From contig NZ_JAQZCH010000001.1 of assembly GCF_028737325.1 (NCBI RefSeq), forward strand, positions 1,284,732 to 1,348,731: DNA of 64,000 bases. Reading direction: 5' to 3'. This document shows positions 1 to 64,000 of this stretch, one piece after another. The notes under the pieces were generated by a model, which did not search any database, was not told the DNA's origin, and worked only from the letters and a program-made list of their open reading frames with translations. Source of the DNA: Microbacterium thalli. GTDB taxonomy: Bacteria > Actinomycetota > Actinomycetes > Actinomycetales > Microbacteriaceae. The stretch's first letter is position 1. Each line of letters starts with the position of its first letter. The position numbers were made by a program, and so were the translations under genes.

Positions 1-1
1 T

Positions 2-637
2 CCCGTCCTGGTCGTGCCCGAGAAGACGGTGTTCGGCATCGAGCCCTTCGATCGCGAGATCCAGCGGGCCATCGACCGCTACGGCATCGAGCTGCGCACC
101 GACAGCGCCCTCATCGAGGTGGATGCCGGCCGCTCCGAGGCCGTGATCGCGTCACCGGCCGGCATCGAACGCGTGCCGTACGACCTGCTCAGCGTCACGC
201 CACCGCAGTCGGCACCCGAGTGGATCCGCGCATCGGGTCTAGCGGCCGCCGACGACCCCGACGGCTTCGTCGAGGTCGACCCCGAGACGTTGCAGCACCC
301 GCGCTTCGCCAACGTCTGGGGACTGGGGGATGCCGCCGCCACGACGAACTCGAAGAGCGGCGGCGCCCTGCGAAAGCAGACGATGGTGCTCGCGAAGAAC
401 CTCACGGCGGTGCTGGCGGGGAAGAAGCCGACGGCGCACTACGACGGCTACGGCGTATGTCCGATGACGGTGTCGCGGTCGAGTGTCGTGTGGGCCGAGT
501 TCGGGCCGGCGGGCGAGTTGATGCCGACGATCCCGTTCCTGCGGCGGATGTACCGCGAGAGTCGGCTGTCGTGGTTCTTCGACCGCCGCGTGCTGCCGTG
601 GGTCTACTGGAACCTGATCCTCACCGGGCGCGTCTGA
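2..637 (+). CDS. Sulfide:quinone oxidoreductase-like FAD flavoprotein (5' truncated)
   Basis: The reading frame is open from the window edge, so the N-terminal FAD-binding half is missing. What remains (about 211 residues) has the C-terminal FAD contact NVWGLGDAA (around 308-334). It is followed by a K-Q-T segment and a short C-terminal tail rich in aromatic and basic residues (SWFFDRR...PWVYWN), typical of membrane-associated type II NADH dehydrogenase or SQR proteins. The SQR-like family transfers electrons from sulfide or a related donor to quinone at the inner face of the membrane. The catalytic cysteines cannot be judged because the N-terminus is absent. Its 3' end overlaps the convergent membrane-protein gene by 17 bp. 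Subfamily is uncertain. Confidence 0.75.
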   Translation, partial: PVLVVPEKTVFGIEPFDREIQRAIDRYGIELRTDSALIEVDAGRSEAVIASPAGIERVPYDLLSVTPPQSAPEWIRASGLAAADDPDGFVEVDPETLQHPRFANVWGLGDAAATTNSKSGGALRKQTMVLAKNLTAVLAGKKPTAHYDGYGVCPMTVSRSSVVWAEFGPAGELMPTIPFLRRMYRESRLSWFFDRRVLPWVYWNLILTGRV

Positions 638-1247
638 CCGGGGTATCGTCGCGGCTGACGTCGGTCTCGGCTGTCAGCCGCACCCGGGCGACGAGGATGC
701 CGGCGAGGATCGAGCCGGCACCTCCCACAGCCATGTCGCCGATCGTGTCGTCGTAGGCGACGAAGATCGTGTCGACGAAGACGGCCCCCAGCCACTCGAT
801 CATCTCCCACACGGCGCTCAGCGCGAGTCCGAATGCCGTTGTCACGACGACCCCCGTACGTCGACGGTAATCGGGTGCGCCGGGCAGCGGGACGACGTGC
901 AGCCGGCCCGCAGCGAGGTAGCCGAGAGCCGCGAGCACGCCGGTGCAGAGGAAGTGCATCGGGATGTCCCAGGCGGGGTAGGTGCGGTACAGGTCGGCGA
1001 TGTTGCTCCACGCGGCGACGAGCACGGTGACGCCGCAGACGATGTCGAAGGCGGGCCGCGCCCCGAGGAAGCGGGGGATGACGAGCGCCGGGAGGGTCAG
1101 GGCGAGCACACCGGCATCCGTCAGCTCGAACCAGATCGCGGCGATCGCGACGCTGAGCAGCCCGGCGAAACGCACCGCGTCGGCGATGATCGCGCTCGCC
1201 GAGCGTGGCGGGCGCAGGAAGTTCTCGATCATCACGGGGCGGTTCAC
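621..1247 (-). CDS. DUF2238/YjdF-like integral membrane protein
   Basis: A 208-residue protein with about five or six hydrophobic segments. It ends in a W-E-M-I-E-W motif and a G-D-x-x-x-D-M...G-A-G helix, resembling the YjdF/DUF2238 membrane family, whose function is unknown. The GTG start at 1247 was chosen because it forms a GTGA overlap with the stop of the upstream phosphohydrolase gene and follows a GAGGAG ribosome-binding site. It is the last gene of a coupled minus-strand trio. A transport or envelope role is only a guess. Confidence 0.7.
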   Translation of the reverse strand: MNRPVMIENFLRPPRSASAIIADAVRFAGLLSVAIAAIWFELTDAGVLALTLPALVIPRFLGARPAFDIVCGVTVLVAAWSNIADLYRTYPAWDIPMHFLCTGVLAALGYLAAGRLHVVPLPGAPDYRRRTGVVVTTAFGLALSAVWEMIEWLGAVFVDTIFVAYDDTIGDMAVGGAGSILAGILVARVRLTAETDVSRDDTPVRRAR

Positions 1248-2107
1248 GACGTCTCCTCGTCGAGTCCGAGCACGACGTGCACACCGAGGTGGTCGGAGGG
1301 TGCCGCGCCGTGGACCGTCCGCGTGTCGATCGCCGCTTGCCGCACGGTCGTGCCCCGGTCCACCGCGATCCAGTCGATCGGCCCGCGCCGAACCCGCGGC
1401 TCGTGGTAGCCGCCGTAGGTGTCCCACAGTGGGGTCGTCCGCTGCGCCGCGGCCGCCCAGGCGTCGACGAGGTCGCCGCTGAGCAGCGCTGCGAGCGGGG
1501 CCGAGCCGGGACCGGCGTTCATGTCGCCCATCACGACGACCGTGCCCGTCGCCTCCTCGGCGAGGTCGTGCAGCAGCCACGCCGAGCGCAGCCGCGACTT
1601 GGCGGAGAAGACGTCCAGGTGCGTGTTGAACACCGTCAGCGTCGCGCCCGTGACGCGATCGCGGAAGCTCACGCGGACGACGATGCGAGGAACCGGGTTG
1701 CCCCATGAGACAGACCCGGCGACGCCGGGGGTCTCGGACAATGCGAGCTGCGCGTGGCCGGTCAGCTCGAGGCGATCAGCGTCGAAGAAGATCGGGCAAC
1801 CCTCGCCGCGGCCGTCCGCGTTGCGCCCGTGGCCGACGAGGCGATAGCCGGGCCCGAGCGACGCGCGGACGAGGTCGGCCTGATCAGGCATCGCCTCTTG
1901 CGTGCCGAGGATCGCGGGCGGGTCGGCGCGCAGCACGGCTGCCAGGCGCGGCGCCCGTACCTTCCACCGGTCGTTCGGCGGCCACGTCGGGCCGTCGATG
2001 CGACGACGGATGTTCCAGCTCGCGATGTGCAGGTCGCCCGGCGCCGTCTCGTTCGGCGCCGGGAACAGCGGGCGGACGGCGGTGTCGGCGACGACGGAAG
2101 CGGTCAT
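1244..2107 (-). CDS. Endonuclease/exonuclease/phosphatase (EEP) family protein
   Basis: A 287-residue EEP-fold hydrolase. It shows the expected ordered motifs: ASWNIR near the N-terminus, GTQEA (metal-binding Glu), FNTHLD, V-M-G-D-M-N (catalytic Asp-Asn), PIDWI, and a final SDHLG (catalytic His). The fold hydrolyses phosphodiesters or phosphomonoesters in a metal-dependent way; substrates range from DNA to inositol phosphates and sphingomyelin. No signal peptide is evident. The ATG at 2107 overlaps the glycosyltransferase stop as ATGA, so translation is probably coupled. The substrate cannot be told from sequence. Confidence 0.82.
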   Translation of the reverse strand: MTASVVADTAVRPLFPAPNETAPGDLHIASWNIRRRIDGPTWPPNDRWKVRAPRLAAVLRADPPAILGTQEAMPDQADLVRASLGPGYRLVGHGRNADGRGEGCPIFFDADRLELTGHAQLALSETPGVAGSVSWGNPVPRIVVRVSFRDRVTGATLTVFNTHLDVFSAKSRLRSAWLLHDLAEEATGTVVVMGDMNAGPGSAPLAALLSGDLVDAWAAAAQRTTPLWDTYGGYHEPRVRRGPIDWIAVDRGTTVRQAAIDTRTVHGAAPSDHLGVHVVLGLDEETS

Positions 2108-2895
2108 GCGTGCCCTCTCGTTGCGGACGGACGGGATGCCGCGACGCGCAGCCATCGTCGCACGAGGCGGATCGGCGGCAGGTCGACCGGCCAGTGGATG
2201 ACGACGCTGCGGAAACCGCGCGCGACCCGCTCGCCGAACGCGCGACGGTCGAAGAAGGGGCGCATCGACATCCCCATGGCCGCGTGCCGGGCATAGCGGA
2301 CGGGGTAGTACTCGCCGAGGTGGAAGGCGAGGTCGAAGTCGTCGTGCAACCGGGGATCTCGGTGCACCCGTGCGCTGACGCGGAGCCACGCCGACCGCCG
2401 GAACGCGAGGTTCGAGCCGAACAGCGGAAGGTGGCCGAGGGCGGTGAAGCCGACGGCCGCGTAGAGCCCGAGATACGCGGCGGCGAGCGGGATGCGCAGG
2501 GGCCGGGGGCCGTCGATGAAGCGGGCGCCGCCGGTGACGACCGCGGTGTCGGGGCGGCGCTCGAACTCGCCGCGGACGCGTTCCACCCACGAGGCGGCGG
2601 GCATGCAGTCGGCGTCGAGCCGGAGGATCACCTCGCCCGTGGCGTGGTCGTAGCCCGTCGCCGCGGCGGCGGGGATGCCGGGGTCGGCGCAGGGGACGAC
2701 GCGGGCGCAGCCGGCGCGGGCGACATGCGCCGAGTCATCGCTCGAGCCGTTGTCGACCACGACGATCTCGTCGGGCGGATCGGACTGCAGCGCGAGGGCC
2801 CGCAAGCACCGCCGGAGGGCGGGGGCGTCGTCCTTGACCGGGATCACCACCGACACCGTCGGTCGCTCGGATCGCGGGGCAGGGGGGTGCGGCAT
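2104..2895 (-). CDS. Glycosyltransferase family 2
   Basis: A 263-residue GT-A fold enzyme. The N-terminal nucleotide-sugar-binding strand is VSVVIPVKDD, followed by VVDNGSSDDS and the metal-coordinating DAD (LRLDADCMP). A short hydrophobic stretch in the middle (AAAYLGLYAAVGFTALG) may touch the membrane. It probably transfers a sugar to a lipid or envelope acceptor. It is the first gene of the trio with the EEP hydrolase and the membrane protein, joined by 4-bp stop/start overlaps. The G-rich run directly before the ATG is too close to act as a Shine-Dalgarno site, and a TAACGT hexamer lies 8 nt upstream. Confidence 0.82.
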   Translation of the reverse strand: MPHPPAPRSERPTVSVVIPVKDDAPALRRCLRALALQSDPPDEIVVVDNGSSDDSAHVARAGCARVVPCADPGIPAAAATGYDHATGEVILRLDADCMPAASWVERVRGEFERRPDTAVVTGGARFIDGPRPLRIPLAAAYLGLYAAVGFTALGHLPLFGSNLAFRRSAWLRVSARVHRDPRLHDDFDLAFHLGEYYPVRYARHAAMGMSMRPFFDRRAFGERVARGFRSVVIHWPVDLPPIRLVRRWLRVAASRPSATRGHA

Positions 2896-2903
2896 CCCTC
2901 CCT

Positions 2904-2909
2904 ACGTTA
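2904..2909 (-). promoter_or_regulatory. -10 hexamer TAACGT of the glycosyltransferase operon
   Basis: TAACGT on the minus strand ends 8 nt before the ATG at 2895. This spacing is at the long end for a leaderless start. Confidence 0.4.
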
Positions 2910-2978
2910 GGCGGACGGTCGGGGAGGGGCGAACCGGTTGACACCACGGCATCCGGTCAGCAGTGACATGCTGGAGGC

Positions 2979-4712
2979 ATGCCTCAGCAGAGCGATCTCC
3001 TCGCCGTCCTCGTCGATGCCGACAACGTCTCGCCATCGCGGATCGGCGCCGTCCTCGCCGAGATCGCCACCTACGGCACCGCGTCGGTCAAGCGCGTGTA
3101 CGGCGACTGGACCAAGACGCAGCTGCGCGGATGGAAGGACGCCGCGAGCGAGCACGTCATCCAGCCGATGCAGCAGTTCGACAACACGACCGGCAAGAAC
3201 GCCACCGACAGCGCGCTCATCATCGACGCGATGGATCTGCTCTACACGCGGCGTTTCCAGGGCTTCTGCATCGTCTCGAGCGACAGCGACTTCACCCGGC
3301 TCGCGTCGCGGATCCGCGAGGAGGGCGTGACGGTGTACGGGTTCGGGGAGCGCAAGACCCCCGAGGCGTTCCGCAACGCGTGCGATCAGTTCACCTACCT
3401 CGAGGTGCTGGGTGCCGCGAACGAACCCGATGCCGCCCGGTCGACGACGCCGGCGCGGTGGTCCTCCGCCGCCCTGCGGGGCGATGCGCGGCTCGCTTCG
3501 CTGCTGCGCAGCAGCGTCGACACGGCCTCGGCGGACGACGGCTGGGCCGACCTGGGCACCGTCGGACAGCTCATGCGCAAGCAGCAGCCCGACTTCGACC
3601 CCCGCAACTGGGGCTACGCGAAGCTCTCCGACCTGCTCAAGGCGGTCGACCTGTTCACGATCGAGTCCAAGCCCGGCGGGATGTCGCTGCGCCCCCGCAC
3701 CGGCAAGGGGACGAAGGCATCGGAGGCGCCGACGACGGCCACCGGCGGCGAGGCCGAAACCGAGGCCGCCGCAGCACCGGCTCCGGAGCGGACGAAGCGC
3801 GCCCCGCGCAAGCGGGGATCGGCGCGCGGCGGATCCGCATCGGACACCGCGGACGCCGCGCCGGCGGGCGAGGCGGAGACCGCCCCCGCAACGGACGCGT
3901 CCGCAACCGACGGTGATGCCGTCCCCGCCCCCAGCCCCGCCGCCGAGGCCAACGCCGCCGAGAGCCCTGCCGCCGAGAGCAACGCCGCCGAGAGCAACGC
4001 GAACGAGACGGATGCCGCGCCGACGGACGCCGCGACCGACGTCGCCGCCGGCGATGCCGGTGAGTCGGCCGCCCCCGCCCCCGCGGCCGCGCAGCGCCCG
4101 CGGAAGAAGAGCACGCGCAGCCGCGCCGCGGCCCCCGAGCCGGAGCAGTCCCCGGCCGCAGCGAGCGAGGCGGACACCGACGGCGCGGGTACCGAGGCGA
4201 CCGATCCCGACGCGGTGACCGAGGGTGCGCCGGCCAAGCGCGCCTCGGCTCGCGCCCGCGGCTCGCGCCGCCCCATCGAGCAGCTCACCCTCGACCAGGC
4301 TCTCGATGCTGCCCTCGATGCCGTGTCGGACGCCGCTCGCCGAGCCGGAGCCGGCCCGACAGTCGACTCGGCGGCTGCGGCGCCCGATGCGGGCGCTGAG
4401 CCGGCTCAGACGGAGGATGCGCCGCAGTCGGTCGCCGATGCGCCGACGGAGGACGCAGCCCCCGCGCGCCCGAAGCGCGCCCCGCGCAAGCGGACCCCGA
4501 AGGCCGCGGCGTCCGAACCCGCGACCGCCGCTGCCGCGGAGGCGGCCCCGGCGACCGGCGCTGCCGCCGTCGTGGAGCAGCCCGCGCCCGCCGCATCCGA
4601 TGCGGGTGCGGCCGAGGCGGGCGCGACGGAAGCAGCGGGCGCCGATGCGCCCGCGCCGGCGCGCAAGCGCGCCCCGCGGCGTGCGTCGCGTCCGGGATCA
4701 GCGGCCGGCTGA
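2979..4712 (+). CDS. NYN-domain (LabA/DUF88-like) protein with LOTUS/OST-HTH domain and long charged tail
   Basis: A 577-residue protein. Residues 8-135 form a PIN-like NYN domain with acidic candidates D13/D15 (VDADN), D77 (TDSALIIDAMD) and D102/D104 (SSDSDF), suggesting a metal-dependent RNase. Residues about 165-240 are an OST-HTH/LOTUS RNA-binding module. Residues 241-577 are low-complexity Ala/Pro/Glu/Asp sequence broken by basic patches: KRAPRKR near 272, RPRKKSTRSR, a second KRAPRKR, and a terminal KRAPRR. The family fits RNA cleavage or quality control in the cytoplasm. The tail is disordered by composition and could bind nucleic acid or ribosomes. Expression may be leaderless (CATGCT 6 nt before the ATG). 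Confidence 0.85.
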   Translation: MPQQSDLLAVLVDADNVSPSRIGAVLAEIATYGTASVKRVYGDWTKTQLRGWKDAASEHVIQPMQQFDNTTGKNATDSALIIDAMDLLYTRRFQGFCIVSSDSDFTRLASRIREEGVTVYGFGERKTPEAFRNACDQFTYLEVLGAANEPDAARSTTPARWSSAALRGDARLASLLRSSVDTASADDGWADLGTVGQLMRKQQPDFDPRNWGYAKLSDLLKAVDLFTIESKPGGMSLRPRTGKGTKASEAPTTATGGEAETEAAAAPAPERTKRAPRKRGSARGGSASDTADAAPAGEAETAPATDASATDGDAVPAPSPAAEANAAESPAAESNAAESNANETDAAPTDAATDVAAGDAGESAAPAPAAAQRPRKKSTRSRAAAPEPEQSPAAASEADTDGAGTEATDPDAVTEGAPAKRASARARGSRRPIEQLTLDQALDAALDAVSDAARRAGAGPTVDSAAAAPDAGAEPAQTEDAPQSVADAPTEDAAPARPKRAPRKRTPKAAASEPATAAAAEAAPATGAAAVVEQPAPAASDAGAAEAGATEAAGADAPAPARKRAPRRASRPGSAAG

Positions 4713-4715
4713 TCC
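4695..4715. terminator. Short hairpin between convergent genes
   Basis: GGATCAGC / GCTGATCC arms (8 bp) around a 5-nt loop overlap the stop of the NYN gene and face the end of the MATE gene. There is no T tract, so this is only a weak bidirectional terminator candidate. Confidence 0.35.
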
Positions 4716-4725
4716 GCAGCGCGCG

Positions 4726-6243
4726 TCAGCGGCGCCGGGCGCCGGCCCGTCGGCGACGGAGCGCGGCCGTGAGCCCGCGGCGGCCGCGAGCGGTGGCCGG
4801 GACGATCGGCACGGGCTGCGTCACCACCGCGTCGACGACCATCGATCCGTTCTTCGGACCCACCACCGGCACGGGCGTGGTGGCGGTGGTCAGGTGGTCG
4901 GCGACGGCGACCGGCATCGACGCCAGTTCCCGTCGTGCGCGAAGGTAAGCGGGCACGAGGATCGCCGTCGCACCGAGCCACGCGAGCGGATTGCTCCAGG
5001 CCACGCCCGCGAACCCGATGAGGGCGCCGAGGACGACGGCCGCGCCGGCACGCATGAACAGCTCGACGATGCCGGTGATCGTCGGGACGAGTGTGTGCCC
5101 GAGCCCCTGCAGAGCGCCGCGGAGGACGAAGAGCACGCCGAGGGCGGTGTAGGTCGCGCCGTTGATGATGAGCATGAGGGCGGCGAGGGCCACGACCCCG
5201 TCTGCTCCGTCGCCGACGAACAGGCGCACGAGCGGAGCGCCGAACGCCACGAGCACGACCCCCAGCAGCACCGACCCGATGACGGCCATCCACGTCGCCT
5301 GCGTCACGCCCTGACGGATGCGGTCGGGGCGACCACCGCCGTAGTTCTGCGCGACGAACATCGACACGGCGAGGCCGAGCGACTGCAGCAGGGCGATCGC
5401 CAGGCCGTCCACGCGCGATGCGGTCGTGTACGCCGCCACCGCGTCGGCGCCGAGCTCGTTGAGGCGCACCTGCACCGCGAGGGTGCCGATGGCGATGATG
5501 GAGGCCTGGAACCCCATGGGCAGGCCGAGACGCAGGTGCACGGCGAGGTCGGCGCGCGTGACCCGCCAGTCCGCCCGCGCCATCTGCAGCACCGGGATGC
5601 GTCGGCGGATGTAGCCCAGGCACAGCAGCACCGACAACGCCTGCGACACGACCGTCGCGAGCGCTGCGCCGCCGACGCCCCAGTCGAGCGGGCCGACCAT
5701 GAGCACGACGAGCGCGATGTTGAACAGGCACGCCACGGTGAGGAAGATCAGCGGCGTGCGGGAGTCGCCGATGGCACGGATGATCGCGGCCAGGTAGTTG
5801 AAGAACATCGTCGCGCCCGCACCGAGGAAGCTCACGACGGCGAACGTCGTGGCGTCGTCCAGCAGCTGCGGGGGAGTCTGCAGCAGCTCGAGCAGCGGGC
5901 GCGAGAGGAAGGGAGCGACGACGGTCAGGACGATGCTCGTGATCGCCGTCAGCGCGGTACCCGCCGCCACCGATCGCCGCACGGCCGCATGGTCGCCGGC
6001 GCCGAAGGCCTGCGCTGTCGGGATGGCGAACCCCGAGGTGAGCCCCCAGGCGAAGCCGATGAGCAGGAACAGCATCGACCCCGTCGCACCCACCGCCGCG
6101 AGCGCATCGACGCCGAGCCAGCGGCCCACGACGATGGCGTCGACGACGTGGTACATCTGCTGCACCACGTTGCCGATCAGCAGCGGCACCGAGAAGGCGA
6201 GGATGACCCGCCACGGACTGCCGGTGGTGAGAGTGCGGGACAT
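4726..6243 (-). CDS. MATE family efflux transporter
   Basis: A 505-residue protein with twelve predicted membrane helices in two six-helix halves, typical in length for multidrug and toxin extrusion antiporters. The opening stretch SVPLLIGNVVQQMYHVVDAIVVGR is a MatE signature. Family members export cationic drugs or metabolites in exchange for Na+ or H+. The ATG at 6243 follows an AAGG-type ribosome-binding site. A perfect 14-bp palindrome lies about 70 bp upstream. The final 40 residues are basic and cytoplasmic. The substrate is unknown. Confidence 0.9.
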   Translation of the reverse strand: MSRTLTTGSPWRVILAFSVPLLIGNVVQQMYHVVDAIVVGRWLGVDALAAVGATGSMLFLLIGFAWGLTSGFAIPTAQAFGAGDHAAVRRSVAAGTALTAITSIVLTVVAPFLSRPLLELLQTPPQLLDDATTFAVVSFLGAGATMFFNYLAAIIRAIGDSRTPLIFLTVACLFNIALVVLMVGPLDWGVGGAALATVVSQALSVLLCLGYIRRRIPVLQMARADWRVTRADLAVHLRLGLPMGFQASIIAIGTLAVQVRLNELGADAVAAYTTASRVDGLAIALLQSLGLAVSMFVAQNYGGGRPDRIRQGVTQATWMAVIGSVLLGVVLVAFGAPLVRLFVGDGADGVVALAALMLIINGATYTALGVLFVLRGALQGLGHTLVPTITGIVELFMRAGAAVVLGALIGFAGVAWSNPLAWLGATAILVPAYLRARRELASMPVAVADHLTTATTPVPVVGPKNGSMVVDAVVTQPVPIVPATARGRRGLTAALRRRRAGARRR

Positions 6244-6310
6244 CGGCTGACCTTCCGAGATCGAGCGGGCACGACAACGGCGGTGCCCGAGCACCGCCGG
6301 ATCGAGTGTA

Positions 6311-6324
6311 TCGAATCGATTCGA
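6311..6324. promoter_or_regulatory. Palindromic candidate operator upstream of the MATE gene
   Basis: TCGAATCGATTCGA is a perfect 14-bp palindrome, 68-81 bp before the MATE start and just beyond the end of the histidine kinase gene. The spacing suits a regulator site, but no regulator gene is adjacent. Confidence 0.4.
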
Positions 6325-6352
6325 CCTTGTCGTTACCGCGGTCCGGAATGCG

Positions 6353-7459
6353 TCAGGCCGCGGGCAGCACGACCCGGACGTCGAGGCCGCCCGACGCGGG
6401 CGCCGTGATCTCGAGCTCACCCCGGTGACTGCGGACGATCGCCGCGACGATGGTCAGGCCGAGCCCGACGCCCGGGTCGCCGGCCCGCGTGCGCCCGCCG
6501 CCGCGAACGAACGGTTCGGTCAGGGTCGCGGCCACGTCCGGGGCGACGACCGGTCCCGTGTTCGCCACCTGCAGCGTCACCTCGCCGGCGGACGTGGCTC
6601 CCGTGCGCAGCACCACGTCGCCGTCCTCCGGGAGGTTGTACGCAAGGGCGTTGGCGACGAGGTTCGCGACGAGCTGGCGCACCAACGCCGGATTCGCGTG
6701 CGCCACCGCCGCTCCCGCTTCGAGGCGGATCGTCGGCGTGAGCCCGTCGCCGCGGCCCCCGCGGGCTCCGGCGGCGCGAGCCTCGGCGACCACCTCGGCG
6801 ACGAGCGGCGGCAGCTCCACTGATTCGAAACGGAGCCCCGCGCGCCCCGCCCGCGCCAACGCCAGCAGCGCCTCGGTCGTCGCGATGGCGCGCTCGTTCG
6901 TCGCGGCGACGCGTTCGAGCACCCGGTCGACATCGCGCCCCGCCGGATCGGCGCGAGCCACCTCGACGATCGTCCGGATCACCGCGTGCGGGGTGCGCAA
7001 CTCGTGCGACGCGTTCGCGGCGAACCGGCCCTCTTCCTCGACCGCTCGCTCGATGCGGTCGAGCATGCCGTCGAAGGCGTCCGCCAGCTCGGTCAGTTCG
7101 TTGCGCCGACCGCGCAGCGCGATCCGCCGTTGCAGGGTGCCGGCGTCGACGCGGCGCACCACGTCGGCGATGCGGCCGACCGGAGCGAGCATCCAGCCCG
7201 CCAGCAGCCACCCGCCTCCGAGGCCCACCACCGTCAGTGCGGCGAACGCCCACCCCGCATACTTCATGAACACCTCGGCGAGGTCGGCGCGGCCCGGGGC
7301 CCAGGTGCCCGTCGGCCCGGTGAAGAGGTGGCCGTCGGGCACGAATCGCAGCATCAGCAGTCCCGCGACGAAAAGTGCGACGCCGGCGAGCAGCAGGAAC
7401 CCCGCGTAGCTGAGCGTCAGCGTCGCCCGCAGTGACAGCCCCCGGCGCCGCGCGATCAC
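6353..7459 (-). CDS. Sensor histidine kinase (OmpR/VanS-type partner)
   Basis: A 368-residue membrane kinase. It has two membrane helices (about 15-38 and 67-91) flanking a short extracytoplasmic loop, then HAMP. The DHp domain has H152 in SHELRTP. The HATPase_c domain carries an N-box (NLVANALAYN), a divergent G1 box (VANTGP instead of DNGPG, as in many actinobacterial kinases) and G2 (GVGLGL). The GTG start overlaps the regulator stop as GTGA at 7456-7459, so the two are translated together. The small sensor loop suggests sensing within or near the membrane. The divergent VanY-like peptidase suggests a cell-wall signal. Confidence 0.88.
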   Translation of the reverse strand: MIARRRGLSLRATLTLSYAGFLLLAGVALFVAGLLMLRFVPDGHLFTGPTGTWAPGRADLAEVFMKYAGWAFAALTVVGLGGGWLLAGWMLAPVGRIADVVRRVDAGTLQRRIALRGRRNELTELADAFDGMLDRIERAVEEEGRFAANASHELRTPHAVIRTIVEVARADPAGRDVDRVLERVAATNERAIATTEALLALARAGRAGLRFESVELPPLVAEVVAEARAAGARGGRGDGLTPTIRLEAGAAVAHANPALVRQLVANLVANALAYNLPEDGDVVLRTGATSAGEVTLQVANTGPVVAPDVAATLTEPFVRGGGRTRAGDPGVGLGLTIVAAIVRSHRGELEITAPASGGLDVRVVLPAA

Positions 7460-8124
7460 GCGGACGCGTCCGTCATGCGGTAACCGACGCCGGGGACCGT
7501 CTCGATGACCCCGGGCTCGCCCAGCCGCTTGCGCAGCGTCGAGATCGTGATGCGCACGGCATTGGTGAACGGGTCGGCGTTCTCGTCCCACGCCCGCTCG
7601 AGCAGGGCCTCGGCGCTGATCACGCCTCCCTCGGCCGCGACCAGCACCTCCAGGACGGCGAACTGCTTGCGCGTGAGCGCGACGTAGCGCCCGCCGCGGT
7701 AGACCTCGCGGCGGAACGGGTCGAGGCGCACATCGCCGAACTCCCGCACCGGTGGGGTGGCGGCGGGCGACCGGCGCGCGAGGGCGCGCAGCCGCAGCAC
7801 GAGCTCGCGCATCGCGAACGGCTTGGTCAGGTAGTCGTCGGCGCCGGACTCGAAGCCGCTCGCCTTGTCGTCGAGCCGGTCCGCGGCGGTGAGCATGAGG
7901 ATGCGCGGACTCTCGGGATGCGCCGACAGGCGGCGGGCGATCTCGTCGCCGTCGGGACCGGGGATGTCGCGGTCGAGCACGACGACGTCATAGGTCGTGA
8001 GGGCGAGCTGTTCGAGCGCGGTGTCGCCGTCGCCGGCGAGGTCGGCCGAGATCGCCTCGAGTCGGAGGCCGTCGCGGATCGCCTCGGCGAGAAACAACTC
8101 GTCCTCGACGATCAGCACACGCAT
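7456..8124 (-). CDS. OmpR/PhoB-family response regulator
   Basis: A 222-residue regulator. The receiver domain has the acidic pocket E7/D8, phospho-acceptor D51 (VVLDRDIPG), T79 and K101 (YLTKPF). A C-terminal winged helix (about 125-220) ends in ETVPGVGYRM. It is co-translated with the kinase and divergently transcribed from the D,D-carboxypeptidase-like gene, 87 bp away. The gene pair and neighbour resemble VanRS-type envelope control. Direct regulation of the peptidase is an inference from the shared promoter region. Confidence 0.9.
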   Translation of the reverse strand: MRVLIVEDELFLAEAIRDGLRLEAISADLAGDGDTALEQLALTTYDVVVLDRDIPGPDGDEIARRLSAHPESPRILMLTAADRLDDKASGFESGADDYLTKPFAMRELVLRLRALARRSPAATPPVREFGDVRLDPFRREVYRGGRYVALTRKQFAVLEVLVAAEGGVISAEALLERAWDENADPFTNAVRITISTLRKRLGEPGVIETVPGVGYRMTDASA

Positions 8125-8211
8125 GCCAGCCAGGATAGGCCGGTCGGGATATCGCCACCGTATGCAGAATCGACGACGCCGCGACAACATGCCGCCGGGT
8201 CGACTGGGACC

Positions 8212-8892
8212 ATGAGCACCTCCTCCGCCCCGAGCTCGCGTCGCCCGGCCCCGTTCGACTCCGCGCGACGCACGACGTTCGTCGCCCCGCGCACCCACCG
8301 GTCCCGGCCCTCGCGGCGCGTCCGGCGGCGCCGGCTCGCGGTGGCCGCCGTCGCCGCGACGGGAGTCGTCGCGCTCGCCGCCGGGCTCATGGGCGTCTTC
8401 CCCTCGGTCTCGGGATCGTCGCTGCCGTCCGTCATCCCTGGCACGGCATTCTCCCCATCCGCCGACGACGGCTTCATCGGCGACGGCGCCGGGGTCGACC
8501 TCGCCGATGACGACCTGCCCGCGATCGCCCGGCTCGACCCCGAGCTGTTGGCCGCGATGCGCGCAGCCGAAGCGGATGCCGCCGGCGACGGCATCCGCTT
8601 CCAGGTGACGGGCGGGTGGCGCAGCGCCGCGTACCAGCAGTGGCTGCTCGACACCCGCATCGCCGAGGTGGGGGAGGAGACGGCGCGCGCCTACGTCGCG
8701 ACCCCCGAGCAGTCGCGGCACGTAAACGGCGATGCCGTCGACATCGGCCCGGTCGATGCCCAGTACTGGCTGATCTCGTACGGGTCGGGCTACGGCATCT
8801 GCCAGACCTACGCCAACGAGCCGTGGCACTTCGAGCTCGCGACCGAGCCGGGTCGGGCGTGCCCCGACATGCGCACCGATGCCACCGGCTGA
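8212..8892 (+). CDS. VanY/M15B-type D-alanyl-D-alanine carboxypeptidase
   Basis: A 226-residue secreted or membrane-anchored peptidase. An Arg-rich N-terminus and one hydrophobic segment (about 41-62) lead to an M15 catalytic domain. Zinc ligands are visible: H170 and D177 in SRHVNGDAVDIG, and W205-H206-F-E208 with the catalytic Glu and third ligand. Such enzymes trim the terminal D-Ala from peptidoglycan stem peptides. No VanH, VanA or VanX homologue is present, so this is not a full glycopeptide-resistance cluster. A wall-remodelling role under the divergent two-component system is likely. Confidence 0.85.
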   Translation: MSTSSAPSSRRPAPFDSARRTTFVAPRTHRSRPSRRVRRRRLAVAAVAATGVVALAAGLMGVFPSVSGSSLPSVIPGTAFSPSADDGFIGDGAGVDLADDDLPAIARLDPELLAAMRAAEADAAGDGIRFQVTGGWRSAAYQQWLLDTRIAEVGEETARAYVATPEQSRHVNGDAVDIGPVDAQYWLISYGSGYGICQTYANEPWHFELATEPGRACPDMRTDATG

Positions 8893-8950
8893 GCCCCTCG
8901 GACGCGGACGCCTACGATCGAGGGACGCCCGTCCCGTCCGAGGAGTACCC

Positions 8951-10240
8951 GTGTCAGCCGTCACCGCCGCCGCCCGTGCCCACGCCGACGACCTCGCCGC
9001 CTTCGTCGCGGCTTCGCCGTCGAGCTTCCACGCCGCCGAAGAGGTCGCCCGCCGGCTCACCGACGCCGGTTTCACCGCGCTGGACGAAGAGGAGAGCTGG
9101 CCGGAGCAGCCGGGCGGCCGCTACCTCGTCGTCCGCGACGGTGCCGTGCTGGCCTGGGTCGTGCCGGCGGCGGCGACCCCGACCACCCCGGTGCGGGTCT
9201 TCGGCGCGCACAGCGACTCGCCCGCGTTCAAGCTCAAGCCGCGCCCGACCACCGGTCGCCTCGGCTGGCTGCAGGCCGGCGTCGAGATCTACGGCGGGCC
9301 GCTGCTGAACTCGTGGCTCGACCGCGAGCTGCGCCTCGCCGGCCGTCTCGTGCTCGAGGACGGCACCGCCGTGCTCGCGGCGACGGGGCCCCTGCTGCGC
9401 CTGCCGCAGCTGGCGATCCACCTCGATCGCGAGGCGAACGACCGCCTCGCGCTCGACAAGCAGACGCAGACGCAGCCGGTGTGGGGACTCGGCTCGGCCG
9501 ATTCGGCCGACCTGCTGGGCGAGCTCGCCGACGCGGCGGGCGTGGATGCCGCCCGCATCCGCGGCTACGACATCGTCACGGCCGACGCCGCCCGCGGAGC
9601 CGTGTTCGGCGCCGGTGACGTGTTCTTCGCATCGGGCCGGCTCGACGACCTGGCTTCGGTGCACGCCGGGGTCGTCGCGCTCGAGCGCGCGGCCGAGGGG
9701 TTCGATGCGGAGCACATCGCGATGCTCGCGGTCTTCGACCACGAAGAGGTCGGCTCCGCGACGCGGTCGGGTGCGGCCGGTCCGTTCCTGGCCGAGGTCA
9801 TCGAGCGCGTGCAGCTCGGCCTCGGTGCCGACCGGTCCGAGCAGCTGCGGGGCCTCGCGGCATCCTGGTGCGTCTCGAGCGACGTCGGGCACTCGGTGCA
9901 CCCGAACTACGCCCACAAGCACGACCCGGTCGTCCAGCCGGTGCTCGGCTCGGGTCCGATCCTGAAGATCAACGCGAACCAGCGGTACGCGACGGATGCC
10001 GTCGGCGCGGCGGCCTGGAACGGGTGGTGCGCCGCGGCAGGGGTCGCCGGCCAGGAGTTCGTCTCGCACAACGGCGTCCCCTGCGGTTCCACGATCGGGC
10101 CGATCACCGCGACCCGGCTCGGCATCCGCACGGTCGACGTCGGCATCCCGATCCTCTCGATGCACTCGGCGCGCGAGCTCGCGGGGGTCAGCGACCTGCA
10201 CGACCTCGCGCTCGTGGCCGAAGAACTGTTCCGCCGGTAG
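8951..10240 (+). CDS. M18 family aminopeptidase
   Basis: A 429-residue cytosolic metallo-aminopeptidase (aspartyl aminopeptidase family; DAP/ApeB-like). Co-catalytic zinc ligands appear in the family order: H87 in GAHSDSP, D in LDDLAS, DHEEVGS (catalytic Glu-Glu), D in SSDVGH, and a late H in LSMHSARE. The GTG at 8951 follows AGGAG with 6-nt spacing. Length is typical. Its TAG stop forms the first half of a TAGAAT hexamer, a likely promoter for the following transporter. Confidence 0.92.
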   Translation: MSAVTAAARAHADDLAAFVAASPSSFHAAEEVARRLTDAGFTALDEEESWPEQPGGRYLVVRDGAVLAWVVPAAATPTTPVRVFGAHSDSPAFKLKPRPTTGRLGWLQAGVEIYGGPLLNSWLDRELRLAGRLVLEDGTAVLAATGPLLRLPQLAIHLDREANDRLALDKQTQTQPVWGLGSADSADLLGELADAAGVDAARIRGYDIVTADAARGAVFGAGDVFFASGRLDDLASVHAGVVALERAAEGFDAEHIAMLAVFDHEEVGSATRSGAAGPFLAEVIERVQLGLGADRSEQLRGLAASWCVSSDVGHSVHPNYAHKHDPVVQPVLGSGPILKINANQRYATDAVGAAAWNGWCAAAGVAGQEFVSHNGVPCGSTIGPITATRLGIRTVDVGIPILSMHSARELAGVSDLHDLALVAEELFRR

Positions 10241-10243
10241 AAT
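10238..10243 (+). promoter_or_regulatory. -10 hexamer TAGAAT nested in the aminopeptidase stop codon
   Basis: TAGAAT is close to the ideal TATAAT. Its first three bases are the TAG stop at 10238-10240. It would give the MFS mRNA a 5' leader of about 90 nt. Confidence 0.45.
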
Positions 10244-10340
10244 GGTCGGGTCCGCGGCACCGGCCCGGGCCAAGCGATGCAACTACCTGCTGATGGAGCA
10301 AGGCGGCACGTGATCACGAGCTGACCTCCCGGAGGCGCGC

Positions 10341-11615
10341 ATGACGATGCACGATCGTTCCCTCATCCAGCACACCGGCTGGGGTTTCTTCCCCATCGCC
10401 TTCATCGCCCGCCTCCCCTTCGCCATGATGGTGGTCGGCGTGCTCACCCTCGTCGTCTCGGCGACCGACTCGGTCGGTCTCGGCGGGCTCACCTCGGCCG
10501 CCGTCGGCATCGGCGTGGTCATCGCCGGGCCCGTCATCGGCGACGCCGTCGACCGCTTCGGCCAGCGTCGTGTGCTCGTGCCGCTCGGCATCGCCAACGG
10601 CATCCTGCTCGCTCTGTTCCCCGTCGTGGTGACCGCGGGTCTTCCCGACCCCGTGATCCTCGCCGCGGGGGCCGCGATCGGCCTGAGCGCACCGCAGGCC
10701 GCGGCGATGTCGCGCAGCCGCCTCATGGGCATCATCCGCATCCGGATCGGAGCCGACCACCGCCCGCGCACCCTCTCGCGCGTCATGTCATACGAGTCCG
10801 CCGCCGATGAGACGGCGTTCGTCATCGGGCCGTTCCTGGTCGGCATCCTCGCGGCGGCCATCGCCCCCTGGGCGCCGATCGCCATCGCGGCGGCGTTGAG
10901 CCTCGTGTTCGTGACCGCCTTCGCCCTGCACCCGAGCGGTCGGATCGCCGCGGCGCTGCCGGCGGGCGAGGTCGAGGAGCGCGCGCCGATGTCGGAAGTG
11001 CTGCGCGGTCGCATCCTCGTGCTCGTCGCCGCGACGTTCGGCGTCGGACTGTTCTTCGGCGCGACCCTGACGTCGTTGACGGCGTTCGCGCGAACGGCGG
11101 GAGAGGGCGTCGAAGCGGGCCTGCTGTACGGGCTCATGGGCATCGGCTCCGCCGCGCTGGCGTTGGCGGTCGTGCTGCTGCCGACCCGGTTCGCCCTGCG
11201 GCATCGGTGGCTGGTGTTCGCCGCCGTGCTCGCCGTCTCGGCCGGCGGCTATGCGGCCGCGGACTCGCTGGGTCTCGTCGTGGTCATGCTGCTGCTCATG
11301 GGCCTGGGTGTCGGACCGACCCTCGTCACACTCTTCAGCATCGCCGGTCACCGTTCGCCGGTCGGCCGCTCCGCGACGACGATGACCCTGCTCGGGTCGG
11401 CGCTGACGCTGGCTCAGGCACTCGCGTCGGCCGTCACCGGGGCGATCGCCGAAGCGGGCGATGTCCGCCTCGCGATGCTGCTGCCGACCATTGCGGGTGT
11501 GCTCGTGCTGACGCTGGGCGTCGTCAACCTCATCATCGAGCGCCGCGAGCGCGCCGCTCGCGCTGCCGCGGGGCCGGTCGCGCCCGAGCCGACCCCGGTG
11601 CTCGCCGACCGGTGA
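10341..11615 (+). CDS. MFS transporter
   Basis: A 424-residue protein with about twelve membrane helices, typical major facilitator length. The loop after helix 2 (GDAVDRFGQRRVL) is the MFS motif A region. The family couples small-molecule export or uptake to proton movement. The ATG at 10341 follows CCCGGAGGCGCGC, a clear ribosome-binding site. It stands alone between the aminopeptidase and the convergent chromate transporter. A possible 15-codon ORF (10277-10324) precedes it in the leader. The substrate is not identifiable; the Ala/Gly-rich late helices look like drug-type exporters. Confidence 0.85.
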   Translation: MTMHDRSLIQHTGWGFFPIAFIARLPFAMMVVGVLTLVVSATDSVGLGGLTSAAVGIGVVIAGPVIGDAVDRFGQRRVLVPLGIANGILLALFPVVVTAGLPDPVILAAGAAIGLSAPQAAAMSRSRLMGIIRIRIGADHRPRTLSRVMSYESAADETAFVIGPFLVGILAAAIAPWAPIAIAAALSLVFVTAFALHPSGRIAAALPAGEVEERAPMSEVLRGRILVLVAATFGVGLFFGATLTSLTAFARTAGEGVEAGLLYGLMGIGSAALALAVVLLPTRFALRHRWLVFAAVLAVSAGGYAAADSLGLVVVMLLLMGLGVGPTLVTLFSIAGHRSPVGRSATTMTLLGSALTLAQALASAVTGAIAEAGDVRLAMLLPTIAGVLVLTLGVVNLIIERRERAARAAAGPVAPEPTPVLADR

Positions 11616-11630
11616 GCCGACCCGGCCCGG

Positions 11631-12842
11631 TCAGAGCCAGGACGACGCGGCGCCCACGGCGGCCCCGAGGACGACGACCGCCCACGCCGGGCAGCGCCAG
11701 AGCGTGAGCAGCCCGAAGCAGACGAGAGCGAGCGCGAACTGGTCGACCCGGGTGACCGAGGTCGTGAACACCGGGTCGTAGAGCGCGGCGCCGAGGATGC
11801 CGACCACCGCAGCGCTTGCACCCCGAACGGCCCCCGTGGCTCGAGGTCGGCGGCGGATCGCGGCCCAGAGGGGAAGCGCGCCGAGCAGGAGCAGGAAGCC
11901 GGGCAGGAAGATGCCCGCAAGCGCGATGGCCGCACCCGCGACGCCTCCCGGCCCGACGTCGGAGAGGGCGCCGAGGTACGCGGCGAACGCGAACAGCGGC
12001 CCCGGCAGCGCCTGCGCCGCGCCGTATCCGGCGAGGAACGTCTCGGCGTCGACCCACCCCGGCCCGACGAGGGCGCTGTCGAGCAGGGGCAGCACCACGT
12101 GACCGCCGCCGAAGACCAGAGCGCCCGAGCGCAGGAACGCATCGAACAGGGCGACCGCCTCGACGCCGCTGGTCGCGGCCACGATCGGGCTCGCGACGAG
12201 CAGGACCGCGAGCGCGACGAGAGCGCCGACCCCGATCCGCATCCCCGCCGTCGGCAGCGCATCGGGCGCCGCGACCGCGGATGCCGAGGCCGGATGGCCG
12301 TCGTTCGATCCTGTCTCGCGCAGCCAGACCGCCCCGGCGATCGCTGCCAGGGCGATCGCCACGAGCTGCGCGTACGGTCCGCCCACCAGCAGGACGCCCA
12401 CGGCTGCGGCGATCGCGATCGAGCCTCGCGGGCGGTCGGGCGCGAGGGACCGCGCCATGCCCCAGACGGCGTGCGCGACGACCGCGACCGCGACGACCTT
12501 CAACCCGTCGATGACGCCGCCGGCGAGCGGGCCCGACACGGCGTCGACGCTCGCCGCCGCCCAGACCATGAGGGCAGCCGAGGGCAGCGTGAACGCGGCG
12601 AAGGCCGCGAGCGCCCCGGCCAGTCCGGCGCGGCGCAGTCCGATGGCGAAACCGACCTGACTCGACGCGGGGCCGGGCAGGAACTGGCACAGCGCCACCA
12701 GCTCGCCGTAGGCGTCGTCGCTGATCCACCGGCGGCGGGTCACGAACTCGTCGCGGAAGTAGCCGAGGTGCGCGACGGGCCCGCCGAACGACGTCAGTCC
12801 CAGTCGCAAGAACACCGCGGCGACGGCGGCGAGGTTCGACAC
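11631..12842 (-). CDS. chrA: Chromate transporter ChrA (two-domain form)
   Basis: A 403-residue protein with two homologous CHR halves. The signature FLRLGLTSFGGPVAHLGYFRDEFV opens the first half. SGALVFGGGHVVLPLL opens the second, with QALPGPLFAFAAYLG completing the pattern. Long-chain ChrA proteins extrude chromate, probably using sulfate or proton gradients. The GTG at 12842 gives the family-like start 12 residues before the signature. The longer upstream reading frame has no conserved sequence and would cover the divergent promoter. Directly upstream are two GTTCACC repeats spaced 11 nt apart. Chromate as the real substrate is not proven. Confidence 0.85.
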   Translation of the reverse strand: MSNLAAVAAVFLRLGLTSFGGPVAHLGYFRDEFVTRRRWISDDAYGELVALCQFLPGPASSQVGFAIGLRRAGLAGALAAFAAFTLPSAALMVWAAASVDAVSGPLAGGVIDGLKVVAVAVVAHAVWGMARSLAPDRPRGSIAIAAAVGVLLVGGPYAQLVAIALAAIAGAVWLRETGSNDGHPASASAVAAPDALPTAGMRIGVGALVALAVLLVASPIVAATSGVEAVALFDAFLRSGALVFGGGHVVLPLLDSALVGPGWVDAETFLAGYGAAQALPGPLFAFAAYLGALSDVGPGGVAGAAIALAGIFLPGFLLLLGALPLWAAIRRRPRATGAVRGASAAVVGILGAALYDPVFTTSVTRVDQFALALVCFGLLTLWRCPAWAVVVLGAAVGAASSWL

Positions 12843-12863
12843 GGCGCCAGCGCACCATCCGCG

Positions 12864-12881
12864 GGTGAACGCGCGGTGAAC
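12864..12881 (-). promoter_or_regulatory. Candidate PHO box (GTTCACC direct repeats, 11-nt period)
   Basis: On the minus strand, two exact GTTCACC heptamers (12881-12875 and 12870-12864) recur with 11-nt period, as in the direct-repeat units bound by PhoP in Streptomyces. They lie in the divergent region between chrA and the secreted phosphoesterase. A third copy sits on the plus strand at 12950-12956. Confidence 0.5.
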
Positions 12882-12949
12882 GCCGCGCGCGAGTAGCACA
12901 CCGAGGTGACCGACCGCGTCACCGGCCGGCAACCGGGGTGCGCCCCCGC

Positions 12950-12981
12950 GTTCACCCGCCGCTGGTGCGCCGTGCCTAGCC
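12950..12981 (+). promoter_or_regulatory. Promoter region of the secreted phosphoesterase
   Basis: A TAGCCT hexamer at 12976-12981 is the likely -10. A single GTTCACC at 12950-12956 overlaps the expected -35 position, where PhoP-type activators commonly bind. The leader would be about 30 nt. Confidence 0.4.
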
Positions 12982-13017
12982 TCGGCGGCATCCCTCCCTG
13001 CACCGAAGGTGGTCGTC

Positions 13018-16000
13018 ATGCCCGCTGAGCGCCCGCGCGCCCGTTTTCTCACCGTCGCGTTGACGGCGACCCTGGCGACGGGAGTCGGTGCGGCGTTCGC
13101 TGCGCCGGCGTTCGCCGCGCCCGGGGACGCGACGCCTGCCGCCGCTGCCCCCGCGCTCGGGTCGCTCGTCGTGACCGAGATCGCCCCCGACAACGTCGGC
13201 GCAGACGATTACGAGTACTTCGAGGTGCACAACCCGACCGGCCGTGACATCGATCTCGCCGCCGACGGGTTCTCGTTCGCCTACACGTACGTCGACGGCG
13301 CCGACCGTGGGCGCGATGTGGCGCTGTCGATCGCCGAGCCCGTCGTCATCCCGGCCGGTGGCACCGTCGTTCTCTGGCTCAGCTATGCAACCGGCAGCGT
13401 CGATTCCTTCGCCCGCTCGGTCGACGACTTCCGGGCGCACACGGGCGCGACACCCGACACGACGGTCGTTCGCGTGACGGGGCAGCCCGGTATGGCCAAC
13501 AGTGCGCCGCGCGGCATCCGGATCCTGCAGAACGACGCGATCGTCGGCTGGTCGACGTACGGCCGGACGGCCGCGGCCGCGGGACAGTCGGCGCACTTCC
13601 GTCTCCCCGCCGAGCGCACCGACGGAGGCATGGACATCCTCGTCGAGCCGGCGCCGGCGAGCCCGGGGGTCGTGGCACCCGAGGCCGTGACCCCGCCCGC
13701 CGGCGAGCCCGGTGAGCCGGAGTTCGACCCGCAGCCCGATCCGTCGGTCGTCACCGCGCCGCTGCAGATCACCGAGGTGCTTCCCGACTCGGCGAACGTG
13801 TCTGGCTTGGACGGATTCGAGTTCATCGAGGTCTACAACGCCAGCAGCGATCCGGTCAGCTTCTCGGACTACACGATCGACTACCTGTACCCCGTCGAGG
13901 GCACGTCCAGCACCTGGCCGGCGGCGCCGAGCGGCGTCGTGATCCCGGGCGGCGAGACGCTCGTGTTCTGGATCAAGAACGGCGCCAACGACGCGCTGAC
14001 GGCGGCCGACTTCAACGCGCACTTCGCCTCGAACCTCGTGCTGGGCGACGACCTCGTCGAGATCTCCTCCGCCGGCATGGCCAACGGCTCGCCGCGCGGC
14101 ATCGCGGTCGAGACCAACACCGGTCGCCACGTCAGCACCGCGATGTACAACCTCGACGGCGCCGACGACACCGTCGCCGATCAGGGCATCCGTTACACCG
14201 TCGGCGACGACCTCGCGACGCAGCGGATCGTCGATCTCGCGCCCGCGACGCCGGGCGCCGTGCAGGCCGACCAGGTTCCCGCCGGTCTCATGATCGTCGC
14301 TCCGGACACGCAGGCACCGACCATCGTCGATCGCACCGCCGGCGAGATCCAGCCCGGCACCGACTTCACCATCACCGCGACGGTGACCGACGACGTCCTC
14401 GCGCGGACGGTCAGCCTGACCCTCGCGAACGACGTCGACACCGTGAGCTCGCCGGTGCGCGCCAACCTGCTCGACGCCGGGGACGGGACGGTGTCGTTCG
14501 TCGTGAACGCGGCCGACCTCATCGGGAAGACCTGGTACGAGTACACCCTCACCGCCAGCGATGGAACGAACCGTGCCTCGACCGAGACCCGGCGCGTGCC
14601 CGTCGCCGGTGCGAACACCGACCCGGTGCGCCTGAACCTCGAGGACGGCCAGTTCGTCGCCGGCACCACCGAGGTCGTGGCCGCCGGCGACGCGTACCCG
14701 AGCCCGATCGACCTGTCGATCGACGGTGCGGCGATCGACACCGAGCCCGCGCTCGAGGCCGAGCCGCGGTTCGTGTTCGAGACGACCAACGTCAACTACT
14801 ACTTCAAGAACGGCGTGCGCATCGGCGACGACGTGCTCAACATCTTCGAGATCGGCACGGAGGGGTGGGAGACGATCATCACGCCGGTCCCGCTCGACTA
14901 CGTCGTGCAGGGCGACGAGCTCGTCGTCAGCGTCTGGGCGGGCACGAAGAAGGCCCCCGAGATCGACCTCGCCGAGAACAACGACGACTTCGAGATCCGT
15001 GGCCTGCGTCTCGTGCTGCCCGACGGCCGCACGTTGACCCCGACCGGCTACGACGACCCGGCGGCGGTCCTCCGGATGGGTGACAGCGTCACCGCCACCG
15101 GTGCGCCCTCGGGCAAGCTCGACTTCTACGAGGCGCGCTTCGCGCTGCCCGACGACGCCTTCGCCGCCGTCGCGGCGCAGTGGGACACCACCGAGCACGC
15201 GGATGGTCCCGCCGTGGTCACCGCCACCGATGGCGCCGCAGCGGTCTCGCGGACCGTCGTCGTCGACAACACCGCTCCCGTCGTGGCATCGCAGATCGTC
15301 GACGGCACCGCCTACCAGGGGCCGATCGTCATCGACGCCGAGGTGGCCGATGCGGGGTCCGGCGTCGCCGAGGTCGTGGCGCGCCTCGACGGCGCCGAGA
15401 TCGCCCTGCCGTACGAGACGTCGTCGGTCGATCTCGCGGCGGGCGACCACGAGGTCGAGATCACCGCGACCGATCACGCGGGCAACGCCGACACCTGGAC
15501 GGCGGCGTTCACCACTTACGACGAGCAGCCGAGCGCCGGCGCGCTCGCGCCCGCCGAGGGGGCGGAGGTACCCGCCGGTGACGTCACGCTGCAGGCCAAG
15601 GTCGAGGACCCGACCGGCGACGTGCTCGACGTGGCCTTCCTCGAGGGGCGCCGCCTCGACCTGTCGGACGGCGACATCTCCGTGCAGTCCGGCACGGTGC
15701 AGGACGCCCGCGCGGTCGACCGCGCCCCGGCCGAGCCGCTGACCACCGACCAGCTGCGCACGCTGGCCGCGGTCGACGGCGTGGCCGAGCAGATCTCCAG
15801 CGATCGGGCTTTCCCGTACCAGCTCTTCGACGTCGCGGTCACCGACGCCGACGCGGGCGCGGATGTCCGCTCGACGTGGTCGGGCCGCGCGAACACGGGC
15901 GCGACGGTCGTGCTCTACGCCCAGCGTGCCGATGAGTCCGGCTGGGACGAGGTCGACCGGCACGTGGCGGCGTCCGATGACGAAGCGTTCTCGCTCGATG

Positions 16001-17541
16001 CCGTCGTCGCGGTCGACGACTATGCGTTCGCGGCGGCGGAGGGCCGGGTCGTCCGGATGCTCGTGCAGCACTCCGAGGGCTTCGCCGGCGCCGACCTCAG
16101 CGACCGCACGACCCCGGTGGCGCCGCACAACGTCGCCGATGTGCCGCGCAGCGACTACGACTTCACGTTCGCCTGGGAGTCGGACACCCAGTACTACAAC
16201 GAGAACACGATGCCCGGCGAGCCGTACCGCCACCAGCAGGCGATCCACTCGTACCTGCTCGACCGGCGCGACGAGCTGAACCTGCAGTACCTCTTCCACA
16301 CCGGTGACATCGTCGACGATTTCGACGTCTCGGAGCAGTGGGACCGCGCGGATCCGGAGTACCGGCGCCTCGACGTGGCCGGTCTTCCCTACGGCGTGCT
16401 CGCGGGCAACCACGATGTGGGTCACCACCTCGAGGACTACACGAACTACGGCGCGTACTTCGGTGAGCAGCGCTACGCCGGCAACCCCTGGTACGGCGGC
16501 AGCTTCGAGAACAACCGCGGCCACTACGATCTCGTCTCGGCCGGCGGCATCGACTTCGTGATGCTCTACACGGGCTGGTTGCCCGGCGACGCGTCGATCG
16601 CGTGGATGAACGAGGTGCTCGCGCAGTACCCCGACCGCGTCGCGATCATCGCGCAGCACGAGTTCATCCTCACCACCGGCGGGCTCGGCGCGATCCCGCA
16701 GCGGGTCATGGACGAGGTCGTCGCGGTCAACCCGAACGTCCGCATGGTGCTGTCGGGGCACTACCACGATGCCTTCCTGCGCGAGGACGGCTTCGACGAC
16801 GACGGCGACGGCGTGAACGACCGGACGGTGTTCTCGATGCTGTTCGACTACCAGGGCCTCCCGGAGGGCGGCCTCGGGTTCCTGCGACTCCTGCACTTCG
16901 ACAACGAGGGTCGGCAGATGCTCGTGCGCACCTACTCGCCGTCGCTCGATGTCTACAACTCCGACGAGGCGAGCCTGCTCGGCCCGGGCGGCGCGGGGGA
17001 CTACTCCCCGCAGCAGTTCGCGCTCACCTACGATCAGCTCCGCATCGACCCGGGCACCCGCAGCCTCGGCACCGACGCGTTCTCGGCCGAGATCCTCGGC
17101 GACACCGAGATCGCCTCGTTCTCCGACGTCGCCAGCGGCTCGATCCTGTCGGCCTCGTGGCCGCTGGCCGAGACGGGTGAGCGCGGCTGGTACGTGCGCA
17201 CGAGCGATCCCTACGGGGCCGTCGACTTCTCGCGCGTCTCGCTGTTCGCCGTGATCCCTGCGGCCGAGCCCGAGATTCCGGGCGGATCGGACGGCGGCGC
17301 GGGTACCCCGGCGCCGCAGCCGGGTGGCGGTGCCGCCCCGGGCGACGGGGGAGCAGGACGACCGGATGCCGGTGCGGTCGGCGTCCCGGCCGGCGCGGCC
17401 CGTCCCGACGGGCTCGCCGCCACCGGCGGCTCGTCGAGCCTCGTGGGCTTCGGTGCCCTCGCCGCGGCGGCGTTGATCCTGGCGGGCGGCGCGCTGACGG
17501 TCGTGCGTGGCCGGCGTCGCCGCGAGAGCGCCGCGGGCTGA
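13018..17541 (+). CDS. Cell-wall-anchored LTD/metallophosphoesterase protein
   Basis: A 1507-residue surface protein. A Sec signal peptide ends near residue 33 (AAPAFAAPGD). Two lamin-tail-like domains follow (about 45-180 and 250-390), then Ig/bacterial surface-type beta domains, including a segment ending in ITATDHAGNADTW. The calcineurin-like phosphoesterase domain (about 1040-1320) shows ESDTQYY, HTGDIVDD, LAGNHDVGHH, IIAQHEF and SGHYHDAF. A Pro/Gly-rich spacer, a LAATG sorting motif (17413-17427), a hydrophobic helix and an Arg-rich tail complete a sortase E-type anchor. The likely role is hydrolysis of extracellular phosphoesters. ATG 13018 was chosen over GTG 13009 because GAAGG precedes it. 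Confidence 0.85.
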   Translation: MPAERPRARFLTVALTATLATGVGAAFAAPAFAAPGDATPAAAAPALGSLVVTEIAPDNVGADDYEYFEVHNPTGRDIDLAADGFSFAYTYVDGADRGRDVALSIAEPVVIPAGGTVVLWLSYATGSVDSFARSVDDFRAHTGATPDTTVVRVTGQPGMANSAPRGIRILQNDAIVGWSTYGRTAAAAGQSAHFRLPAERTDGGMDILVEPAPASPGVVAPEAVTPPAGEPGEPEFDPQPDPSVVTAPLQITEVLPDSANVSGLDGFEFIEVYNASSDPVSFSDYTIDYLYPVEGTSSTWPAAPSGVVIPGGETLVFWIKNGANDALTAADFNAHFASNLVLGDDLVEISSAGMANGSPRGIAVETNTGRHVSTAMYNLDGADDTVADQGIRYTVGDDLATQRIVDLAPATPGAVQADQVPAGLMIVAPDTQAPTIVDRTAGEIQPGTDFTITATVTDDVLARTVSLTLANDVDTVSSPVRANLLDAGDGTVSFVVNAADLIGKTWYEYTLTASDGTNRASTETRRVPVAGANTDPVRLNLEDGQFVAGTTEVVAAGDAYPSPIDLSIDGAAIDTEPALEAEPRFVFETTNVNYYFKNGVRIGDDVLNIFEIGTEGWETIITPVPLDYVVQGDELVVSVWAGTKKAPEIDLAENNDDFEIRGLRLVLPDGRTLTPTGYDDPAAVLRMGDSVTATGAPSGKLDFYEARFALPDDAFAAVAAQWDTTEHADGPAVVTATDGAAAVSRTVVVDNTAPVVASQIVDGTAYQGPIVIDAEVADAGSGVAEVVARLDGAEIALPYETSSVDLAAGDHEVEITATDHAGNADTWTAAFTTYDEQPSAGALAPAEGAEVPAGDVTLQAKVEDPTGDVLDVAFLEGRRLDLSDGDISVQSGTVQDARAVDRAPAEPLTTDQLRTLAAVDGVAEQISSDRAFPYQLFDVAVTDADAGADVRSTWSGRANTGATVVLYAQRADESGWDEVDRHVAASDDEAFSLDAVVAVDDYAFAAAEGRVVRMLVQHSEGFAGADLSDRTTPVAPHNVADVPRSDYDFTFAWESDTQYYNENTMPGEPYRHQQAIHSYLLDRRDELNLQYLFHTGDIVDDFDVSEQWDRADPEYRRLDVAGLPYGVLAGNHDVGHHLEDYTNYGAYFGEQRYAGNPWYGGSFENNRGHYDLVSAGGIDFVMLYTGWLPGDASIAWMNEVLAQYPDRVAIIAQHEFILTTGGLGAIPQRVMDEVVAVNPNVRMVLSGHYHDAFLREDGFDDDGDGVNDRTVFSMLFDYQGLPEGGLGFLRLLHFDNEGRQMLVRTYSPSLDVYNSDEASLLGPGGAGDYSPQQFALTYDQLRIDPGTRSLGTDAFSAEILGDTEIASFSDVASGSILSASWPLAETGERGWYVRTSDPYGAVDFSRVSLFAVIPAAEPEIPGGSDGGAGTPAPQPGGGAAPGDGGAGRPDAGAVGVPAGAARPDGLAATGGSSSLVGFGALAAAALILAGGALTVVRGRRRRESAAG

Positions 17542-17560
17542 TCGGCGCGGGTGGTGGGCG

Positions 17561-18490
17561 TCACACGGTCGAGCCGTCGTCGGAGCCCACCACCCGGTGC
17601 CAGTCCGGCAGCGGGTCGGGCAGGGTCTGCCATCGGGCGGGGCCGGCCGCGAGCTCGTCGTCGTCGAGCACCGCGTCATCGATCACTCGACGCAGGTGGC
17701 CGCTGTTCAGGTCGATACCGGTCATCGCGAGATCCTGTCCGACGTCGTCGAGGCCGTGCCCCTCGCCCAGTGGGTCGATCCACATCGCTGATCCGGCCTG
17801 CTCCCAGCGGGCAGGGGTAGCCGCTCGCGTCGCGAGGCGGCAGACGCCCACCGAGCGCAGCAGGATGCCGCAGGCGCCGGAATCGAGGATCTCCAGCGCG
17901 CGGACGAGTCGAGCGGGGTGGAAGGGGCGCAGCTGCTCGTAGCGCAGCGTCGTGACGCGGCGGTCGGTGAGGAACGGCTCGTGCTCGCCGTTGAGCACGC
18001 GGGTCCACCCCGCGCGGTCGTCGCGCCGGCCCACCGGGAGCGTGGTGCCGAATCCCAACGCGGCCAGGTCGTCGCGCACGCCCCGGCTCAGTCGCACGCG
18101 CGCGGTCGGCGCAAGGTGCGACGCGACGGCCATGAGGATCGAGAGGTCGGGTGTGGGCAGGTGCTCCCCGTTGACGATGACGACGGCGCTCGCGCCCTCG
18201 ATGAGCTGAGCGGCCAGCCGTGCGCGGGCGCCGACATCGGAGCGGGCGTCGCCGGTGGGCACGGCGCGGCGCACGGGTGCGTCGTCGCGGAGGTCGTCCA
18301 GCGCGTGGCGGGCGTCGACGACGCACAGGGTCTCCATGCCGTGCAGGGTCGAGTGGACCAGCAGCGGGTCGGCGGCGCTCGGGAGATCGATGACGTGCAG
18401 CGAGCGGTGGCGTCCGGCGGCGGCGCCCAGCCGCGCGTAACGACGGCGCTCCGCGCTGCAGACTCCGGTGATGGCGAGATGTGTGGTCAC
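17561..18490 (-). CDS. CobW/COG0523-like protein with degenerate GTPase domain
   Basis: A 309-residue protein. Residues about 165-240 match the CobW C-terminal domain (LNGEHEPFLTDRRVT...FHPARLVRAL...GILLRSVG...W). The N-terminal half keeps the outline of the COG0523 GTPase but lacks its catalytic sites. The expected GxxGxGKT is replaced by ITGVCSAERRRYAR (residues 7-20), and the guanine-specificity NKxD by VNGEH (106-110). VVDARHALDDL resembles the family's VVDA strand. COG0523 proteins act as metal chaperones or in zinc homeostasis. A Zur-like box shared with rpmJ2 supports a zinc-starvation role. GTG 18490 has GGAAAG upstream. Confidence 0.75.
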   Translation of the reverse strand: MTTHLAITGVCSAERRRYARLGAAAGRHRSLHVIDLPSAADPLLVHSTLHGMETLCVVDARHALDDLRDDAPVRRAVPTGDARSDVGARARLAAQLIEGASAVVIVNGEHLPTPDLSILMAVASHLAPTARVRLSRGVRDDLAALGFGTTLPVGRRDDRAGWTRVLNGEHEPFLTDRRVTTLRYEQLRPFHPARLVRALEILDSGACGILLRSVGVCRLATRAATPARWEQAGSAMWIDPLGEGHGLDDVGQDLAMTGIDLNSGHLRRVIDDAVLDDDELAAGPARWQTLPDPLPDWHRVVGSDDGSTV

Positions 18491-18538
18491 GGCGTGCTTT
18501 CCGAGCTGTGTGGCTTCGTCGACCACCGTACCTTGTTG

Positions 18539-18555
18539 TTGAGAAACGTTATCAA
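18539..18555. promoter_or_regulatory. Zur-like box between the CobW-like gene and rpmJ2
   Basis: TTGAGAAACGTTATCAA fits the pattern TGANAANNNTTNTCA of actinobacterial Zur/FurB sites, with near-complete dyad symmetry. It ends directly before the AGGAGG of rpmJ2 and lies 49 bp before the divergent CobW-like start, so one bound dimer could silence both genes when zinc is sufficient. Confidence 0.75.
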
Positions 18556-18567
18556 TAGGAGGTCGCC

Positions 18568-18690
18568 ATGAAGGTCCGTGCATCGATCAGGTCACTCAAG
18601 AACCAGCCCGGGGCGCAGGTCGTGCGCCGCCGCGGCCGCGTATTCGTGATCAACAAGCTCAACCCGCGGTTCAAGGGTCGCCAGGGCTGA
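18568..18690 (+). CDS. rpmJ: Alternative (cysteine-free, zinc-independent) 50S ribosomal protein L36
   Basis: A 40-residue, strongly basic protein starting [22 protein letters not shown] and ending NPRFKGRQG. It aligns with L36 but has none of the CxxC...CxxxxH zinc ligands of the ordinary form, so it is the C-minus paralogue (YkgO type). This form replaces zinc-bound L36 during zinc starvation and frees zinc from ribosomes. AGGAGG (18557-18562) lies 5 nt before the ATG. The Zur-like box abuts the ribosome-binding site. It is the only ribosomal protein gene here. Confidence 0.93.
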
Positions 18691-18768
18691 GCGCGAGTGT
18701 CGCGGTCGCACAGCGATGGCACGGTGGCGGCCGCGAGGCAACCGCTCGTCGGTGTCGGTTCTGGCAGC

Positions 18769-18774
18769 TAGCGT
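18769..18774 (+). promoter_or_regulatory. -10 hexamer TAGCGT, leaderless start at 18781
   Basis: TAGCGT with a 6-nt gap to the ATG; no Shine-Dalgarno sequence is possible in the gap. Confidence 0.55.
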
Positions 18775-18780
18775 GGCGGC

Positions 18781-19560
18781 ATGAGCACCCCCGCTGAGCG
18801 CGCCCAGACCCTGTCCGAACTCCACGCCGCCCCCGAGATCCTGCGGGTGGTGAACGTGTGGGATGTCGTGTCGGCCGAGGCGATCCTCGCCCTGCCCGAG
18901 ACCCGCGCCATCGCCACCGCCGGCCACTCGATCGCCGCCACCTTCGGGTACGAGGACGGCACCGACATCCCGCTCGAGCTCGTGCTCGACATGGTCGGAC
19001 GCATCGTGTCGGTCGCGGGCGACATCCCCGTGACCGCCGACCTCGACGCCGGATTCGGCGACGCGGGCGAGACTACCCGCCGCGCGATCGGTGTCGGCAT
19101 CGTCGGTGCGAACGTCGAGGACCGGCTGCAGCCGCTCGCCGACTCCGTCGCCGCCGTCGAGGCGATCGTGCGGGCCGGTGAGGCCGAAGGTGTTCCGTTC
19201 GCCCTCAACGCCCGCACCGACGCCTTCGTCCGGGCGGGCGACCGCTCCACCGAGGAGTCGATCGCCGACGCCATCGAGCGCGGACGCGCCTACCTCGGCG
19301 CGGGTGCCGACCTCGTGTTCGTCCCCGGCGTCCTCGACGCCGACATCACCCGCCGGCTCGTCGATGGACTCGGTGAGCGCAAGCTCAGCGTCATCGGCCT
19401 GCCCGGTGCGTTGACGGCGAGCGAGTACGAAGACCTGGGCGTCGCCCGCATCTCGTACGGCCCCACGACGCAGCGGGTCGCGCTGACGGCCTTGCAGGAT
19501 GTCGCCCAGCAGCTCTACGCGAACGGTGTCATCCCGCCGTCGACCCGTCCGCTGAACTGA
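18781..19560 (+). CDS. Isocitrate lyase/PEP mutase superfamily protein
   Basis: A 259-residue TIM-barrel enzyme of the PEPM/ICL superfamily. DLDAGFGD (about 83-90) supplies Mg2+-binding aspartates. ANVEDR (about 110-115) and ALNARTDAF (about 142-150) are superfamily signatures. The KKCGH loop of isocitrate and methylisocitrate lyases is absent, so those activities are unlikely. Oxaloacetate decarboxylase/hydrolase-type or phosphonopyruvate-related C-C or P-C chemistry is possible. It is a single gene, followed by a strong hairpin. Short-form homologues are common in actinobacteria and mostly uncharacterised. Confidence 0.82.
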   Translation: MSTPAERAQTLSELHAAPEILRVVNVWDVVSAEAILALPETRAIATAGHSIAATFGYEDGTDIPLELVLDMVGRIVSVAGDIPVTADLDAGFGDAGETTRRAIGVGIVGANVEDRLQPLADSVAAVEAIVRAGEAEGVPFALNARTDAFVRAGDRSTEESIADAIERGRAYLGAGADLVFVPGVLDADITRRLVDGLGERKLSVIGLPGALTASEYEDLGVARISYGPTTQRVALTALQDVAQQLYANGVIPPSTRPLN

Positions 19561-19565
19561 CGCAG

Positions 19566-19600
19566 GGCGCGCCGCGGCATCCGAGGAGCCGCGGCGCGCC
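19566..19600. terminator. Bidirectional hairpin terminator
   Basis: A 13-bp perfect stem (GGCGCGCCGCGGC / GCCGCGGCGCGCC, 9-nt loop) between convergent genes. There is no T tract, as is usual in high-GC actinobacteria. Confidence 0.7.
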
Positions 19601-19608
19601 GCGTGGGG

Positions 19609-20466
19609 TCAGGCCCGTGCCGCGCGCAGCCCGTCGACGAATCGGGTCGTCGGCCGACCGATGAGATCGGCCAGCGGGCTGTCGGAGATGTCGAGAACGC
19701 CCTCGCGGATTCCGGTGTCGATCCCGGCCACGAATGCGGCGGTGCCCTCATCGAGCCCGGCGCTCGTGAGCGCGGCGATGTGCTCCTCCGTGCTCAGCCG
19801 CACATACGAGACGTCCCGGCCGACGACCTCGGATGCCGCTGCGGCGATGTCGTCGTAGCTGATGGGGGTGTCGCCGGCGAACTCGTACACCCGGCCGATG
19901 TGCCCGTCCTCGACGAGCACGACGGCGGCGCCCTCGGCGAAATCGGCCCGGCTGGCCGGCGCGATGCGCGCGTCACCCACCGATGCGGCGATGACGCCGG
20001 TGTCGGCGGCGCGCTGCACGTCGGGGAGGTAGTTCTCGATGTACCAGTTGTTGCGCACGATCACGGCCGGGATGCCGCTTTCGGCGATCGCCTGCTCCGT
20101 CGCGCGGTGGTCGGCGCCCAGCGCCCAGTCGACGCTGGTGGCCTTCGGTGCGCTGGTGTACACGAGCTTGGTCACGCCTGCGGCGGCCGCGGCGTCGATG
20201 ACGTTCCGGTGTCCCTCGAGACGCGCGCCCGGCTGCGAGCCCGAGATCAACAGCACCGAGTCGACGTCCGCCAGCGCGGCGCTCAGCGAGGCAGGGGAGT
20301 CGTAGTCGACGTGAGCGGTGCGCACGCCGCGCTCGGCGAGATCGGCCACGCGTGTCAGGTCTCGGGCGCCGGCGACGATGGCGTCGGGAGCCGTGCCGCG
20401 GGTCAGCAGGGCGTCGACGACGAGGCGGCCGAGGTGTCCGTTCGCGCCGGTGATGAGGATCGTCAT
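19609..20466 (-). CDS. qorB: NAD(P)H:quinone oxidoreductase, QorB/NmrA-like
   Basis: A 285-residue atypical short-chain dehydrogenase, matching the usual QorB length. The Rossmann motif is MTILITGANGHLGRLV. It has VYTSAPKA and a VRNNWYIENY substrate-side segment characteristic of the QorB/NmrA group. The family reduces quinones with NADPH and protects against electrophile or thiol stress. It is divergent from an HxlR regulator, the same arrangement as E. coli ytfG/ytfH and C. glutamicum qor2/qorR. AAAGGA precedes the ATG at 20466. The TACCCA half-sites between the genes probably control both. Confidence 0.88.
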   Translation of the reverse strand: MTILITGANGHLGRLVVDALLTRGTAPDAIVAGARDLTRVADLAERGVRTAHVDYDSPASLSAALADVDSVLLISGSQPGARLEGHRNVIDAAAAAGVTKLVYTSAPKATSVDWALGADHRATEQAIAESGIPAVIVRNNWYIENYLPDVQRAADTGVIAASVGDARIAPASRADFAEGAAVVLVEDGHIGRVYEFAGDTPISYDDIAAAASEVVGRDVSYVRLSTEEHIAALTSAGLDEGTAAFVAGIDTGIREGVLDISDSPLADLIGRPTTRFVDGLRAARA

Positions 20467-20537
20467 GGGTGTTCCTTTCGGTCGGGTGATCCTCCGCGAC
20501 AACCGTGTTCGTCACGAGGAGCATTCCCGGCGTCAGG

Positions 20538-20562
20538 TACCCACTTCTGGGTAAGCTACCCA
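20538..20562. promoter_or_regulatory. Candidate HxlR/QorR operator (TACCCA half-sites)
   Basis: TACCCA (20538-20543), its inverse TGGGTA (20548-20553), and a third TACCCA (20557-20562) lie 2 nt before the regulator's GTG start. The array would block the regulator's own translation start region and cover the divergent promoter. Confidence 0.6.
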
Positions 20563-20563
20563 C

Positions 20564-20944
20564 GTGACGGTGAGTTTCGCGGAATTGCAGCAGCGCTCGG
20601 ATCAGGTCTTCACCGAGAGCTGTCCGACGCGCGTCGTGCTCGATCACGTCATGAGCAAGTGGGGCGTGCTCGTCCTGCTCGCCCTCACCGACGGCACGGC
20701 TCGCTGGGGCGAGCTGCGCCGGGCCGTGGCGGGCATCAGCGAGAAGATGCTCGCGTCCACCCTGCGCACGCTCGAGGCGGACGGCATCGTCCGCCGTACG
20801 GCCTACCCCGAGGTTCCGCCGCGCGTCGAGTACGCCTTGACGCCGCTCGGCGACGACCTCTTGGAGCGGATGATGCCCCTGATGCAGTGGATCGCCGAGA
20901 ATGCCGACGGGATCGTCGAGCAGCGCGCTCGGCCCCTTGCCTGA
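20564..20944 (+). CDS. HxlR-family redox-type transcriptional regulator
   Basis: A 126-residue winged-helix protein of the HxlR/DUF24 family (DHVMSKWGVLVLLAL...RWGELRRAVAGISEKMLASTLRTLEADGIVRR). A single cysteine near the N-terminus (TESCPTR, residue 20) matches the redox-sensing Cys of QorR and YodB. Oxidation of that Cys normally releases the repressor. The GTG at 20564 is uncertain: GTG 20570 is in frame, and the operator reaches both. Autoregulation together with divergent qorB is the expected role. Confidence 0.88.
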   Translation: MTVSFAELQQRSDQVFTESCPTRVVLDHVMSKWGVLVLLALTDGTARWGELRRAVAGISEKMLASTLRTLEADGIVRRTAYPEVPPRVEYALTPLGDDLLERMMPLMQWIAENADGIVEQRARPLA

Positions 20945-20988
20945 ACGCCACCCGGGAATGCCGCGCGGGGGGTTCCTTCGCGGGGCTG

Positions 20989-21012
20989 AGCGATATATCG
21001 TCGAGTATCGCT
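20989..21012. promoter_or_regulatory. Candidate PadR operator
   Basis: A 24-bp dyad with AGCGATA and TATCGCT arms (10-nt centre) that also contains CGATATATCG. Such TATC/GATA dyads are typical of PadR-type sites. It lies 28 bp upstream of the PadR gene start, suggesting autorepression. Confidence 0.6.
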
Positions 21013-21039
21013 AACGCATCGACGACCCGGGAGGTCAGC

Positions 21040-21636
21040 ATGAGCGGAACATTCCCCAACGGCGGTTTCGGCGGCCGAGACAGCATCTTCGGCGGCCGCG
21101 GCGGCTTCAACGTCTCCGACCTCGGAAACAACGTGTTCGAGGCCTTCGACCAGCTGCGCTCGACCTTCGAGCAGAAGGTCAACACCCGCGTCGGTCGCGG
21201 CGACGTCCGCGCTGCGGTGCTCGCGCTTCTCGCCGAGCAGCCGATGCACGGCTACCAGATCATCCACGAGATCGACCAGCGCAGCGGAGGCTCGTGGAAA
21301 CCCAGCGCCGGCTCGGTCTACCCCACCCTGCAGCTGCTCTCGGACGAAGGTCTCATCAGCGCGCAGGAGTCGAACGGCCGCAAGACCTACTCGCTCACCG
21401 AGGCAGGCCGTGCCGCGGCGACCGAGTCGGGCGAGAAGCCCGCACCGTGGGAGGGTGCGAGCCGCGACCAGAGCCGTGACCACGGCCGCATGACCGCGCT
21501 GCCGAAGGCCGGCGTCGAGCTGGCCCAGGCTGCCGCGCAGGTGGGCCGCAGCGGTTCGCCCGAGCAGGTGCAGCAGGCCGTCGAGATCCTCGACGACGCG
21601 CGACGCAAGCTGTACGCCCTGCTCGCGCAGGCTTGA
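21040..21636 (+). CDS. PadR-family transcriptional regulator
   Basis: A 198-residue protein. A Gly/Phe-rich N-terminal 45 residues precede a PadR winged helix (about 60-125: VLALLAEQPMHGYQIIHEIDQRSGGSWKPSAGSVYPTL is the family hallmark). The C-terminal region (about 150-198) is helical and probably mediates dimerisation. The family represses stress, transport or detoxification genes. GGGAGG precedes the ATG. The stop overlaps a possible TTG start of the kinase gene, so the two are probably one operon. The ligand is unknown. Confidence 0.9.
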   Translation: MSGTFPNGGFGGRDSIFGGRGGFNVSDLGNNVFEAFDQLRSTFEQKVNTRVGRGDVRAAVLALLAEQPMHGYQIIHEIDQRSGGSWKPSAGSVYPTLQLLSDEGLISAQESNGRKTYSLTEAGRAAATESGEKPAPWEGASRDQSRDHGRMTALPKAGVELAQAAAQVGRSGSPEQVQQAVEILDDARRKLYALLAQA

Positions 21637-23396
21637 CCGGGGTGGCCTCGGCCCACCCGCATCCGTCCGCATCACCCGGCGCGCGTCCCGCGCCGGGTGA
21701 TGCGCGCATGCGCGCTCGGTACCGCCGCATCCTGCGCTTCGCCGCGCGTGCGCTCGTGCAGACGTGGTGGTTCGAGCTCGTGCTGCCGCGTTTCGGGCTG
21801 CACCGCCTCGCCGACCGCCGCCGCGCCGTGCGCATGCGCCGTCTCGCACGGCGCTTCCACGTGCTCGCCGTCGAGCTCGGCGGACTGATGATCAAGGTCG
21901 GTCAGTTCATGTCGTCGCGGCTCGACGTGCTGCCGCCCGAGGTGACCACGGAGCTCGCGGGCCTGCAGGACGAGGTTCCCGCCGTGCCGTTCGCGCAGAT
22001 CCGCGCCGCGGCCGAGGCCGAGCTCGGCATGCCTGTGCACCAGGCCTTCGCCGCGTTCGACGAGACGCCGGTGGCGGCGGCATCCCTCGGGCAGGCCCAT
22101 CGGGCCCGCCTCACACCGGAGCTGGCGCAGGATGCCGGCTTCGCCGACGTGATCGTGAAGGTCCAGCGACCCGGCATCTCAGCGATCGTGGACGTCGACC
22201 TCGCGGCACTGCGCCGTGTCGCCCGCTGGCTGCGGCGCATCCGCATCGTCGCCGAGCGCGCCGACATGCCCGCGCTCGTCGAGGAGTTCGCCGTCACGAG
22301 CCTCGAGGAGATCGACTACCGCCACGAGGCCGCGAACGCCGAGCGCTTCCGCGCCGAGTTCGCCGGCAACCCGCGGGTCGCCGTCCCCGAGATCGCCTGG
22401 GAGCGGTCCACCGCGCGGGTGCTCACCCTCGCCGACGTGACCGCCATCAAGGTGACCGACGTCGACGGCCTGCGTCGAGCGGGCATCGACCCGCACGAGG
22501 TCGCGTCGGTGTTCGCCTCGGTCATGTTCGACCAGTTCTTCGGTTTCGGCTTCTTCCACGCCGACCCGCACCCCGGCAACGTGTTCGTCACCGTCGTGCC
22601 GCCGGAGGAGCGCGGCGAGGCCGACCCGCCGTGGGTGCTGACCTTCATCGACTTCGGCATGATGGGCGAGATCCCGCCGTCCACGCGCGAGGCGCTCCGC
22701 ACCGTCCTGGTCGCCGCGGCCAGTCGCGACGGGCGGGGCCTCGTCGCCGGCATCGACCAGGTCGGTGCGCTGCTGCCGTCGGCCGATGTGCGCGAGCTCG
22801 AGCGAGCGATGACCCAGCTGTTCGCCCGGTTCGGCGGCATGGGGTTCGCGGAGCTGAAGCAGATCGATCCGCGCGAGTTCCGCGACTTCGCGGGCGAGTT
22901 CGGCGAGCTCGCGCGTGCGCTGCCGTTCCAGCTGCCCGAGAACTTCCTGCTCGTCATCCGTGCGGCCTCCCTGACGTCGGGGGTGTGCACCTCGATCGAC
23001 CCCGCCTTCAACCTGTGGGACGCCGTCGAGCCGTACGCGACGCGACTGCTGCGGGAGGAGCGCGGTGACCTCATGCGCGACGTGGCGCGACGGGCGATGA
23101 CGGTCGCCGATGTGTCGATGCGGTTGCCGCAGCGTCTGGACGGACTCATCACCCATCTCGAGGACGGGAACCTCGACTTCGACAGCGGGCGCCTCGAGCG
23201 CCGGATGTCGCGGCTCGAGCGCCTCGGCCGGCGCGCCGTGTCGGGCATCCTGTTCGCCGGCCTCCTCGTCGCGGGCGTCCTGCTGCGCCCGGACGACGAG
23301 ACGTTCGGCACCGTGCTGATGGGCGCGTCGGTGCTGCCCCTGCTGCACGTGCTGTTCGCGGGTCTGTTCACCGGCGGCGGCGGGCGGCGCGACTAG
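21633..23396 (+). CDS. ABC1/AarF/UbiB-family atypical kinase
   Basis: A 587-residue ABC1-family protein. It has the KxGQ motif (LMIKVGQFMSSR), the AAASLGQAH loop replacing the Gly-rich loop, V-K-V-Q-R-P-G, E-E-x-D-Y-x-x-E-A-x-N, FFHADPHPGN, and a DFG motif (FIDFGMMG). Two C-terminal hydrophobic helices anchor it in the membrane. UbiB/COQ8 relatives are ATPases that support isoprenoid-quinone or lipid handling. The start is uncertain: TTG 21633 overlaps the PadR stop, and GTG 21642 and ATG 21708 are alternatives. The TAG stop doubles as part of the next -10 hexamer. Confidence 0.88.
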   Translation: MTGVASAHPHPSASPGARPAPGDARMRARYRRILRFAARALVQTWWFELVLPRFGLHRLADRRRAVRMRRLARRFHVLAVELGGLMIKVGQFMSSRLDVLPPEVTTELAGLQDEVPAVPFAQIRAAAEAELGMPVHQAFAAFDETPVAAASLGQAHRARLTPELAQDAGFADVIVKVQRPGISAIVDVDLAALRRVARWLRRIRIVAERADMPALVEEFAVTSLEEIDYRHEAANAERFRAEFAGNPRVAVPEIAWERSTARVLTLADVTAIKVTDVDGLRRAGIDPHEVASVFASVMFDQFFGFGFFHADPHPGNVFVTVVPPEERGEADPPWVLTFIDFGMMGEIPPSTREALRTVLVAAASRDGRGLVAGIDQVGALLPSADVRELERAMTQLFARFGGMGFAELKQIDPREFRDFAGEFGELARALPFQLPENFLLVIRAASLTSGVCTSIDPAFNLWDAVEPYATRLLREERGDLMRDVARRAMTVADVSMRLPQRLDGLITHLEDGNLDFDSGRLERRMSRLERLGRRAVSGILFAGLLVAGVLLRPDDETFGTVLMGASVLPLLHVLFAGLFTGGGGRRD

Positions 23397-23399
23397 CGT
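23394..23399 (+). promoter_or_regulatory. -10 hexamer TAGCGT nested in the kinase stop codon
   Basis: The TAG stop of the kinase gene is the first half of TAGCGT. A 7-nt gap leads to ATG 23407, so this start is preferred over GTG 23398. Confidence 0.55.
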
Positions 23400-23406
23400 G
23401 GGCTCC

Positions 23407-24129
23407 ATGCCCCGCGATGTCTCGAGCCCTGCTGCGCGGGAGCAGCTGCGAGCGCTCGCGGCTCGCGCGGCTCGGCCGGTCGCGGAGGGCGGCCCGGGTG
23501 TCGCGAGCCCGTCGGCGGCGGACGCTGCGCTGGAGCCCGGCACGCGCGCGGCGGCGGTGCTGGTGCTGTTCGGCGTGCTCGACGGCTCGCCCAGCGATCA
23601 CGCTGCCGACGCGGCTGTGTCACGCGATCTCGATGTGCTGCTGCTGGCGCGCGCCGCGACGCTGCGCTCGCATCCGGGGCAGGTGGCGCTGCCCGGTGGA
23701 CGGATCGACCCCGGCGACGCCGGCCCGGTCGAGGCGGCGCTGCGTGAAGCGCGCGAGGAGACCGGGCTCGACACCGCCGGCGTCGAGGTGCTCGGTGAGC
23801 TCTCCCCGCTTCCCCTCGAATATTCGCGGCACCTCGTCACGCCGGTGCTGGCATGGTGGCGTCGACCCTCGCCGGTGCGGGTCGTCGACGTCGCCGAGTC
23901 GGCTGCGGTCTTCCGCGCGCCCGTCGCCGACCTGCTCTCGCCGGCGCATCGCGTCGTGACGGTGCTGCACCGCGACGGTCAAGAGTGGCGCGGCCCCGGG
24001 TTCGTCGTCCACGATCCGGCGGGCGACCACCTGGTGTGGGGTTTCACCGCCATGCTGCTGGACGGGCTCTTCGATGAGCTCGGCTGGACCGAGGACTGGG
24101 ACCGCGGCCGTGAGCTGCTGCTGCCCTGA
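23407..24129 (+). CDS. NUDIX hydrolase (CoA pyrophosphatase-like)
   Basis: A 240-residue protein. The Nudix box is complete: the G-x5-E-x7-R-E-x-x-E-E-x-G pattern is seen in GRIDPGDAGPVEAALREAREETGL. It is preceded by RSHPGQVALPGG, the extra motif typical of the CoA pyrophosphatase (NudL/YeaB) branch. These enzymes hydrolyse CoA and its thioesters to 3',5'-ADP and phosphopantetheine. The first 40 residues are Ala-rich and not conserved. It is followed by the convergent SLC13 permease gene. The substrate assignment is moderate. Confidence 0.85.
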   Translation: MPRDVSSPAAREQLRALAARAARPVAEGGPGVASPSAADAALEPGTRAAAVLVLFGVLDGSPSDHAADAAVSRDLDVLLLARAATLRSHPGQVALPGGRIDPGDAGPVEAALREAREETGLDTAGVEVLGELSPLPLEYSRHLVTPVLAWWRRPSPVRVVDVAESAAVFRAPVADLLSPAHRVVTVLHRDGQEWRGPGFVVHDPAGDHLVWGFTAMLLDGLFDELGWTEDWDRGRELLLP

Positions 24130-24150
24130 CCGCGGGCGGGGCCCACCGGG

Positions 24151-25461
24151 TCAGAAGCGCCAGATGAGCGGGACGTACAGCACGGCGGTGGCCAGGAACA
24201 GCGCCGCCAGCGGCAGCCCGAGGCGCCAGTAGTCGCCGAACCGGTAGCCGCCCGGGGCCATCACCATGAGGTTGGCGGGCGTGGCGACCGGGGTGAGGAA
24301 GGATGCCGCTCCCGCCACGGTGAGCGCCATGAGGAAGGGCAGGGCGCTGACCTCGAGCGTCGCCGCGATCGAGGCGGCGACGGGCGCGATGATCAGCACG
24401 GTGGCGACGTTCGAGATGAACTGCCCCAGCACCACGACTGCGATGCAGATCACGAGGAGCGCGAGGTGGGGGTCGGCCTCGCCGACGAGGGAGAGCAGGC
24501 CGGCGGCGACGACATCGGCTGCGCCCGTTTCGAGGAAGGCCACCGAGAGCGGGATCATGCCCGCGATGAGCACGAGCGTCGTCCACGAGATGCCGTGATA
24601 GAGCTCGGGCAGCCGCACGACGCGGGTGGCGAGGAGCGCCGCGGCCGCGAGCAGGCCCGCCGCCGCCGGCGGTGCGATGCCGGTCGCGAGCAGCACCACC
24701 ATGGCCGCTGTGATGACGAGGGTGCGCCGCGAGCCGCGGCCCAGACGCCGGTCCCGCACGGTGGCGACGGCGCCGGTGCGCACCGATTCGGGCAGCAGCG
24801 AAAGCGTCTCGGTCTCGCGCTCGGTGTGTGCAGCCGGCGCCGTGTCGGGTCCGTGATGCGGCAGCAGCCGCGGGCCGAGGACGATGATGATCGCGATCGT
24901 GGCGATGACGAGAGGCACGCCGACGAGTGCGAACTCGAAGAAGCCGAAGGGCCGCCCTGCCTCGGTCGCCGCGAGATCGGACACGACGACATTGACCGGG
25001 GTGCCCGTCAGCGTCAGCAACGACGCCGCCGAGGCCACGAAGGCGAGCGGGATCATGAGCTGAGAGGCGGGGACCTTCGCACGCCGCGCGATGACGGCGG
25101 CGACCGGGATGAGCGCCGCGACGGCGCCGTTGATGCTGATGAGCGCCGTGAGGACGGCGACGATGCCGCCGACCCAGAGCAGGATGCGCCCGCGCCGGGT
25201 GCCGGCCCGGGCCAGGATCACGCTGCCCACCCAGCGCGTCACTCCGCTGGTCTCGAGGGCACTAGCCAGCACGAACAGGCTCGCGATGAACAGCACGGTC
25301 GGATCGCCGAAACCGGCGAGGGCTTCGGGCAGGGTCAGCACCCCCGTCGCCCACAGCGCCAGCGCGACACCCACGGCCACGATCTCCAGCGGGACGCGGG
25401 CGGAGAGGAACGCGACGATCGCGGCGGCGAGGATCAGGAATGTCGCGACGATCGGGTCCAC
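24151..25461 (-). CDS. SLC13/DASS-family anion permease
   Basis: A 436-residue membrane protein with about eleven helices. The two repeated clamshell motifs are visible: SINGAVAALIPV and LTGTPVNVVVS in the first half, SNVATVLIIAPVA and TPVATPANLMVMAPGGY in the second. It has a short cytoplasmic insert in the middle but no TrkA_C domains. The family imports dicarboxylates, sulfate or other anions. The start was set at GTG 25461, not 25470: a TAGCGT hexamer at 25474-25469 is 7 nt upstream and would overlap the earlier GTG. Confidence 0.85.
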   Translation of the reverse strand: MDPIVATFLILAAAIVAFLSARVPLEIVAVGVALALWATGVLTLPEALAGFGDPTVLFIASLFVLASALETSGVTRWVGSVILARAGTRRGRILLWVGGIVAVLTALISINGAVAALIPVAAVIARRAKVPASQLMIPLAFVASAASLLTLTGTPVNVVVSDLAATEAGRPFGFFEFALVGVPLVIATIAIIIVLGPRLLPHHGPDTAPAAHTERETETLSLLPESVRTGAVATVRDRRLGRGSRRTLVITAAMVVLLATGIAPPAAAGLLAAAALLATRVVRLPELYHGISWTTLVLIAGMIPLSVAFLETGAADVVAAGLLSLVGEADPHLALLVICIAVVVLGQFISNVATVLIIAPVAASIAATLEVSALPFLMALTVAGAASFLTPVATPANLMVMAPGGYRFGDYWRLGLPLAALFLATAVLYVPLIWRF

Positions 25462-25468
25462 GCGATCC

Positions 25469-25474
25469 ACGCTA
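25469..25474 (-). promoter_or_regulatory. -10 hexamer TAGCGT of the SLC13 gene
   Basis: Minus-strand TAGCGT, 7 nt before GTG 25461. It overlaps the upstream in-frame GTG 25470, which it therefore rules out as the start. Confidence 0.55.
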
Positions 25475-25560
25475 CTGGGGGCCTCCTCCGAATCCGCCGG
25501 GACGGCGGTCTCCGTCGCGCGGGGGAGGCGCGGAGACGCCGCGGGCGGCAGGCTGGCAGG

Positions 25561-26943
25561 GTGACCGCCCCCCTTCGCCCCCGTTCCGTCCCCCTCCGAC
25601 TCGCGCGCATCGCCGGTGCCGCCACGGTCATCGCCCTGGCCGCCTCGGCTCTTGCCGCCTGCGCGTCGCCGAACGCCCGTTCGACCCCGGCGCCGACCGC
25701 CGCCGTCGAGATCCCGAGCTCACCGGTCGGCGCTCAGGCGGCCTGGGTGCTCGACGAGATCAACGCCGACGAGGAACCGCGCATCGACGAGATCGAGCGA
25801 CGATTCGATCCCGCGACCCTCGAGCAGCTTCCCGCTGCCGACCTGCAGTCGGTGCTCGTGCAGCTGCAGGATGCCGCGCCGTGGACGCCCACCGCGTACG
25901 AGGAGGGGGACCGTCAGGCCCGCGTCACGATCACGTCGGCCGAGGTCACCTACGACATGACCCTCTCCGTCACTGCCGACGACCTCATCGACGGGCTCCT
26001 GTTCGGTCCGACCCCGCCCGAGCGCGAGCCGGCGGCGTCGTGGGAGGAGCTGCGCGAGCAGGTCGAGTCGGCACCCTTCGACGCGACGGTGCAGGTCACC
26101 GACGTCGGCGGCGAGACCCTGCAGTCCTTCGGGCGTCCGGGCGCCGCCCCGATCGGCTCGATCTTCAAGCTGTGGGTGCTCGGGGCCGTCGCCGACGCCG
26201 TCGGCGGCGGGAGCCTGACGTGGGACGACCCCCTGGTCATCGATGCGGGCGTCCGCAGCCTGCCGAGCGGTGAGCTGCAGAACCTGCCGGACGGGGCGAC
26301 CGTGACCGTCCGCGAGGCCGCCGAGAAGATGATCGCCATCAGCGACAACACCGCCACCGACGCCCTCATCCGGGCGGTCGGGCGGGACGCCGTCGAGCAG
26401 GCCATGGCCGCGATGGGGCACGCCGACCCGTCGCTGAACACGCCGTTCCCGACCACGCGCGAGCTTTTCTGGCTGCTTCTCGGCGACGCCGACCTGCGCA
26501 CGCTGTGGGGCGGTGCCGCAGGCGACGCCGAGGCCCGGCGCTCGGTGCTCGAGCGCCTCCCCGCGGGCGTCCCCGATCCTGCGGCGATGAGCGGGGCCCA
26601 GCCCGCGTGGCGCGACGGTGTCGACTGGTTCGCGACCGCCGACGATCTCACCGCCGCGCACGCGGCCCTGCAGGAGCGAGCGCTCACCCCCGCCGGCGCG
26701 CCGCTGCGCGACATCCTCTCGGCCAACCCCGGCGTCGAGTTCGGCGACCGGTGGAGCTACGTGGCGTTCAAGGGCGGCAGCTCCATCGGCGTGCTCGCGG
26801 GCTCGTGGTACCTCGAGCGCGAGGGAGCGACGCCCGTCGTCGTGACCGTGCTCGCCCGCTCGGACGACCCCGCGGCTCTCGTCCACCCGAGCGTCGTTTT
26901 CGGCTGGGCCCAGGACGCAGCGGCGATTCTCGGCGCCCCGTAG
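25561..26943 (+). CDS. Lipoprotein serine hydrolase, beta-lactamase fold (ORF12/LpqF-like)
   Basis: A 460-residue predicted lipoprotein. The signal peptide ends in the lipobox ASALAAC (Cys about 34). Residues about 50-145 resemble the NTF2/steroid-isomerase-like N-terminal domain found in clavulanate ORF12 and mycobacterial LpqF. The C-terminal domain has the serine beta-lactamase triad of motifs: SIFK (SxxK), SDN, and KGGS in place of KTG. It is probably an esterase or penicillin-recognising hydrolase on the outer face of the membrane. Beta-lactam resistance cannot be concluded. The TAG stop overlaps the next -10 hexamer. Confidence 0.82.
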   Translation: MTAPLRPRSVPLRLARIAGAATVIALAASALAACASPNARSTPAPTAAVEIPSSPVGAQAAWVLDEINADEEPRIDEIERRFDPATLEQLPAADLQSVLVQLQDAAPWTPTAYEEGDRQARVTITSAEVTYDMTLSVTADDLIDGLLFGPTPPEREPAASWEELREQVESAPFDATVQVTDVGGETLQSFGRPGAAPIGSIFKLWVLGAVADAVGGGSLTWDDPLVIDAGVRSLPSGELQNLPDGATVTVREAAEKMIAISDNTATDALIRAVGRDAVEQAMAAMGHADPSLNTPFPTTRELFWLLLGDADLRTLWGGAAGDAEARRSVLERLPAGVPDPAAMSGAQPAWRDGVDWFATADDLTAAHAALQERALTPAGAPLRDILSANPGVEFGDRWSYVAFKGGSSIGVLAGSWYLEREGATPVVVTVLARSDDPAALVHPSVVFGWAQDAAAILGAP

Positions 26944-26946
26944 CCT
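26941..26946 (+). promoter_or_regulatory. -10 hexamer TAGCCT nested in the hydrolase stop codon
   Basis: The stop codon TAG begins TAGCCT; a 6-nt gap leads to ATG 26953. Confidence 0.55.
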
Positions 26947-26952
26947 GAAGCG

Positions 26953-28137
26953 ATGAAGCGCTTCGGTCCTCGCGGCATCCGTCGTCGTTCGGCCCGCCCG
27001 GTGCTGGCGGTCTCGGCCCTCGTCTCGTCGGTCGTGCTCATCGCCGGCTGCGCGGCGCCGCCCGAGCCCGTTCCGACGACGCCACCGTCCACTCCGAGCC
27101 CGGTCGCGACCACGCCGGTCGCCGACGCCACCACGTGGCGGCCGTCGGGCGATCCGGTCGACATCGCGACGCAGCTCGAAGTGCCCTGGTCGGTCGTGGT
27201 GATGCCCGACGGGACGCAGCTGGTCAGCCAGCGCGATACGGGCGACGTGCTCGAGGTCGAGCCGGGCGCCGCGCCCCGCGTGGCCGGCCGGATCGACCTG
27301 ACGGCTGCCGTCGGCGAGGGCGGCCTGCTCGGCATCGCCGTGCCCGATCCCGCCGGATCCGACGAGGAGGAGGGCACGCGCCTCTACGCGTATGTGACGA
27401 CCGCCGACGACAACCGGGTCGTTCGGATGTCGCTCGAGGGTGAACCGGGCGATCGGCGCCTCGGCGACCCCGAGGTCGTCATCGACGGCATCCCGCGCGA
27501 CCGGGTGCACAACGGCGGCCGGATCGCATTCGGCCCCGACAGCCTGCTCTACGTCGCCACGGGAGATGCCGGCGACCCGGATGCCGCGCAGGATCCCGAC
27601 TCGCTCGCGGGCAAGATCCTGCGGCTCACGCCCGACGGCGATCCGGCACCGGGCAATCCGTTCGACTCGCCGGTGTACTCGCTCGGTCATCGCAACGTGC
27701 AGGGGATGGCCTGGACGCAGGACGGCAGCCTGTGGGCGAGCGAGTTCGGACAGGACACGTTCGACGAGCTCAACCGCATCGAGCCGGGCGGCAACTACGG
27801 CTGGCCCGTGCACGAGGGCATGTCGGACGAGCCGGGCTACCTCTCGCCGGTGGCGATCTGGACGCCCGACGAGGCCAGTCCCAGCGGCATCGCCGCGCGC
27901 GGCAGCACCGTCTTCGTCGCGGGCCTGCGCGGGGAGCGCGTGTGGCAGATCGACGTCACCGACGCCGGGGTCGTCGGCGAGCCGGTCGCGCTGTGGCCGG
28001 GTGAGCTCGGCCGGGTCCGCGACGCGGTCGTCGCGGGCGACGAACTGTGGCTGCTCACCGGCAACACCGACGGCCGCGGCAACGCCGCCGCCGGCGACGA
28101 CCGGCTCGTCCGCGTGCCGTTGACGCCCGGCGCATGA
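26953..28137 (+). CDS. PQQ-dependent sugar dehydrogenase-like lipoprotein
   Basis: A 394-residue lipoprotein with lipobox LIAGC (Cys about 33) and a Pro/Thr-rich spacer. A six-bladed beta-propeller of the glucose/sorbosone dehydrogenase (YliI/Asd) family follows. Family features are LEVPWSVVVMPDG, GEGGLLGIAVP, HNGGRIAFGPD, GHRNVQGMAW and EPGGNYGWP. Soluble members oxidise aldose sugars using PQQ at the cell surface. No PQQ synthesis genes are in the window, so the cofactor would come from elsewhere. Confidence 0.88.
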   Translation: MKRFGPRGIRRRSARPVLAVSALVSSVVLIAGCAAPPEPVPTTPPSTPSPVATTPVADATTWRPSGDPVDIATQLEVPWSVVVMPDGTQLVSQRDTGDVLEVEPGAAPRVAGRIDLTAAVGEGGLLGIAVPDPAGSDEEEGTRLYAYVTTADDNRVVRMSLEGEPGDRRLGDPEVVIDGIPRDRVHNGGRIAFGPDSLLYVATGDAGDPDAAQDPDSLAGKILRLTPDGDPAPGNPFDSPVYSLGHRNVQGMAWTQDGSLWASEFGQDTFDELNRIEPGGNYGWPVHEGMSDEPGYLSPVAIWTPDEASPSGIAARGSTVFVAGLRGERVWQIDVTDAGVVGEPVALWPGELGRVRDAVVAGDELWLLTGNTDGRGNAAAGDDRLVRVPLTPGA

Positions 28138-28187
28138 GCGCGGACTTGATAGCGTTCGAGGAACACTCTTACGAACAGGGGACCCGG

Positions 28188-28742
28188 GTGACCGAACGCG
28201 TGACGTGGCTGCTCATCGACGGCGAGAACATCGACGCGACACTCGGACAGTCGATCCTGGGGCGGCGCCCCTTGCCCGACGAGCGTCCGCGGTGGGACCG
28301 CCTGCTGCAGTTCGTCGGCGACCAGTGGCAGCAGCCGGCGCGCGGCCTGTTCTTCCTGAACGCCAGCAACCACCTGCCGATGTCGTTCGTGCAGGCGCTG
28401 CTCGCGCTCGGCTACAAGCCGGTGCCGCTGTCGGGCGACGCGGACGAGAAGGTCGTCGACATCGCCATCCAGCGCACGCTCGCCGCGCTGAAGGACCGTG
28501 CCGACGACGTCGTCCTCGTCAGCCACGACCGCGACTTCGTCGGCGAGGTCGCAGCGCTCACCGGGCCCGACCGCCGCGTCGGCGTTCTGGCGTTCGCCGA
28601 GTTCCGCAGCAGCGAGCTGACGGCACTGCCCGGGGTCGAGTTCTTCGACCTCGAGTACGACGCGCATGCCTTCGACGCGCCGCTGCCGCGCGTCCGTGTC
28701 ATCCCCATCGAGGCGTTCGACCCGTGGGAGTTCCTCGGCTGA
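28188..28742 (+). CDS. NYN-domain protein (single-domain)
   Basis: A 184-residue protein that is essentially one NYN/PIN-like domain. It has LLIDGENID at residues 6-14, DADEKVVDIAIQRTL in the middle and LVSHDRDF later, all carrying conserved acidic residues for a metal centre. It probably acts on RNA in the cytoplasm. GTG 28188 follows AGGGGAC and places the domain at the N-terminus, as in relatives. ATG 28134, overlapping the previous stop as ATGA, is an alternative that would add 18 unconserved residues. A TAGCGT hexamer at 28150-28155 supports the later start. Confidence 0.75.
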   Translation: MTERVTWLLIDGENIDATLGQSILGRRPLPDERPRWDRLLQFVGDQWQQPARGLFFLNASNHLPMSFVQALLALGYKPVPLSGDADEKVVDIAIQRTLAALKDRADDVVLVSHDRDFVGEVAALTGPDRRVGVLAFAEFRSSELTALPGVEFFDLEYDAHAFDAPLPRVRVIPIEAFDPWEFLG

Positions 28743-28817
28743 CGCAGCCAGCAGGGCTCCGTCTACCGGCATCGCCGGACGCTCGCAACCCCTCGACGCC
28801 GCAGGGGCGCCCCCGCG

Positions 28818-28823
28818 TAGCCT
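28818..28823 (+). promoter_or_regulatory. -10 hexamer TAGCCT, leaderless start at 28830
   Basis: A 6-nt gap to ATG 28830 favours it over the in-frame GTG at 28824, which would begin only 1 nt from the hexamer. Confidence 0.5.
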
Positions 28824-28829
28824 GTGGCG

Positions 28830-29957
28830 ATGTTGGCATCAGATCTTCCCGATACCGCAACCCTGCTCGACCTCATCGATGCGCGGCATCCGGCGAGTGT
28901 GACCATCGTCGCGCCGTCGTCGCCGATCCCGTCCGACCGGCGTCTGGCCCAGCTGCAGCTGCGCGAGGGCATCGACGCGGCCGCCCGCCAGCTCGCCGAC
29001 ACCGACGTGCCGGCGGAGGAGCGCGGCAGCGTGATCGCGTCGCTGCGCGGGCTCGTCGACGACGAGGAGTTCTGGCAGAGTCAGTCGCGCTCGATCGTCG
29101 TGTTCGCCGCACCCGGCCGCGTCGCCGCCTTCCGGCTGCCGAGTCGCCTCGACGCCCGCGCGGCTGTGGGCGACCGGTTCGACGCGGGGCCGCTGCTGCG
29201 TGCCGTGACCTTCCCGCGTCGGGCGTTCATCGTGCGGCTGTCGCGCGAAGGCGCACGGCTGAGTGAGATCGGACCGGACCAGGGCCTGACCGAGCGCGCG
29301 ATCGAGCTGCCCGACGATCTGTGGGCCGCGCTCGCACACACCACGACGGACGGCCAGCGCGACATGCCGCGGCCCCAGGGGACGACGGGCGATCGCATCG
29401 AGCGCGAGAAGTTCAGCCGCATCGTGCAGGACGCGGTCGTGCGCGTCGTGCCCGAGGGGGTTCCGCTCATCCTCGCCGCTTCGCAGGACCTCGAGCCCGC
29501 CTACCGCTCGGTCAACACGCACCGCGGCCTGCTCGAGCGCGGCATCCACGCCCACCCCGACTCGCTCTCGGACGCCGATCTCGAGCAGGCCGCTCGCGAG
29601 GTGCTCGACGCGCACGAGCACGGCGAGCTCGCTGCCTGGCGCGAGCACTTCGGGTCGCTGCGCGCCCAGGGCCTCGCGACCTCGTCGGTGCGCGAGGCGG
29701 CGGTGGCCGCGAGCACGGCGGCCGTCGATGAGCTGCTGTTCGACGTCGGCTTCGAGCAGGAGGGCGTCATCGACGAGACCGGGCATATCACCCGTGCGCC
29801 GGACGCCGGCCCCGGCACCTACGCGATCCTCGACGAGATCGCGGCGCGCGTGCTGCGCGCGGGCGGCCGGGTGCGTGCCGTGCGCAGCGCCGACCTGCCC
29901 GACGGCGCACCGGTTGCGGCGGTGCTGCGCTTCCCCGTGCCGACCGGCCTCGTCTGA
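28830..29957 (+). CDS. baeRF-like (bacterial archaeo-eukaryotic release factor family) protein
   Basis: A 375-residue soluble protein. It starts with DLIDARHPASVTIVAPSSP and carries a middle segment (SRSIVVFAAPGRVAAFRLP...) followed by an EREKFSRIVQDAVVRVV region. The C-terminal part (about 270-375: STAAVDELLFDVGFEQEGVID...YAILDEIAARVLRAGGRVRAV) resembles the eRF1 domain 3 / L7Ae-like end of baeRF proteins. These have been proposed to act in ribosome rescue or translation stress. No GGQ motif is seen. It is monocistronic between a leaderless promoter and a strong terminator. The family assignment is from pattern recognition and is moderate. Confidence 0.55.
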   Translation: MLASDLPDTATLLDLIDARHPASVTIVAPSSPIPSDRRLAQLQLREGIDAAARQLADTDVPAEERGSVIASLRGLVDDEEFWQSQSRSIVVFAAPGRVAAFRLPSRLDARAAVGDRFDAGPLLRAVTFPRRAFIVRLSREGARLSEIGPDQGLTERAIELPDDLWAALAHTTTDGQRDMPRPQGTTGDRIEREKFSRIVQDAVVRVVPEGVPLILAASQDLEPAYRSVNTHRGLLERGIHAHPDSLSDADLEQAAREVLDAHEHGELAAWREHFGSLRAQGLATSSVREAAVAASTAAVDELLFDVGFEQEGVIDETGHITRAPDAGPGTYAILDEIAARVLRAGGRVRAVRSADLPDGAPVAAVLRFPVPTGLV

Positions 29958-29958
29958 C

Positions 29959-30005
29959 CCGAGAGGTCCGTCGGATCGGCCTCCCGCCTCCGACGGACCT
30001 CTCGG
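29959..30005. terminator. Strong bidirectional hairpin terminator
   Basis: A 17-bp perfect stem (CCGAGAGGTCCGTCGGA and its complement) with a 13-nt loop, between convergent genes. It is one of the longest stems in the window. Confidence 0.8.
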
Positions 30006-30036
30006 CAGACCCGGCGCGGCGCGGTCCGGCGGCCGC

Positions 30037-31800
30037 TCAGAGGCTGCGGATGTGCTTGATGTTGGATTTCGCGGTGTCGATGACGGCTCCGACGCCACCG
30101 GAGTCCTTCGCGCCGAGCACCATCTTGGCCATCGACATCCCGAACCCGGCGACCTGCTCCGCCGTGATGGATGCCGGCATCGACAGCGCATCGGGATCGG
30201 TGACGATGTCGACGAGCGAGGGGCCGCGGTGGCTCAGGGCCGCTGCGACAGCGGCATCCAGGTCGCCCGGGTCGGTCACCCGCTGCGCGTGGAAGCCCAG
30301 GGCAGTGGCCACGGCGGCGAAGTCGACCATGGGGACGTCCACACCGAAGTCGGGGAAGCCGGCGACGAGCATCTCGGCCTTGACCATGCCCAGCGTCGAG
30401 TTGTTGAACACGAAGACGTTGAGCGGCAGGTCGTACGCGGCGACCGTGATCAGCTCGCCCAGCAGCATCGACAGCCCGCCGTCGCCCGCGATCGCGATGA
30501 CCTGGCGGTCGGGGTAGGCCAGCTGCGCGCCGAACGCGTGGGGGAGCGCGTTGGCCATCGAGCCGTGCCGCCACGACGCGAGCAGTCGGCGCTGCGGGGT
30601 GGGGGTGACGTAGCGTGCCTGCCAGACGTTTCCCATACCGGTGTCGGCGGTGAAGACGGCGTCGGGTGCGGCGGCCCGATCGATCGCCGTCATGGCGCGC
30701 TCGGGATGGATGGGCTGCGCGTCCGAGTCGGTGTACGTCGCGACGGAGTCCGTCATCGCCTTCCGGTAGCGCTTGCGGGTGTGCTCGAGGAACCGGTCGT
30801 CGCGCTTGGCGGCGGTCTTCGCGCGGAGAGCCGCGAGGGTGAGACCGACGTCGCCGTGGACGGGATGGGTCACCCCGGCGCGCCGTCCGAGGCGGCGGGC
30901 GTCGACGTCGATCTGCGCGATGGTCGTCGTCGCGCCGTCGGGCAGGAACTGGTCGTAGGGGAAGTCGGTTCCCACCAGCAGCAGCAGGTCGGTCTCGTGC
31001 ATCGCGTGGTCGATCGCGCCGTAACCGAGCAGCCCCGACATGCCGACGTCGTACGGGTTGTCGTACTGGATCCACTGCTTGCCGCGCAGCGAGTGCCCCA
31101 TCGGGGCCTGGAGGTGCTCCGCGAACGCGATGACCTCGTCGCGGGCGTCGCGCGCCCCCTCGCCGACGAACAGGGTGATCTTCTCGGCCTCGTCGATCGC
31201 GGCGGCGAGCTCGGCGACGGTGCGGTCATCCGGCGCGACGCGTCCCGGTCGCGCGGGCACGAACGGGGCGGGCGCGCCGCTGGACCGGTGCTCGGCGAGG
31301 TCGCCGGGCAGCACGATCACCGAGACCGCCGACCCCGCCGTCGCGTGACGGATGGCGGAGCCGACGACGCGCGGCGACTGCTCGGGCGTCAGGATCATCT
31401 CGCAGTAGTCGCTGCACTCGGTGAACAGCCGCTCCGGATGCGTCTCCTGGAAGTACCCCGATCCGATCTGGACGCTCGGGATGTGGCTGGCGATCGCGAG
31501 CACGGGAACCCCCGACCGCTGCGCGTCGAAGAGACCGTTGATGAGGTGCAGGTTCCCGGGGCCGCAGCTGCCGGCGCACACGGCGAGCTCGCCGGTCAGC
31601 TCGGCGTCGGCCGCGGCGGCGAAGGCGGCCGCCTCTTCGTGCCGGACATGGATCCAATCGATGCCGCCCTCGGCAGCGCCGCCCGTTCGTCGCACCGCAT
31701 CGACGATGGGGTTGAGCGAGTCGCCGACGATGCCGTAGATGCGCTTCACCCCCGCATCGATCAACTGGGCGACGATCTGCTCGGCGACGTTCTGCGGCAC
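30037..31800 (-). CDS. poxB: Pyruvate dehydrogenase (quinone)/pyruvate oxidase
   Basis: A 587-residue ThDP/FAD enzyme of the acetolactate synthase superfamily. The N-terminal PYR domain contains the HVRHEEAAAFAA Glu that activates ThDP. The central FAD domain is present. The PP domain has GDGGLSMLLGE...NN, the GDG-NN ThDP/Mg motif. PoxB oxidises pyruvate to acetate and CO2, passing electrons to menaquinone at the membrane. Length matches the family. GTG 31800 follows AGGAG at 5-nt spacing. It is downstream of an acyl-CoA synthetase gene (80-bp gap), and that pair could recycle the acetate to acetyl-CoA. Confidence 0.9.
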   Translation of the reverse strand: MPQNVAEQIVAQLIDAGVKRIYGIVGDSLNPIVDAVRRTGGAAEGGIDWIHVRHEEAAAFAAAADAELTGELAVCAGSCGPGNLHLINGLFDAQRSGVPVLAIASHIPSVQIGSGYFQETHPERLFTECSDYCEMILTPEQSPRVVGSAIRHATAGSAVSVIVLPGDLAEHRSSGAPAPFVPARPGRVAPDDRTVAELAAAIDEAEKITLFVGEGARDARDEVIAFAEHLQAPMGHSLRGKQWIQYDNPYDVGMSGLLGYGAIDHAMHETDLLLLVGTDFPYDQFLPDGATTTIAQIDVDARRLGRRAGVTHPVHGDVGLTLAALRAKTAAKRDDRFLEHTRKRYRKAMTDSVATYTDSDAQPIHPERAMTAIDRAAAPDAVFTADTGMGNVWQARYVTPTPQRRLLASWRHGSMANALPHAFGAQLAYPDRQVIAIAGDGGLSMLLGELITVAAYDLPLNVFVFNNSTLGMVKAEMLVAGFPDFGVDVPMVDFAAVATALGFHAQRVTDPGDLDAAVAAALSHRGPSLVDIVTDPDALSMPASITAEQVAGFGMSMAKMVLGAKDSGGVGAVIDTAKSNIKHIRSL

Positions 31801-31880
31801 GGGAACTCCTTCGGCTGAGGCTGACGGGATGCCTCCAGTCTCGGCCCGCTCGCTATGCGCCAGCCAGGGGTTGCGTGAGG

Positions 31881-33590
31881 TCAGCCTTTGAGATCGGGGA
31901 AGTCGCTCTCGCGCCACTCCGTCTCGATGCGCTCATCGCCCGCCGCGATCTCGCGGTCGCGCAGCTCGACGCGGCGGATCTTGCCCGAGATCGTCTTCGG
32001 CAGCTCGAAGAACTCCAGACGACGGACGCGCATGTAGGGGGCCATGTGCTCGCGCGCGTGGGCGAGGATCGCGCGGGCCGTCTCGGGCGAGGCCTCCCAG
32101 GACGCCGCGAGGGCGACGTACGCCTTGACGACGTTCAGCCGCACGGCATCCGGTGCTCCCACCACACCCGCTTCGGCGACGGCCGGGTGGGTGAGCAGCA
32201 CCGACTCGACCTCGAACGGCGAGACCTTGTAGTCGCTCGCCTTGAACACGTCGTCGGTGCGCCCGACGAAGGTCAGCTGCCCGTCGGCATCCCGCGTCGC
32301 GACATCGCTCGTGTGGTAGTACCCGTCGTAGTCGACGCGCGCCGTGCGTTCGGGTTCGCCGAGGTAGCCGGGGGTCAGGTTCAGCGGGCGCGTCGGCGCC
32401 GTCGGCAGGCAGATCTCGCCCTCGTCGCCGATGCGTCCGGTCAGCGGATCGATGAGCACGACGTCGTTGCCCGGCAGCGGGCGGCCCATCGCACCGGGCT
32501 TCAGCGCGACGCCGGGGGTGTTGCCGACGACAGCGGTCAGCTCGGTCTGCCCGTACCCGTCGCGGATGGCCAGCCCCCACCAGCGGTCGATCGTCGCGAT
32601 GACCTCGGGGTTGAGCGGCTCGCCCGCCGACAGCAGCTCGCGCAGGGCGCGCGGACGGCTCTCGAGATCGGCCTGGATCAGCATCCGCCACACCGTCGGC
32701 GGCGCGCAGAACGTCGTGACCGCGTTGCGATCGAGCTGAGCGACGAGCGCCGCCGCATCGAAGCGCGCGTAGTTGTAGACGAAGATCGTCGCCTCGGCGA
32801 TCCACGGGGCGAAGAACAGACTCCACGCGTGCTTGCCCCAGCCGGGCGCGCTGATGGTCATGTGCACATCGCCCGGGCGCACGCCGATCCAGTAGGTCGT
32901 CGACAGGTGCCCGACCGGATAGCTCACGTGTGTGTGCACGACCATCTTCGGCCGCGACGTCGTGCCCGAGGTGAAGTAGATCAGCGCGGGGTCGTCCGAA
33001 GCGACCACGACGCCGGGGGCCGCGTCCGACGCCGCGGCAGCGTCGGCGAAGCCCAGCCAGCCGGGGCGCTCGGCGCCGACGACGACGCGCACGAAATCGC
33101 CCGGGATGGCGTCGAACTTGGCGGCATCCGTGTCGTCCGCCAAGACCGCCCGGATGCCCGCGCGCTCGACGCGCTCGATGAGGTCCTCGGTGCCGAGGAC
33201 GACCGAGGTCGGCAGGATGATCGCGCCGATCTTGAGGATCGCCAGCATCGCCTCCCACAGCTCGACTCGGTTGCCGAGCATGAGCATGACGGCGTCACCG
33301 CGCCCGACGCCCTGCCGGGTCAACCAGTTCGCGACGCGGTTGGAGCGTGATCGCATCTGCTCGTACGTGACACGGGACTCGGTGCCGTCCTCATCGACGA
33401 CGTGCAGCGCGATGCGGTCGTTGCCGGCGGCGACGGCGTCGAACCAGTCGACGGCCCAGTTGAAGTGCGCGCCGACCTCGGGCCACGAGAACCCGGCATG
33501 GGCGCTGTCGGGGTCATGGGCATGGTCGAGGAGGAAGTCGCGGGCGGCGCGGAAGGCGTCGGTGGGCGTCGGGGCGGCGGGAGAAGACAT
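31881..33590 (-). CDS. AMP-forming acyl-CoA synthetase (ACSM/acetyl-CoA synthetase-like)
   Basis: A 569-residue adenylate-forming ligase. Core motifs are in order: YFTSGTTSRPKMV (P-loop-like A3), YGQTE (A5), the YHTSD Asp (A7), GRTDDVFKASDYKVSPFEVE (A8 hinge), and the catalytic Lys in TISGKIRR (A10). The DYKVSPFEVES form is typical of ACSM-like acetyl/medium-chain acyl-CoA synthetases. It activates a carboxylate with ATP and CoA in the cytoplasm. ATG 33590 has only a weak GAGG before it; the hexamer TAGACT about 60 bp upstream is the likely promoter. The substrate could be acetate, given poxB next door. Confidence 0.88.
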   Translation of the reverse strand: MSSPAAPTPTDAFRAARDFLLDHAHDPDSAHAGFSWPEVGAHFNWAVDWFDAVAAGNDRIALHVVDEDGTESRVTYEQMRSRSNRVANWLTRQGVGRGDAVMLMLGNRVELWEAMLAILKIGAIILPTSVVLGTEDLIERVERAGIRAVLADDTDAAKFDAIPGDFVRVVVGAERPGWLGFADAAAASDAAPGVVVASDDPALIYFTSGTTSRPKMVVHTHVSYPVGHLSTTYWIGVRPGDVHMTISAPGWGKHAWSLFFAPWIAEATIFVYNYARFDAAALVAQLDRNAVTTFCAPPTVWRMLIQADLESRPRALRELLSAGEPLNPEVIATIDRWWGLAIRDGYGQTELTAVVGNTPGVALKPGAMGRPLPGNDVVLIDPLTGRIGDEGEICLPTAPTRPLNLTPGYLGEPERTARVDYDGYYHTSDVATRDADGQLTFVGRTDDVFKASDYKVSPFEVESVLLTHPAVAEAGVVGAPDAVRLNVVKAYVALAASWEASPETARAILAHAREHMAPYMRVRRLEFFELPKTISGKIRRVELRDREIAAGDERIETEWRESDFPDLKG

Positions 33591-33711
33591 GGGCCTCGGA
33601 TCTGTCGTCGCGTCCGGCGCACGGCGCGGGGACGCCCTCCCGAGTCTAAGAAGGGCCGGATGCCGCGGGCCACATGCGCCGCAGCCGAGGTGCGACCGCG
33701 AAGATGGATGC

Positions 33712-34095
33712 ATGGTCCTCGCCCTCCTGCTCGATGCCGTCTTCGTCGTCGCCTTCGCCGCCACGGGGCGGGCCAGCCACGACTCCGACATCCTCTCCGG
33801 CCTGTGGCAGACCTCGTGGCCGTTCCTCGCCGCTCTGCTGGTCGGGTGGCTCGCCGTGCGCGGATGGCGTGCTCCCGCGGCGCCGGTGCGGACAGGCCTC
33901 GGTGTCGCGGCGGTGACGGTCGCCGGCGGGATGCTGCTGCGCGCGGCATCCGGTCAGGGAACGGCGCTGCCGTTCGTCATCGTCGCGACCCTCACGGTGT
34001 TCACCCTGCTGATCGGCTGGCGCGCCGTCGCCCGTGCGCTCGCCGCGCTGCGGGCTCGGCGCTCTCTCAGCCGCGGGGCCGGATCCCGCGCGTAG
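33712..34095 (+). CDS. DUF3054 family membrane protein
   Basis: A 127-residue protein with four membrane helices, starting LLLDAVFVVAFAATGRASHD. The D-x(3)-V-x(3)-A-x(2)-G-R pattern is characteristic of DUF3054, whose function is unknown. A basic C-terminal tail follows. There is no good ribosome-binding site before ATG 33712. Its TAG stop is the first half of the TAGCGT hexamer serving the DUF427 gene, so the two genes are packed as close as separate promoters allow. Confidence 0.8.
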   Translation: MVLALLLDAVFVVAFAATGRASHDSDILSGLWQTSWPFLAALLVGWLAVRGWRAPAAPVRTGLGVAAVTVAGGMLLRAASGQGTALPFVIVATLTVFTLLIGWRAVARALAALRARRSLSRGAGSRA

Positions 34096-34098
34096 CGT
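34093..34098 (+). promoter_or_regulatory. -10 hexamer TAGCGT nested in the DUF3054 stop codon
   Basis: The stop TAG at 34093-34095 begins TAGCGT; a 7-nt gap leads to ATG 34106 of the DUF427 gene. Confidence 0.55.
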
Positions 34099-34105
34099 GG
34101 AGCGC

Positions 34106-34603
34106 ATGCGTCATCCCGTTCCCGATCCCGTCGGCGCCGGCCAGGAGTCCGTCTGGGACTACCCGCGGCCGCCGCGCCTCGAGCGCATCCCCGTGCGCGT
34201 GACGATCGACTTCGCCGCGGTGACGATCGTCGACACCGACGACGTCGTGCGGGTGCTCGAGACCAGCCACCCGCCGGTGTACTACCTGCCGGCCGCAGCC
34301 TTCGTGCCGGGCTCGCTCGTGCCGACGGCGGGCTCGTCGTTCTGCGAGTTCAAGGGTGCGGCCGAGTACTTCGACGTCGTGCGGGACACCGCCGTCGCGG
34401 CGCGCGCGGCCTGGGGGTACCCGACCCCGGCGCCCGGCTACGAGGAGCTCGTCGGACGCGTCGCGGTGTACGCGGGAGGCATGGACCGGTGCACGGTCGA
34501 CGGTGAGGTCGTCACGCCGCAGCCGGGCGGGTTCTACGGCGGCTGGGTGACGGCGAACATCGCGGGGCCGTTCAAGGGCGTGCCCGGCTCGATGGGCTGG
34601 TGA
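34106..34603 (+). CDS. DUF427 family protein
   Basis: A 165-residue cytosolic protein of the DUF427 family. Hallmarks are SVWDYPRPP, VLETSHPPVYYLP, SSFCEFKGAAEYFDV, the central W-G-Y-P-x-P, and FYGGWVTANIAGPFKG. The fold is a small beta-tent structure. Biochemical function is unknown. It is probably transcribed leaderlessly as a single gene. A small GACGGC/GCCGTC hairpin overlaps its stop. Confidence 0.88.
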   Translation: MRHPVPDPVGAGQESVWDYPRPPRLERIPVRVTIDFAAVTIVDTDDVVRVLETSHPPVYYLPAAAFVPGSLVPTAGSSFCEFKGAAEYFDVVRDTAVAARAAWGYPTPAPGYEELVGRVAVYAGGMDRCTVDGEVVTPQPGGFYGGWVTANIAGPFKGVPGSMGW

Positions 34604-34655
34604 CGGCCGGCGCCGTCGAACCGGGCACGGGGATGCCGCGGGCAGCGGCGACGCG

Positions 34656-35291
34656 TCAGAGTTCGGCGCGCGCGAGGTTGGCCCGCAGCTCGTCGGCGTC
34701 CTGGCGCACGACGTAGGCGGGCTGGTCGCGCTCCACGCGCCAGCTCTCGGCGAGGGAGCCGATGTCGACGGTGTCGAAGCCGAACTCGTCGTAGAGCGCG
34801 GTCACGTGCGCAACGGCGTCGGGGTGGTCGCTCGCGGTGGCGAGAGCCCGACGGCCGGGCGTGCCGGCGGGGGAGCCGTCGGTGGTGATGTCGGCGGCCG
34901 GGATGTGATTGAACGCCTTGACGACCTTCGCGTCGGCGAAGTGGCGCTGCGCCATCTCGGACGTCGTGGTCGTCTTGTCATCGAGGTCGGCGATCCGGCC
35001 GTCGCGCTCCCAGTAGTAGTTGTTCGTATCGAGCACGATCTTTCCGGCCAGCGGCTCGGCGGGAATGTCGCCGAGCGCCTTGAGCGGCACCGTCACGATC
35101 GCCCAGTCAGCCGCCTCCGCGGCCTCGCGCGCACTCGCCGCGCGTGCGTGCTCGCCGAGCCGGCCGACAAGGTCCGCCAGGGTCTCGGGCCCCCGCGAGT
35201 TCGCGATCACGACGTCGTAGCCGCGTTCGACGAGACCCGCCGCGAGGGCGCTGCCGATGTGTCCTGCTCCGATGATTCCCACTGTGGTCAT
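34656..35291 (-). CDS. F420-dependent NADP reductase-like oxidoreductase
   Basis: A 211-residue Rossmann protein (VGIIGAGHIGSALAAGL at residues 4-20, then IANSRGPETL, an NADP-type beta2 turn with Ser-Arg). VLDTNNYYWERDG and VVKAFNHIPAADI match the NADP:F420-oxidoreductase-like group. Family members move hydride between NADP and F420 or act on unknown metabolites. No F420 genes are nearby. The only possible hexamer upstream is weak. It is in the same direction as the siderophore-interacting protein, 54 bp away. Confidence 0.82.
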   Translation of the reverse strand: MTTVGIIGAGHIGSALAAGLVERGYDVVIANSRGPETLADLVGRLGEHARAASAREAAEAADWAIVTVPLKALGDIPAEPLAGKIVLDTNNYYWERDGRIADLDDKTTTTSEMAQRHFADAKVVKAFNHIPAADITTDGSPAGTPGRRALATASDHPDAVAHVTALYDEFGFDTVDIGSLAESWRVERDQPAYVVRQDADELRANLARAEL

Positions 35292-35345
35292 GGCGGGGTC
35301 AACCGAGCCTGTCGCGGCGACATTCCCCGCCTGGGCGCGACGCGG

Positions 35346-36122
35346 TCAGAGGATCTGGCCGATGGGCTCGCGCTTTTCGGCCTGGAACCGGTCCTCGGTC
35401 CGCCCGCGCGCCCAGTAGCCCGACAGCGACACCCGGGCGCGGTCGAGCCCGCGCTCGTCGAAGAGCACGCGCCGGAGCGCCTTCATCGACTCGCGCTCGC
35501 CGTGCGCGAAGACCTGCACATCTCCTGCCCGCCAGTCGCACTGGCGCACGACCGCCGCGAGCGCTTCGGGGTCGTGCGCCGGGTCGACGACCCACTCGAC
35601 CTCGACGCCCGCCGGCGCGGTGAGCGGCAGGATGGCGTCATCCGCGGGCACCTCGACGAAGGCGCGGCCCACGGCGTCTTCGGGCAGCGCCTCGAGCGCT
35701 GCGGCGATGGCAGGCAGTGCCGACAGGTCTCCCGCGAGCAGGTGCCAGTCGGCGGCGGCATCCGGCAGGTAGCCCCCACCCGGACCCATCAGCTCGATCG
35801 TGTCGCCGACCTGCGCGCGTGCCGCCCAGGGCCCGGCGAGGCCCTCGTCGCCGTGGACGACGAAGTCGATGTCGAGCGTGCCGGCCACGGCGTCGACACG
35901 GCGCACGGTGTATGTGCGGGTCACGGGCGCCGATTCGGGCGCCGGCGTCGTGAACTTCAGCTTGACGTACTTGTCGGTCTCGGGGCGGTTCTCGAACGCC
36001 GACATCCCGGGTCCGCCGAGCGTGATCCGGACGAGGTCAGCCGACAGGCGTTCGGTCGCGACGACCTGGAGGTCGATGCTCGGACGAGGGGCACGGGGAG
36101 CGGTGCGCGAAGATAGGGCCAC
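35346..36122 (-). CDS. Siderophore-interacting FAD protein (SIP/ViuB family)
   Basis: A 258-residue ferric-siderophore reductase-like protein. The N-terminal FAD domain has TDKYVKLKF and TRTYTVRR (the RxYT FAD-binding pattern), then GPWAARAQVGD and MGPGGGYLPD. The C-terminal SIP domain contains WHLLAGDLSALPAIAAALE and ends with LSGYWARGRTEDR. The family reduces Fe(III)-siderophores in the cytoplasm to release iron. The GTG at 36122 lies 7 nt after a TACCGT hexamer, so expression is probably leaderless. No convincing DtxR box was found. Confidence 0.92.
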   Translation of the reverse strand: MALSSRTAPRAPRPSIDLQVVATERLSADLVRITLGGPGMSAFENRPETDKYVKLKFTTPAPESAPVTRTYTVRRVDAVAGTLDIDFVVHGDEGLAGPWAARAQVGDTIELMGPGGGYLPDAAADWHLLAGDLSALPAIAAALEALPEDAVGRAFVEVPADDAILPLTAPAGVEVEWVVDPAHDPEALAAVVRQCDWRAGDVQVFAHGERESMKALRRVLFDERGLDRARVSLSGYWARGRTEDRFQAEKREPIGQIL

Positions 36123-36129
36123 CTTACTT

Positions 36130-36135
36130 ACGGTA
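36130..36135 (-). promoter_or_regulatory. -10 hexamer TACCGT of the siderophore-interacting protein gene
   Basis: Minus-strand TACCGT with a 7-nt gap to GTG 36122. Confidence 0.5.
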
Positions 36136-36158
36136 CCCGCGCCGGCGGGCGGCCGGGT

Positions 36159-37181
36159 TCAGAGGAAACGCACCCAGTTCGCGCCGGCGCCGGTCTCGAT
36201 CTGCTGCAGCAGCGTCAGCTTCACGCCGTCGACGGCGTAGAGCGAGACCGTCGCCGACCGCTCGCCGGCGGCGACGAGCCGGTCGCCGGCGCGCGAGACG
36301 GCGAAACCGCGCGGTTGCGGCTCGGTGGGGATGAAGGTCTCGACGGGGCGCACGGTGCCGTCCTGCGCGACGGGGACCGCCCCCAGCGAGCTCGTCGAGC
36401 GCTCGGACGTCCACAGGTGGCGCTCGTCGGCGCCGAGGTGGATGTCGGCTCCCCACACCGCGTGGTGGGCGACGGGGTCCGCCCCGATCTCACCGCGGAC
36501 GAGCCCGGCGGCCGGGTCGACGGCGGGGGCCTGCGAACGCAGCTCGAGCGTGCCGGTGTCGCGATCGCGGGCGTAGTGCAGCACCTCGCCGGAGTACTCG
36601 GTCATGACGTAGACGGCGTCCTGTGCGGCGGTGAGCACGAGGTGGCGCGGACCGCTCCTGGCCGGGGCCGCCGCGGTGCCCACGGGGCTCAGCGTCAGGT
36701 CGTCGGCGAGTGCGTACGCGGCGACGAGGTCGTCGCCCAGCGACACGAAGTAGACGAACCGGCCGTCCGCCGAGGGGAGGACGGAGTGGAGCTTCGAGAA
36801 CTCGACGCGACCGGTCGGCTCGCCCACGACTCCGTCGACGATCGGCGCGACGACGCCGTAGTCGCCGCCGTACGAGGCGGCCAGCAGCGCCGAGCCGTCA
36901 CGGGTCAGGGCGATGTAGCTGACCGAGCCGCCGGGCAGCGCGAAGCGCGAGCGCGGAGTGAGCGTTCCGGTCTCGCGGTCCAGCGCGAGCGTGACGATGG
37001 CGGCGGGGTCGCCCTTCACGCCGGCGTAGACGAGGTCGCGTGCTTCGTCGACGGCGAAGGTGCCCGTGCCCGGGAGGTCTGCCGTGACGGCGAGCCGCTC
37101 GAGCGCATCGCCCACGAGGCGGAAGACGCTGATGCTGTTGTCGCCCGCGTTGGCGACCAGGACGAGAGAGGAGTCAGTCAC
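36159..37181 (-). CDS. Lactonase-fold (YbhE/Pgl-like) beta-propeller protein
   Basis: A 340-residue seven-bladed propeller of the 6-phosphogluconolactonase YbhE family. Blades repeat the pattern VxVANAGDNSISVFR, GSVSYIALTRDGSALLAASY, SGPRHLVLTAAQDAVYVMTEYSGEV and RGFAVSRAGDRLVAAGE. The family hydrolyses 6-phosphogluconolactone or related lactones. Here the blade motif PRH...(N)E is modified to TEYSGEV. A pentose-phosphate role is plausible but not certain. GTG 37181 lies 6 nt from TAGGCT. Confidence 0.8.
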   Translation of the reverse strand: MTDSSLVLVANAGDNSISVFRLVGDALERLAVTADLPGTGTFAVDEARDLVYAGVKGDPAAIVTLALDRETGTLTPRSRFALPGGSVSYIALTRDGSALLAASYGGDYGVVAPIVDGVVGEPTGRVEFSKLHSVLPSADGRFVYFVSLGDDLVAAYALADDLTLSPVGTAAAPARSGPRHLVLTAAQDAVYVMTEYSGEVLHYARDRDTGTLELRSQAPAVDPAAGLVRGEIGADPVAHHAVWGADIHLGADERHLWTSERSTSSLGAVPVAQDGTVRPVETFIPTEPQPRGFAVSRAGDRLVAAGERSATVSLYAVDGVKLTLLQQIETGAGANWVRFL

Positions 37182-37187
37182 ACCCCG

Positions 37188-37193
37188 AGCCTA
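37188..37193 (-). promoter_or_regulatory. -10 hexamer TAGGCT of the lactonase-fold gene
   Basis: Minus-strand TAGGCT, 6-nt gap to GTG 37181. Confidence 0.5.
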
Positions 37194-37242
37194 GCCGGGG
37201 GGTGTCGGCGGGCTCGCGGCGGGAACGCCCCGCCGGGACTGA

Positions 37243-37248
37243 TAAACT
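37243..37248 (+). promoter_or_regulatory. -10 hexamer TAAACT of the tRNA-Ser gene
   Basis: TAAACT ends 7 nt before the first base of the mature tRNA, which places the predicted transcription start at or next to the mature 5' end. Confidence 0.5.
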
Positions 37249-37255
37249 CGCGGAC

Positions 37256-37347
37256 GGAAGTGTGTCCGAGCGGCCTAAGGAGCATGGCTGGAATCCATGT
37301 AGGCGGGGTAACTCGCCTCGCAGGTTCAAATCCTGTCACTTCCGCCA
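37256..37347 (+). tRNA. tRNA-Ser (anticodon GGA)
   Basis: The cloverleaf is complete. The acceptor GGAAGTG pairs with CACTTCC, followed by discriminator G and encoded CCA. The D-arm contains the AGCGGCCTAAGG loop. The anticodon stem CATGG/CCATG encloses CTGGAAT (anticodon GGA, reading UCC and UCU). A long variable arm (GGCGGGG...CTCGCC) defines a class II serine tRNA. The T-arm is GCAGG-TTCAAAT-CCTGT. A strong hairpin follows immediately. Confidence 0.97.
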
Positions 37348-37350
37348 CGA

Positions 37351-37390
37351 ACGACAGAGCGCCACTCCTCCGGGGGTGGCGCTCTGTCGT
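37351..37390. terminator. Hairpin terminator after tRNA-Ser
   Basis: A 15-bp perfect stem (ACGACAGAGCGCCAC and its complement) with a 10-nt loop, shared with the end of the convergent HD-domain gene. Confidence 0.8.
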
Positions 37391-37406
37391 GTCCGGGGCG
37401 CGCCGG

Positions 37407-38036
37407 TCAGTCGCGTTCACCGGCCGGGACATCGAGGATGCCCGCCCAGATGCGGCCGCCGGCCACGATGCGCTGCGACGCGTCCAAGCGTGCAGCGGCG
37501 GTCGTCGGCTTGCGGACGGCCTGGGCGTGGATGCAGCCGGCGAACTCGTCGGTGAACCCCGAACGCGGATGCCGCACCGTCACGGCCCGCAGCACATCGT
37601 GGTCCCACAGCTCGGGTGCGACGCCCGACACGTCGAGGCTCGTCGCGACCTCGAGCAGGTGCCCCTCGGCATCCTCGTCCGGGTCGACGCTCAGCCACAT
37701 GTGGCGCTCGATGATCTCGCGCACCCGCTCGCGGCGCTCCGGCGGCCAGCCGGCTCCGGCTGCGAACGCCCACGCTGCCGCACCGCCGGCGGATTCGAAC
37801 GCGACCTCGTGGGCGTCGAAGGACGGCGTCACTCCGAGGTCGTGCAGCATCGCCGCGACGAACAGCAGTTCCGCGTCGTAGGGCAGCGACAGCGCGTCGG
37901 CCCGCAGCCGCGCCCACGCCCAGGATCGGATGCCGTGGTTCACCAGCGCCGGCGACGACCAGCGCCGCAGTGTCTCGAGGGCCGCCGCGGCGGCGGGGGT
38001 CGGGGGAGCGAGGAGCGCGTCGAGATCCGAGGTCAC
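37407..38036 (-). CDS. HD-domain phosphohydrolase-like protein
   Basis: A 209-residue all-helical HD protein. Metal ligands follow the H...HD...D order: NHGIRSWAWA (early His), AAMLHDLG (HD pair) and a later D in LWDHDVLRA. The architecture resembles cyanamide hydratase-type and small HD-superfamily proteins. The superfamily hydrolyses phosphoesters or hydrates nitriles; which applies here is unknown. It is monocistronic and convergent with tRNA-Ser. No clear ribosome-binding site was found for the ATG at 38036. Confidence 0.8.
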   Translation of the reverse strand: MTSDLDALLAPPTPAAAAALETLRRWSSPALVNHGIRSWAWARLRADALSLPYDAELLFVAAMLHDLGVTPSFDAHEVAFESAGGAAAWAFAAGAGWPPERRERVREIIERHMWLSVDPDEDAEGHLLEVATSLDVSGVAPELWDHDVLRAVTVRHPRSGFTDEFAGCIHAQAVRKPTTAAARLDASQRIVAGGRIWAGILDVPAGERD

Positions 38037-38150
38037 CCGGTCATTGTCGATCCCGGCGGTCGGGATGCCGGCCCGCGGCGGCCGGTCCGGCAGGGATCAG
38101 CGCGACGCTGTCGCGAATGCGACGATGGGGAGCGTTTCGAGGCGTCACGA

Positions 38151-38166
38151 AGGGTCATATGACCCT
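38151..38166. promoter_or_regulatory. Palindromic candidate operator of the DAACS symporter gene
   Basis: AGGGTCATATGACCCT is a perfect 16-bp palindrome. Its right edge overlaps the expected -35 position of a TAGCGT -10 hexamer at 38186-38191, so a bound repressor would block polymerase. Confidence 0.6.
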
Positions 38167-38234
38167 CACCACCCCGCGAAGGGTTTAGCGTCGGTGGGTC
38201 GCCATCGCGACGACATCCCCTCAGGAGCATCACC

Positions 38235-39629
38235 ATGAGTTCTGCCACCTCGAAGAGTCCGGCCCCCGCCAAGCGGAAGAAGCCGTTCTACCGTTCGTTC
38301 GGCTTCCAGATCACCGTCGCCCTCGTCGCGGGCGTGCTGCTCGGCCTGCTGGCGCGCCAGCTCGGCCCCGACGCCGAGGGCAACCCGAACGGGCTCGCCG
38401 CGACGCTGTCCACGGTCGGCAGCGGCTACGTCACGCTGCTGCGCACCGCCGTCGTGCCGCTGATCTTCCTCGCGATCGTCGCCTCGATCACGCAGTTGCG
38501 CAACGTCACCAACGCCGCTCGCCTCGCCGGGCAGACGCTGCTGTGGTTCGGGATCACCGCCCTGATCGCGGTCACGATCGGCATCGTGCTCGGCGTCACG
38601 ATCCAGCCCGGCGCGCGCGTCGACGCCGGCCAGCTCACGCCCGAGACCCCGTCGAACGTCGGCTCGTGGTGGAGCTTCCTCACCGGGCTCATCCCGCAGA
38701 ACTTCCTCGGGCTCACCGTGTCGACCTCGATCAACCCCGACACCGGCGCGGCGTCGTCGAGCGTCGGCTACAACGTCCTGCAGATCATCGTGATCTCGGC
38801 CGCGATCGGCATCGCCGCGCTCAAGCTGGGCGCGCGGGCCGAGGCGTTCGTGACGTTCACCGAGTCGGCGCTCAAGGTCGTCCAGCGCGTGCTGTGGTGG
38901 ATCATCCGCATCGCCCCGATCGGAACGCTCGGCCTCATCGGCTCCGCCGTCGTGACCTACGGCTGGGAGAAGCTGACGACGCTGCTGTGGTTCGCCGTGG
39001 CGATCTACGTCGGACTGGCCCTCGTGCTGTTCGTCGTGTACCCGGTGCTGCTGAAGACCCACGGCCTCTCGATCCGCCAGTACTTCTCGGGCGTGTGGCC
39101 CGCCGTGCAGCTCGCGTTCGTCTCGCGGTCGTCGATCGGCACCCTGCCGCTGACGCAGCGCGTCACCGAGCGCAACCTCGGCGTGCCGCGCGAGTACGCC
39201 TCGTTCGCCGTCCCGTTCGGCGCGACGACCAAGATGGACGGCTGCGCCGCGATCTACCCCGCGATCGCCGCGATCTTCGTCGCGCAGTTCTTCGGCCTCG
39301 AGCTGTCGGTCGTGCAGTACCTGCTCATCGTCGTGGTCTCGGTCGTCGGCTCGGCAGCGACCGCAGGCACCACCGGCGCGACGGTCATGCTCACGCTGAC
39401 CCTCACGACGCTCGGCCTGCCGCTCGAGGGCGTCGGCCTGCTGCTCGCGATCGACCCCATCCTCGACATGGGCCGCACCGCCGTCAACGTCGCGGGGCAG
39501 GCGCTCGTGCCGACGATCGTCGCCAAGCGCGAAGGCATCCTCGACCGCGAGCTCTACGACGCCGAGCGCTCGGGCGACCCCTTCGCCGACGACAGCGCCG
39601 ACGAGCTCGAGCAGCCCGCGCGCGCCTGA
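38235..39629 (+). CDS. Dicarboxylate/amino acid:cation symporter (DAACS, GltP/DctA-type)
   Basis: A 464-residue transporter with eight helices and two re-entrant loops. Family motifs are SRSSIGTLPLT (HP1 serine-rich), PFGATTKMDGCAAIYP (TM7, NMDG-like with Lys for Asn) and TAGTTGATVMLTLTL (HP2), followed by a TM8 segment LAIDPILDMGRTAVNVAG with the D and N substrate and cation contacts. It imports glutamate, aspartate or C4-dicarboxylates with Na+ or H+. CAGGAG precedes the ATG. Aspartase is encoded in the window about 21 kb away. It is followed by a strong terminator. Confidence 0.92.
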   Translation: MSSATSKSPAPAKRKKPFYRSFGFQITVALVAGVLLGLLARQLGPDAEGNPNGLAATLSTVGSGYVTLLRTAVVPLIFLAIVASITQLRNVTNAARLAGQTLLWFGITALIAVTIGIVLGVTIQPGARVDAGQLTPETPSNVGSWWSFLTGLIPQNFLGLTVSTSINPDTGAASSSVGYNVLQIIVISAAIGIAALKLGARAEAFVTFTESALKVVQRVLWWIIRIAPIGTLGLIGSAVVTYGWEKLTTLLWFAVAIYVGLALVLFVVYPVLLKTHGLSIRQYFSGVWPAVQLAFVSRSSIGTLPLTQRVTERNLGVPREYASFAVPFGATTKMDGCAAIYPAIAAIFVAQFFGLELSVVQYLLIVVVSVVGSAATAGTTGATVMLTLTLTTLGLPLEGVGLLLAIDPILDMGRTAVNVAGQALVPTIVAKREGILDRELYDAERSGDPFADDSADELEQPARA

Positions 39630-39646
39630 TCGCGACGCCACCACCT

Positions 39647-39685
39647 GAGAGGGGCCGGTCCGGATGCTCCGGGCCGGCCCCTCTC
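39647..39685. terminator. Hairpin terminator between convergent genes
   Basis: GAGAGGGGCCGG pairs with CCGGCCCCTCTC (12 bp), with an inner TCCGG/CCGGG extension, between the symporter and transglutaminase genes. Confidence 0.75.
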
Positions 39686-39699
39686 GTGTGCGTGGCAGG

Positions 39700-41982
39700 T
39701 CAGGCCCGAACGAGGGTGCGAGGCAGCAGCATCGCCGTCAGGCGCCGCGGGGTCGACACCGACGCGAGCAGTCCCTGCCTCACCGCCGCCGCGTCCTCCG
39801 CGGCCGCGCTGCCCGCCGAGGTGTCGGCGGCGTCGCCGGGTCGGTCGAAGCCGGCGCGTTCGACGGCACCGACCAGCGCGGCCATGCGCTCGGCGGGCAC
39901 GGCGGGCAGCGCGATCAACCGCGTCCCCAGCGCGCGGGGGCTCTCGGCGTCCGAGAGCGACAGCCCGACGTCGCGGGCACTGTCGCGGACGAACTGCCAC
40001 GCCGCCAGGACGTCCCCGCGCCGCGCAGCCGAGAGCTGGCGACGGCGGCGCGCGGCGGCCAGCAGCGCCGGCAGTAGAAGCACGGCGACGGCACCGAGCA
40101 CGACGCCGGCGTAGGGCAGCGCGACCGCGACGGGCGAGCGCTGCGATGCCGTGCCCGAAGCCGCGGAGGCCGACGGGCTCGGCGCGGCCGCGTCGCTGGG
40201 GGCGACGGATGCCGTGGGCTGCGGCGCCGGATCGGGCGTGACGTCCTCGCCGCCGTCGTCGGGAAGCGGCTGCGTCGACCGCTGGTACGTCGGCGGCGCA
40301 CCGAGACTGTTCGTCGGCTCGAACGGCACCCAGCCGATACCCGCGAAGTACACCTCGGGCCACGAGTGCAGCTGCGAGCTCAGGACCGAGGCGACGCTCT
40401 CGCCGTCGACCGAGCGCCCCGTGAGGCTGCCCGGCAGGTAGCCCACGACGATGCGGGACGGCATGCCCAGCGTGCGCGCCATGACGGCGAACGCCGAGGC
40501 GTAGTGCACGCAGTACCCGCTGCGCGCCCGCAGGAAGTCGGCGATCGCGTCGACCCCCGAGCCGTCGAACCCGTCGGCCACGGGAGCGTCGAGCGAATAG
40601 CGGAAGTCCGAGCCGCGGAACCACCGCTGCAGTGCGGCGAGCTGGTCGTACGCGGTGACCTCGCCCGCGGTGATCTCGCGCGCCGTGCGCTCGATCGAGG
40701 GCGGCATGGCGTCGGGAAGCTGCGTGACGAAGTCGGGTAGTCCCTCCGAGGTCGTGCCGGCGGCCTGGATCTGTTCGAGCGTCGGGCGCACCACGTGCGT
40801 CGTGGTGACGTACTCCTGGCCCTGCGTGTCGGCGCCGTCGCCGATGACGGTGCGGTTGCTCGGCATCGCCGCCCACGATCCGGCGAGGTCGTCGACGCGC
40901 ACGGCCGGCGACGGCACGGGCAGCCACGTCGACGAGAGCTGGGTGACCGCCACGGTCGTGCGGTACTCCGTGATCCGGATGTCGGGATCGGCGACGACGG
41001 GTCCGAGCGCGTCGGGCGTCAACGGGGCGGTCTCGTCGCGGTCGGGCTCCCACACCCGGCCGTCGAAGCGCGAGAGCGTCGTTGCGCGCAGGTACGGCGA
41101 ATTGGGGGCGTTGGTGCGCGTCGTGAGCACCTCGACCTCGGTGGGGCGCCGCAGGTCGTCACCCAGCTCGAGGTTGGCGTTGATCGTCGTGGCCGGTCCC
41201 GTGCCGATGCCCACGCGCGGCGCGGGCCGCGGCAGCTCGGGCACGACGACGACCGTCGCGACGATGGCCGCGACCGCCACACCCGCGGCCAGCGCCGTGC
41301 CGGTCCGCGGCGAACGGCGAGATGTCGCGGTCGCGTCGGAACCGGATGCCGTCCGTGCCGCCGCCGCCACGAGCGCTCGCTCACGCGTCCGCGTCTCGGT
41401 GCGTAGGAGCAGCAGCAGGGATGCCGCGAAGGCGACGAACGACGCGATGTCGAGGGGCGTCGGCACCGACAGCGCCGGGATCAGCCAGACCGCGACGAGG
41501 GCGACGGCCCCCAGCAGCGGCATACGCGCCGTGATGACGGTGTGGTCGAGCAGGACGGTGAGTGCGGCGAGGGCCGCCACCGTCACGATCGCGAGCGGCC
41601 GGCCCACCTCGAGCGGCGCGACACCGGTGATGATCTGATCGGCGGCGCCGGCGGCGATGGCGGGCAGCTCCGCGATCGTGCCGGGGGAGGGGATGACCAG
41701 CAGTAGGGCGGTGCTGCCGAAGTAGACCGCGGTGATCAGCGCCCCGGCCAGCAGCAGCTCGGCGAGCGTCACCAGGAGCGCCGGGGTGCGCAGCCGCCGC
41801 AGAGCCACGCCGGCGGCGAGGACCGTGATCACGACGGCGGCCGCCACGACGAGCCACGACCCCGCCGCGACGACGCGCAGCAGCGGCAGGACCGCCACGG
41901 TGATCGCGACGAGAAGGGCGAGGGCCAGGCGCGTACGGCCGCTGCGCCGAACCTCGAGCCGCCGCACCTCAGACCCCCGCAC
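39700..41982 (-). CDS. TgpA-like membrane transglutaminase (DUF3488 plus transglutaminase core)
   Basis: A protein of about 760 residues. Six or more N-terminal membrane helices (DUF3488) are followed by an extracytoplasmic transglutaminase-like domain. The Cys-His-Asp triad is in SGYCVHYASAF, LHSWPEVYF and the following WVPFEPT region. A Pro/Ala-rich linker, one more membrane helix and a cytoplasmic helical tail close the protein. It belongs to the MoxR-DUF58-TgpA operon common in actinobacteria, linked to envelope or protein maturation. The start is uncertain: GTG 41982 overlaps the DUF58 stop, while GTG 41967 follows the stop by one base. Both have G-rich upstream sites. Confidence 0.85.
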   Translation of the reverse strand: MRGSEVRRLEVRRSGRTRLALALLVAITVAVLPLLRVVAAGSWLVVAAAVVITVLAAGVALRRLRTPALLVTLAELLLAGALITAVYFGSTALLLVIPSPGTIAELPAIAAGAADQIITGVAPLEVGRPLAIVTVAALAALTVLLDHTVITARMPLLGAVALVAVWLIPALSVPTPLDIASFVAFAASLLLLLRTETRTRERALVAAAARTASGSDATATSRRSPRTGTALAAGVAVAAIVATVVVVPELPRPAPRVGIGTGPATTINANLELGDDLRRPTEVEVLTTRTNAPNSPYLRATTLSRFDGRVWEPDRDETAPLTPDALGPVVADPDIRITEYRTTVAVTQLSSTWLPVPSPAVRVDDLAGSWAAMPSNRTVIGDGADTQGQEYVTTTHVVRPTLEQIQAAGTTSEGLPDFVTQLPDAMPPSIERTAREITAGEVTAYDQLAALQRWFRGSDFRYSLDAPVADGFDGSGVDAIADFLRARSGYCVHYASAFAVMARTLGMPSRIVVGYLPGSLTGRSVDGESVASVLSSQLHSWPEVYFAGIGWVPFEPTNSLGAPPTYQRSTQPLPDDGGEDVTPDPAPQPTASVAPSDAAAPSPSASAASGTASQRSPVAVALPYAGVVLGAVAVLLLPALLAAARRRRQLSAARRGDVLAAWQFVRDSARDVGLSLSDAESPRALGTRLIALPAVPAERMAALVGAVERAGFDRPGDAADTSAGSAAAEDAAAVRQGLLASVSTPRRLTAMLLPRTLVRA

Positions 41983-43258
41983 GGCTCGCCCCTCGGTCGG
42001 TGGCGAGCTGCCAGGCATCGGCGAGGTCGCGGTCGGGCGTCAGCGGCGCCACGCGCCACCCGGCGTCGCGGGCGCGCTCGAACACGTCCGCGGTCGTGTC
42101 GGCGGCCCAGAGGATGGGCAGCGCGCTGTGTCCGACGAGAGGCGACAGTGCGGTGATGTCCGCGGGGCTCACGTGCGCGGTGATGACGACGACGGGGCCC
42201 GACACGGTCGTGGAGAAGAACCGCGGGATCAGCGACAGACGGTCCGCGCCGCCGGCGACGACCGTCGCGAGGTCGAGGCCGAGCTGCTCCACCGCGACCG
42301 TGTCGCCCGCCGGGACCGGCGCCCCCAGCGGCATCCCCTCGGTGTCGAGCACGATCACGTCGTAGCCTTCGCGGGCCAGGCGGGCGCTCGCCGACACCGC
42401 GGCCGAGACGGCGACCTCGAACGCGGGGTCCGCGCCGGGCAGCGCCGCGTCGGCCGACCACCGCGTCGCCGCGCGGTCGAGCACGACGGTGGCCTCGGGG
42501 GTCGACTCCTGCTCCTCCTGACGCACCATCAGCTCGTCGTGGTGGGCGCTGGCCCGCCAGTTGATGCGCCGCATCGAGTCGCCGGGCTCGTACGAGCGGG
42601 GGATGAGGTTGTCGGCTCCTTCGCCGAGTTGATGGGTCGCGGTGTGCAGGCTGCCGCCGGCCTCGCCGGGGTACTCGGCCAGGGGTGGCAGCGCGACGAT
42701 CGCCGGGGTGACGGTCACCGACTCGATGCCGCCGACCCGCAGACGGCGGCGGGTGAGGCCGAACGGATCGGTGACGACCAGACCGAACGGGCCGATCTCA
42801 CGGATGCCGCGCCGCACCGCGCGGATGCGGTATGCGAGCCGCATCCGTCCCGCCGACCCCGCCGCGACGACCCCGGTCGCCTCGCCCTCGATGCCCTCGG
42901 GCAATACGTCGGTCCAGCGCGCGAGCGTGCCCGGCAGGCCGGAGCGCGCCGATACGTGCACGGTGACGACGCTCTCGTGTCCGACGGCGGCGACATCGGG
43001 TGCGAACGACCGCGACACCTCGCCGTAGCGGTGCACGAACCACAGCGAGATCCAGGCCACCACGACGGTCGCCAGCAGAAGCACACCGACGTAGACCAGC
43101 TCGGCGACGTTGACGGCATGGGCGAGGACGATGGCGCCCACCCCGAGGACGACGGCGCCGCCGCCGCGCAGCGTCAACGGCCACCCGCGGCGCAGGCGGG
43201 CGCGGAGGCGCGCGGGGCGTGTCGCGACGGCGGAGCGGGCCGGCATGTCGCGCCTCAC
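41969..43258 (-). CDS. DUF58 domain protein
   Basis: A 429-residue protein with two N-terminal membrane helices (about 30-75), a beta-rich middle (VVTVHVSARSGLPG...RRGIREIGPFGLVVTDPFGLTRR), and the DUF58 core RSYEPGDSMRRINWRASAHHDELMVRQEE. A von Willebrand-like C-terminal part follows. DUF58 proteins pair with MoxR ATPases and probably act as their membrane adaptors. GTG 43258 overlaps the MoxR stop as GTGA. ATG 43246 with GAGG upstream is an alternative. Role inferred from the operon. Confidence 0.88.
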   Translation of the reverse strand: MRRDMPARSAVATRPARLRARLRRGWPLTLRGGGAVVLGVGAIVLAHAVNVAELVYVGVLLLATVVVAWISLWFVHRYGEVSRSFAPDVAAVGHESVVTVHVSARSGLPGTLARWTDVLPEGIEGEATGVVAAGSAGRMRLAYRIRAVRRGIREIGPFGLVVTDPFGLTRRRLRVGGIESVTVTPAIVALPPLAEYPGEAGGSLHTATHQLGEGADNLIPRSYEPGDSMRRINWRASAHHDELMVRQEEQESTPEATVVLDRAATRWSADAALPGADPAFEVAVSAAVSASARLAREGYDVIVLDTEGMPLGAPVPAGDTVAVEQLGLDLATVVAGGADRLSLIPRFFSTTVSGPVVVITAHVSPADITALSPLVGHSALPILWAADTTADVFERARDAGWRVAPLTPDRDLADAWQLATDRGASRAGV

Positions 43259-44247
43259 CGCACCGGAAGCGGCACCGGAACCTCGGCCGCGATGGCCGCG
43301 AGGGCCGCGTCGACGACCTCCGTGCCGCTGCGCCCGCGCGCGGCGCCGCTGCTGCGGGCCGGGATGAGGCGGTGGGCGAACACCGGCTGCAGCAGGGCGA
43401 CGAGGTCGTCGGGGATGACGAACGGGCGCCCGTCCAGGGCGGCCCACACCTTCGCGGCGCGCACGAGCTGCAAGGTGGCGCGCGGACTGGCGCCCAGGCG
43501 CAGATCGGGGTGTTCGCGGGTCGCGCGGGCGATCGCGACGGCGTACTCCTCGATCGCGGGCGAGACGTGCAGCCGACGCGCCCACGCGATGAGGTCCTGC
43601 ACGTCGGCGGCCGCGACGACCGGCGCCAACGACGTGAGCGGGTTCACGCTGTCGCGATCGCGCAGCATGCGCGCCTCGGATGCCGCATCGGGGTAACCCA
43701 TCGAGATGCGCATCATGAACCGGTCGCGCTGCGCCTCCGGCAGCGCGTAGGTGCCGTCCATCTCGAGGGGGTTCTGCGTCGCGACGACCAGGAACGGGGC
43801 CGGAAGCGGATGGGTACGCCCGTCGACGGTCACCTGACGTTCCTCCATCGCCTCGAGCAGCGCCGACTGCGTCTTGGGGGAGGACCGGTTGATCTCGTCG
43901 GCGATGACGATGTTGGCGAAGATCGCGCCCTGCTTGAACTCGAACTCGCGGTCGGCCTGGTTGAAGACGCTGACGCCGGTGACATCGCCGGGCAGCAGGT
44001 CGGGCGTGAACTGGATGCGGCGCACCGACGCGTCGACGGTGGCCGCGAGGGCTCGCGCCAGCATCGTCTTACCGACACCGGGCACATCCTCGATGAGCAG
44101 ATGCCCCTCGGCGAGCAGGCACACGAGCGCGGAGCGCACCGCCTCCGGCTTGCCGTCGATGACCCGGGCGATGCTCGCGGAGATGGCGTCGGTCGTGGCC
44201 GCGAACCGATCGGGGCCGAAAGCCGCCCGCGTGCCCTCGTTCGTCAT
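43255..44247 (-). CDS. MoxR-family AAA+ ATPase
   Basis: A 330-residue AAA+ protein. Walker A is EDVPGVGKTMLARAL, Walker B is IVIADEINRSSPKTQSALLEAMEE, sensor 1 is VVATQNPLEMDGTYALPEAQRDRF, and an arginine-containing helical lid lies in GASPRATLQL. MoxR ATPases act as chaperones that assemble or activate partner complexes at the membrane. It is the first gene of the operon with DUF58 and TgpA-like genes. An AGGGGAT site precedes the ATG. Confidence 0.93.
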   Translation of the reverse strand: MTNEGTRAAFGPDRFAATTDAISASIARVIDGKPEAVRSALVCLLAEGHLLIEDVPGVGKTMLARALAATVDASVRRIQFTPDLLPGDVTGVSVFNQADREFEFKQGAIFANIVIADEINRSSPKTQSALLEAMEERQVTVDGRTHPLPAPFLVVATQNPLEMDGTYALPEAQRDRFMMRISMGYPDAASEARMLRDRDSVNPLTSLAPVVAAADVQDLIAWARRLHVSPAIEEYAVAIARATREHPDLRLGASPRATLQLVRAAKVWAALDGRPFVIPDDLVALLQPVFAHRLIPARSSGAARGRSGTEVVDAALAAIAAEVPVPLPVR

Positions 44248-44339
44248 GCGATCCCCTCGTTCCCTGCGCCACGCCGCATCGCGCGCGTCTGCGGCAGAGC
44301 CTAACCGGCCCCGGTGACGGGAGGACTCAGCTTCCGGGT

Positions 44340-44345
44340 TAGACT
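44340..44345 (+). promoter_or_regulatory. -10 hexamer TAGACT of the SRP RNA gene
   Basis: TAGACT ends 6-8 nt before the predicted 5' end of the SRP RNA. Confidence 0.5.
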
Positions 44346-44351
44346 GGTGGC

Positions 44352-44440
44352 AGCTCTCCGCGAGGCGGCATCCAGGCCAACTCCCCCAGGACGGAAACGT
44401 AGCAAGGGTAACCAGGCTCTGCCGGGTTCGCGGAGAGTCT
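44352..44440 (+). ncRNA. ffs: Bacterial small signal recognition particle RNA
   Basis: The distal helix contains the conserved SRP54-binding sequence: CCCCCAGG, then ACG-GAAA-CGT (GNRA tetraloop), AGCAAGGGTAACCAGG. The terminal stem CTCTCCGCGA pairs with TCGCGGAGAG at the far end. No Alu domain is present, so this is the short (4.5S-type) form, which binds Ffh for co-translational membrane targeting. The U-rich run TTAATTTT follows the closing helix, so the RNA helix probably also serves as its terminator. Confidence 0.93.
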
Positions 44441-44524
44441 TAATTTTCCCCACCGACGTGGCCTGCGGCATCCGCCGCCACGATCCGCGGGGATTTTCCC
44501 GGCTCGTGGTCAGGCCTCTCCTCT

Positions 44525-44530
44525 TAGGCT
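44525..44530 (+). promoter_or_regulatory. -10 hexamer TAGGCT, leaderless start of pta
   Basis: TAGGCT with a 6-nt gap (GAACCC) to GTG 44537. Confidence 0.55.
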
Positions 44531-44536
44531 GAACCC

Positions 44537-46654
44537 GTGGCTCAGAGCATCTACATCACATCCGCAGAAGGCCATTCCGCGAAGTCGATCATCGCGCTGG
44601 GGGTGCTCGAGGCCTTCAGTCGCGTCGCGCCACGCGTCGGCGTCTTCCGGCCGATCGCGCGATCCACCGACGAACGCGACTATGTGCTCGAGATGCTGCT
44701 CGACCACGACGGCGTCGACCTCGCCTACGACGACTGCATCGGCGTCACCTACGACGACATGCGCAGCGACCCGGATGCCGCGCTCTCGCGCATCGTCGAG
44801 CGCTACAAGGCCGTCGAGGCGCAGTGCGACGCCGTCGTCATCATGGGCAGCGACTACACCGACGTCGGGTCGCCGGCCGAACTGGGCTACAACGGCCGCA
44901 TCGCCGTGAACCTCGGTGCTCCCGTGCTGCTCGTGCTCGGCGGTCGCGCCGGGCAGGGCGGGGGAGAGACGCTCGGCTCGTCGGCCGCGCGCACGCCCGA
45001 CGAGATGGGCCAGATCGCCTCGCTCGCCGTCGCCGAACTGCGCGGCGACCGGGCCGAGCTGTTCGCCGTCGTGGCGAACCGTGCCGACGGCGACCGCCTC
45101 GACGAGATCATCGCCGCCGTCCGTCGCACCGTCCCCCAGGACGTCCCGGTGTGGGCGGTGCCCGAAGACCGGTTCCTCGTGTCGCCGTCCGTGCGGGGCG
45201 TGCTCGAAGCGGTGCAGGGCAGCCTCGTCAAGGGCGATGCCGACCTGCTCGGCCGCGAGGTGCTCGGGGTCGTCATCGGCGCGATGTCGATGGTCAACGT
45301 GCTGCCGCGCCTGAGCGAGCGCTCGGTGGTGGTCATCCCGGCCGACCGGGCCGAAGTCCTCCTGGCGACGCTGCTCGCGCACGCGTCCGGTACCTTCCCG
45401 ACCCTCTCGGCGATCGTCATCAACGGCGGCTTCCCGTTGCCCGAGTCGGTCGACCGGCTCATCGACGGCGTCGGCGCGACCCTTCCCATCATCGCGACCG
45501 ATCTCGACACGTACGAGACGGCCGCGCGCATCATGAGCACCCGCGGTCGCCTCGCCGCCGACTCCCGTCGGCACTACGACGCCGCTCTCGCCCTGTTCGA
45601 GCGTCACATCGACACGTCCGAGCTGACGCAGGCCCTCGGCCTGGCGCGCTCGACCGTCGTGACGCCGCTGATGTTCGCGTACGGACTCGTCGAGCGGGCC
45701 CGCACCGACCGGCGCCGCATCGTGCTTCCCGAGGCCGACGACGACCGCGTCCTGCACGCGGCATCCATCGTCCTCTCGCGCGGCATCGCCGACATCACCC
45801 TGCTGGGCGAAGAGGTCGAGGTGCGCTCGCGTGCGCTCGAGCTCGGCCTCGACCTGCGCGACGCCGAGATCCTCTCGCCGTTCGACGCCGTGCACGTCGA
45901 CAAGTTCGCCCGCGAGTACGAGCGCCTGCGCGCCCACAAGGGGATGACGTACGGCCAGGCCGCCGATGCCGTCACCGACGTGTCGTACTTCGGCACGCTC
46001 ATGGTGCACCTGGGGCTCGCCGATGGCATGGTCTCGGGCGCCGCCCACACGACGGCCCACACCATCCGCCCGGCGTTCGAGATCATCAAGACCAAGCCGG
46101 GCGTCTCCGTCGTCTCGAGCGTCTTCCTCATGGCGCTCGCCGACCGCGTGCTCGTCTACGGCGACTGCGCCGTCATCCCCGACCCCACGAGCGAGCAGCT
46201 CGCCGACATCGCCGTGTCGTCGGCCGAGACGGCGCGTCAGTTCGGCATCGACCCGCGCGTGGCGATGCTGTCGTACTCGACAGGGGAGTCGGGCTCGGGC
46301 GCCGACGTCGACAAGGTCCGGGCAGCGACGGCACTCGTGCGCGAGCGCGCGCCGGAACTGCTCGTCGAGGGACCGATCCAGTACGACGCGGCCACCGACG
46401 CCGCCGTCGCGGCGAAGAAGATGCCCGGGTCGTCAGTTGCCGGAAAGGCGACGGTGTTCGTCTTCCCCGACCTGAACACGGGAAACAACACCTACAAGGC
46501 CGTGCAGCGCTCGGCGGGCGCGATCGCGATCGGTCCCGTGCTGCAGGGCCTGAACAAGCCCATCAACGACCTTTCGCGCGGAGCGCTCGTCGAAGACATC
46601 GTCAACACGATCGCCATCACCGCGATCCAGGCCCAGGGAGGGGCATCCGCATGA
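44537..46654 (+). CDS. pta: Phosphate acetyltransferase (long form)
   Basis: A 705-residue enzyme converting acetyl-CoA and Pi to acetyl phosphate. The N-terminal P-loop-like domain (ITSAEGHSAKSIIALG) and a central DRTGG-type domain (about 210-330) precede the catalytic PTA domain (about 375-700). That domain shows RRRIVLPEADDDRVLHAA, DGMVSGAAHTTAHTIRPA and FPDLNTGNNTYKAVQR. Length equals the long regulated type. It overlaps ackA by ATGA (46651-46654), giving a tightly coupled pair. Confidence 0.97.
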   Translation: MAQSIYITSAEGHSAKSIIALGVLEAFSRVAPRVGVFRPIARSTDERDYVLEMLLDHDGVDLAYDDCIGVTYDDMRSDPDAALSRIVERYKAVEAQCDAVVIMGSDYTDVGSPAELGYNGRIAVNLGAPVLLVLGGRAGQGGGETLGSSAARTPDEMGQIASLAVAELRGDRAELFAVVANRADGDRLDEIIAAVRRTVPQDVPVWAVPEDRFLVSPSVRGVLEAVQGSLVKGDADLLGREVLGVVIGAMSMVNVLPRLSERSVVVIPADRAEVLLATLLAHASGTFPTLSAIVINGGFPLPESVDRLIDGVGATLPIIATDLDTYETAARIMSTRGRLAADSRRHYDAALALFERHIDTSELTQALGLARSTVVTPLMFAYGLVERARTDRRRIVLPEADDDRVLHAASIVLSRGIADITLLGEEVEVRSRALELGLDLRDAEILSPFDAVHVDKFAREYERLRAHKGMTYGQAADAVTDVSYFGTLMVHLGLADGMVSGAAHTTAHTIRPAFEIIKTKPGVSVVSSVFLMALADRVLVYGDCAVIPDPTSEQLADIAVSSAETARQFGIDPRVAMLSYSTGESGSGADVDKVRAATALVRERAPELLVEGPIQYDAATDAAVAAKKMPGSSVAGKATVFVFPDLNTGNNTYKAVQRSAGAIAIGPVLQGLNKPINDLSRGALVEDIVNTIAITAIQAQGGASA

Positions 46655-47886
46655 GCATCGTGCTCGTCATCAACAGCGGCTCGTCATCGTTCAAGTACCA
46701 GCTGATCGACGCCGCCACCGGGTCTCCGCACGCCTCCGGCCTCGTCGAGCGGATCGGCCAGGAGCAGGGCCGCGTCAAGCACACCGTCTTCTTCTCGGGC
46801 ACCGACACGACCGGAGCGGATGCCGCCGTCGCGGCGACCGACGCGACGTACGAGCGCGAGCTGCCGATCGCCGACCACACGGCCGGGTTCCAGCTGATGC
46901 TCGACGCCTTCGCTGAGAACGGGCCGTCGCTCGAGCGCCTGGCGCCCGTCGCCGTCGGACACCGCGTCGTCCACGGCGGCGCCCGCTTCTTCGAGCCGAC
47001 GCTCATCACGCCCCTGGTCGAGATCAACATCGACGAGCTGTCGGTGCTCGCGCCGCTGCACAACCCCGGGGCGCTCCAGGGCATCCGCGCCGCGAAGGCC
47101 GCCTTCGGCGACCTGCCGCACGTCGCGGTCTTCGACACCGCCTTCCACCAGACGATGCCGCCCGCGGCCTACACGTACGCGATCGACGCCGAGCTCGCCG
47201 AGGCGCACCGGGTGCGCCGCTACGGCTTCCACGGCACCTCCCACAAGTTCGTCTCCGAGGCGGCGGCCGCCCATCTCGGGCGCCCGCTCGCAGACCTGCG
47301 TCAGATCGTCTTCCACCTCGGCAACGGCGCATCGGTCACGGCGATCGACGGCGGGCGCTCGGTCGACACGTCGATGGGTCTGACCCCACTCGAAGGCCTC
47401 GTCATGGGCACGCGCTCGGGCGACCTCGACCCCGCCGTCATCTTCCACCTGGCCCGCCGCGCCGAGATGACCATCCCCGAGCTCGACGACCTGCTCAACA
47501 AGCGCAGCGGCGTGCTCGGCCTCGCGGGCGTCTCGGACATGCGCGACATCGAGGACGGCGTCGAACGCGGCGACGAGAAGGCGACGCTCGCCTTCGAGGT
47601 TTACGCGCACCGGCTGCGCGCGTATGCGGGCGCCTACCTCGCGCAGCTGGGCGGCGTCGACGTCATCTCCTTCACCGCGGGGGTCGGGGAGAACTCGCCG
47701 CTCGTGCGGGCGAGCGCCCTCGCCACGCTCGGCTTCGCCGGCATCGAGATCGACCCGGCGCGCAACGAGCAGCGCGGTCGCGGCATCCGTCGCATCTCGA
47801 CCGACAGCTCGGCCGTGACGGTCCTCGTCGTGCCCACCAACGAGGAGCTCGAGATCGCGCGGCAGACCGTCGCCGTGACCGCCTGA
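46651..47886 (+). CDS. ackA: Acetate kinase
   Basis: A 411-residue ASKHA-fold kinase. Hallmarks are VLVINSGSSSFKYQL at the N-terminus, VGHRVVHGG, VFDTAFHQTMP, RRYGFHGTSHKFVS, IVFHLGNGASVTAI and FTAGVGENS near the C-terminus. It makes ATP from acetyl phosphate and ADP, or the reverse. It is translated with pta through an ATGA overlap; GGGAGGGG precedes the start. The pair runs acetate overflow or acetate uptake. Confidence 0.97.
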   Translation: MSIVLVINSGSSSFKYQLIDAATGSPHASGLVERIGQEQGRVKHTVFFSGTDTTGADAAVAATDATYERELPIADHTAGFQLMLDAFAENGPSLERLAPVAVGHRVVHGGARFFEPTLITPLVEINIDELSVLAPLHNPGALQGIRAAKAAFGDLPHVAVFDTAFHQTMPPAAYTYAIDAELAEAHRVRRYGFHGTSHKFVSEAAAAHLGRPLADLRQIVFHLGNGASVTAIDGGRSVDTSMGLTPLEGLVMGTRSGDLDPAVIFHLARRAEMTIPELDDLLNKRSGVLGLAGVSDMRDIEDGVERGDEKATLAFEVYAHRLRAYAGAYLAQLGGVDVISFTAGVGENSPLVRASALATLGFAGIEIDPARNEQRGRGIRRISTDSSAVTVLVVPTNEELEIARQTVAVTA

Positions 47887-47928
47887 GATCATCCGGCCGT
47901 GTGGCGCGTCGAGCGGCCCGGGGGTGAT

Positions 47929-47934
47929 TACGCT
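47929..47934 (+). promoter_or_regulatory. -10 hexamer TACGCT, leaderless start at 47941
   Basis: TACGCT with a 6-nt gap to GTG 47941. Confidence 0.5.
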
Positions 47935-47940
47935 GGGTCT

Positions 47941-48669
47941 GTGACCGCGGCTCAGCTTCCCGACCTGACCACCTACGACGGCGTGCTGTTCGACCTCGAC
48001 GGGGTTCTCACCCCGACCGCCGAGGTGCACATGCATGCGTGGGAGGCGATGTTCACCGAGCTGTTCACGGCGTGGGGGATCACGCCCGCCTACACCTCCG
48101 ACGACTACTTCCGTCACCTCGACGGCAAGAAGCGGTACGACGGTGTTGCGAGCCTGCTGCGCTCGCGCGACGTCGAGGTGCCGTGGGGCGAGCCCGGCGA
48201 CGACCCCTCCGCCGACACGGTCTGCGGCATCGGCAACCGGAAGAACGCCGTCTTCGAGCGCGTGCTGCGCGCCGAGGGCATCGCCCCGTACCCCGGTTCG
48301 CTCGCCCTCGTCGACAAGCTGCAGGCGGCCGGCATCCCCATCGCCGTCGTGTCGAGCTCGAAGAACGCGCGCGAGGTTCTCGATGTCGCCGGCCTGCTCG
48401 AGCGCTTCCCGGTGGTGATGGACGGCGTGATCGCCGAAGAGCGTCACCTGCCCTCGAAGCCCGCGCCCGACGTCTTCGCCGAAGGCGCGCGCATGCTCGG
48501 CGTCGACCCGGCGCGTTCGGTCGCCATCGAGGACGCGCACTCCGGCGTCGAGTCGGCCGTCGCGGCAGGCTACGCTCTCGTGGTCGGGGTCGATCGCGGT
48601 GCCGGCGCCGACACGCTCCGCGCCCTCGGAGCGAACGTCGTCGTCGACGATCTCGACGCCTTCGTCTGA
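47941..48669 (+). CDS. HAD-superfamily beta-phosphoglucomutase-like enzyme
   Basis: A 242-residue HAD protein. The nucleophile motif is LFDLDGVLTP with D18 and D20. Motif II is VVSSSKNA, the Lys of motif III is in LPSKPAPDVF, and motif IV is IEDAHSGVESA. A helical cap lies between residues about 25 and 105. The phosphomutase-type cap and the GH65 neighbour 75 bp downstream point to beta-phosphoglucomutase: it would convert beta-Glc-1-P from the phosphorylase to Glc-6-P. It keeps an apparently independent promoter from ackA. A sugar phosphatase role is the alternative. Confidence 0.87.
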   Translation: MTAAQLPDLTTYDGVLFDLDGVLTPTAEVHMHAWEAMFTELFTAWGITPAYTSDDYFRHLDGKKRYDGVASLLRSRDVEVPWGEPGDDPSADTVCGIGNRKNAVFERVLRAEGIAPYPGSLALVDKLQAAGIPIAVVSSSKNAREVLDVAGLLERFPVVMDGVIAEERHLPSKPAPDVFAEGARMLGVDPARSVAIEDAHSGVESAVAAGYALVVGVDRGAGADTLRALGANVVVDDLDAFV

Positions 48670-48743
48670 ACCCGAATCACCCGAACTCACCCGCATCCAC
48701 CGGCCACCTCCCGCGGCCGGTCACCGCCCTCTGGAAGGCCGTC

Positions 48744-51326
48744 ATGATCGATCGCGATCGCTTCCCCGTCGACCCCTGGCGACTCGTCGAGACGAGCTTC
48801 TCGGTCGATGACATCGGCGTCACCGAGACCCTCTTCGCCGTCGGCAACGGGTACCTCGGTCTGCGCGGAAACCACCCCGAGGGACGCAACGCGCAGGAGC
48901 ACGGCACCTTCATCAACGGGTTCCACGAGATCTTCCCGATCCGTCACGCCGAGCAGGCGTACGGCTTCGCCGAGGTCGGTCAGACGATCATCAACGCGCC
49001 CGACGCGAAGGTGATGCGCGTCTACGTCGACGACGAGCCGCTGACCCTCGACATCGCGGACGTCCGCGATTACGAGCGCGCGCTCGACATGCGCACGGGT
49101 GTGCTCACGCGCAAGCTGCGCTGGATGACGCCGAGCGGCAAGGAGGTGCAGGTCGACTTCGAGCGCCTCGTGTCGTTCGAAGAGAAGCACCTCGCCATCA
49201 TGCGGCTCACCGTGACCGTGCTCAACGCCGACGCCCCCGTCACCGTCAGCTGCCAGATCGTCAACCGCCAGGACGGCGAGGACGTCTACGGCGGATCCGC
49301 GCCCAACCTGCCGAAGGCCGGTTTCGACCCGCGCAAGACCGAGAAGATCGACGAGCGCGTCCTGCAGCCGCAGGAGTACTGGCAGGACGAGGACGGCCGC
49401 GCGGTGCTGTCGTACAAGGCGTCCAACTCGGGCATGACCGTCGCCGTCGTCGCCGACCACATCGTCGAGACCGAGAACGAGCATTCCGCCCGCCGCCTCG
49501 TCGAGCCCGACATCGCCAAGAACGTCTTCCGTGTGCACGCCAAGCGCGGCGTCCCCATCACGGTGACCAAGCTCGTGAGCTACCAGACCTCGCGCGGCGT
49601 GCCCGCGCGCGAGCTCGTCGACCGCGGGCGCCGCATGCTCGACCGCGTGCGCGACGAGGGCGTCGACACGCAGTTCGAGCGCCAGGCGGCGTGGTGCGCG
49701 GACTTCTGGCGTCGCTCCGACGTCCGTATCGGCGGCCACGACGACCTGCAGCAGGCGACCCGCTGGTGCCTGTTCCAGCTCGCGCAGGCCGCCGCGCGCG
49801 CGGACGGCCAGGGCGTGCCGGCGAAGGGCGTGTCGGGGTCGGGGTACAGCGGCCACTACTTCTGGGACACCGAGGTCTACGTCCTGCCGTTCCTCGCGTA
49901 CACGACGCCGCTGTGGGCCCGGAACGCGCTGCGCATGCGCTACCTCATGCTTCCCGCTGCGCGGCGCCGCGCCCGTCAGCTGAACGAGGCGGGCGCCCTC
50001 TTCCCGTGGCGCACCATCAACGGCGAGGAGGCGTCGGCGTATTACGCCGCCGGAACCGCGCAGTACCACATCAACGCCGACGTCAGCTTCGCGCTGGCCA
50101 AGTACGTCCGGACGACCGGCGACACCGACTTCCTGTATCGCGAGGGGGTCGACATCGCCGTCGAGACGGCGCGGCTGTGGTCGACGCTGGGCTTCTGGCG
50201 CTCCGGCGACACCGGCGACGACGAGTCGTTCCACATCCACGGTGTCACCGGCCCCGACGAGTACACGACCGTCGTCAACGACAACCTCTTCACCAACGTG
50301 ATGGCCCGCTTCAACCTGCGGTTCGCGGCGCGCACCGTGCGCGACATGGCCGACGAGGCGCCGGAGGCCTACCGCGCGCTCGTCGACCGGCTCGAGCTCG
50401 ACCCCGGCGAGGCCGACGCGTGGGAGCGTGCGGCCGAGGCCATGCGCATCCCGTTCAGCGAATCGCTCGGCATCCACCCCCAGGACGCGGTCTTCCTCGA
50501 CCGCGAGGTGTGGGACCTCGAGAACACCCCCGAGAGCCAGCGGCCGCTGCTGCTGCACTTCCACCCGCTCGTGATCTACCGCTACCAGGTGCTCAAGCAG
50601 GCGGACGTCGTGCTGGCGCTCTTCCTGCAGGGCAACCACTTCACCGACGCCGAGAAGCTGGCCGACTTCGAGTACTACGACCCGCTGACCACGGGCGACT
50701 CGACGCTGTCGGGGGTCGTGCAGTCGATCCTCGCAGCGGAAGTCGGGTACCAGGACCTGGCGCTGGAGTACTTCCTCGAGTCGATCTACGTCGACCTCGG
50801 CGACCTCCACAGCAACGCCGCCGACGGCGTGCATGTCGCATCCGCCGGCGGTGTGTGGACGTCGCTCGTGTCGGGCTTCGGCGGCATGCGCGACCACTAC
50901 GGCGAGCTGAGCTTCGACCCGCGGCTGCCGCGGGATTGGCCGTCGCTCGAGTTCACGCTGCACTGGCGCGGCACGCGGCTGGATGTCACCGTGACGGCCA
51001 ACGCGCTGACGGTCGACGCCGGCCCGGGCGAGGCCGTGGACTTCTCGGTGCGGGGGCGCGATGTGCGGGTGGCCGGCGGCGAGTCCGTCACCATCCCGCT
51101 CGCCGGTCAGGGGCCGTTGCTCACGGGACGGCCGTCGCTGCGCCAGGTCGCCGAATCGCGCCGCGAGGACGGATCGCTGCTGGGCGCCTCCGTTCCGGTC
51201 GCGACGGTCACCACGTCGATCCCGACGGTGACGGGTACCGTCCCGACGATCACCGGCGAGATCCCCGTCGTGACCGACTACGAGCAGAACTTCACCGAGC
51301 AGGTACGGACGGGCCTCGACGCCTGA
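48744..51326 (+). CDS. Glycoside hydrolase family 65 disaccharide phosphorylase
   Basis: An 860-residue GH65 enzyme. It has an N-terminal beta-sandwich (LFAVGNGYLGLRGN), a linker, an (alpha/alpha)6 catalytic barrel, and a C-terminal sheet. E506 in HGVTGPDEY is the expected general acid. The following VNDNLFTN and SGSGYSGHYFWDTEVY are family motifs. GH65 enzymes phosphorolyse maltose, trehalose, kojibiose or nigerose, releasing beta-Glc-1-P, which fits the HAD mutase next door. The specificity loop cannot be assigned. The last 50 residues are a Thr/Val/Pro repeat tail not expected in the family. GGAAGG precedes the ATG. Confidence 0.92.
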   Translation: MIDRDRFPVDPWRLVETSFSVDDIGVTETLFAVGNGYLGLRGNHPEGRNAQEHGTFINGFHEIFPIRHAEQAYGFAEVGQTIINAPDAKVMRVYVDDEPLTLDIADVRDYERALDMRTGVLTRKLRWMTPSGKEVQVDFERLVSFEEKHLAIMRLTVTVLNADAPVTVSCQIVNRQDGEDVYGGSAPNLPKAGFDPRKTEKIDERVLQPQEYWQDEDGRAVLSYKASNSGMTVAVVADHIVETENEHSARRLVEPDIAKNVFRVHAKRGVPITVTKLVSYQTSRGVPARELVDRGRRMLDRVRDEGVDTQFERQAAWCADFWRRSDVRIGGHDDLQQATRWCLFQLAQAAARADGQGVPAKGVSGSGYSGHYFWDTEVYVLPFLAYTTPLWARNALRMRYLMLPAARRRARQLNEAGALFPWRTINGEEASAYYAAGTAQYHINADVSFALAKYVRTTGDTDFLYREGVDIAVETARLWSTLGFWRSGDTGDDESFHIHGVTGPDEYTTVVNDNLFTNVMARFNLRFAARTVRDMADEAPEAYRALVDRLELDPGEADAWERAAEAMRIPFSESLGIHPQDAVFLDREVWDLENTPESQRPLLLHFHPLVIYRYQVLKQADVVLALFLQGNHFTDAEKLADFEYYDPLTTGDSTLSGVVQSILAAEVGYQDLALEYFLESIYVDLGDLHSNAADGVHVASAGGVWTSLVSGFGGMRDHYGELSFDPRLPRDWPSLEFTLHWRGTRLDVTVTANALTVDAGPGEAVDFSVRGRDVRVAGGESVTIPLAGQGPLLTGRPSLRQVAESRREDGSLLGASVPVATVTTSIPTVTGTVPTITGEIPVVTDYEQNFTEQVRTGLDA

Positions 51327-51330
51327 GCAT

Positions 51331-51368
51331 CGCCGTGTCCGCGCGCTCAGCGGTGCGTGGACACGGCG
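51331..51368. terminator. Hairpin near the convergent GH65/monooxygenase ends
   Basis: CGCCGTGTCC pairs with GGACACGGCG (10 bp, 18-nt loop). It lies just after the GH65 stop and inside the last codons of the monooxygenase gene. Confidence 0.5.
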
Positions 51369-52462
51369 GTGGCGGACGTGTCGGATGCGAGATCGGCCAT
51401 GATCGCGCGCACCGCGTCGCGGCCCGCGCGGTTCGCGCCGACGGTGGACTGAGACGGCCCGTAGCCGATCAGGAACAGACGCGGCTCGTCGAGCGAGCGG
51501 CCGTTCGCGACGCGGACACCGCCGGCCGGCGTCCGCAGGCCGAGGGGTGCGAGGTGGGGGATGTCGGCGCGGAAGCCGGTCGCCCACAGGATCGCGTCGG
51601 CGGGCTCGAACGAGCCATCGGGCATCCGTACGCCGCCCGGCTCGATGCGTTCGAACATCGGATGCCGCACCAGCACGCCCCGGTTGTGAGCCGCCTGGGC
51701 CCAGCGGTTCCAGTGCAGGCCCGTGACGGAGATGACGCTGCCCGGGGGCAGGCCTTGACGCACGCGCTCCTCGACGCCGGCGATGGCGGCGATGCGGGCG
51801 GCGGTGTCGAAGTCGCCCGCATCCCACCGCAGCTCATCGCGGGTCACCCAGAACGTGTCGGCGACGCGGGAGATCTCATCGAGCAGCTGGATGGCCGAGA
51901 TGCCGGCACCGACGATCACGACACGCTCGCCGGCGAACCGGTCGGCCGCGATGTAGTCGTGCACGTGCAGTTGGCGGCCGCGGAAGGTGTCGGAGCCGGG
52001 GTAGTGGGGCCAGAACGGTCGGCGCCAGGTTCCGGTCGCGTTGACGACCCAGCGCGCCGACCAGCTGCCGACGTCCGTGCTCACGCGCAGTCGGCCGCGC
52101 GGATCGTCGTCCGCGCGCTCGACCCGCCGCACGTCGACGGGGCGCTGCACCCGCAGGTCGAATCGCCGCTCGTACGCGTCGAAGTAGGCCGGCAGCACGG
52201 ACCGGGCCGACGCCCGCGGGTCGGCGGGCGGCACCGCGAACCCCGGGAGCTCGTGGATGCCGTTGACGGTCTCCATGCGCAGCGACTCCCACCGGTGCTG
52301 CCACGCGCCGCCCGGCGCGCGTTCGGCGTCGAGCACGACGAAGGTACGCTCGGCGGCACCGGAACCGACGGGCTCGAATCCCCGGCGCCGCAGGTGGTAC
52401 GCGGCGGAGAGTCCGGCCTGTCCCGCGCCGATGACGACGACATCGACGGGTACGGCATCCAT
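51347..52462 (-). CDS. FAD/NAD(P)-dependent flavin monooxygenase-like protein
   Basis: A 371-residue protein with two dinucleotide-binding folds: VVVIGAGQAGLSAAYHLRRRG (FAD, residues 7-27) and ERVVIVGAGISAIQLLDEIS (NAD(P), about 180). A GGAW-x(3)-W-E-S-L segment follows the FAD fold, and ILWATGFRAD marks the C-terminal ATG motif. It resembles class B flavin monooxygenases and ArsO/CzcO-like oxidoreductases. Substrates could be organic sulfur, amines or ketones; none is indicated by neighbours. It is divergent from dnaX (102-bp gap). Confidence 0.85.
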   Translation of the reverse strand: MDAVPVDVVVIGAGQAGLSAAYHLRRRGFEPVGSGAAERTFVVLDAERAPGGAWQHRWESLRMETVNGIHELPGFAVPPADPRASARSVLPAYFDAYERRFDLRVQRPVDVRRVERADDDPRGRLRVSTDVGSWSARWVVNATGTWRRPFWPHYPGSDTFRGRQLHVHDYIAADRFAGERVVIVGAGISAIQLLDEISRVADTFWVTRDELRWDAGDFDTAARIAAIAGVEERVRQGLPPGSVISVTGLHWNRWAQAAHNRGVLVRHPMFERIEPGGVRMPDGSFEPADAILWATGFRADIPHLAPLGLRTPAGGVRVANGRSLDEPRLFLIGYGPSQSTVGANRAGRDAVRAIMADLASDTSATAVSTHR

Positions 52463-52552
52463 GCTCCGTGCAACCGCGCCGCCCCCTGCGCTGTTCCCGC
52501 TCGGCGGCCGAGCGGGGCGGATGCGGGCAGGGCCCATGTCGGTGGTACGCCG

Positions 52553-52558
52553 TAGTCT
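52553..52558 (+). promoter_or_regulatory. -10 hexamer TAGTCT, leaderless start of dnaX
   Basis: TAGTCT with a 6-nt gap to GTG 52565. Confidence 0.5.
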
Positions 52559-52564
52559 GTTCGG

Positions 52565-54934
52565 GTGACCACCGCCCTCTACCGCCGCTACCGTCCCGAA
52601 GCGTTCGGCGAGATGATCGGCCAGTCGCAGGTGACCGAACCCCTGATGACGGCGCTCCGCTCCGACCGCGTCGGCCACGCCTACCTGTTCTCCGGCCCCC
52701 GCGGGTGCGGAAAGACCACGTCGGCCCGCATCCTCGCTCGTTGCCTCAACTGCGCGCAGGGGCCGACCGACACTCCCTGCGGGACGTGCGACAGCTGCGT
52801 CGAGCTCAGCCGCGGCGGCGGGGGATCGCTCGACGTCGTCGAGATCGACGCGGCATCCCACAACGGTGTCGACGACGCCCGCGACCTGCGCGAGCGCGCC
52901 GTGTTCGCGCCGGCCCGCGACCGGTTCAAGATCTTCATCCTCGACGAGGCGCACATGGTGACGGCGCAGGGCTTCAACGCCCTGCTCAAGCTCGTCGAAG
53001 AGCCGCCCGCGCACGTGAAGTTCATCTTCGCCACGACCGAGCCCGAGAAGGTCATCGGCACGATCCGCTCGCGCACCCACCATTACCCGTTCCGGCTCGT
53101 CGCACCCGCCGCGATGCTCGAGTACGTCGAGCAGCTGTGCACGCAAGAAGGCGTGCAGGTCGAGGCGGGCGTGCTGCCGCTGGTCGTCCGGGCGGGCGGC
53201 GGGTCACCGCGAGACACGCTGTCGCTGCTCGATCAGCTGATCGCCGGCTCCGACGACGGCGCCGTGGCGTACGAGCGGGCCGTAGCGCTGCTCGGTTACA
53301 CCCACGCCGAGCTGCTCGACGAGGTCGTCGGTGCGTTCGGCGCCGTCGATGCCGCGGCGGCCTTCGCCGCCGTCGACCGCGTCATCCAGACCGGGCAGGA
53401 TCCGCGGCGCTTCGTCGACGATCTGCTCGAGCGGCTGCGCGACCTGATCATCGTCTCGGCCACCGGCCAGGGCGCGTCGGCGGTGCTGCGCGGCGTCTCC
53501 GCCGAGGAGCTCGAGCGCATGGACCGGCAGGCGTCGATGTTCGGCACCGACCGGCTCTCGCGCACCGCCGATCTCGTCGTCTCCGCTCTCGACGAGATGT
53601 CGGGCGCCACCTCGCCTCGACTGCAGCTCGAGCTGCTGGTCGCCCGCGTCCTGGCCGCAGCGCAGCACGGGGTACCGGCGACCAGCGGCGCGCCGGTCGC
53701 CGCCGCTCCCGCCTCGTCGGCGATATCGGCCCCCGCGGCCTCGTCGCAGCCGGCTGCGCCGCCGCGCATCGTCACGCCCGCCGCATCCGCGCCCGCGGCG
53801 CCGTCCAGCCCGGCGTCGCCGGCGGCCGCACCCGCCGCGGCGGCACCGGCGTCGTCGGCCGCGCCGTCGCCGGCGGCGTCGAACGGGTCGGATGCCGCTT
53901 CCGCCGAGCCGCGCGACCCGTCGACGGTCACGCTCGGGCAGATGCGCGACGCGTGGCCCGAGGTGCTGCAGCGTCTCGAGTCCATCAGCCGCACGTCGTG
54001 GATGATCGCCTCGGTCGCCTCGCCCGTCGCCTTCTCCGAGACGGGCGTGCTGACGCTGTCGTTCCAGAGCCACTCCGACGTCCTGCAGTTCAAGAAGCTC
54101 AACGCCGGAAAGGGGCCGAGCGAAGACCTGCGCGGAGCGATCCTCGGCGTCCTGGGTGTGCGCGTGAAGTACGTCGCCCGGCACGACTCCGACCCCGGCG
54201 GCGGGCCCGCGCCCGGTGGCCCCGCGCCGAGCGCCCCCGGCGGCGAGCCCGGTGGCGACGCCCGCCCGCAGCCCGACGGCCGCTCCACGGGGACCGGTGC
54301 GCCCTCCTCGTCCGCACCGCCCGCCGCATCGGCTCAGCCTGCGGCATCCGCCTCGCCCGCCGCGTCGGCTCCGGCGGCGGCATCCGCTCCCGCCGGGTCG
54401 GGCCAGCCGGCCGGCCGGGCGGGCGGCGCGCCGACGCGCGGCGCCGCGTACGCCGCGCCCGTGACCGAATGGGCGGTGGCTCCGATCCCGCAGGGCGAGC
54501 CGGTTGCCCAGCTCGCCGTCGACGACGAGCCCGAGGACGCCGTCGTCGCACCGGTGCGCACGCTGACGGCACCGCACGACGGTGACATCGACCGGTACCC
54601 CGATCCGCTGCCGCCGATCGACGAGGAAGACCGCGACGACCCTCCGCCGCCGATCGACGACGAGGCCCCCCTGCCGCCGCGTGCCCCGGCCGCCGTCGAG
54701 CGTCGCGCCCCCGAGTCGTTCGTCGGCGCCGCGTCCGAGCGCACCGCGCTGCCGGCAGCCGGCCCGTCGCCCGCTTCGGCGACGTCGCCCGCTCCGGCCC
54801 CGGTACCGGCATCGGAGCGCTCCACGCCGCGTCGCGGCGGCATCGAGCGCTACGGCGAGGCGGTCGTCCGCCAGATGCTCGGCGCCACCTTCGTCCGCGA
54901 AGAGCCCTTCACGTCACCGACGAGATTCGGATAA
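52565..54934 (+). CDS. dnaX: DNA polymerase III subunit gamma/tau
   Basis: A 789-residue clamp-loader ATPase. Walker A is SGPRGCGKTTSARI. A four-Cys zinc module is seen in CLNCAQGPTDTPCGTCDSC. Walker B/DEAH is FILDEAHMV, and sensor 1 is FIFATTEPEKV. Domain III ends about residue 365. A long Ala/Pro/Ser-rich linker surrounds a conserved tau segment (about 455-540: LGQMRDAWPEVLQRLESISRTSWMI). It loads the beta clamp and couples the replisome. recR follows after 3 bp. Confidence 0.96.
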   Translation: MTTALYRRYRPEAFGEMIGQSQVTEPLMTALRSDRVGHAYLFSGPRGCGKTTSARILARCLNCAQGPTDTPCGTCDSCVELSRGGGGSLDVVEIDAASHNGVDDARDLRERAVFAPARDRFKIFILDEAHMVTAQGFNALLKLVEEPPAHVKFIFATTEPEKVIGTIRSRTHHYPFRLVAPAAMLEYVEQLCTQEGVQVEAGVLPLVVRAGGGSPRDTLSLLDQLIAGSDDGAVAYERAVALLGYTHAELLDEVVGAFGAVDAAAAFAAVDRVIQTGQDPRRFVDDLLERLRDLIIVSATGQGASAVLRGVSAEELERMDRQASMFGTDRLSRTADLVVSALDEMSGATSPRLQLELLVARVLAAAQHGVPATSGAPVAAAPASSAISAPAASSQPAAPPRIVTPAASAPAAPSSPASPAAAPAAAAPASSAAPSPAASNGSDAASAEPRDPSTVTLGQMRDAWPEVLQRLESISRTSWMIASVASPVAFSETGVLTLSFQSHSDVLQFKKLNAGKGPSEDLRGAILGVLGVRVKYVARHDSDPGGGPAPGGPAPSAPGGEPGGDARPQPDGRSTGTGAPSSSAPPAASAQPAASASPAASAPAAASAPAGSGQPAGRAGGAPTRGAAYAAPVTEWAVAPIPQGEPVAQLAVDDEPEDAVVAPVRTLTAPHDGDIDRYPDPLPPIDEEDRDDPPPPIDDEAPLPPRAPAAVERRAPESFVGAASERTALPAAGPSPASATSPAPAPVPASERSTPRRGGIERYGEAVVRQMLGATFVREEPFTSPTRFG

Positions 54935-54937
54935 GCC

Positions 54938-55531
54938 ATGTACGACGGCATCGTCCAAGACCTCATCGACGAATTCGGCCGGCTTCCCGGTATCGGGCCG
55001 AAGTCGGCGCAGCGCATCGCGTTCCACATCCTCCAGACGCCGACCTTCGACGTCTCGAAGCTCTCGCACCTGCTGGGCGAGCTGCGTGAACGCGTGCGCT
55101 TCTGCGAGCTGTGCGGCAACGTCTCCGAGCAGGAGCGCTGCGCCATCTGCCGCGATCCGCGCCGTGACGGCACGTTCATCTGCGTGGTCGAAGACGCGAA
55201 GGATGTCGCCGCCATCGAGCGCACCCGCGAGTTCCGCGGGCTTTATCACGTGCTCGGCGGTGCGATCAGCCCCATCGGCGGCGTCGGTCCCGACGACCTG
55301 CGCATCGCGCAGCTCATGCAGCGTCTCGCCGACGGCACGGCGCAAGAGGTCATCCTCGCCACGAACCCGAACCTCGAGGGCGAGGCGACGGCGACGTACC
55401 TCAGCCGTTTGCTGACGACGCTCGAGATCCGGGTCACCCGTCTCGCGTCGGGGCTGCCCGTCGGCGGCGATCTCGAGTACGCCGATGAGGTCACCCTCGG
55501 GCGAGCCTTCGAGGGCCGCCGCCAGCTCTGA
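54938..55531 (+). CDS. recR: Recombination protein RecR
   Basis: A 197-residue protein of normal length. It has an N-terminal helix-hairpin-helix ([17 protein letters not shown]), the zinc finger [16 protein letters not shown], a Toprim domain with [12 protein letters not shown], then [12 protein letters not shown] and a C-terminal Walker B-like strand. RecR forms a ring that loads RecA with RecO at gaps. It is in an operon with dnaX. The small ybaB/ebfC gene that often sits between them is absent. Confidence 0.97.
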
Positions 55532-55550
55532 CGGCGACCCTCGCCCGGCC

Positions 55551-57695
55551 TCAGGACTCCGTCGGCGCGTCGGCGAGACCCACGACGTCGAGCAGCCAAG
55601 CCAGCTCGAAGGCGCGCTCGCGCCAGGAGTTGTAGCGCCCGCTCACGCCGCCGTGGCCGGCCGACATCTCGCACTTGAGCAGCGCGTCGGCCCCGACCTC
55701 GCGCAGGCGGGCGACCCACTTCGCCGGCTCGACGTACAGCACACGCGTGTCGTTGAGTGAGGTCACCGCCAGGATGCGGGGATAGGTGACGCCCTCGCGC
55801 ACGTTCTCGTAGGGCGAGTACGACTTCATGTAGGCGTACACCTCGGCGTCGTGCAACGGGTCGCCCCACTCGTCCCATTCGATGACCGTCAGCGGCAACG
55901 ACGGGTCGAGGATGGTCGTCAACGCGTCGACGAACGGTACCGCGGCGAGGATGCCGGCGAACAGCTCCGGGGCGAGGTTGGCCACGGCGCCCATCAGCAG
56001 CCCGCCGGCCGATCCACCCTCGGCGACGAGCCGATCCGGCGCGGTGTAGCCGGTGTCGACGAGGTGGCGGGCGACGGCGACGAAGTCGGTGAAGGTGTTG
56101 CGCTTGTGCAGCAGCTTGCCCTCCTCGTACCACTGGCGGCCCATCTCGCCGCCGCCGCGGACGTGTGCGACGGCGAAGACGACGCCCCGATCCAGCAGCG
56201 AGAGCCGAGCGACGGACATCGCCGGGTCGATGGAGTGCTCGTACGAGCCGTAGCCGTAGAGGTGCAGCGCGCGCGGAGCGGCATCCGCTGCAGCGGGGTC
56301 GCCGAACGAGCGCTTCCACACCACCGAGACGGGGATGCGGGTTCCGTCGTCGGCGACCGCCCAAACGCGTCGCTGCTCGTAGTCCTCCGGCTGGTAGCCG
56401 CCGAGCACCGGCTGACGCTTGCGCAAGAGCAGCTCGCCGGTCTCGACGACGTAGTCGTAGACGGCGGCGGGCGTCACGAACGAGCCGTATCCGAGCCGGA
56501 CCACGGGCGGAGCCCACTCGGGGTTCCCGCCCGAGCCGACGGTGTACAACGGTTCGGGGAAGGTGATCTCGTCGACCGATCCGCTCGCGTAGTCGAAGAC
56601 GCCGAGACGCTGCAGCCCCTCGCGGCGGTAGCCGAGCAGCGCCCAGTCGCGGAAGGTCGACAGGCCCTCCAAGCGGCGCCCGGGCACGTGGGGAAGCACG
56701 ACCTCGCGGGCACCGGTGGGGTCGTCGGCGGCGACGCGGACGAGCTCGAAGTCCAGCGCGCCGTCGTTGTGCAGGATGTAGAGCACGTCCTCGCCGTCCA
56801 CGACCGCGTGCGAGAGCTCGTACTCGACGCCCTCGCGGCGCGGCCACACCGACCGGGGCTCGGCTCGCAGGTCGTCGGCGGGCACGAGGAACTCCTCGCT
56901 CGTGATCGACGAGCCGACCTCGATCACGAGGTAGCGGTCACTGCGGGTGAAGCCCGCGCCGACCCAGTAGCGCTCGTCCGGCTCGTGGAACAGACGCTGA
57001 TCGGATGCCGGGTCGGTGCCGATCTCGTGCAGCCACACCGAGTCGGGGCGCCAGGCGTCGTCGACGGTCGAGTAGACGACGAATCGGCCGTCCGGCGACA
57101 GCGAGGCACCGGCGAAGGTGCCGGGGATCTCGTCGGGCAATGTGCGGCCGGTCGCGATGTCGCGGATGCGCAGCGTGTAGCGCTCGTCGCCCTCGGTGTC
57201 GACGCCGTACAGCAGCAGCGAGCCGTCCGTGGAGACCTCGAAGCTGCCGAGCGAGAAGAACTCGGCGCCTTCGGCCTCGACGTTGCCGTCGAGCAGCAGC
57301 TGCTCACCGGGCACGTCGACGCCGGGCTCGAGCTGCGGGGGCGTCCAGTCGTCGGCCGAGGCCAGGGGAGCGCGGCAGTGGATGCCGTACTGGCTGCCCT
57401 CGACCGTGCGGCTGTAGTACCACCACGGGCCGCGGCGCGACGGCACCGACAGGTCGGTCTCGAGCGTGCGGCCCTTGATCTCGTCGAAGATGCGATCGCG
57501 GAGCGCCGCCAGGTGCTCGGTGCGGGCGTCGGTGTACGCGTTCTCGGCCTCGAGGTGCGAGAGCACGGCGGCGTCGTCCTTCGCGCGCAACCACTCGTAC
57601 CGGTCGATCACCTCGTCGCCGTGGTGCCGGCGTCGGTGCTCGTGGACGGGGGCGATCGGGGCGGACGGTGATGCGGTGTCGCGAGAATCGGTCAC
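55551..57695 (-). CDS. ptrB: Oligopeptidase B-like S9 prolyl oligopeptidase
   Basis: A 714-residue S9A peptidase. The N-terminal seven-bladed propeller (about 80-410) gates an alpha/beta-hydrolase domain. The catalytic Ser is in EGGSAGGLLMG, Asp in LNDTRVLYVEPAKW, and His in SAGHGGVSGRY. HVRGGGEMGRQWYE upstream of the Ser is the family signature. Oligopeptidase B cleaves short peptides after Arg or Lys in the cytoplasm. No signal peptide is seen. GTG 57695 is 6 nt from TACCGT on the minus strand. Confidence 0.94.
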   Translation of the reverse strand: MTDSRDTASPSAPIAPVHEHRRRHHGDEVIDRYEWLRAKDDAAVLSHLEAENAYTDARTEHLAALRDRIFDEIKGRTLETDLSVPSRRGPWWYYSRTVEGSQYGIHCRAPLASADDWTPPQLEPGVDVPGEQLLLDGNVEAEGAEFFSLGSFEVSTDGSLLLYGVDTEGDERYTLRIRDIATGRTLPDEIPGTFAGASLSPDGRFVVYSTVDDAWRPDSVWLHEIGTDPASDQRLFHEPDERYWVGAGFTRSDRYLVIEVGSSITSEEFLVPADDLRAEPRSVWPRREGVEYELSHAVVDGEDVLYILHNDGALDFELVRVAADDPTGAREVVLPHVPGRRLEGLSTFRDWALLGYRREGLQRLGVFDYASGSVDEITFPEPLYTVGSGGNPEWAPPVVRLGYGSFVTPAAVYDYVVETGELLLRKRQPVLGGYQPEDYEQRRVWAVADDGTRIPVSVVWKRSFGDPAAADAAPRALHLYGYGSYEHSIDPAMSVARLSLLDRGVVFAVAHVRGGGEMGRQWYEEGKLLHKRNTFTDFVAVARHLVDTGYTAPDRLVAEGGSAGGLLMGAVANLAPELFAGILAAVPFVDALTTILDPSLPLTVIEWDEWGDPLHDAEVYAYMKSYSPYENVREGVTYPRILAVTSLNDTRVLYVEPAKWVARLREVGADALLKCEMSAGHGGVSGRYNSWRERAFELAWLLDVVGLADAPTES

Positions 57696-57701
57696 CGTTC
57701 C

Positions 57702-57707
57702 ACGGTA
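57702..57707 (-). promoter_or_regulatory. -10 hexamer TACCGT of the oligopeptidase gene
   Basis: Minus-strand TACCGT, 6-nt gap to GTG 57695. Confidence 0.5.
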
Positions 57708-57789
57708 GTGCCGCGTCCGCGCTGCCCGGCCGGACGATTGCCGGTCGCACGGATCGATGTGGCAGGATTCGATGGTCCGGTTGCCGGAC

Positions 57790-57807
57790 CCTGAACAGAC
57801 GGTGAAC
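57790..57807 (-). promoter_or_regulatory. Candidate PHO box upstream of the Pi transporter
   Basis: On the minus strand, GTTCACC (57807-57801) and GTTCAGG (57796-57790) recur with exact 11-nt period, matching PhoP direct-repeat units. The site sits 88 bp before the transporter start. Confidence 0.5.
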
Positions 57808-57894
57808 TCTTCGTTCGCGCCCGCCGCCGCCGCGGCATCCCGATTCGTCCTGCGGACCCGCGCTCGCGCGGCCGCACGTCACAGAGAGCGCGTA

Positions 57895-59130
57895 GTGGAA
57901 ACCGCTGTCCTGATCCTCCTGCTGGTCATCGCACTGGCCCTGTTCTTCGACTTCACCAACGGCTTCCACGACACGGCGAACGCCATGGCGACGCCCATCG
58001 CGACCGGGGCGCTCAAGCCCAAGGTCGCCGTGCTGCTGGCGGCCGGACTCAACCTCGTCGGAGCCTTCCTGTCGACCGAGGTCGCCAAGACCGTCTCGCA
58101 CGGCATCATCCACGAGGATCAGCTCGCCGCGACGGCTCTGCTGCCGCTGATCTTCGCCGGACTCATCGGCGCGATCACCTGGAACATGCTGACGTGGCTG
58201 CTGGGGCTGCCCTCGAGCTCGTCGCACGCGCTGTTCGGCGGCCTGATCGGAGCGACCCTGGTCGGCGTCGGCGCCATGGCGATCGACTTCGGCGTCGTGC
58301 TGAGCAAGATCATCCTGCCCGCGCTCATCGCCCCGGTCACCGCCGGGATCATCGCCTTCACCGTGACGAAGGTCGCCTATGCCGTGACCCGTCGCCACGA
58401 CGGCAAGCCCGACGGGCGCGACGGGTTCCGCTGGGGCCAGATCTTCACCTCGTCGCTCGTCGCGCTCGCGCACGGCACCAACGACGCGCAGAAGACGATG
58501 GGCGTCATCACTCTCGCCCTCATCGCCGCGGGATGGCAGAACGCCGAGCACGCCGAGCCGCAGCTGTGGGTCATCGTCGCATGCGCCGTCACGATCGCGC
58601 TCGGCACCTACATGGGCGGCTGGCGCATCATCCGCACGCTCGGCAAGGGACTCACCGACGTCAAGCCGGCGCAGGGCTTCTCGGCCGAGGCATCCACCGC
58701 CTCGACGATCCTCGCCTCGAGCGCCCTGGGCTTCGCGCTGTCGACGACGCAGGTGGCCTCGGGCTCGGTCATCGGCTCGGGTCTCGGGCGCCGCGGCTCG
58801 ACCGTGCGCTGGCGCACCGCGGGCCGCATCGCGATCGGGTGGCTGCTCACCCTGCCGGCCTCGGGCGCCGTGGGCGCGCTCGCCGCGCTCCTCGTGGTGT
58901 GGTTCGGCGCGGTCGGCATCATCGTCGACGCGGTGCTCGCCGTCGCGATCGTGGTGGTGCTGTTCCTGCGTTCGCGTCGCGACGAGGTGCACGCGGGGAA
59001 CGCGATGAGCGAGGTCGCCGATTCGGGCCTCGCCGTCGATGTGCCGGCCGACCCGCCGCCCACCCGCCGTCAGCGTCGCGAGAAGGCGGCCGCCGCCGCG
59101 CAGACTCCGACACGGGAGGAGGACCGATGA
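57895..59130 (+). CDS. pit: Low-affinity inorganic phosphate transporter (PiT family)
   Basis: A 411-residue permease with about ten helices and the duplicated PiT signature: FDFTNGFHDTANAMATPIATGAL at the N-terminus and ALAHGTNDAQKTMGVITLAL in the second half. It imports metal-phosphate with protons. The C-terminus is a charged cytoplasmic tail. GTG 57895 has AGAGAG upstream and gives a family-like N-terminus. An in-frame ATG at 57772 would add 41 unconserved residues and place the PHO-like box inside the gene. It is coupled to the next gene by ATGA. Confidence 0.92.
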   Translation: METAVLILLLVIALALFFDFTNGFHDTANAMATPIATGALKPKVAVLLAAGLNLVGAFLSTEVAKTVSHGIIHEDQLAATALLPLIFAGLIGAITWNMLTWLLGLPSSSSHALFGGLIGATLVGVGAMAIDFGVVLSKIILPALIAPVTAGIIAFTVTKVAYAVTRRHDGKPDGRDGFRWGQIFTSSLVALAHGTNDAQKTMGVITLALIAAGWQNAEHAEPQLWVIVACAVTIALGTYMGGWRIIRTLGKGLTDVKPAQGFSAEASTASTILASSALGFALSTTQVASGSVIGSGLGRRGSTVRWRTAGRIAIGWLLTLPASGAVGALAALLVVWFGAVGIIVDAVLAVAIVVVLFLRSRRDEVHAGNAMSEVADSGLAVDVPADPPPTRRQRREKAAAAAQTPTREEDR

Positions 59131-59462
59131 GCGTCTCGATCGACTGGCTCGCCTTCGTCCAGGTCTTCGCCGCCGCCATCTGCGGCGCCCTCCTGGTCGT
59201 GGGGTTCTACGCACTCGGGCTGCGCCTGCTCGTGCGCGCGGGCCGGGTGCCGGTGGTCAGCCCGGCGGAGTTCACCGACGCGATCGCCGTGATCAGCGAG
59301 AAGCAGGCCCGCCGCCGGGCGAAGGCCGCCGCCAAGGCCGCGAAGAAGAACCCGCTCACCGCGGGGCAGAAGCGCGTCGCGTTCATCGGCGCCGTCGGAG
59401 CCTTCGCCCTGTGCGGGCTGGCGGTTCTCGGCGGCATCGTCCTCATCGTCGCGGGCCGGTAG
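59127..59462 (+). CDS. Small two-helix membrane protein paired with the Pi transporter
   Basis: A 111-residue protein with a hydrophobic helix at about 9-33, a basic Lys/Arg/Ala-rich middle (about 60-80), and a second helix near the C-terminus (about 86-108). Its ATG overlaps the transporter stop (ATGA), and GGGAGGAGG precedes it, so it is co-translated. It may be an accessory subunit of the phosphate transporter; no known domain was recognised. Confidence 0.75.
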   Translation: MSVSIDWLAFVQVFAAAICGALLVVGFYALGLRLLVRAGRVPVVSPAEFTDAIAVISEKQARRRAKAAAKAAKKNPLTAGQKRVAFIGAVGAFALCGLAVLGGIVLIVAGR

Positions 59463-59473
59463 GAGCCCCGGCC

Positions 59474-59479
59474 TAGGCT
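59474..59479 (+). promoter_or_regulatory. -10 hexamer TAGGCT, leaderless start at 59486
   Basis: TAGGCT with a 6-nt gap to ATG 59486. Confidence 0.55.
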
Positions 59480-59485
59480 GACCGT

Positions 59486-60421
59486 ATGAGCTCTCGCGAA
59501 TCGTCCGAAGCCGCACGCGTGCAGTTCGGGCGCCACGCACCCGCCGAGCACGTGATCGTCCACCTCAGCGACACGCACCTGCTCGCCGGCGGTGCCGCCC
59601 TGGGCGGTCGCTACGACGTCGAGGCCAATCTCGCGGCCACCCTCGCCGCCGTCGAGCGAACCGGCGTGCGTCCCGACGCCCTGGTGTTCACGGGCGATCT
59701 CACCGACCTCGGCGAGCCCGACGCCTACCGCCGGCTGCGCGATGCGGTCGAGCCCGTCGCCGAGCGCCTCGGCGCCCCGGTCGTCTGGGTGGCGGGGAAC
59801 CACGACGAGCGCCCCGCGATGCGCGCGGGCCTGATGGATGCCGCCGGGCCGGGCGGTCGGGACGACGCGCCGCTGACGGGGGTGTGGGACCTGCGCGGGC
59901 TCCGCCTCGTCGCGCTCGATTCGACCGTGCCGGGATGGCACCACGGGCAGATCGACCCCGACCAGCTCGCCTGGCTCGACGAGGTGCTCGCCGAGCCGGC
60001 ACCGCACGGCACGATCCTCGCACTGCACCACCCGCCGCTGCCGAGCCACATCCCGTTCTTCGACATCCTCGAGTTGCGCGAGCAGGACGCGTTCGCCGAT
60101 GTCATCCGGGGCACCGACGTGCGCGGCATCCTCGCCGGTCATCTGCACTACTCGACCTCGGGCACCTTCGCCGGCGTTCCCGTGAGCGTGGCCTCGGCGA
60201 CCTGCTACACGATGAACCTGCAGCGCCCGGCCGCCGCGGTGAACGGCATGGATGCGGGCCAGGCCTTCCAGCTCGTGCACGTCTACGACGACGTGATCAC
60301 CCACGCGGTCGTCCCCGTCGTCGAGGCCCCGACCGGCGACTACTTCTCGGCCGAGTGGACCGCACGGATGGCAGCCCTCTCGCCGCAGGAGCGGCTCGAG
60401 GCTTTTTCGCGTAAGCGCTGA
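59486..60421 (+). CDS. CpdA-like metallophosphoesterase (cyclic nucleotide phosphodiesterase family)
   Basis: A 311-residue class III phosphodiesterase. Metal ligands are complete: HLSDTHL, FTGDLTDLG, VAGNHDER, ALHHPPLP and GHLHYS. The family includes E. coli CpdA and mycobacterial Rv0805, which hydrolyse cAMP and other phosphodiesters in the cytoplasm. It resembles Rv0805 in length and lacks a signal peptide. Neighbouring phosphate transport and aspartase genes do not define the substrate. Confidence 0.88.
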   Translation: MSSRESSEAARVQFGRHAPAEHVIVHLSDTHLLAGGAALGGRYDVEANLAATLAAVERTGVRPDALVFTGDLTDLGEPDAYRRLRDAVEPVAERLGAPVVWVAGNHDERPAMRAGLMDAAGPGGRDDAPLTGVWDLRGLRLVALDSTVPGWHHGQIDPDQLAWLDEVLAEPAPHGTILALHHPPLPSHIPFFDILELREQDAFADVIRGTDVRGILAGHLHYSTSGTFAGVPVSVASATCYTMNLQRPAAAVNGMDAGQAFQLVHVYDDVITHAVVPVVEAPTGDYFSAEWTARMAALSPQERLEAFSRKR

Positions 60422-60422
60422 G

Positions 60423-60428
60423 TAGGCT
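60423..60428 (+). promoter_or_regulatory. -10 hexamer TAGGCT of aspA
   Basis: TAGGCT lies one base after the CpdA-like stop, giving aspA a leader of about 38 nt. Confidence 0.45.
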
Positions 60429-60472
60429 GGGAGCGTCCCTCCCATCGCCGTGAGACCCACAAGGACCCGTGC

Positions 60473-61936
60473 ATGAGCTTGCCCACTCCCGCCACCCGCA
60501 CCGAGACCGATTCGCTCGGATCCCTCGAGATCCCCGCCGACGCCTACTGGGGGGTGCACACGGCGCGAGCCCTCGAGAACTTCCCGGTCTCGCAGCGCCC
60601 GATCTCGGTGTATCGCGACCTCGTGCGGGGGCTGGCGATGGTGAAGCAGGCCTCGGCTCGCGCCAACCGCGACATCGGCGCGCTCGACCCGGAGCGGGCC
60701 GACCTCATCGACCGCGCCTCACAGCGGGTCATCGACGGCGAGTTCCACGACCAGTTCGTCGTGGGTGTGGTCCAGGGTGGTGCCGGCACCTCGACCAACA
60801 TGAACGCGAACGAGGTCATCACCAACATCGCGCTCGAGATGGCCGGCCGCGAGAAGGGCGACTACGCCTATCTGTCGCCGATCGACCACACCAACCGCAG
60901 CCAGTCGACGAACGACGTCTACCCGACCGCCATCAAGGTGGGGCTCGGCCTCGACCTGCAGACGCTGCTCGATGAGCTGGGGCTGCTGCGCGCGTCGTTC
61001 CTCGCGAAGGCCGTCGAGTTCCACGACGTCCTGAAGGTCGGTCGCACGCAGCTGCAGGATGCCGTGCCGATGACGCTCGGCCAGGAGTTCCACGGCTTCG
61101 CCACGACGCTGGGCGAGGACCTCGAGCGCCTGGGCGAGAACGCGTCGCTGCTGTATGAGATCAACATGGGCGCGACCGCGATCGGCACCGGGATCACGAC
61201 GCATCCCGACTATCGCGCGAGCGTCGTGCGACACCTGCGCGAGATCACCGGTCTCGACCTGTCGAGCGCCGTCGACCTCGTCGAGTCGACGAGCGACACC
61301 GGCGCGTTCATGTCGTTCTCATCCTCGCTCAAGCGCAACGCCATCAAGCTGTCGAAGATCAGCAACGACCTCCGTCTGCTCTCCAGCGGCCCGCAGGCCG
61401 GCTTCGGCGAGATCAACCTGCCGCCGCGGCAGGCGGGGTCGAGCATCATGCCGGGCAAGGTCAACCCCGTCATCCCCGAGGTCGTGAACCAGGTCGCCTT
61501 CGCCGTCGCGGGCGCCGACCTCACGGTCACGATGGCCGTCGAGGGAGGACAGTTGCAGCTGAACGCCTTCGAGCCGATCATCGCGCACTCGATCTTCCAG
61601 TCGATCACCTGGATGCGGCGCGCGATGCGCACGCTGCGCGTCAACTGCATCGACGGCATCACGGCCAACCACGAGCGCCTGGGCGCGATGGTCGGTTCGT
61701 CGGTCGGCGTCGTCACCGCCCTCACGCCCTTCATCGGGTACGCGGCGGCCGCGGCTCTGGCCAAGACGGCGCTGCTGACCCACCGCAACGTCGGCGACCT
61801 CGTCGTCGAGGCCGGTCTGATGTCGCGCGAAGAGGTCGACAAGCAGCTGTCGCCGGCGCGGTTGTCGGGCCTGCAGGCGATCACGGCGGCGATCCCGATC
61901 GTGCGCCCCGATGTCGACGAGGATGCCGCGCGCTGA
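60473..61936 (+). CDS. aspA: Aspartate ammonia-lyase
   Basis: A 487-residue fumarase/aspartase superfamily enzyme. Residues near GGAGTSTNMNANEV (about 99-112), the HTNRSQSTNDVYPTA loop, and the SS-loop signature GSSIMPGKVNP (61437-61470) are all present. It deaminates L-aspartate to fumarate and ammonia. GGAGTSTNMNANEVI is shared with fumarase, but LKVGRTQLQDAVPMTLGQEF fits aspartase. It is expressed from its own promoter. The DAACS symporter elsewhere in the window could supply aspartate. Confidence 0.92.
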   Translation: MSLPTPATRTETDSLGSLEIPADAYWGVHTARALENFPVSQRPISVYRDLVRGLAMVKQASARANRDIGALDPERADLIDRASQRVIDGEFHDQFVVGVVQGGAGTSTNMNANEVITNIALEMAGREKGDYAYLSPIDHTNRSQSTNDVYPTAIKVGLGLDLQTLLDELGLLRASFLAKAVEFHDVLKVGRTQLQDAVPMTLGQEFHGFATTLGEDLERLGENASLLYEINMGATAIGTGITTHPDYRASVVRHLREITGLDLSSAVDLVESTSDTGAFMSFSSSLKRNAIKLSKISNDLRLLSSGPQAGFGEINLPPRQAGSSIMPGKVNPVIPEVVNQVAFAVAGADLTVTMAVEGGQLQLNAFEPIIAHSIFQSITWMRRAMRTLRVNCIDGITANHERLGAMVGSSVGVVTALTPFIGYAAAAALAKTALLTHRNVGDLVVEAGLMSREEVDKQLSPARLSGLQAITAAIPIVRPDVDEDAAR

Positions 61937-62035
61937 CGACTCCGCGCACCCGGCCCGCGCAAGCCTTTGTGCGGCGGTGACCGCTGTCGCTAACGTCGGT
62001 GGTGTTCATCGCTTCTCGACCGACCGGGGGACCCC

Positions 62036-62440
62036 ATGACCGACCCGAACAACTCGTCCGCGCCGCAGCCTCCGGCGTACCAGCCGCCGGCCTACCCGAC
62101 CTCGTCCTCGGACGCGTCGTACGGCAACTCCAACGCGCCCGTGCCCGGCAAGACGCTCGGCATCGTCGCGTTCATCCTGTCGTTCTTCGCGCAGCTGGTC
62201 GCGCTGGTGCTCGGTATCGTCGCGCTGGTCCAGAGCAAGAAGGCCGGGCACAAGAACGGGTTCGCTCTGGCCGCGATCATCATCAGCGCCGTCCTCATGG
62301 TGGTCGGCATCATCGTGGCGATCGTGCTCTTCACGATCTTCGGCAACGTGGCGAACGACGTCTACCAGGCGTGCGTCGTCGAAGGCGCCGACACGGTGAC
62401 CGTGTGGGGCCAGACGCAGTCCTGCGCCGACATGCGCTGA
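62036..62440 (+). CDS. DUF4190-type small membrane protein
   Basis: A 134-residue protein. A Pro/Ser/Tyr-rich cytoplasmic N-terminus (PPAYQPPAYPTSSSDASYG) is followed by two membrane helices with a short Lys-rich turn (QSKKAGHKNGFALA), the DUF4190 pattern. A C-terminal extracytoplasmic tail has two cysteines (about 116 and 130). Function is unknown; similar proteins are often envelope-associated. A TAACGT hexamer and a GGGGGA site precede the ATG. A strong terminator follows. Confidence 0.75.
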   Translation: MTDPNNSSAPQPPAYQPPAYPTSSSDASYGNSNAPVPGKTLGIVAFILSFFAQLVALVLGIVALVQSKKAGHKNGFALAAIIISAVLMVVGIIVAIVLFTIFGNVANDVYQACVVEGADTVTVWGQTQSCADMR

Positions 62441-62463
62441 CGCCGTCGGCACGCCGAGTACCC

Positions 62464-62495
62464 GAAAGCCCCCGCGGACGACCGCGGGGGCTTTC
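62464..62495 (+). terminator. Rho-independent terminator
   Basis: A 14-bp perfect stem GAAAGCCCCCGCGG / CCGCGGGGGCTTTC with a 4-nt loop, placed 23 nt after the DUF4190 stop. Confidence 0.9.
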
Positions 62496-62538
62496 GCTGT
62501 GCGGTCTCAGCTCGGAGCGGCCGGTTGCGGCGGCGGCA

Positions 62539-62581
62539 TCAAAGCGCTTAAACTCGGGAGGGCACGGTTTAAGCGCTTTGA
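62539..62581. promoter_or_regulatory. Twin LacI-family operators before a sugar ABC transporter
   Basis: TCAAAGCGCTTAAA (62539-62552) and its exact inverse TTTAAGCGCTTTGA (62568-62581) each centre on the palindrome AAGCGCTT, a LacI/GalR-type core with central CG. The centres are 29 bp apart. The second site ends 35 bp before the substrate-binding protein start, so bound repressors would cover the promoter. Confidence 0.8.
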
Positions 62582-62616
62582 TCGCACCGTGTCATCCGCG
62601 ATTCAAGGAGGAAGAC

Positions 62617-63882
62617 GTGAAGTTCAGAACAGTGGCCGGCGGTGTCGCGACCCTCGCGGTGTTCGCCCTGGTGCTCACCGGTTGCGGTCGCGCCGACGAG
62701 ACGGCCTCAGGCCCGGCCGAGGTCACCTCGCTCGACAACAGCCCGGCCACCGGGACGCTCAGCGTCTGGGCGATGGGGGCCGAGGGCGAGGCGTTGCCCG
62801 AGTTCGTCTCAGAGTTCGAAGAGGCCAACCCCGATGTGAAGATCGAGGTCACCGCGATCCCGTGGGATGCGGCGCACAACAAGATCCAGACGGCGATCGC
62901 CGGGGGCAACACCCCCGACATCGCCATGATGGGTTCGACCTGGATGGCCGACTTCGGCGACGCCTTCGCGACGGTTCCCGCCGAGATCCCGACCGACGGC
63001 TTCTTCCCCGGCCCGCTCAGCACCACCGAGTTCGACGACCGTGCGGCCGGCGTTCCCTGGTACGTGGACACCCGCGTGCTGTACTACCGCACCGACCTGG
63101 CGCAGCAGGCCGGCTGGACGCAGGCGCCGACCGACTGGGACGAGCTGCAGCAGCTCGCCGCCGACATGAAGGACAAGGCGGGCGCCGATTTCGGCATCCG
63201 GATGCCGGGTGGCAACGACTCCTTCCAGGGCGCCATGTGGATGCCGTGGTCGGCCGGCGCCGAGCTGATCGACGGAGACGCCTGGACCCTCGACACCCCC
63301 GAGATGGCCGAGGGGCTGGCGTACTACCAGAGCTTCTTCGACAAGGGGCTCGCCGATGCGGACGCTGATGTCTCGGCCGGAGCGACCGAGTCGGAGTTCG
63401 TCGCCGGCACCACCCCCATGGTCGTCGAAGGGCCGTTCCTCCGAGGCCAGCTCGAGCTCGTGGGCGGCGAAGACTTCGCCTCGAAGTACACCACGGCCGT
63501 GCTGCCGGCAGCCGACGAGTCGGTGTCGTTCAGCGGCGGCGCGAACCTCGTCGTGTTCGAGAACAGCGCCAACGCCGAGTCGGCTTGGAAGCTCGTGCGC
63601 TGGCTGAGCGAGCCCGAGACGCAGGTCGCCTTCTACGAGGAGACCGGTGACCTCCCGGCGCTGCAGGCTGCGTGGGACGACCCCGCGCTGGCGGATGACA
63701 CCAGCCTGACCACCTTCGGCGAGCAGCTGCAGACGGCCAAGGCTCCGCCCGTCACCACGAGCTGGGTGCAGGTCGCCGCGAAGGGCGATCAGGCGCTCGA
63801 GCAACTGCGTCGTGGCGGCGCCGACGTCGCGACCGTGCTGCAGAAGCTCCAGTCGGACGCCGACGCCATCGGCGTGAAGTGA
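62617..63882 (+). CDS. Sugar ABC transporter substrate-binding lipoprotein
   Basis: A 421-residue family 1 extracellular binding protein. The lipobox is LVLTGCG with Cys 23. The N-lobe begins GTLSVWAMGAEGE, followed by FEEANPDVKIEVTAIPWDAAHNKIQTAIAGGNTPDIAMMG, the classical sugar-binding signature. The C-terminal lobe contains the WKLVRWLSEPETQ helix. It captures an oligosaccharide at the cell surface for the following permeases. AAGGAGG precedes the GTG. LacI-type control is likely. The sugar is unknown; alpha-glucosides or other plant sugars are possible. Confidence 0.93.
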   Translation: MKFRTVAGGVATLAVFALVLTGCGRADETASGPAEVTSLDNSPATGTLSVWAMGAEGEALPEFVSEFEEANPDVKIEVTAIPWDAAHNKIQTAIAGGNTPDIAMMGSTWMADFGDAFATVPAEIPTDGFFPGPLSTTEFDDRAAGVPWYVDTRVLYYRTDLAQQAGWTQAPTDWDELQQLAADMKDKAGADFGIRMPGGNDSFQGAMWMPWSAGAELIDGDAWTLDTPEMAEGLAYYQSFFDKGLADADADVSAGATESEFVAGTTPMVVEGPFLRGQLELVGGEDFASKYTTAVLPAADESVSFSGGANLVVFENSANAESAWKLVRWLSEPETQVAFYEETGDLPALQAAWDDPALADDTSLTTFGEQLQTAKAPPVTTSWVQVAAKGDQALEQLRRGGADVATVLQKLQSDADAIGVK

Positions 63883-63887
63883 CCTCG

Positions 63888-64000
63888 ATGTCCACGTCCA
63901 CCCTCCCCGCGGCCGGAGCCGTCACCGACTCCGGCCGCGGGGCCTCCCGCCCCGGCGGCCTGCATGCGCGCCAGCGCAAGCGCCAGGCGCTCATCGCGTG
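63888..64000 (+). CDS. Sugar ABC transporter permease (start only)
   Basis: The frame opens at ATG 63888, 5 bp after the binding-protein stop, and runs off the window after about 37 codons. The visible N-terminus is Ser/Pro/Gly-rich with a basic run (HARQRKRQALIA) just before where the first helix of a MalF-like permease would begin. Identity rests mainly on operon position. Confidence 0.6.
   Translation, partial: MSTSTLPAAGAVTDSGRGASRPGGLHARQRKRQALIA

Follow-up and report, generated by a model that had tools for sequence, protein, structure and literature searches.

Divergent PHO-type operators probably bring chrA, together with a secreted phosphoesterase gene, under phosphate-starvation control in Microbacterium

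The PHO box of Streptomyces is described as having a layout of seven plus four nucleotides, in which the heptamer GTTCACC is the most conserved part (available portion of PMC4415409). At pstS there are two such units, and pitH2 and glpQ have four or five that vary in quality; the glpQ1 and glpQ2 genes of S. coelicolor encode secreted phosphate scavengers and carry multi-unit operators (available portion of PMC7866108). Separately, CHR-family genes have been tied to phosphate deficiency in cyanobacteria. According to the parts of the reports at hand, chrA of Synechococcus PCC 7002 is upregulated on phosphate deprivation, and knocking it out lowers the growth rate to 64% of wild type when phosphate is deficient and to 98.8% in standard phosphate (PMC11358556); ChrA is carried by marine picocyanobacteria of low-phosphate waters (PMC10119275, PMC7522525); and samples from the Mediterranean and Bermuda are enriched in a chromate-transporter cluster of Prochlorococcus, as they are in phoA, phoR and an arsenite pump (PMC3686209). 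According to their available portions, two chromate studies of Microbacterium found no chrA in the isolates examined (PMC4647564, PMC6336093), and within the literature searched, itself available in part, no report of a PHO box at an actinobacterial or Microbacterium chrA was found.

The window, a 64,000-nt stretch of the Microbacterium thalli genome, carries chrA and a gene for a secreted phosphoesterase in divergent orientation (Table 1), and this locus recurs in the Microbacterium relatives L141 and L142, the latter M. radiodurans. The phosphoesterase ends in LAATG, a hydrophobic stretch and a basic tail (read by eye), a tail that looks sorting-signal-like; the profile matches included no sorting-signal model. 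Two genes past the phosphoesterase lies a PEP-mutase-family gene (PF13714; 18781-19560, plus strand), whose N-terminal part also adjoins chrA at two other loci, L064 and L226.

Table 1. Genes and putative regulatory elements of the chrA/phosphoesterase locus, with the further GTTCACC-N4-GTTCACC doublets of the same genome
Feature	Position	Strand	Remarks
MFS transporter gene	10341..11615	+	convergent neighbour of chrA; synteny marker
chrA, CHR-family transporter gene	11631..12842	-	matches PF02417 (two stretches) and TIGR00937; the GTG at 12842 is the probable start; transcript probably leaderless
-10-like TGCGCT (inferred promoter element)	12849..12854	-	+27 from chrA unit 1; 7/9 fetched clade members
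chrA putative PHO box, unit 2, GTTCACC	12864..12870	-	11 nt after unit 1
chrA putative PHO box, unit 1, GTTCACC	12875..12881	-	first base 39 nt upstream of the chrA start codon
Phosphoesterase putative PHO operator, unit 1, CGTCACC	12917..12923	+	invariant in 7/7 genomes
Phosphoesterase putative operator, unit 2, GGCAACC	12928..12934	+	-10 follows at 49 nt, the spacing of pstS promoters
Third register position, TGCGCCC	12939..12945	+	not conserved, probably no unit
Phosphoesterase putative operator, last unit, GTTCACC	12950..12956	+	first 6 bases invariant in 7/7 genomes
-10-like TAGCCT, putative phosphoesterase promoter	12977..12982	+	TANNNT kept in 7/7 genomes
Secreted calcineurin-like phosphoesterase gene, 1507 aa	13018..17541	+	Metallophos, LTD; ATG at 13018
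Doublet place L002			exact; pstS-like gene (TIGR00975 at 198 bits, cut-off 205), then two permease genes and one ATPase gene
Doublet place L004			one mismatch; second PstS-family gene, TIGR02136 above cut-off
Doublet place L003			GGTCACC-N4-GTTCACC; precedes ABC solute-binding protein gene (PF13343)
Doublet place L005			inside a frame open across all 3018 bases fetched

The initial annotation had pointed to a minus-strand GTTCACC pair with an exact 11-nt period, which is present as described, and to a third, plus-strand copy. Single heptamers are common, with 19 in the window and 781 genome-wide against 98 for the reversed word, so the third copy by itself means little. This excess is also what lends some colour to the suggestion that the repeats are ordinary -35 elements, or a coincidence of coding sequence or base composition. 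The doublet behaves differently: by pattern searches and selected stretches, on which all genome-wide figures are based, exact GTTCACC-N4-GTTCACC occurs at two places in the 3.09-Mb genome, the window and a pstS-like gene (L002), where about 0.1 would be expected from the heptamer frequency, and with at most one mismatch at five places, the reversed control giving none. Since the doublet is rare and strand-asymmetric, the units are better conserved than their linkers, and the single copy at 12950 stands 20 nt from the -10, both of these origins are highly improbable.

Several details were observed at the other places in this genome. The intergenic region of the L002 pstS-like gene (G000:C5:1482741-1485758) repeats the window's arrangement of a doublet and a single copy, with a lone opposite-strand GTTCACC shortly 5' of a divergent ATG (at about 1440-1610). 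At L003/L140 (G000:C5:1147000-1154500) the solute-binding protein gene is followed by a permease-like gene, making this a candidate Pho-regulated organophosphate or phosphonate importer; the sole NCBIfam hint for the solute-binding protein, 2-aminoethylphosphonate, falls far below cut-off. Around the second PstS-family gene with its one-mismatch doublet (L139, G000:C7:519000-528000) there are a permease-like gene and, close by, ArsR-like and arsenate-reductase-like genes (named by eye). A genome regulon list built from GKTCACC units with two mismatches was dropped as too noisy, with 128 matches against 20 for the reversed control.

Across the genus, the exact doublet has 105 matches in 98 of 119 genomes (reversed control 0), one per genome in all but seven of the carriers. 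Among 30 fetched loci, 28 lie upstream of pstS, and every one of these 28 has a TANNNT beginning at +49, counted from the first base of unit 1; the remaining two (L096, L097) have no pstS downstream. Because the fetched doublets so largely precede pstS, we infer that GTTCACC-N4-GTTCACC is the PHO box of Microbacterium. It shares its 11-nt head-to-tail units and GTTCACC heptamer with the Streptomyces box (available portion of PMC4415409) and differs in that the putative Microbacterium box also occurs at chrA. The likeness to PhoP direct-repeat units that had first been noticed thus holds well, the same doublet marking pstS both in this genome and in the genus. In most pstS leaders (L093-L122) a hairpin-like segment resembling CCCTGCACCGGG (judged by eye and from column counts) lies at about +61 to +78 from the doublet, just past the expected start site.

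A matching regulatory pair is encoded in the genome. A phoU gene (TIGR02135 above cut-off) adjoins a PhoR-like HisKA/HATPase kinase and an OmpR-type regulator, the last two making up the PhoR-PhoP-type pair looked for. The best solved relative of the regulator in the PDB is RegX3 (2oqr, E 3e-99); in NCBIfam, the YycF and MtrA models rank over PhoB, all below their cut-offs, and the PhoR and PhoB models match the kinase and regulator below cut-offs only. The PHO-box reading of the repeats is supported by these observations together, and the repeats are very probably a binding site for the phosphate-starvation regulator.

The intergenic region was aligned over seven genomes with the same chrA/phosphoesterase divergence (own, L221-L225 and L227; L222 and L223 near-identical). 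The GTTCACC at 12950 is in 11-nt register with the conserved CGTCACC at 12917 and GGCAACC at 12928 and is therefore the last unit of an array. The initial annotation had placed this copy at the -35 region of the phosphoesterase promoter; the copy is there, on the plus strand, and its TTCACC stands 20 nt before the -10-like TAGCCT. Usual -35/-10 spacing is 16-18 nt, so it is no ordinary -35 element. The unit at 12928 reads GGTCACC in L221, GGACACC in L222-L225 and GGCCATC in L227. In columns 12843-12982, the outer phosphoesterase units are invariant at 13 of 14 positions and the chrA units at 12 of 14, compared with 36 of the remaining 112 columns (p=1.5e-5 and p=1.6e-4, respectively, both optimistic because the sequences are related), which bears out the heptamer conservation in orthologous promoters proposed at the outset as a check. 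What had been taken as a single operator is thus made up of PHO-type repeats, as stated, and resolves into two divergent operators, 12864-12881 for chrA and 12917/12928/12950 for the phosphoesterase. In the phosphoesterase leader (12985-13013), GCGGCATCCC and TGCACCGAAGGTGG are invariant in 7/7 genomes.

The phosphoesterase resembles S. coelicolor glpQ1/glpQ2 in joining a secreted scavenger to a multi-unit operator, and differs in that the window enzyme is a Metallophos/LTD surface protein and no glycerophosphodiester phosphodiesterase (available portion of PMC7866108). Its orthologues at 20 further loci (L034-L053; weaker partial matches L054-L062 excluded) show no chrA in the upstream DNA retrieved (up to 1.5 kb). 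All 16 orthologues tested carry a forward G[TG]TCA[CT]C no more than 160 nt from the start, against 0 of 16 in reverse and 6.75% in shuffles; starts were picked by eye, L036, L038, L052 and L053 were excluded as cut or unclear in their start, and L034 and L035 are near-identical there. A -10 at +27, which suits the window's phosphoesterase, was rejected as a general rule, as it fits few distant orthologues (L040); a -10 would fit at +48 in L039 and L041 and at +49 from the second unit in L034/L035, with nothing clear in the others. In three distant orthologues (L046, L047, L048) an in-frame GTG follows the first base of GTTCACC by 37 nt, which differs by 2 nt from the chrA spacing, and short-leader PHO promoters may recur there.

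The orientation of the doublet toward chrA had also been recognized in the initial annotation, where chrA was regarded as an unexpected regulon member. Its position, less than 150 nt from the start of the phosphoesterase, the obvious phosphate gene here, could suggest that the doublet serves that gene alone, from afar, with chrA a bystander. Yet L064 and L226 retain the doublet at an unchanged distance from chrA with no phosphoesterase at the locus and a CobW_C-domain gene 5' of chrA instead, so that the chrA box is independent of its neighbour, and phosphoesterase orthologues without adjacent chrA have forward units of their own; a bystander role is accordingly very unlikely. The window's chrA clade (SH-aLRT 100) keeps the doublet in 9 of 9 fetched members, at 13-14 of 14 and +39 to an in-frame start. 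The doublet does face chrA, and the gene appears to be a conserved target in its own right.

The sampling of chrA was extended to the genus, where the gene is present in 35 of 119 and 95 of 366 genomes; 51 loci were fetched. When the 110 nt upstream of 49 of them were scored against GTTCACC-N4-GTTCACC, 13 reached 13-14 of 14 in the forward direction, none in reverse and 1 of 4900 shuffles. The two loci read separately were L068, with a weak ATTCACC-N4-GTTTCAC and a GTG at +39, and L082, with no box. A relaxed box, defined like the +39 rule after inspection of the sequences, is found at 37 of the 51 fetched loci; in 36 of these 37, an in-frame ATG (23) or GTG (13) begins at exactly +39 when counted from the first base of unit 1, L086 being the sole exception. 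A box at every chrA of the genus was not found, 14 of the 51 fetched loci lacking one (L238 among the unboxed, with 12 of 14 in the doublet scoring), and the box/no-box state requires three changes on a quick tree. Besides the window's clade, a second lineage of 24 rows is boxed throughout, mostly as [AG]TTCACC-N4-GTTT[CG]C[CT], and a third (L072, L240) carries GTTCACC-N4-GTTCA[GA]C.

The second lineage, the largest of those boxed, counts against the PHO-box reading, because its unit 2 is mostly GTTTCCC, no standard PHO unit. A different regulator, chrA-specific or GlnR/MtrA-like, might own the chrA box, its likeness to a PHO box being convergent: unit 2 is of GTTT type in 20 of 49 chrA loci, and chrA promoters make up 9 of the 14 genus-wide matches to GTTCACC-N4-GTTTCCC (reversed control 1), the other five (L124, L127, L129, L135, L136) showing no clear phosphate genes by eye. 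Against this, the window's clade and the rows of GTTCAGC, GTTCAAC and GTTCTCC type are near-canonical in the same frame, and the phosphoesterase orthologue L050 has a GTTTCCC unit beside its GTTCACC, which leaves another regulator unlikely. With the doublet kept clade-wide and related boxes found elsewhere at the same spacing, chrA is probably a conserved Pho-regulon member in Microbacterium and likely a true target.

The units stand 27 and 16 nt from the -10 at chrA, 60, 49 and 27 nt at the window phosphoesterase, and 49 and 38 nt at pstS; every one of these distances equals 16 plus a multiple of 11, placing the units on one helix face, and the distant phosphoesterase orthologues L039 and L041 deviate from the series by one base. 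The chrA geometry is unlike that of pstS, the presumed -10 following its box at 27 rather than 49 nt. The +27 hexamer of the window's clade (TGCGCT in 7 of 9, else TGAGGT or TGGGAT) lies 6 nt before the start codon and probably represents a leaderless -10 with the doublet in the -35 place, a position that fits class-II activation by a PhoB-type regulator. In the 24-row lineage this hexamer mostly reads.AGGA., perhaps a Shine-Dalgarno sequence rather than a -10, so leaderlessness is the firmer proposal for the window's clade. The same ambiguity bears on whether a genuine PhoP site might repress chrA at low phosphate: the box is near the start codon, and if the +27 element of the GTTTCCC lineage is a Shine-Dalgarno sequence the true promoter could lie farther upstream. 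The TGCGCT of the window's clade is not Shine-Dalgarno-like and, at 6 nt from the start codon in 7 of 9 members, fits a leaderless -10. Moreover, Synechococcus chrA rises, not falls, without phosphate (available portion of PMC11358556). Repression is for these reasons improbable.

Taking the observed repeats, their conservation, the start-codon spacing, the association with pstS and the phoU/phoR/phoP-like genes together, the preferred reading, to which we assign a probability of roughly three in four, is that the intergenic region holds two divergent phosphate-starvation promoters under a PhoP/RegX3-type regulator, chrA included. When phosphate is scarce, the response regulator would be phosphorylated and bind the head-to-tail 11-nt units. 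On the phosphoesterase side, it would activate from the 12917/12928/12950 array, arranged like a pstS promoter; on the chrA side, bound to the 12875/12864 doublet in place of a -35 element, it would activate a probably leaderless transcript. ChrA may then help at low phosphate by moving phosphate itself, or a competing oxyanion that becomes troublesome once phosphate uptake is derepressed.

To our knowledge, CHR-family proteins have no clear role where chromate is absent. The window gene shares its protein family (PF02417, TIGR00937 above cut-off) with chromate-resistance chrA and differs in lying under a PHO-type box, and chromate resistance is not implied. With the cyanobacterial genes it has in common a CHR-family transporter tied to phosphate deficiency; the two belong to different phyla, and a promoter box at cyanobacterial chrA is not discussed in the available portions (PMC11358556, PMC10119275, PMC7522525, PMC3686209). 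Upstream of the 79 named chrA loci whose upstream DNA could be used, E. coli-type pho boxes gave 6 forward and 1 reverse match at a score of at least 12, and 10 each at a score of at least 11; being suggestive only, they are not counted as evidence. Four of the six forward matches are Halomonadaceae chrA (L158, L159, L212, L214; 12/14, relaxed). It is conceivable, at rather less than even odds, that CHR-family transporters recur in the phosphate-starvation response of different phyla (Microbacterium, marine and coastal cyanobacteria and perhaps Halomonadaceae), each phylum recruiting them via its own PhoB/PhoP-type box, and that their everyday job is to handle phosphate or an oxyanion linked to it, with chromate exported as a side activity.

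For Pho-regulon annotation in Microbacterium, these data offer a genus-specific PHO-box model, namely a 7-4-7 layout with the pstS -10 at +49 and the chrA start at +39. They also advise caution in taking every chrA for a chromate-resistance marker. The PHO-type promoter, along with the cyanobacterial knock-out and metagenome evidence, leads to a concrete and cheap test of ChrA at low phosphate without chromate, and the conserved box at chrA hints that CHR-type pumps matter in phosphate starvation.
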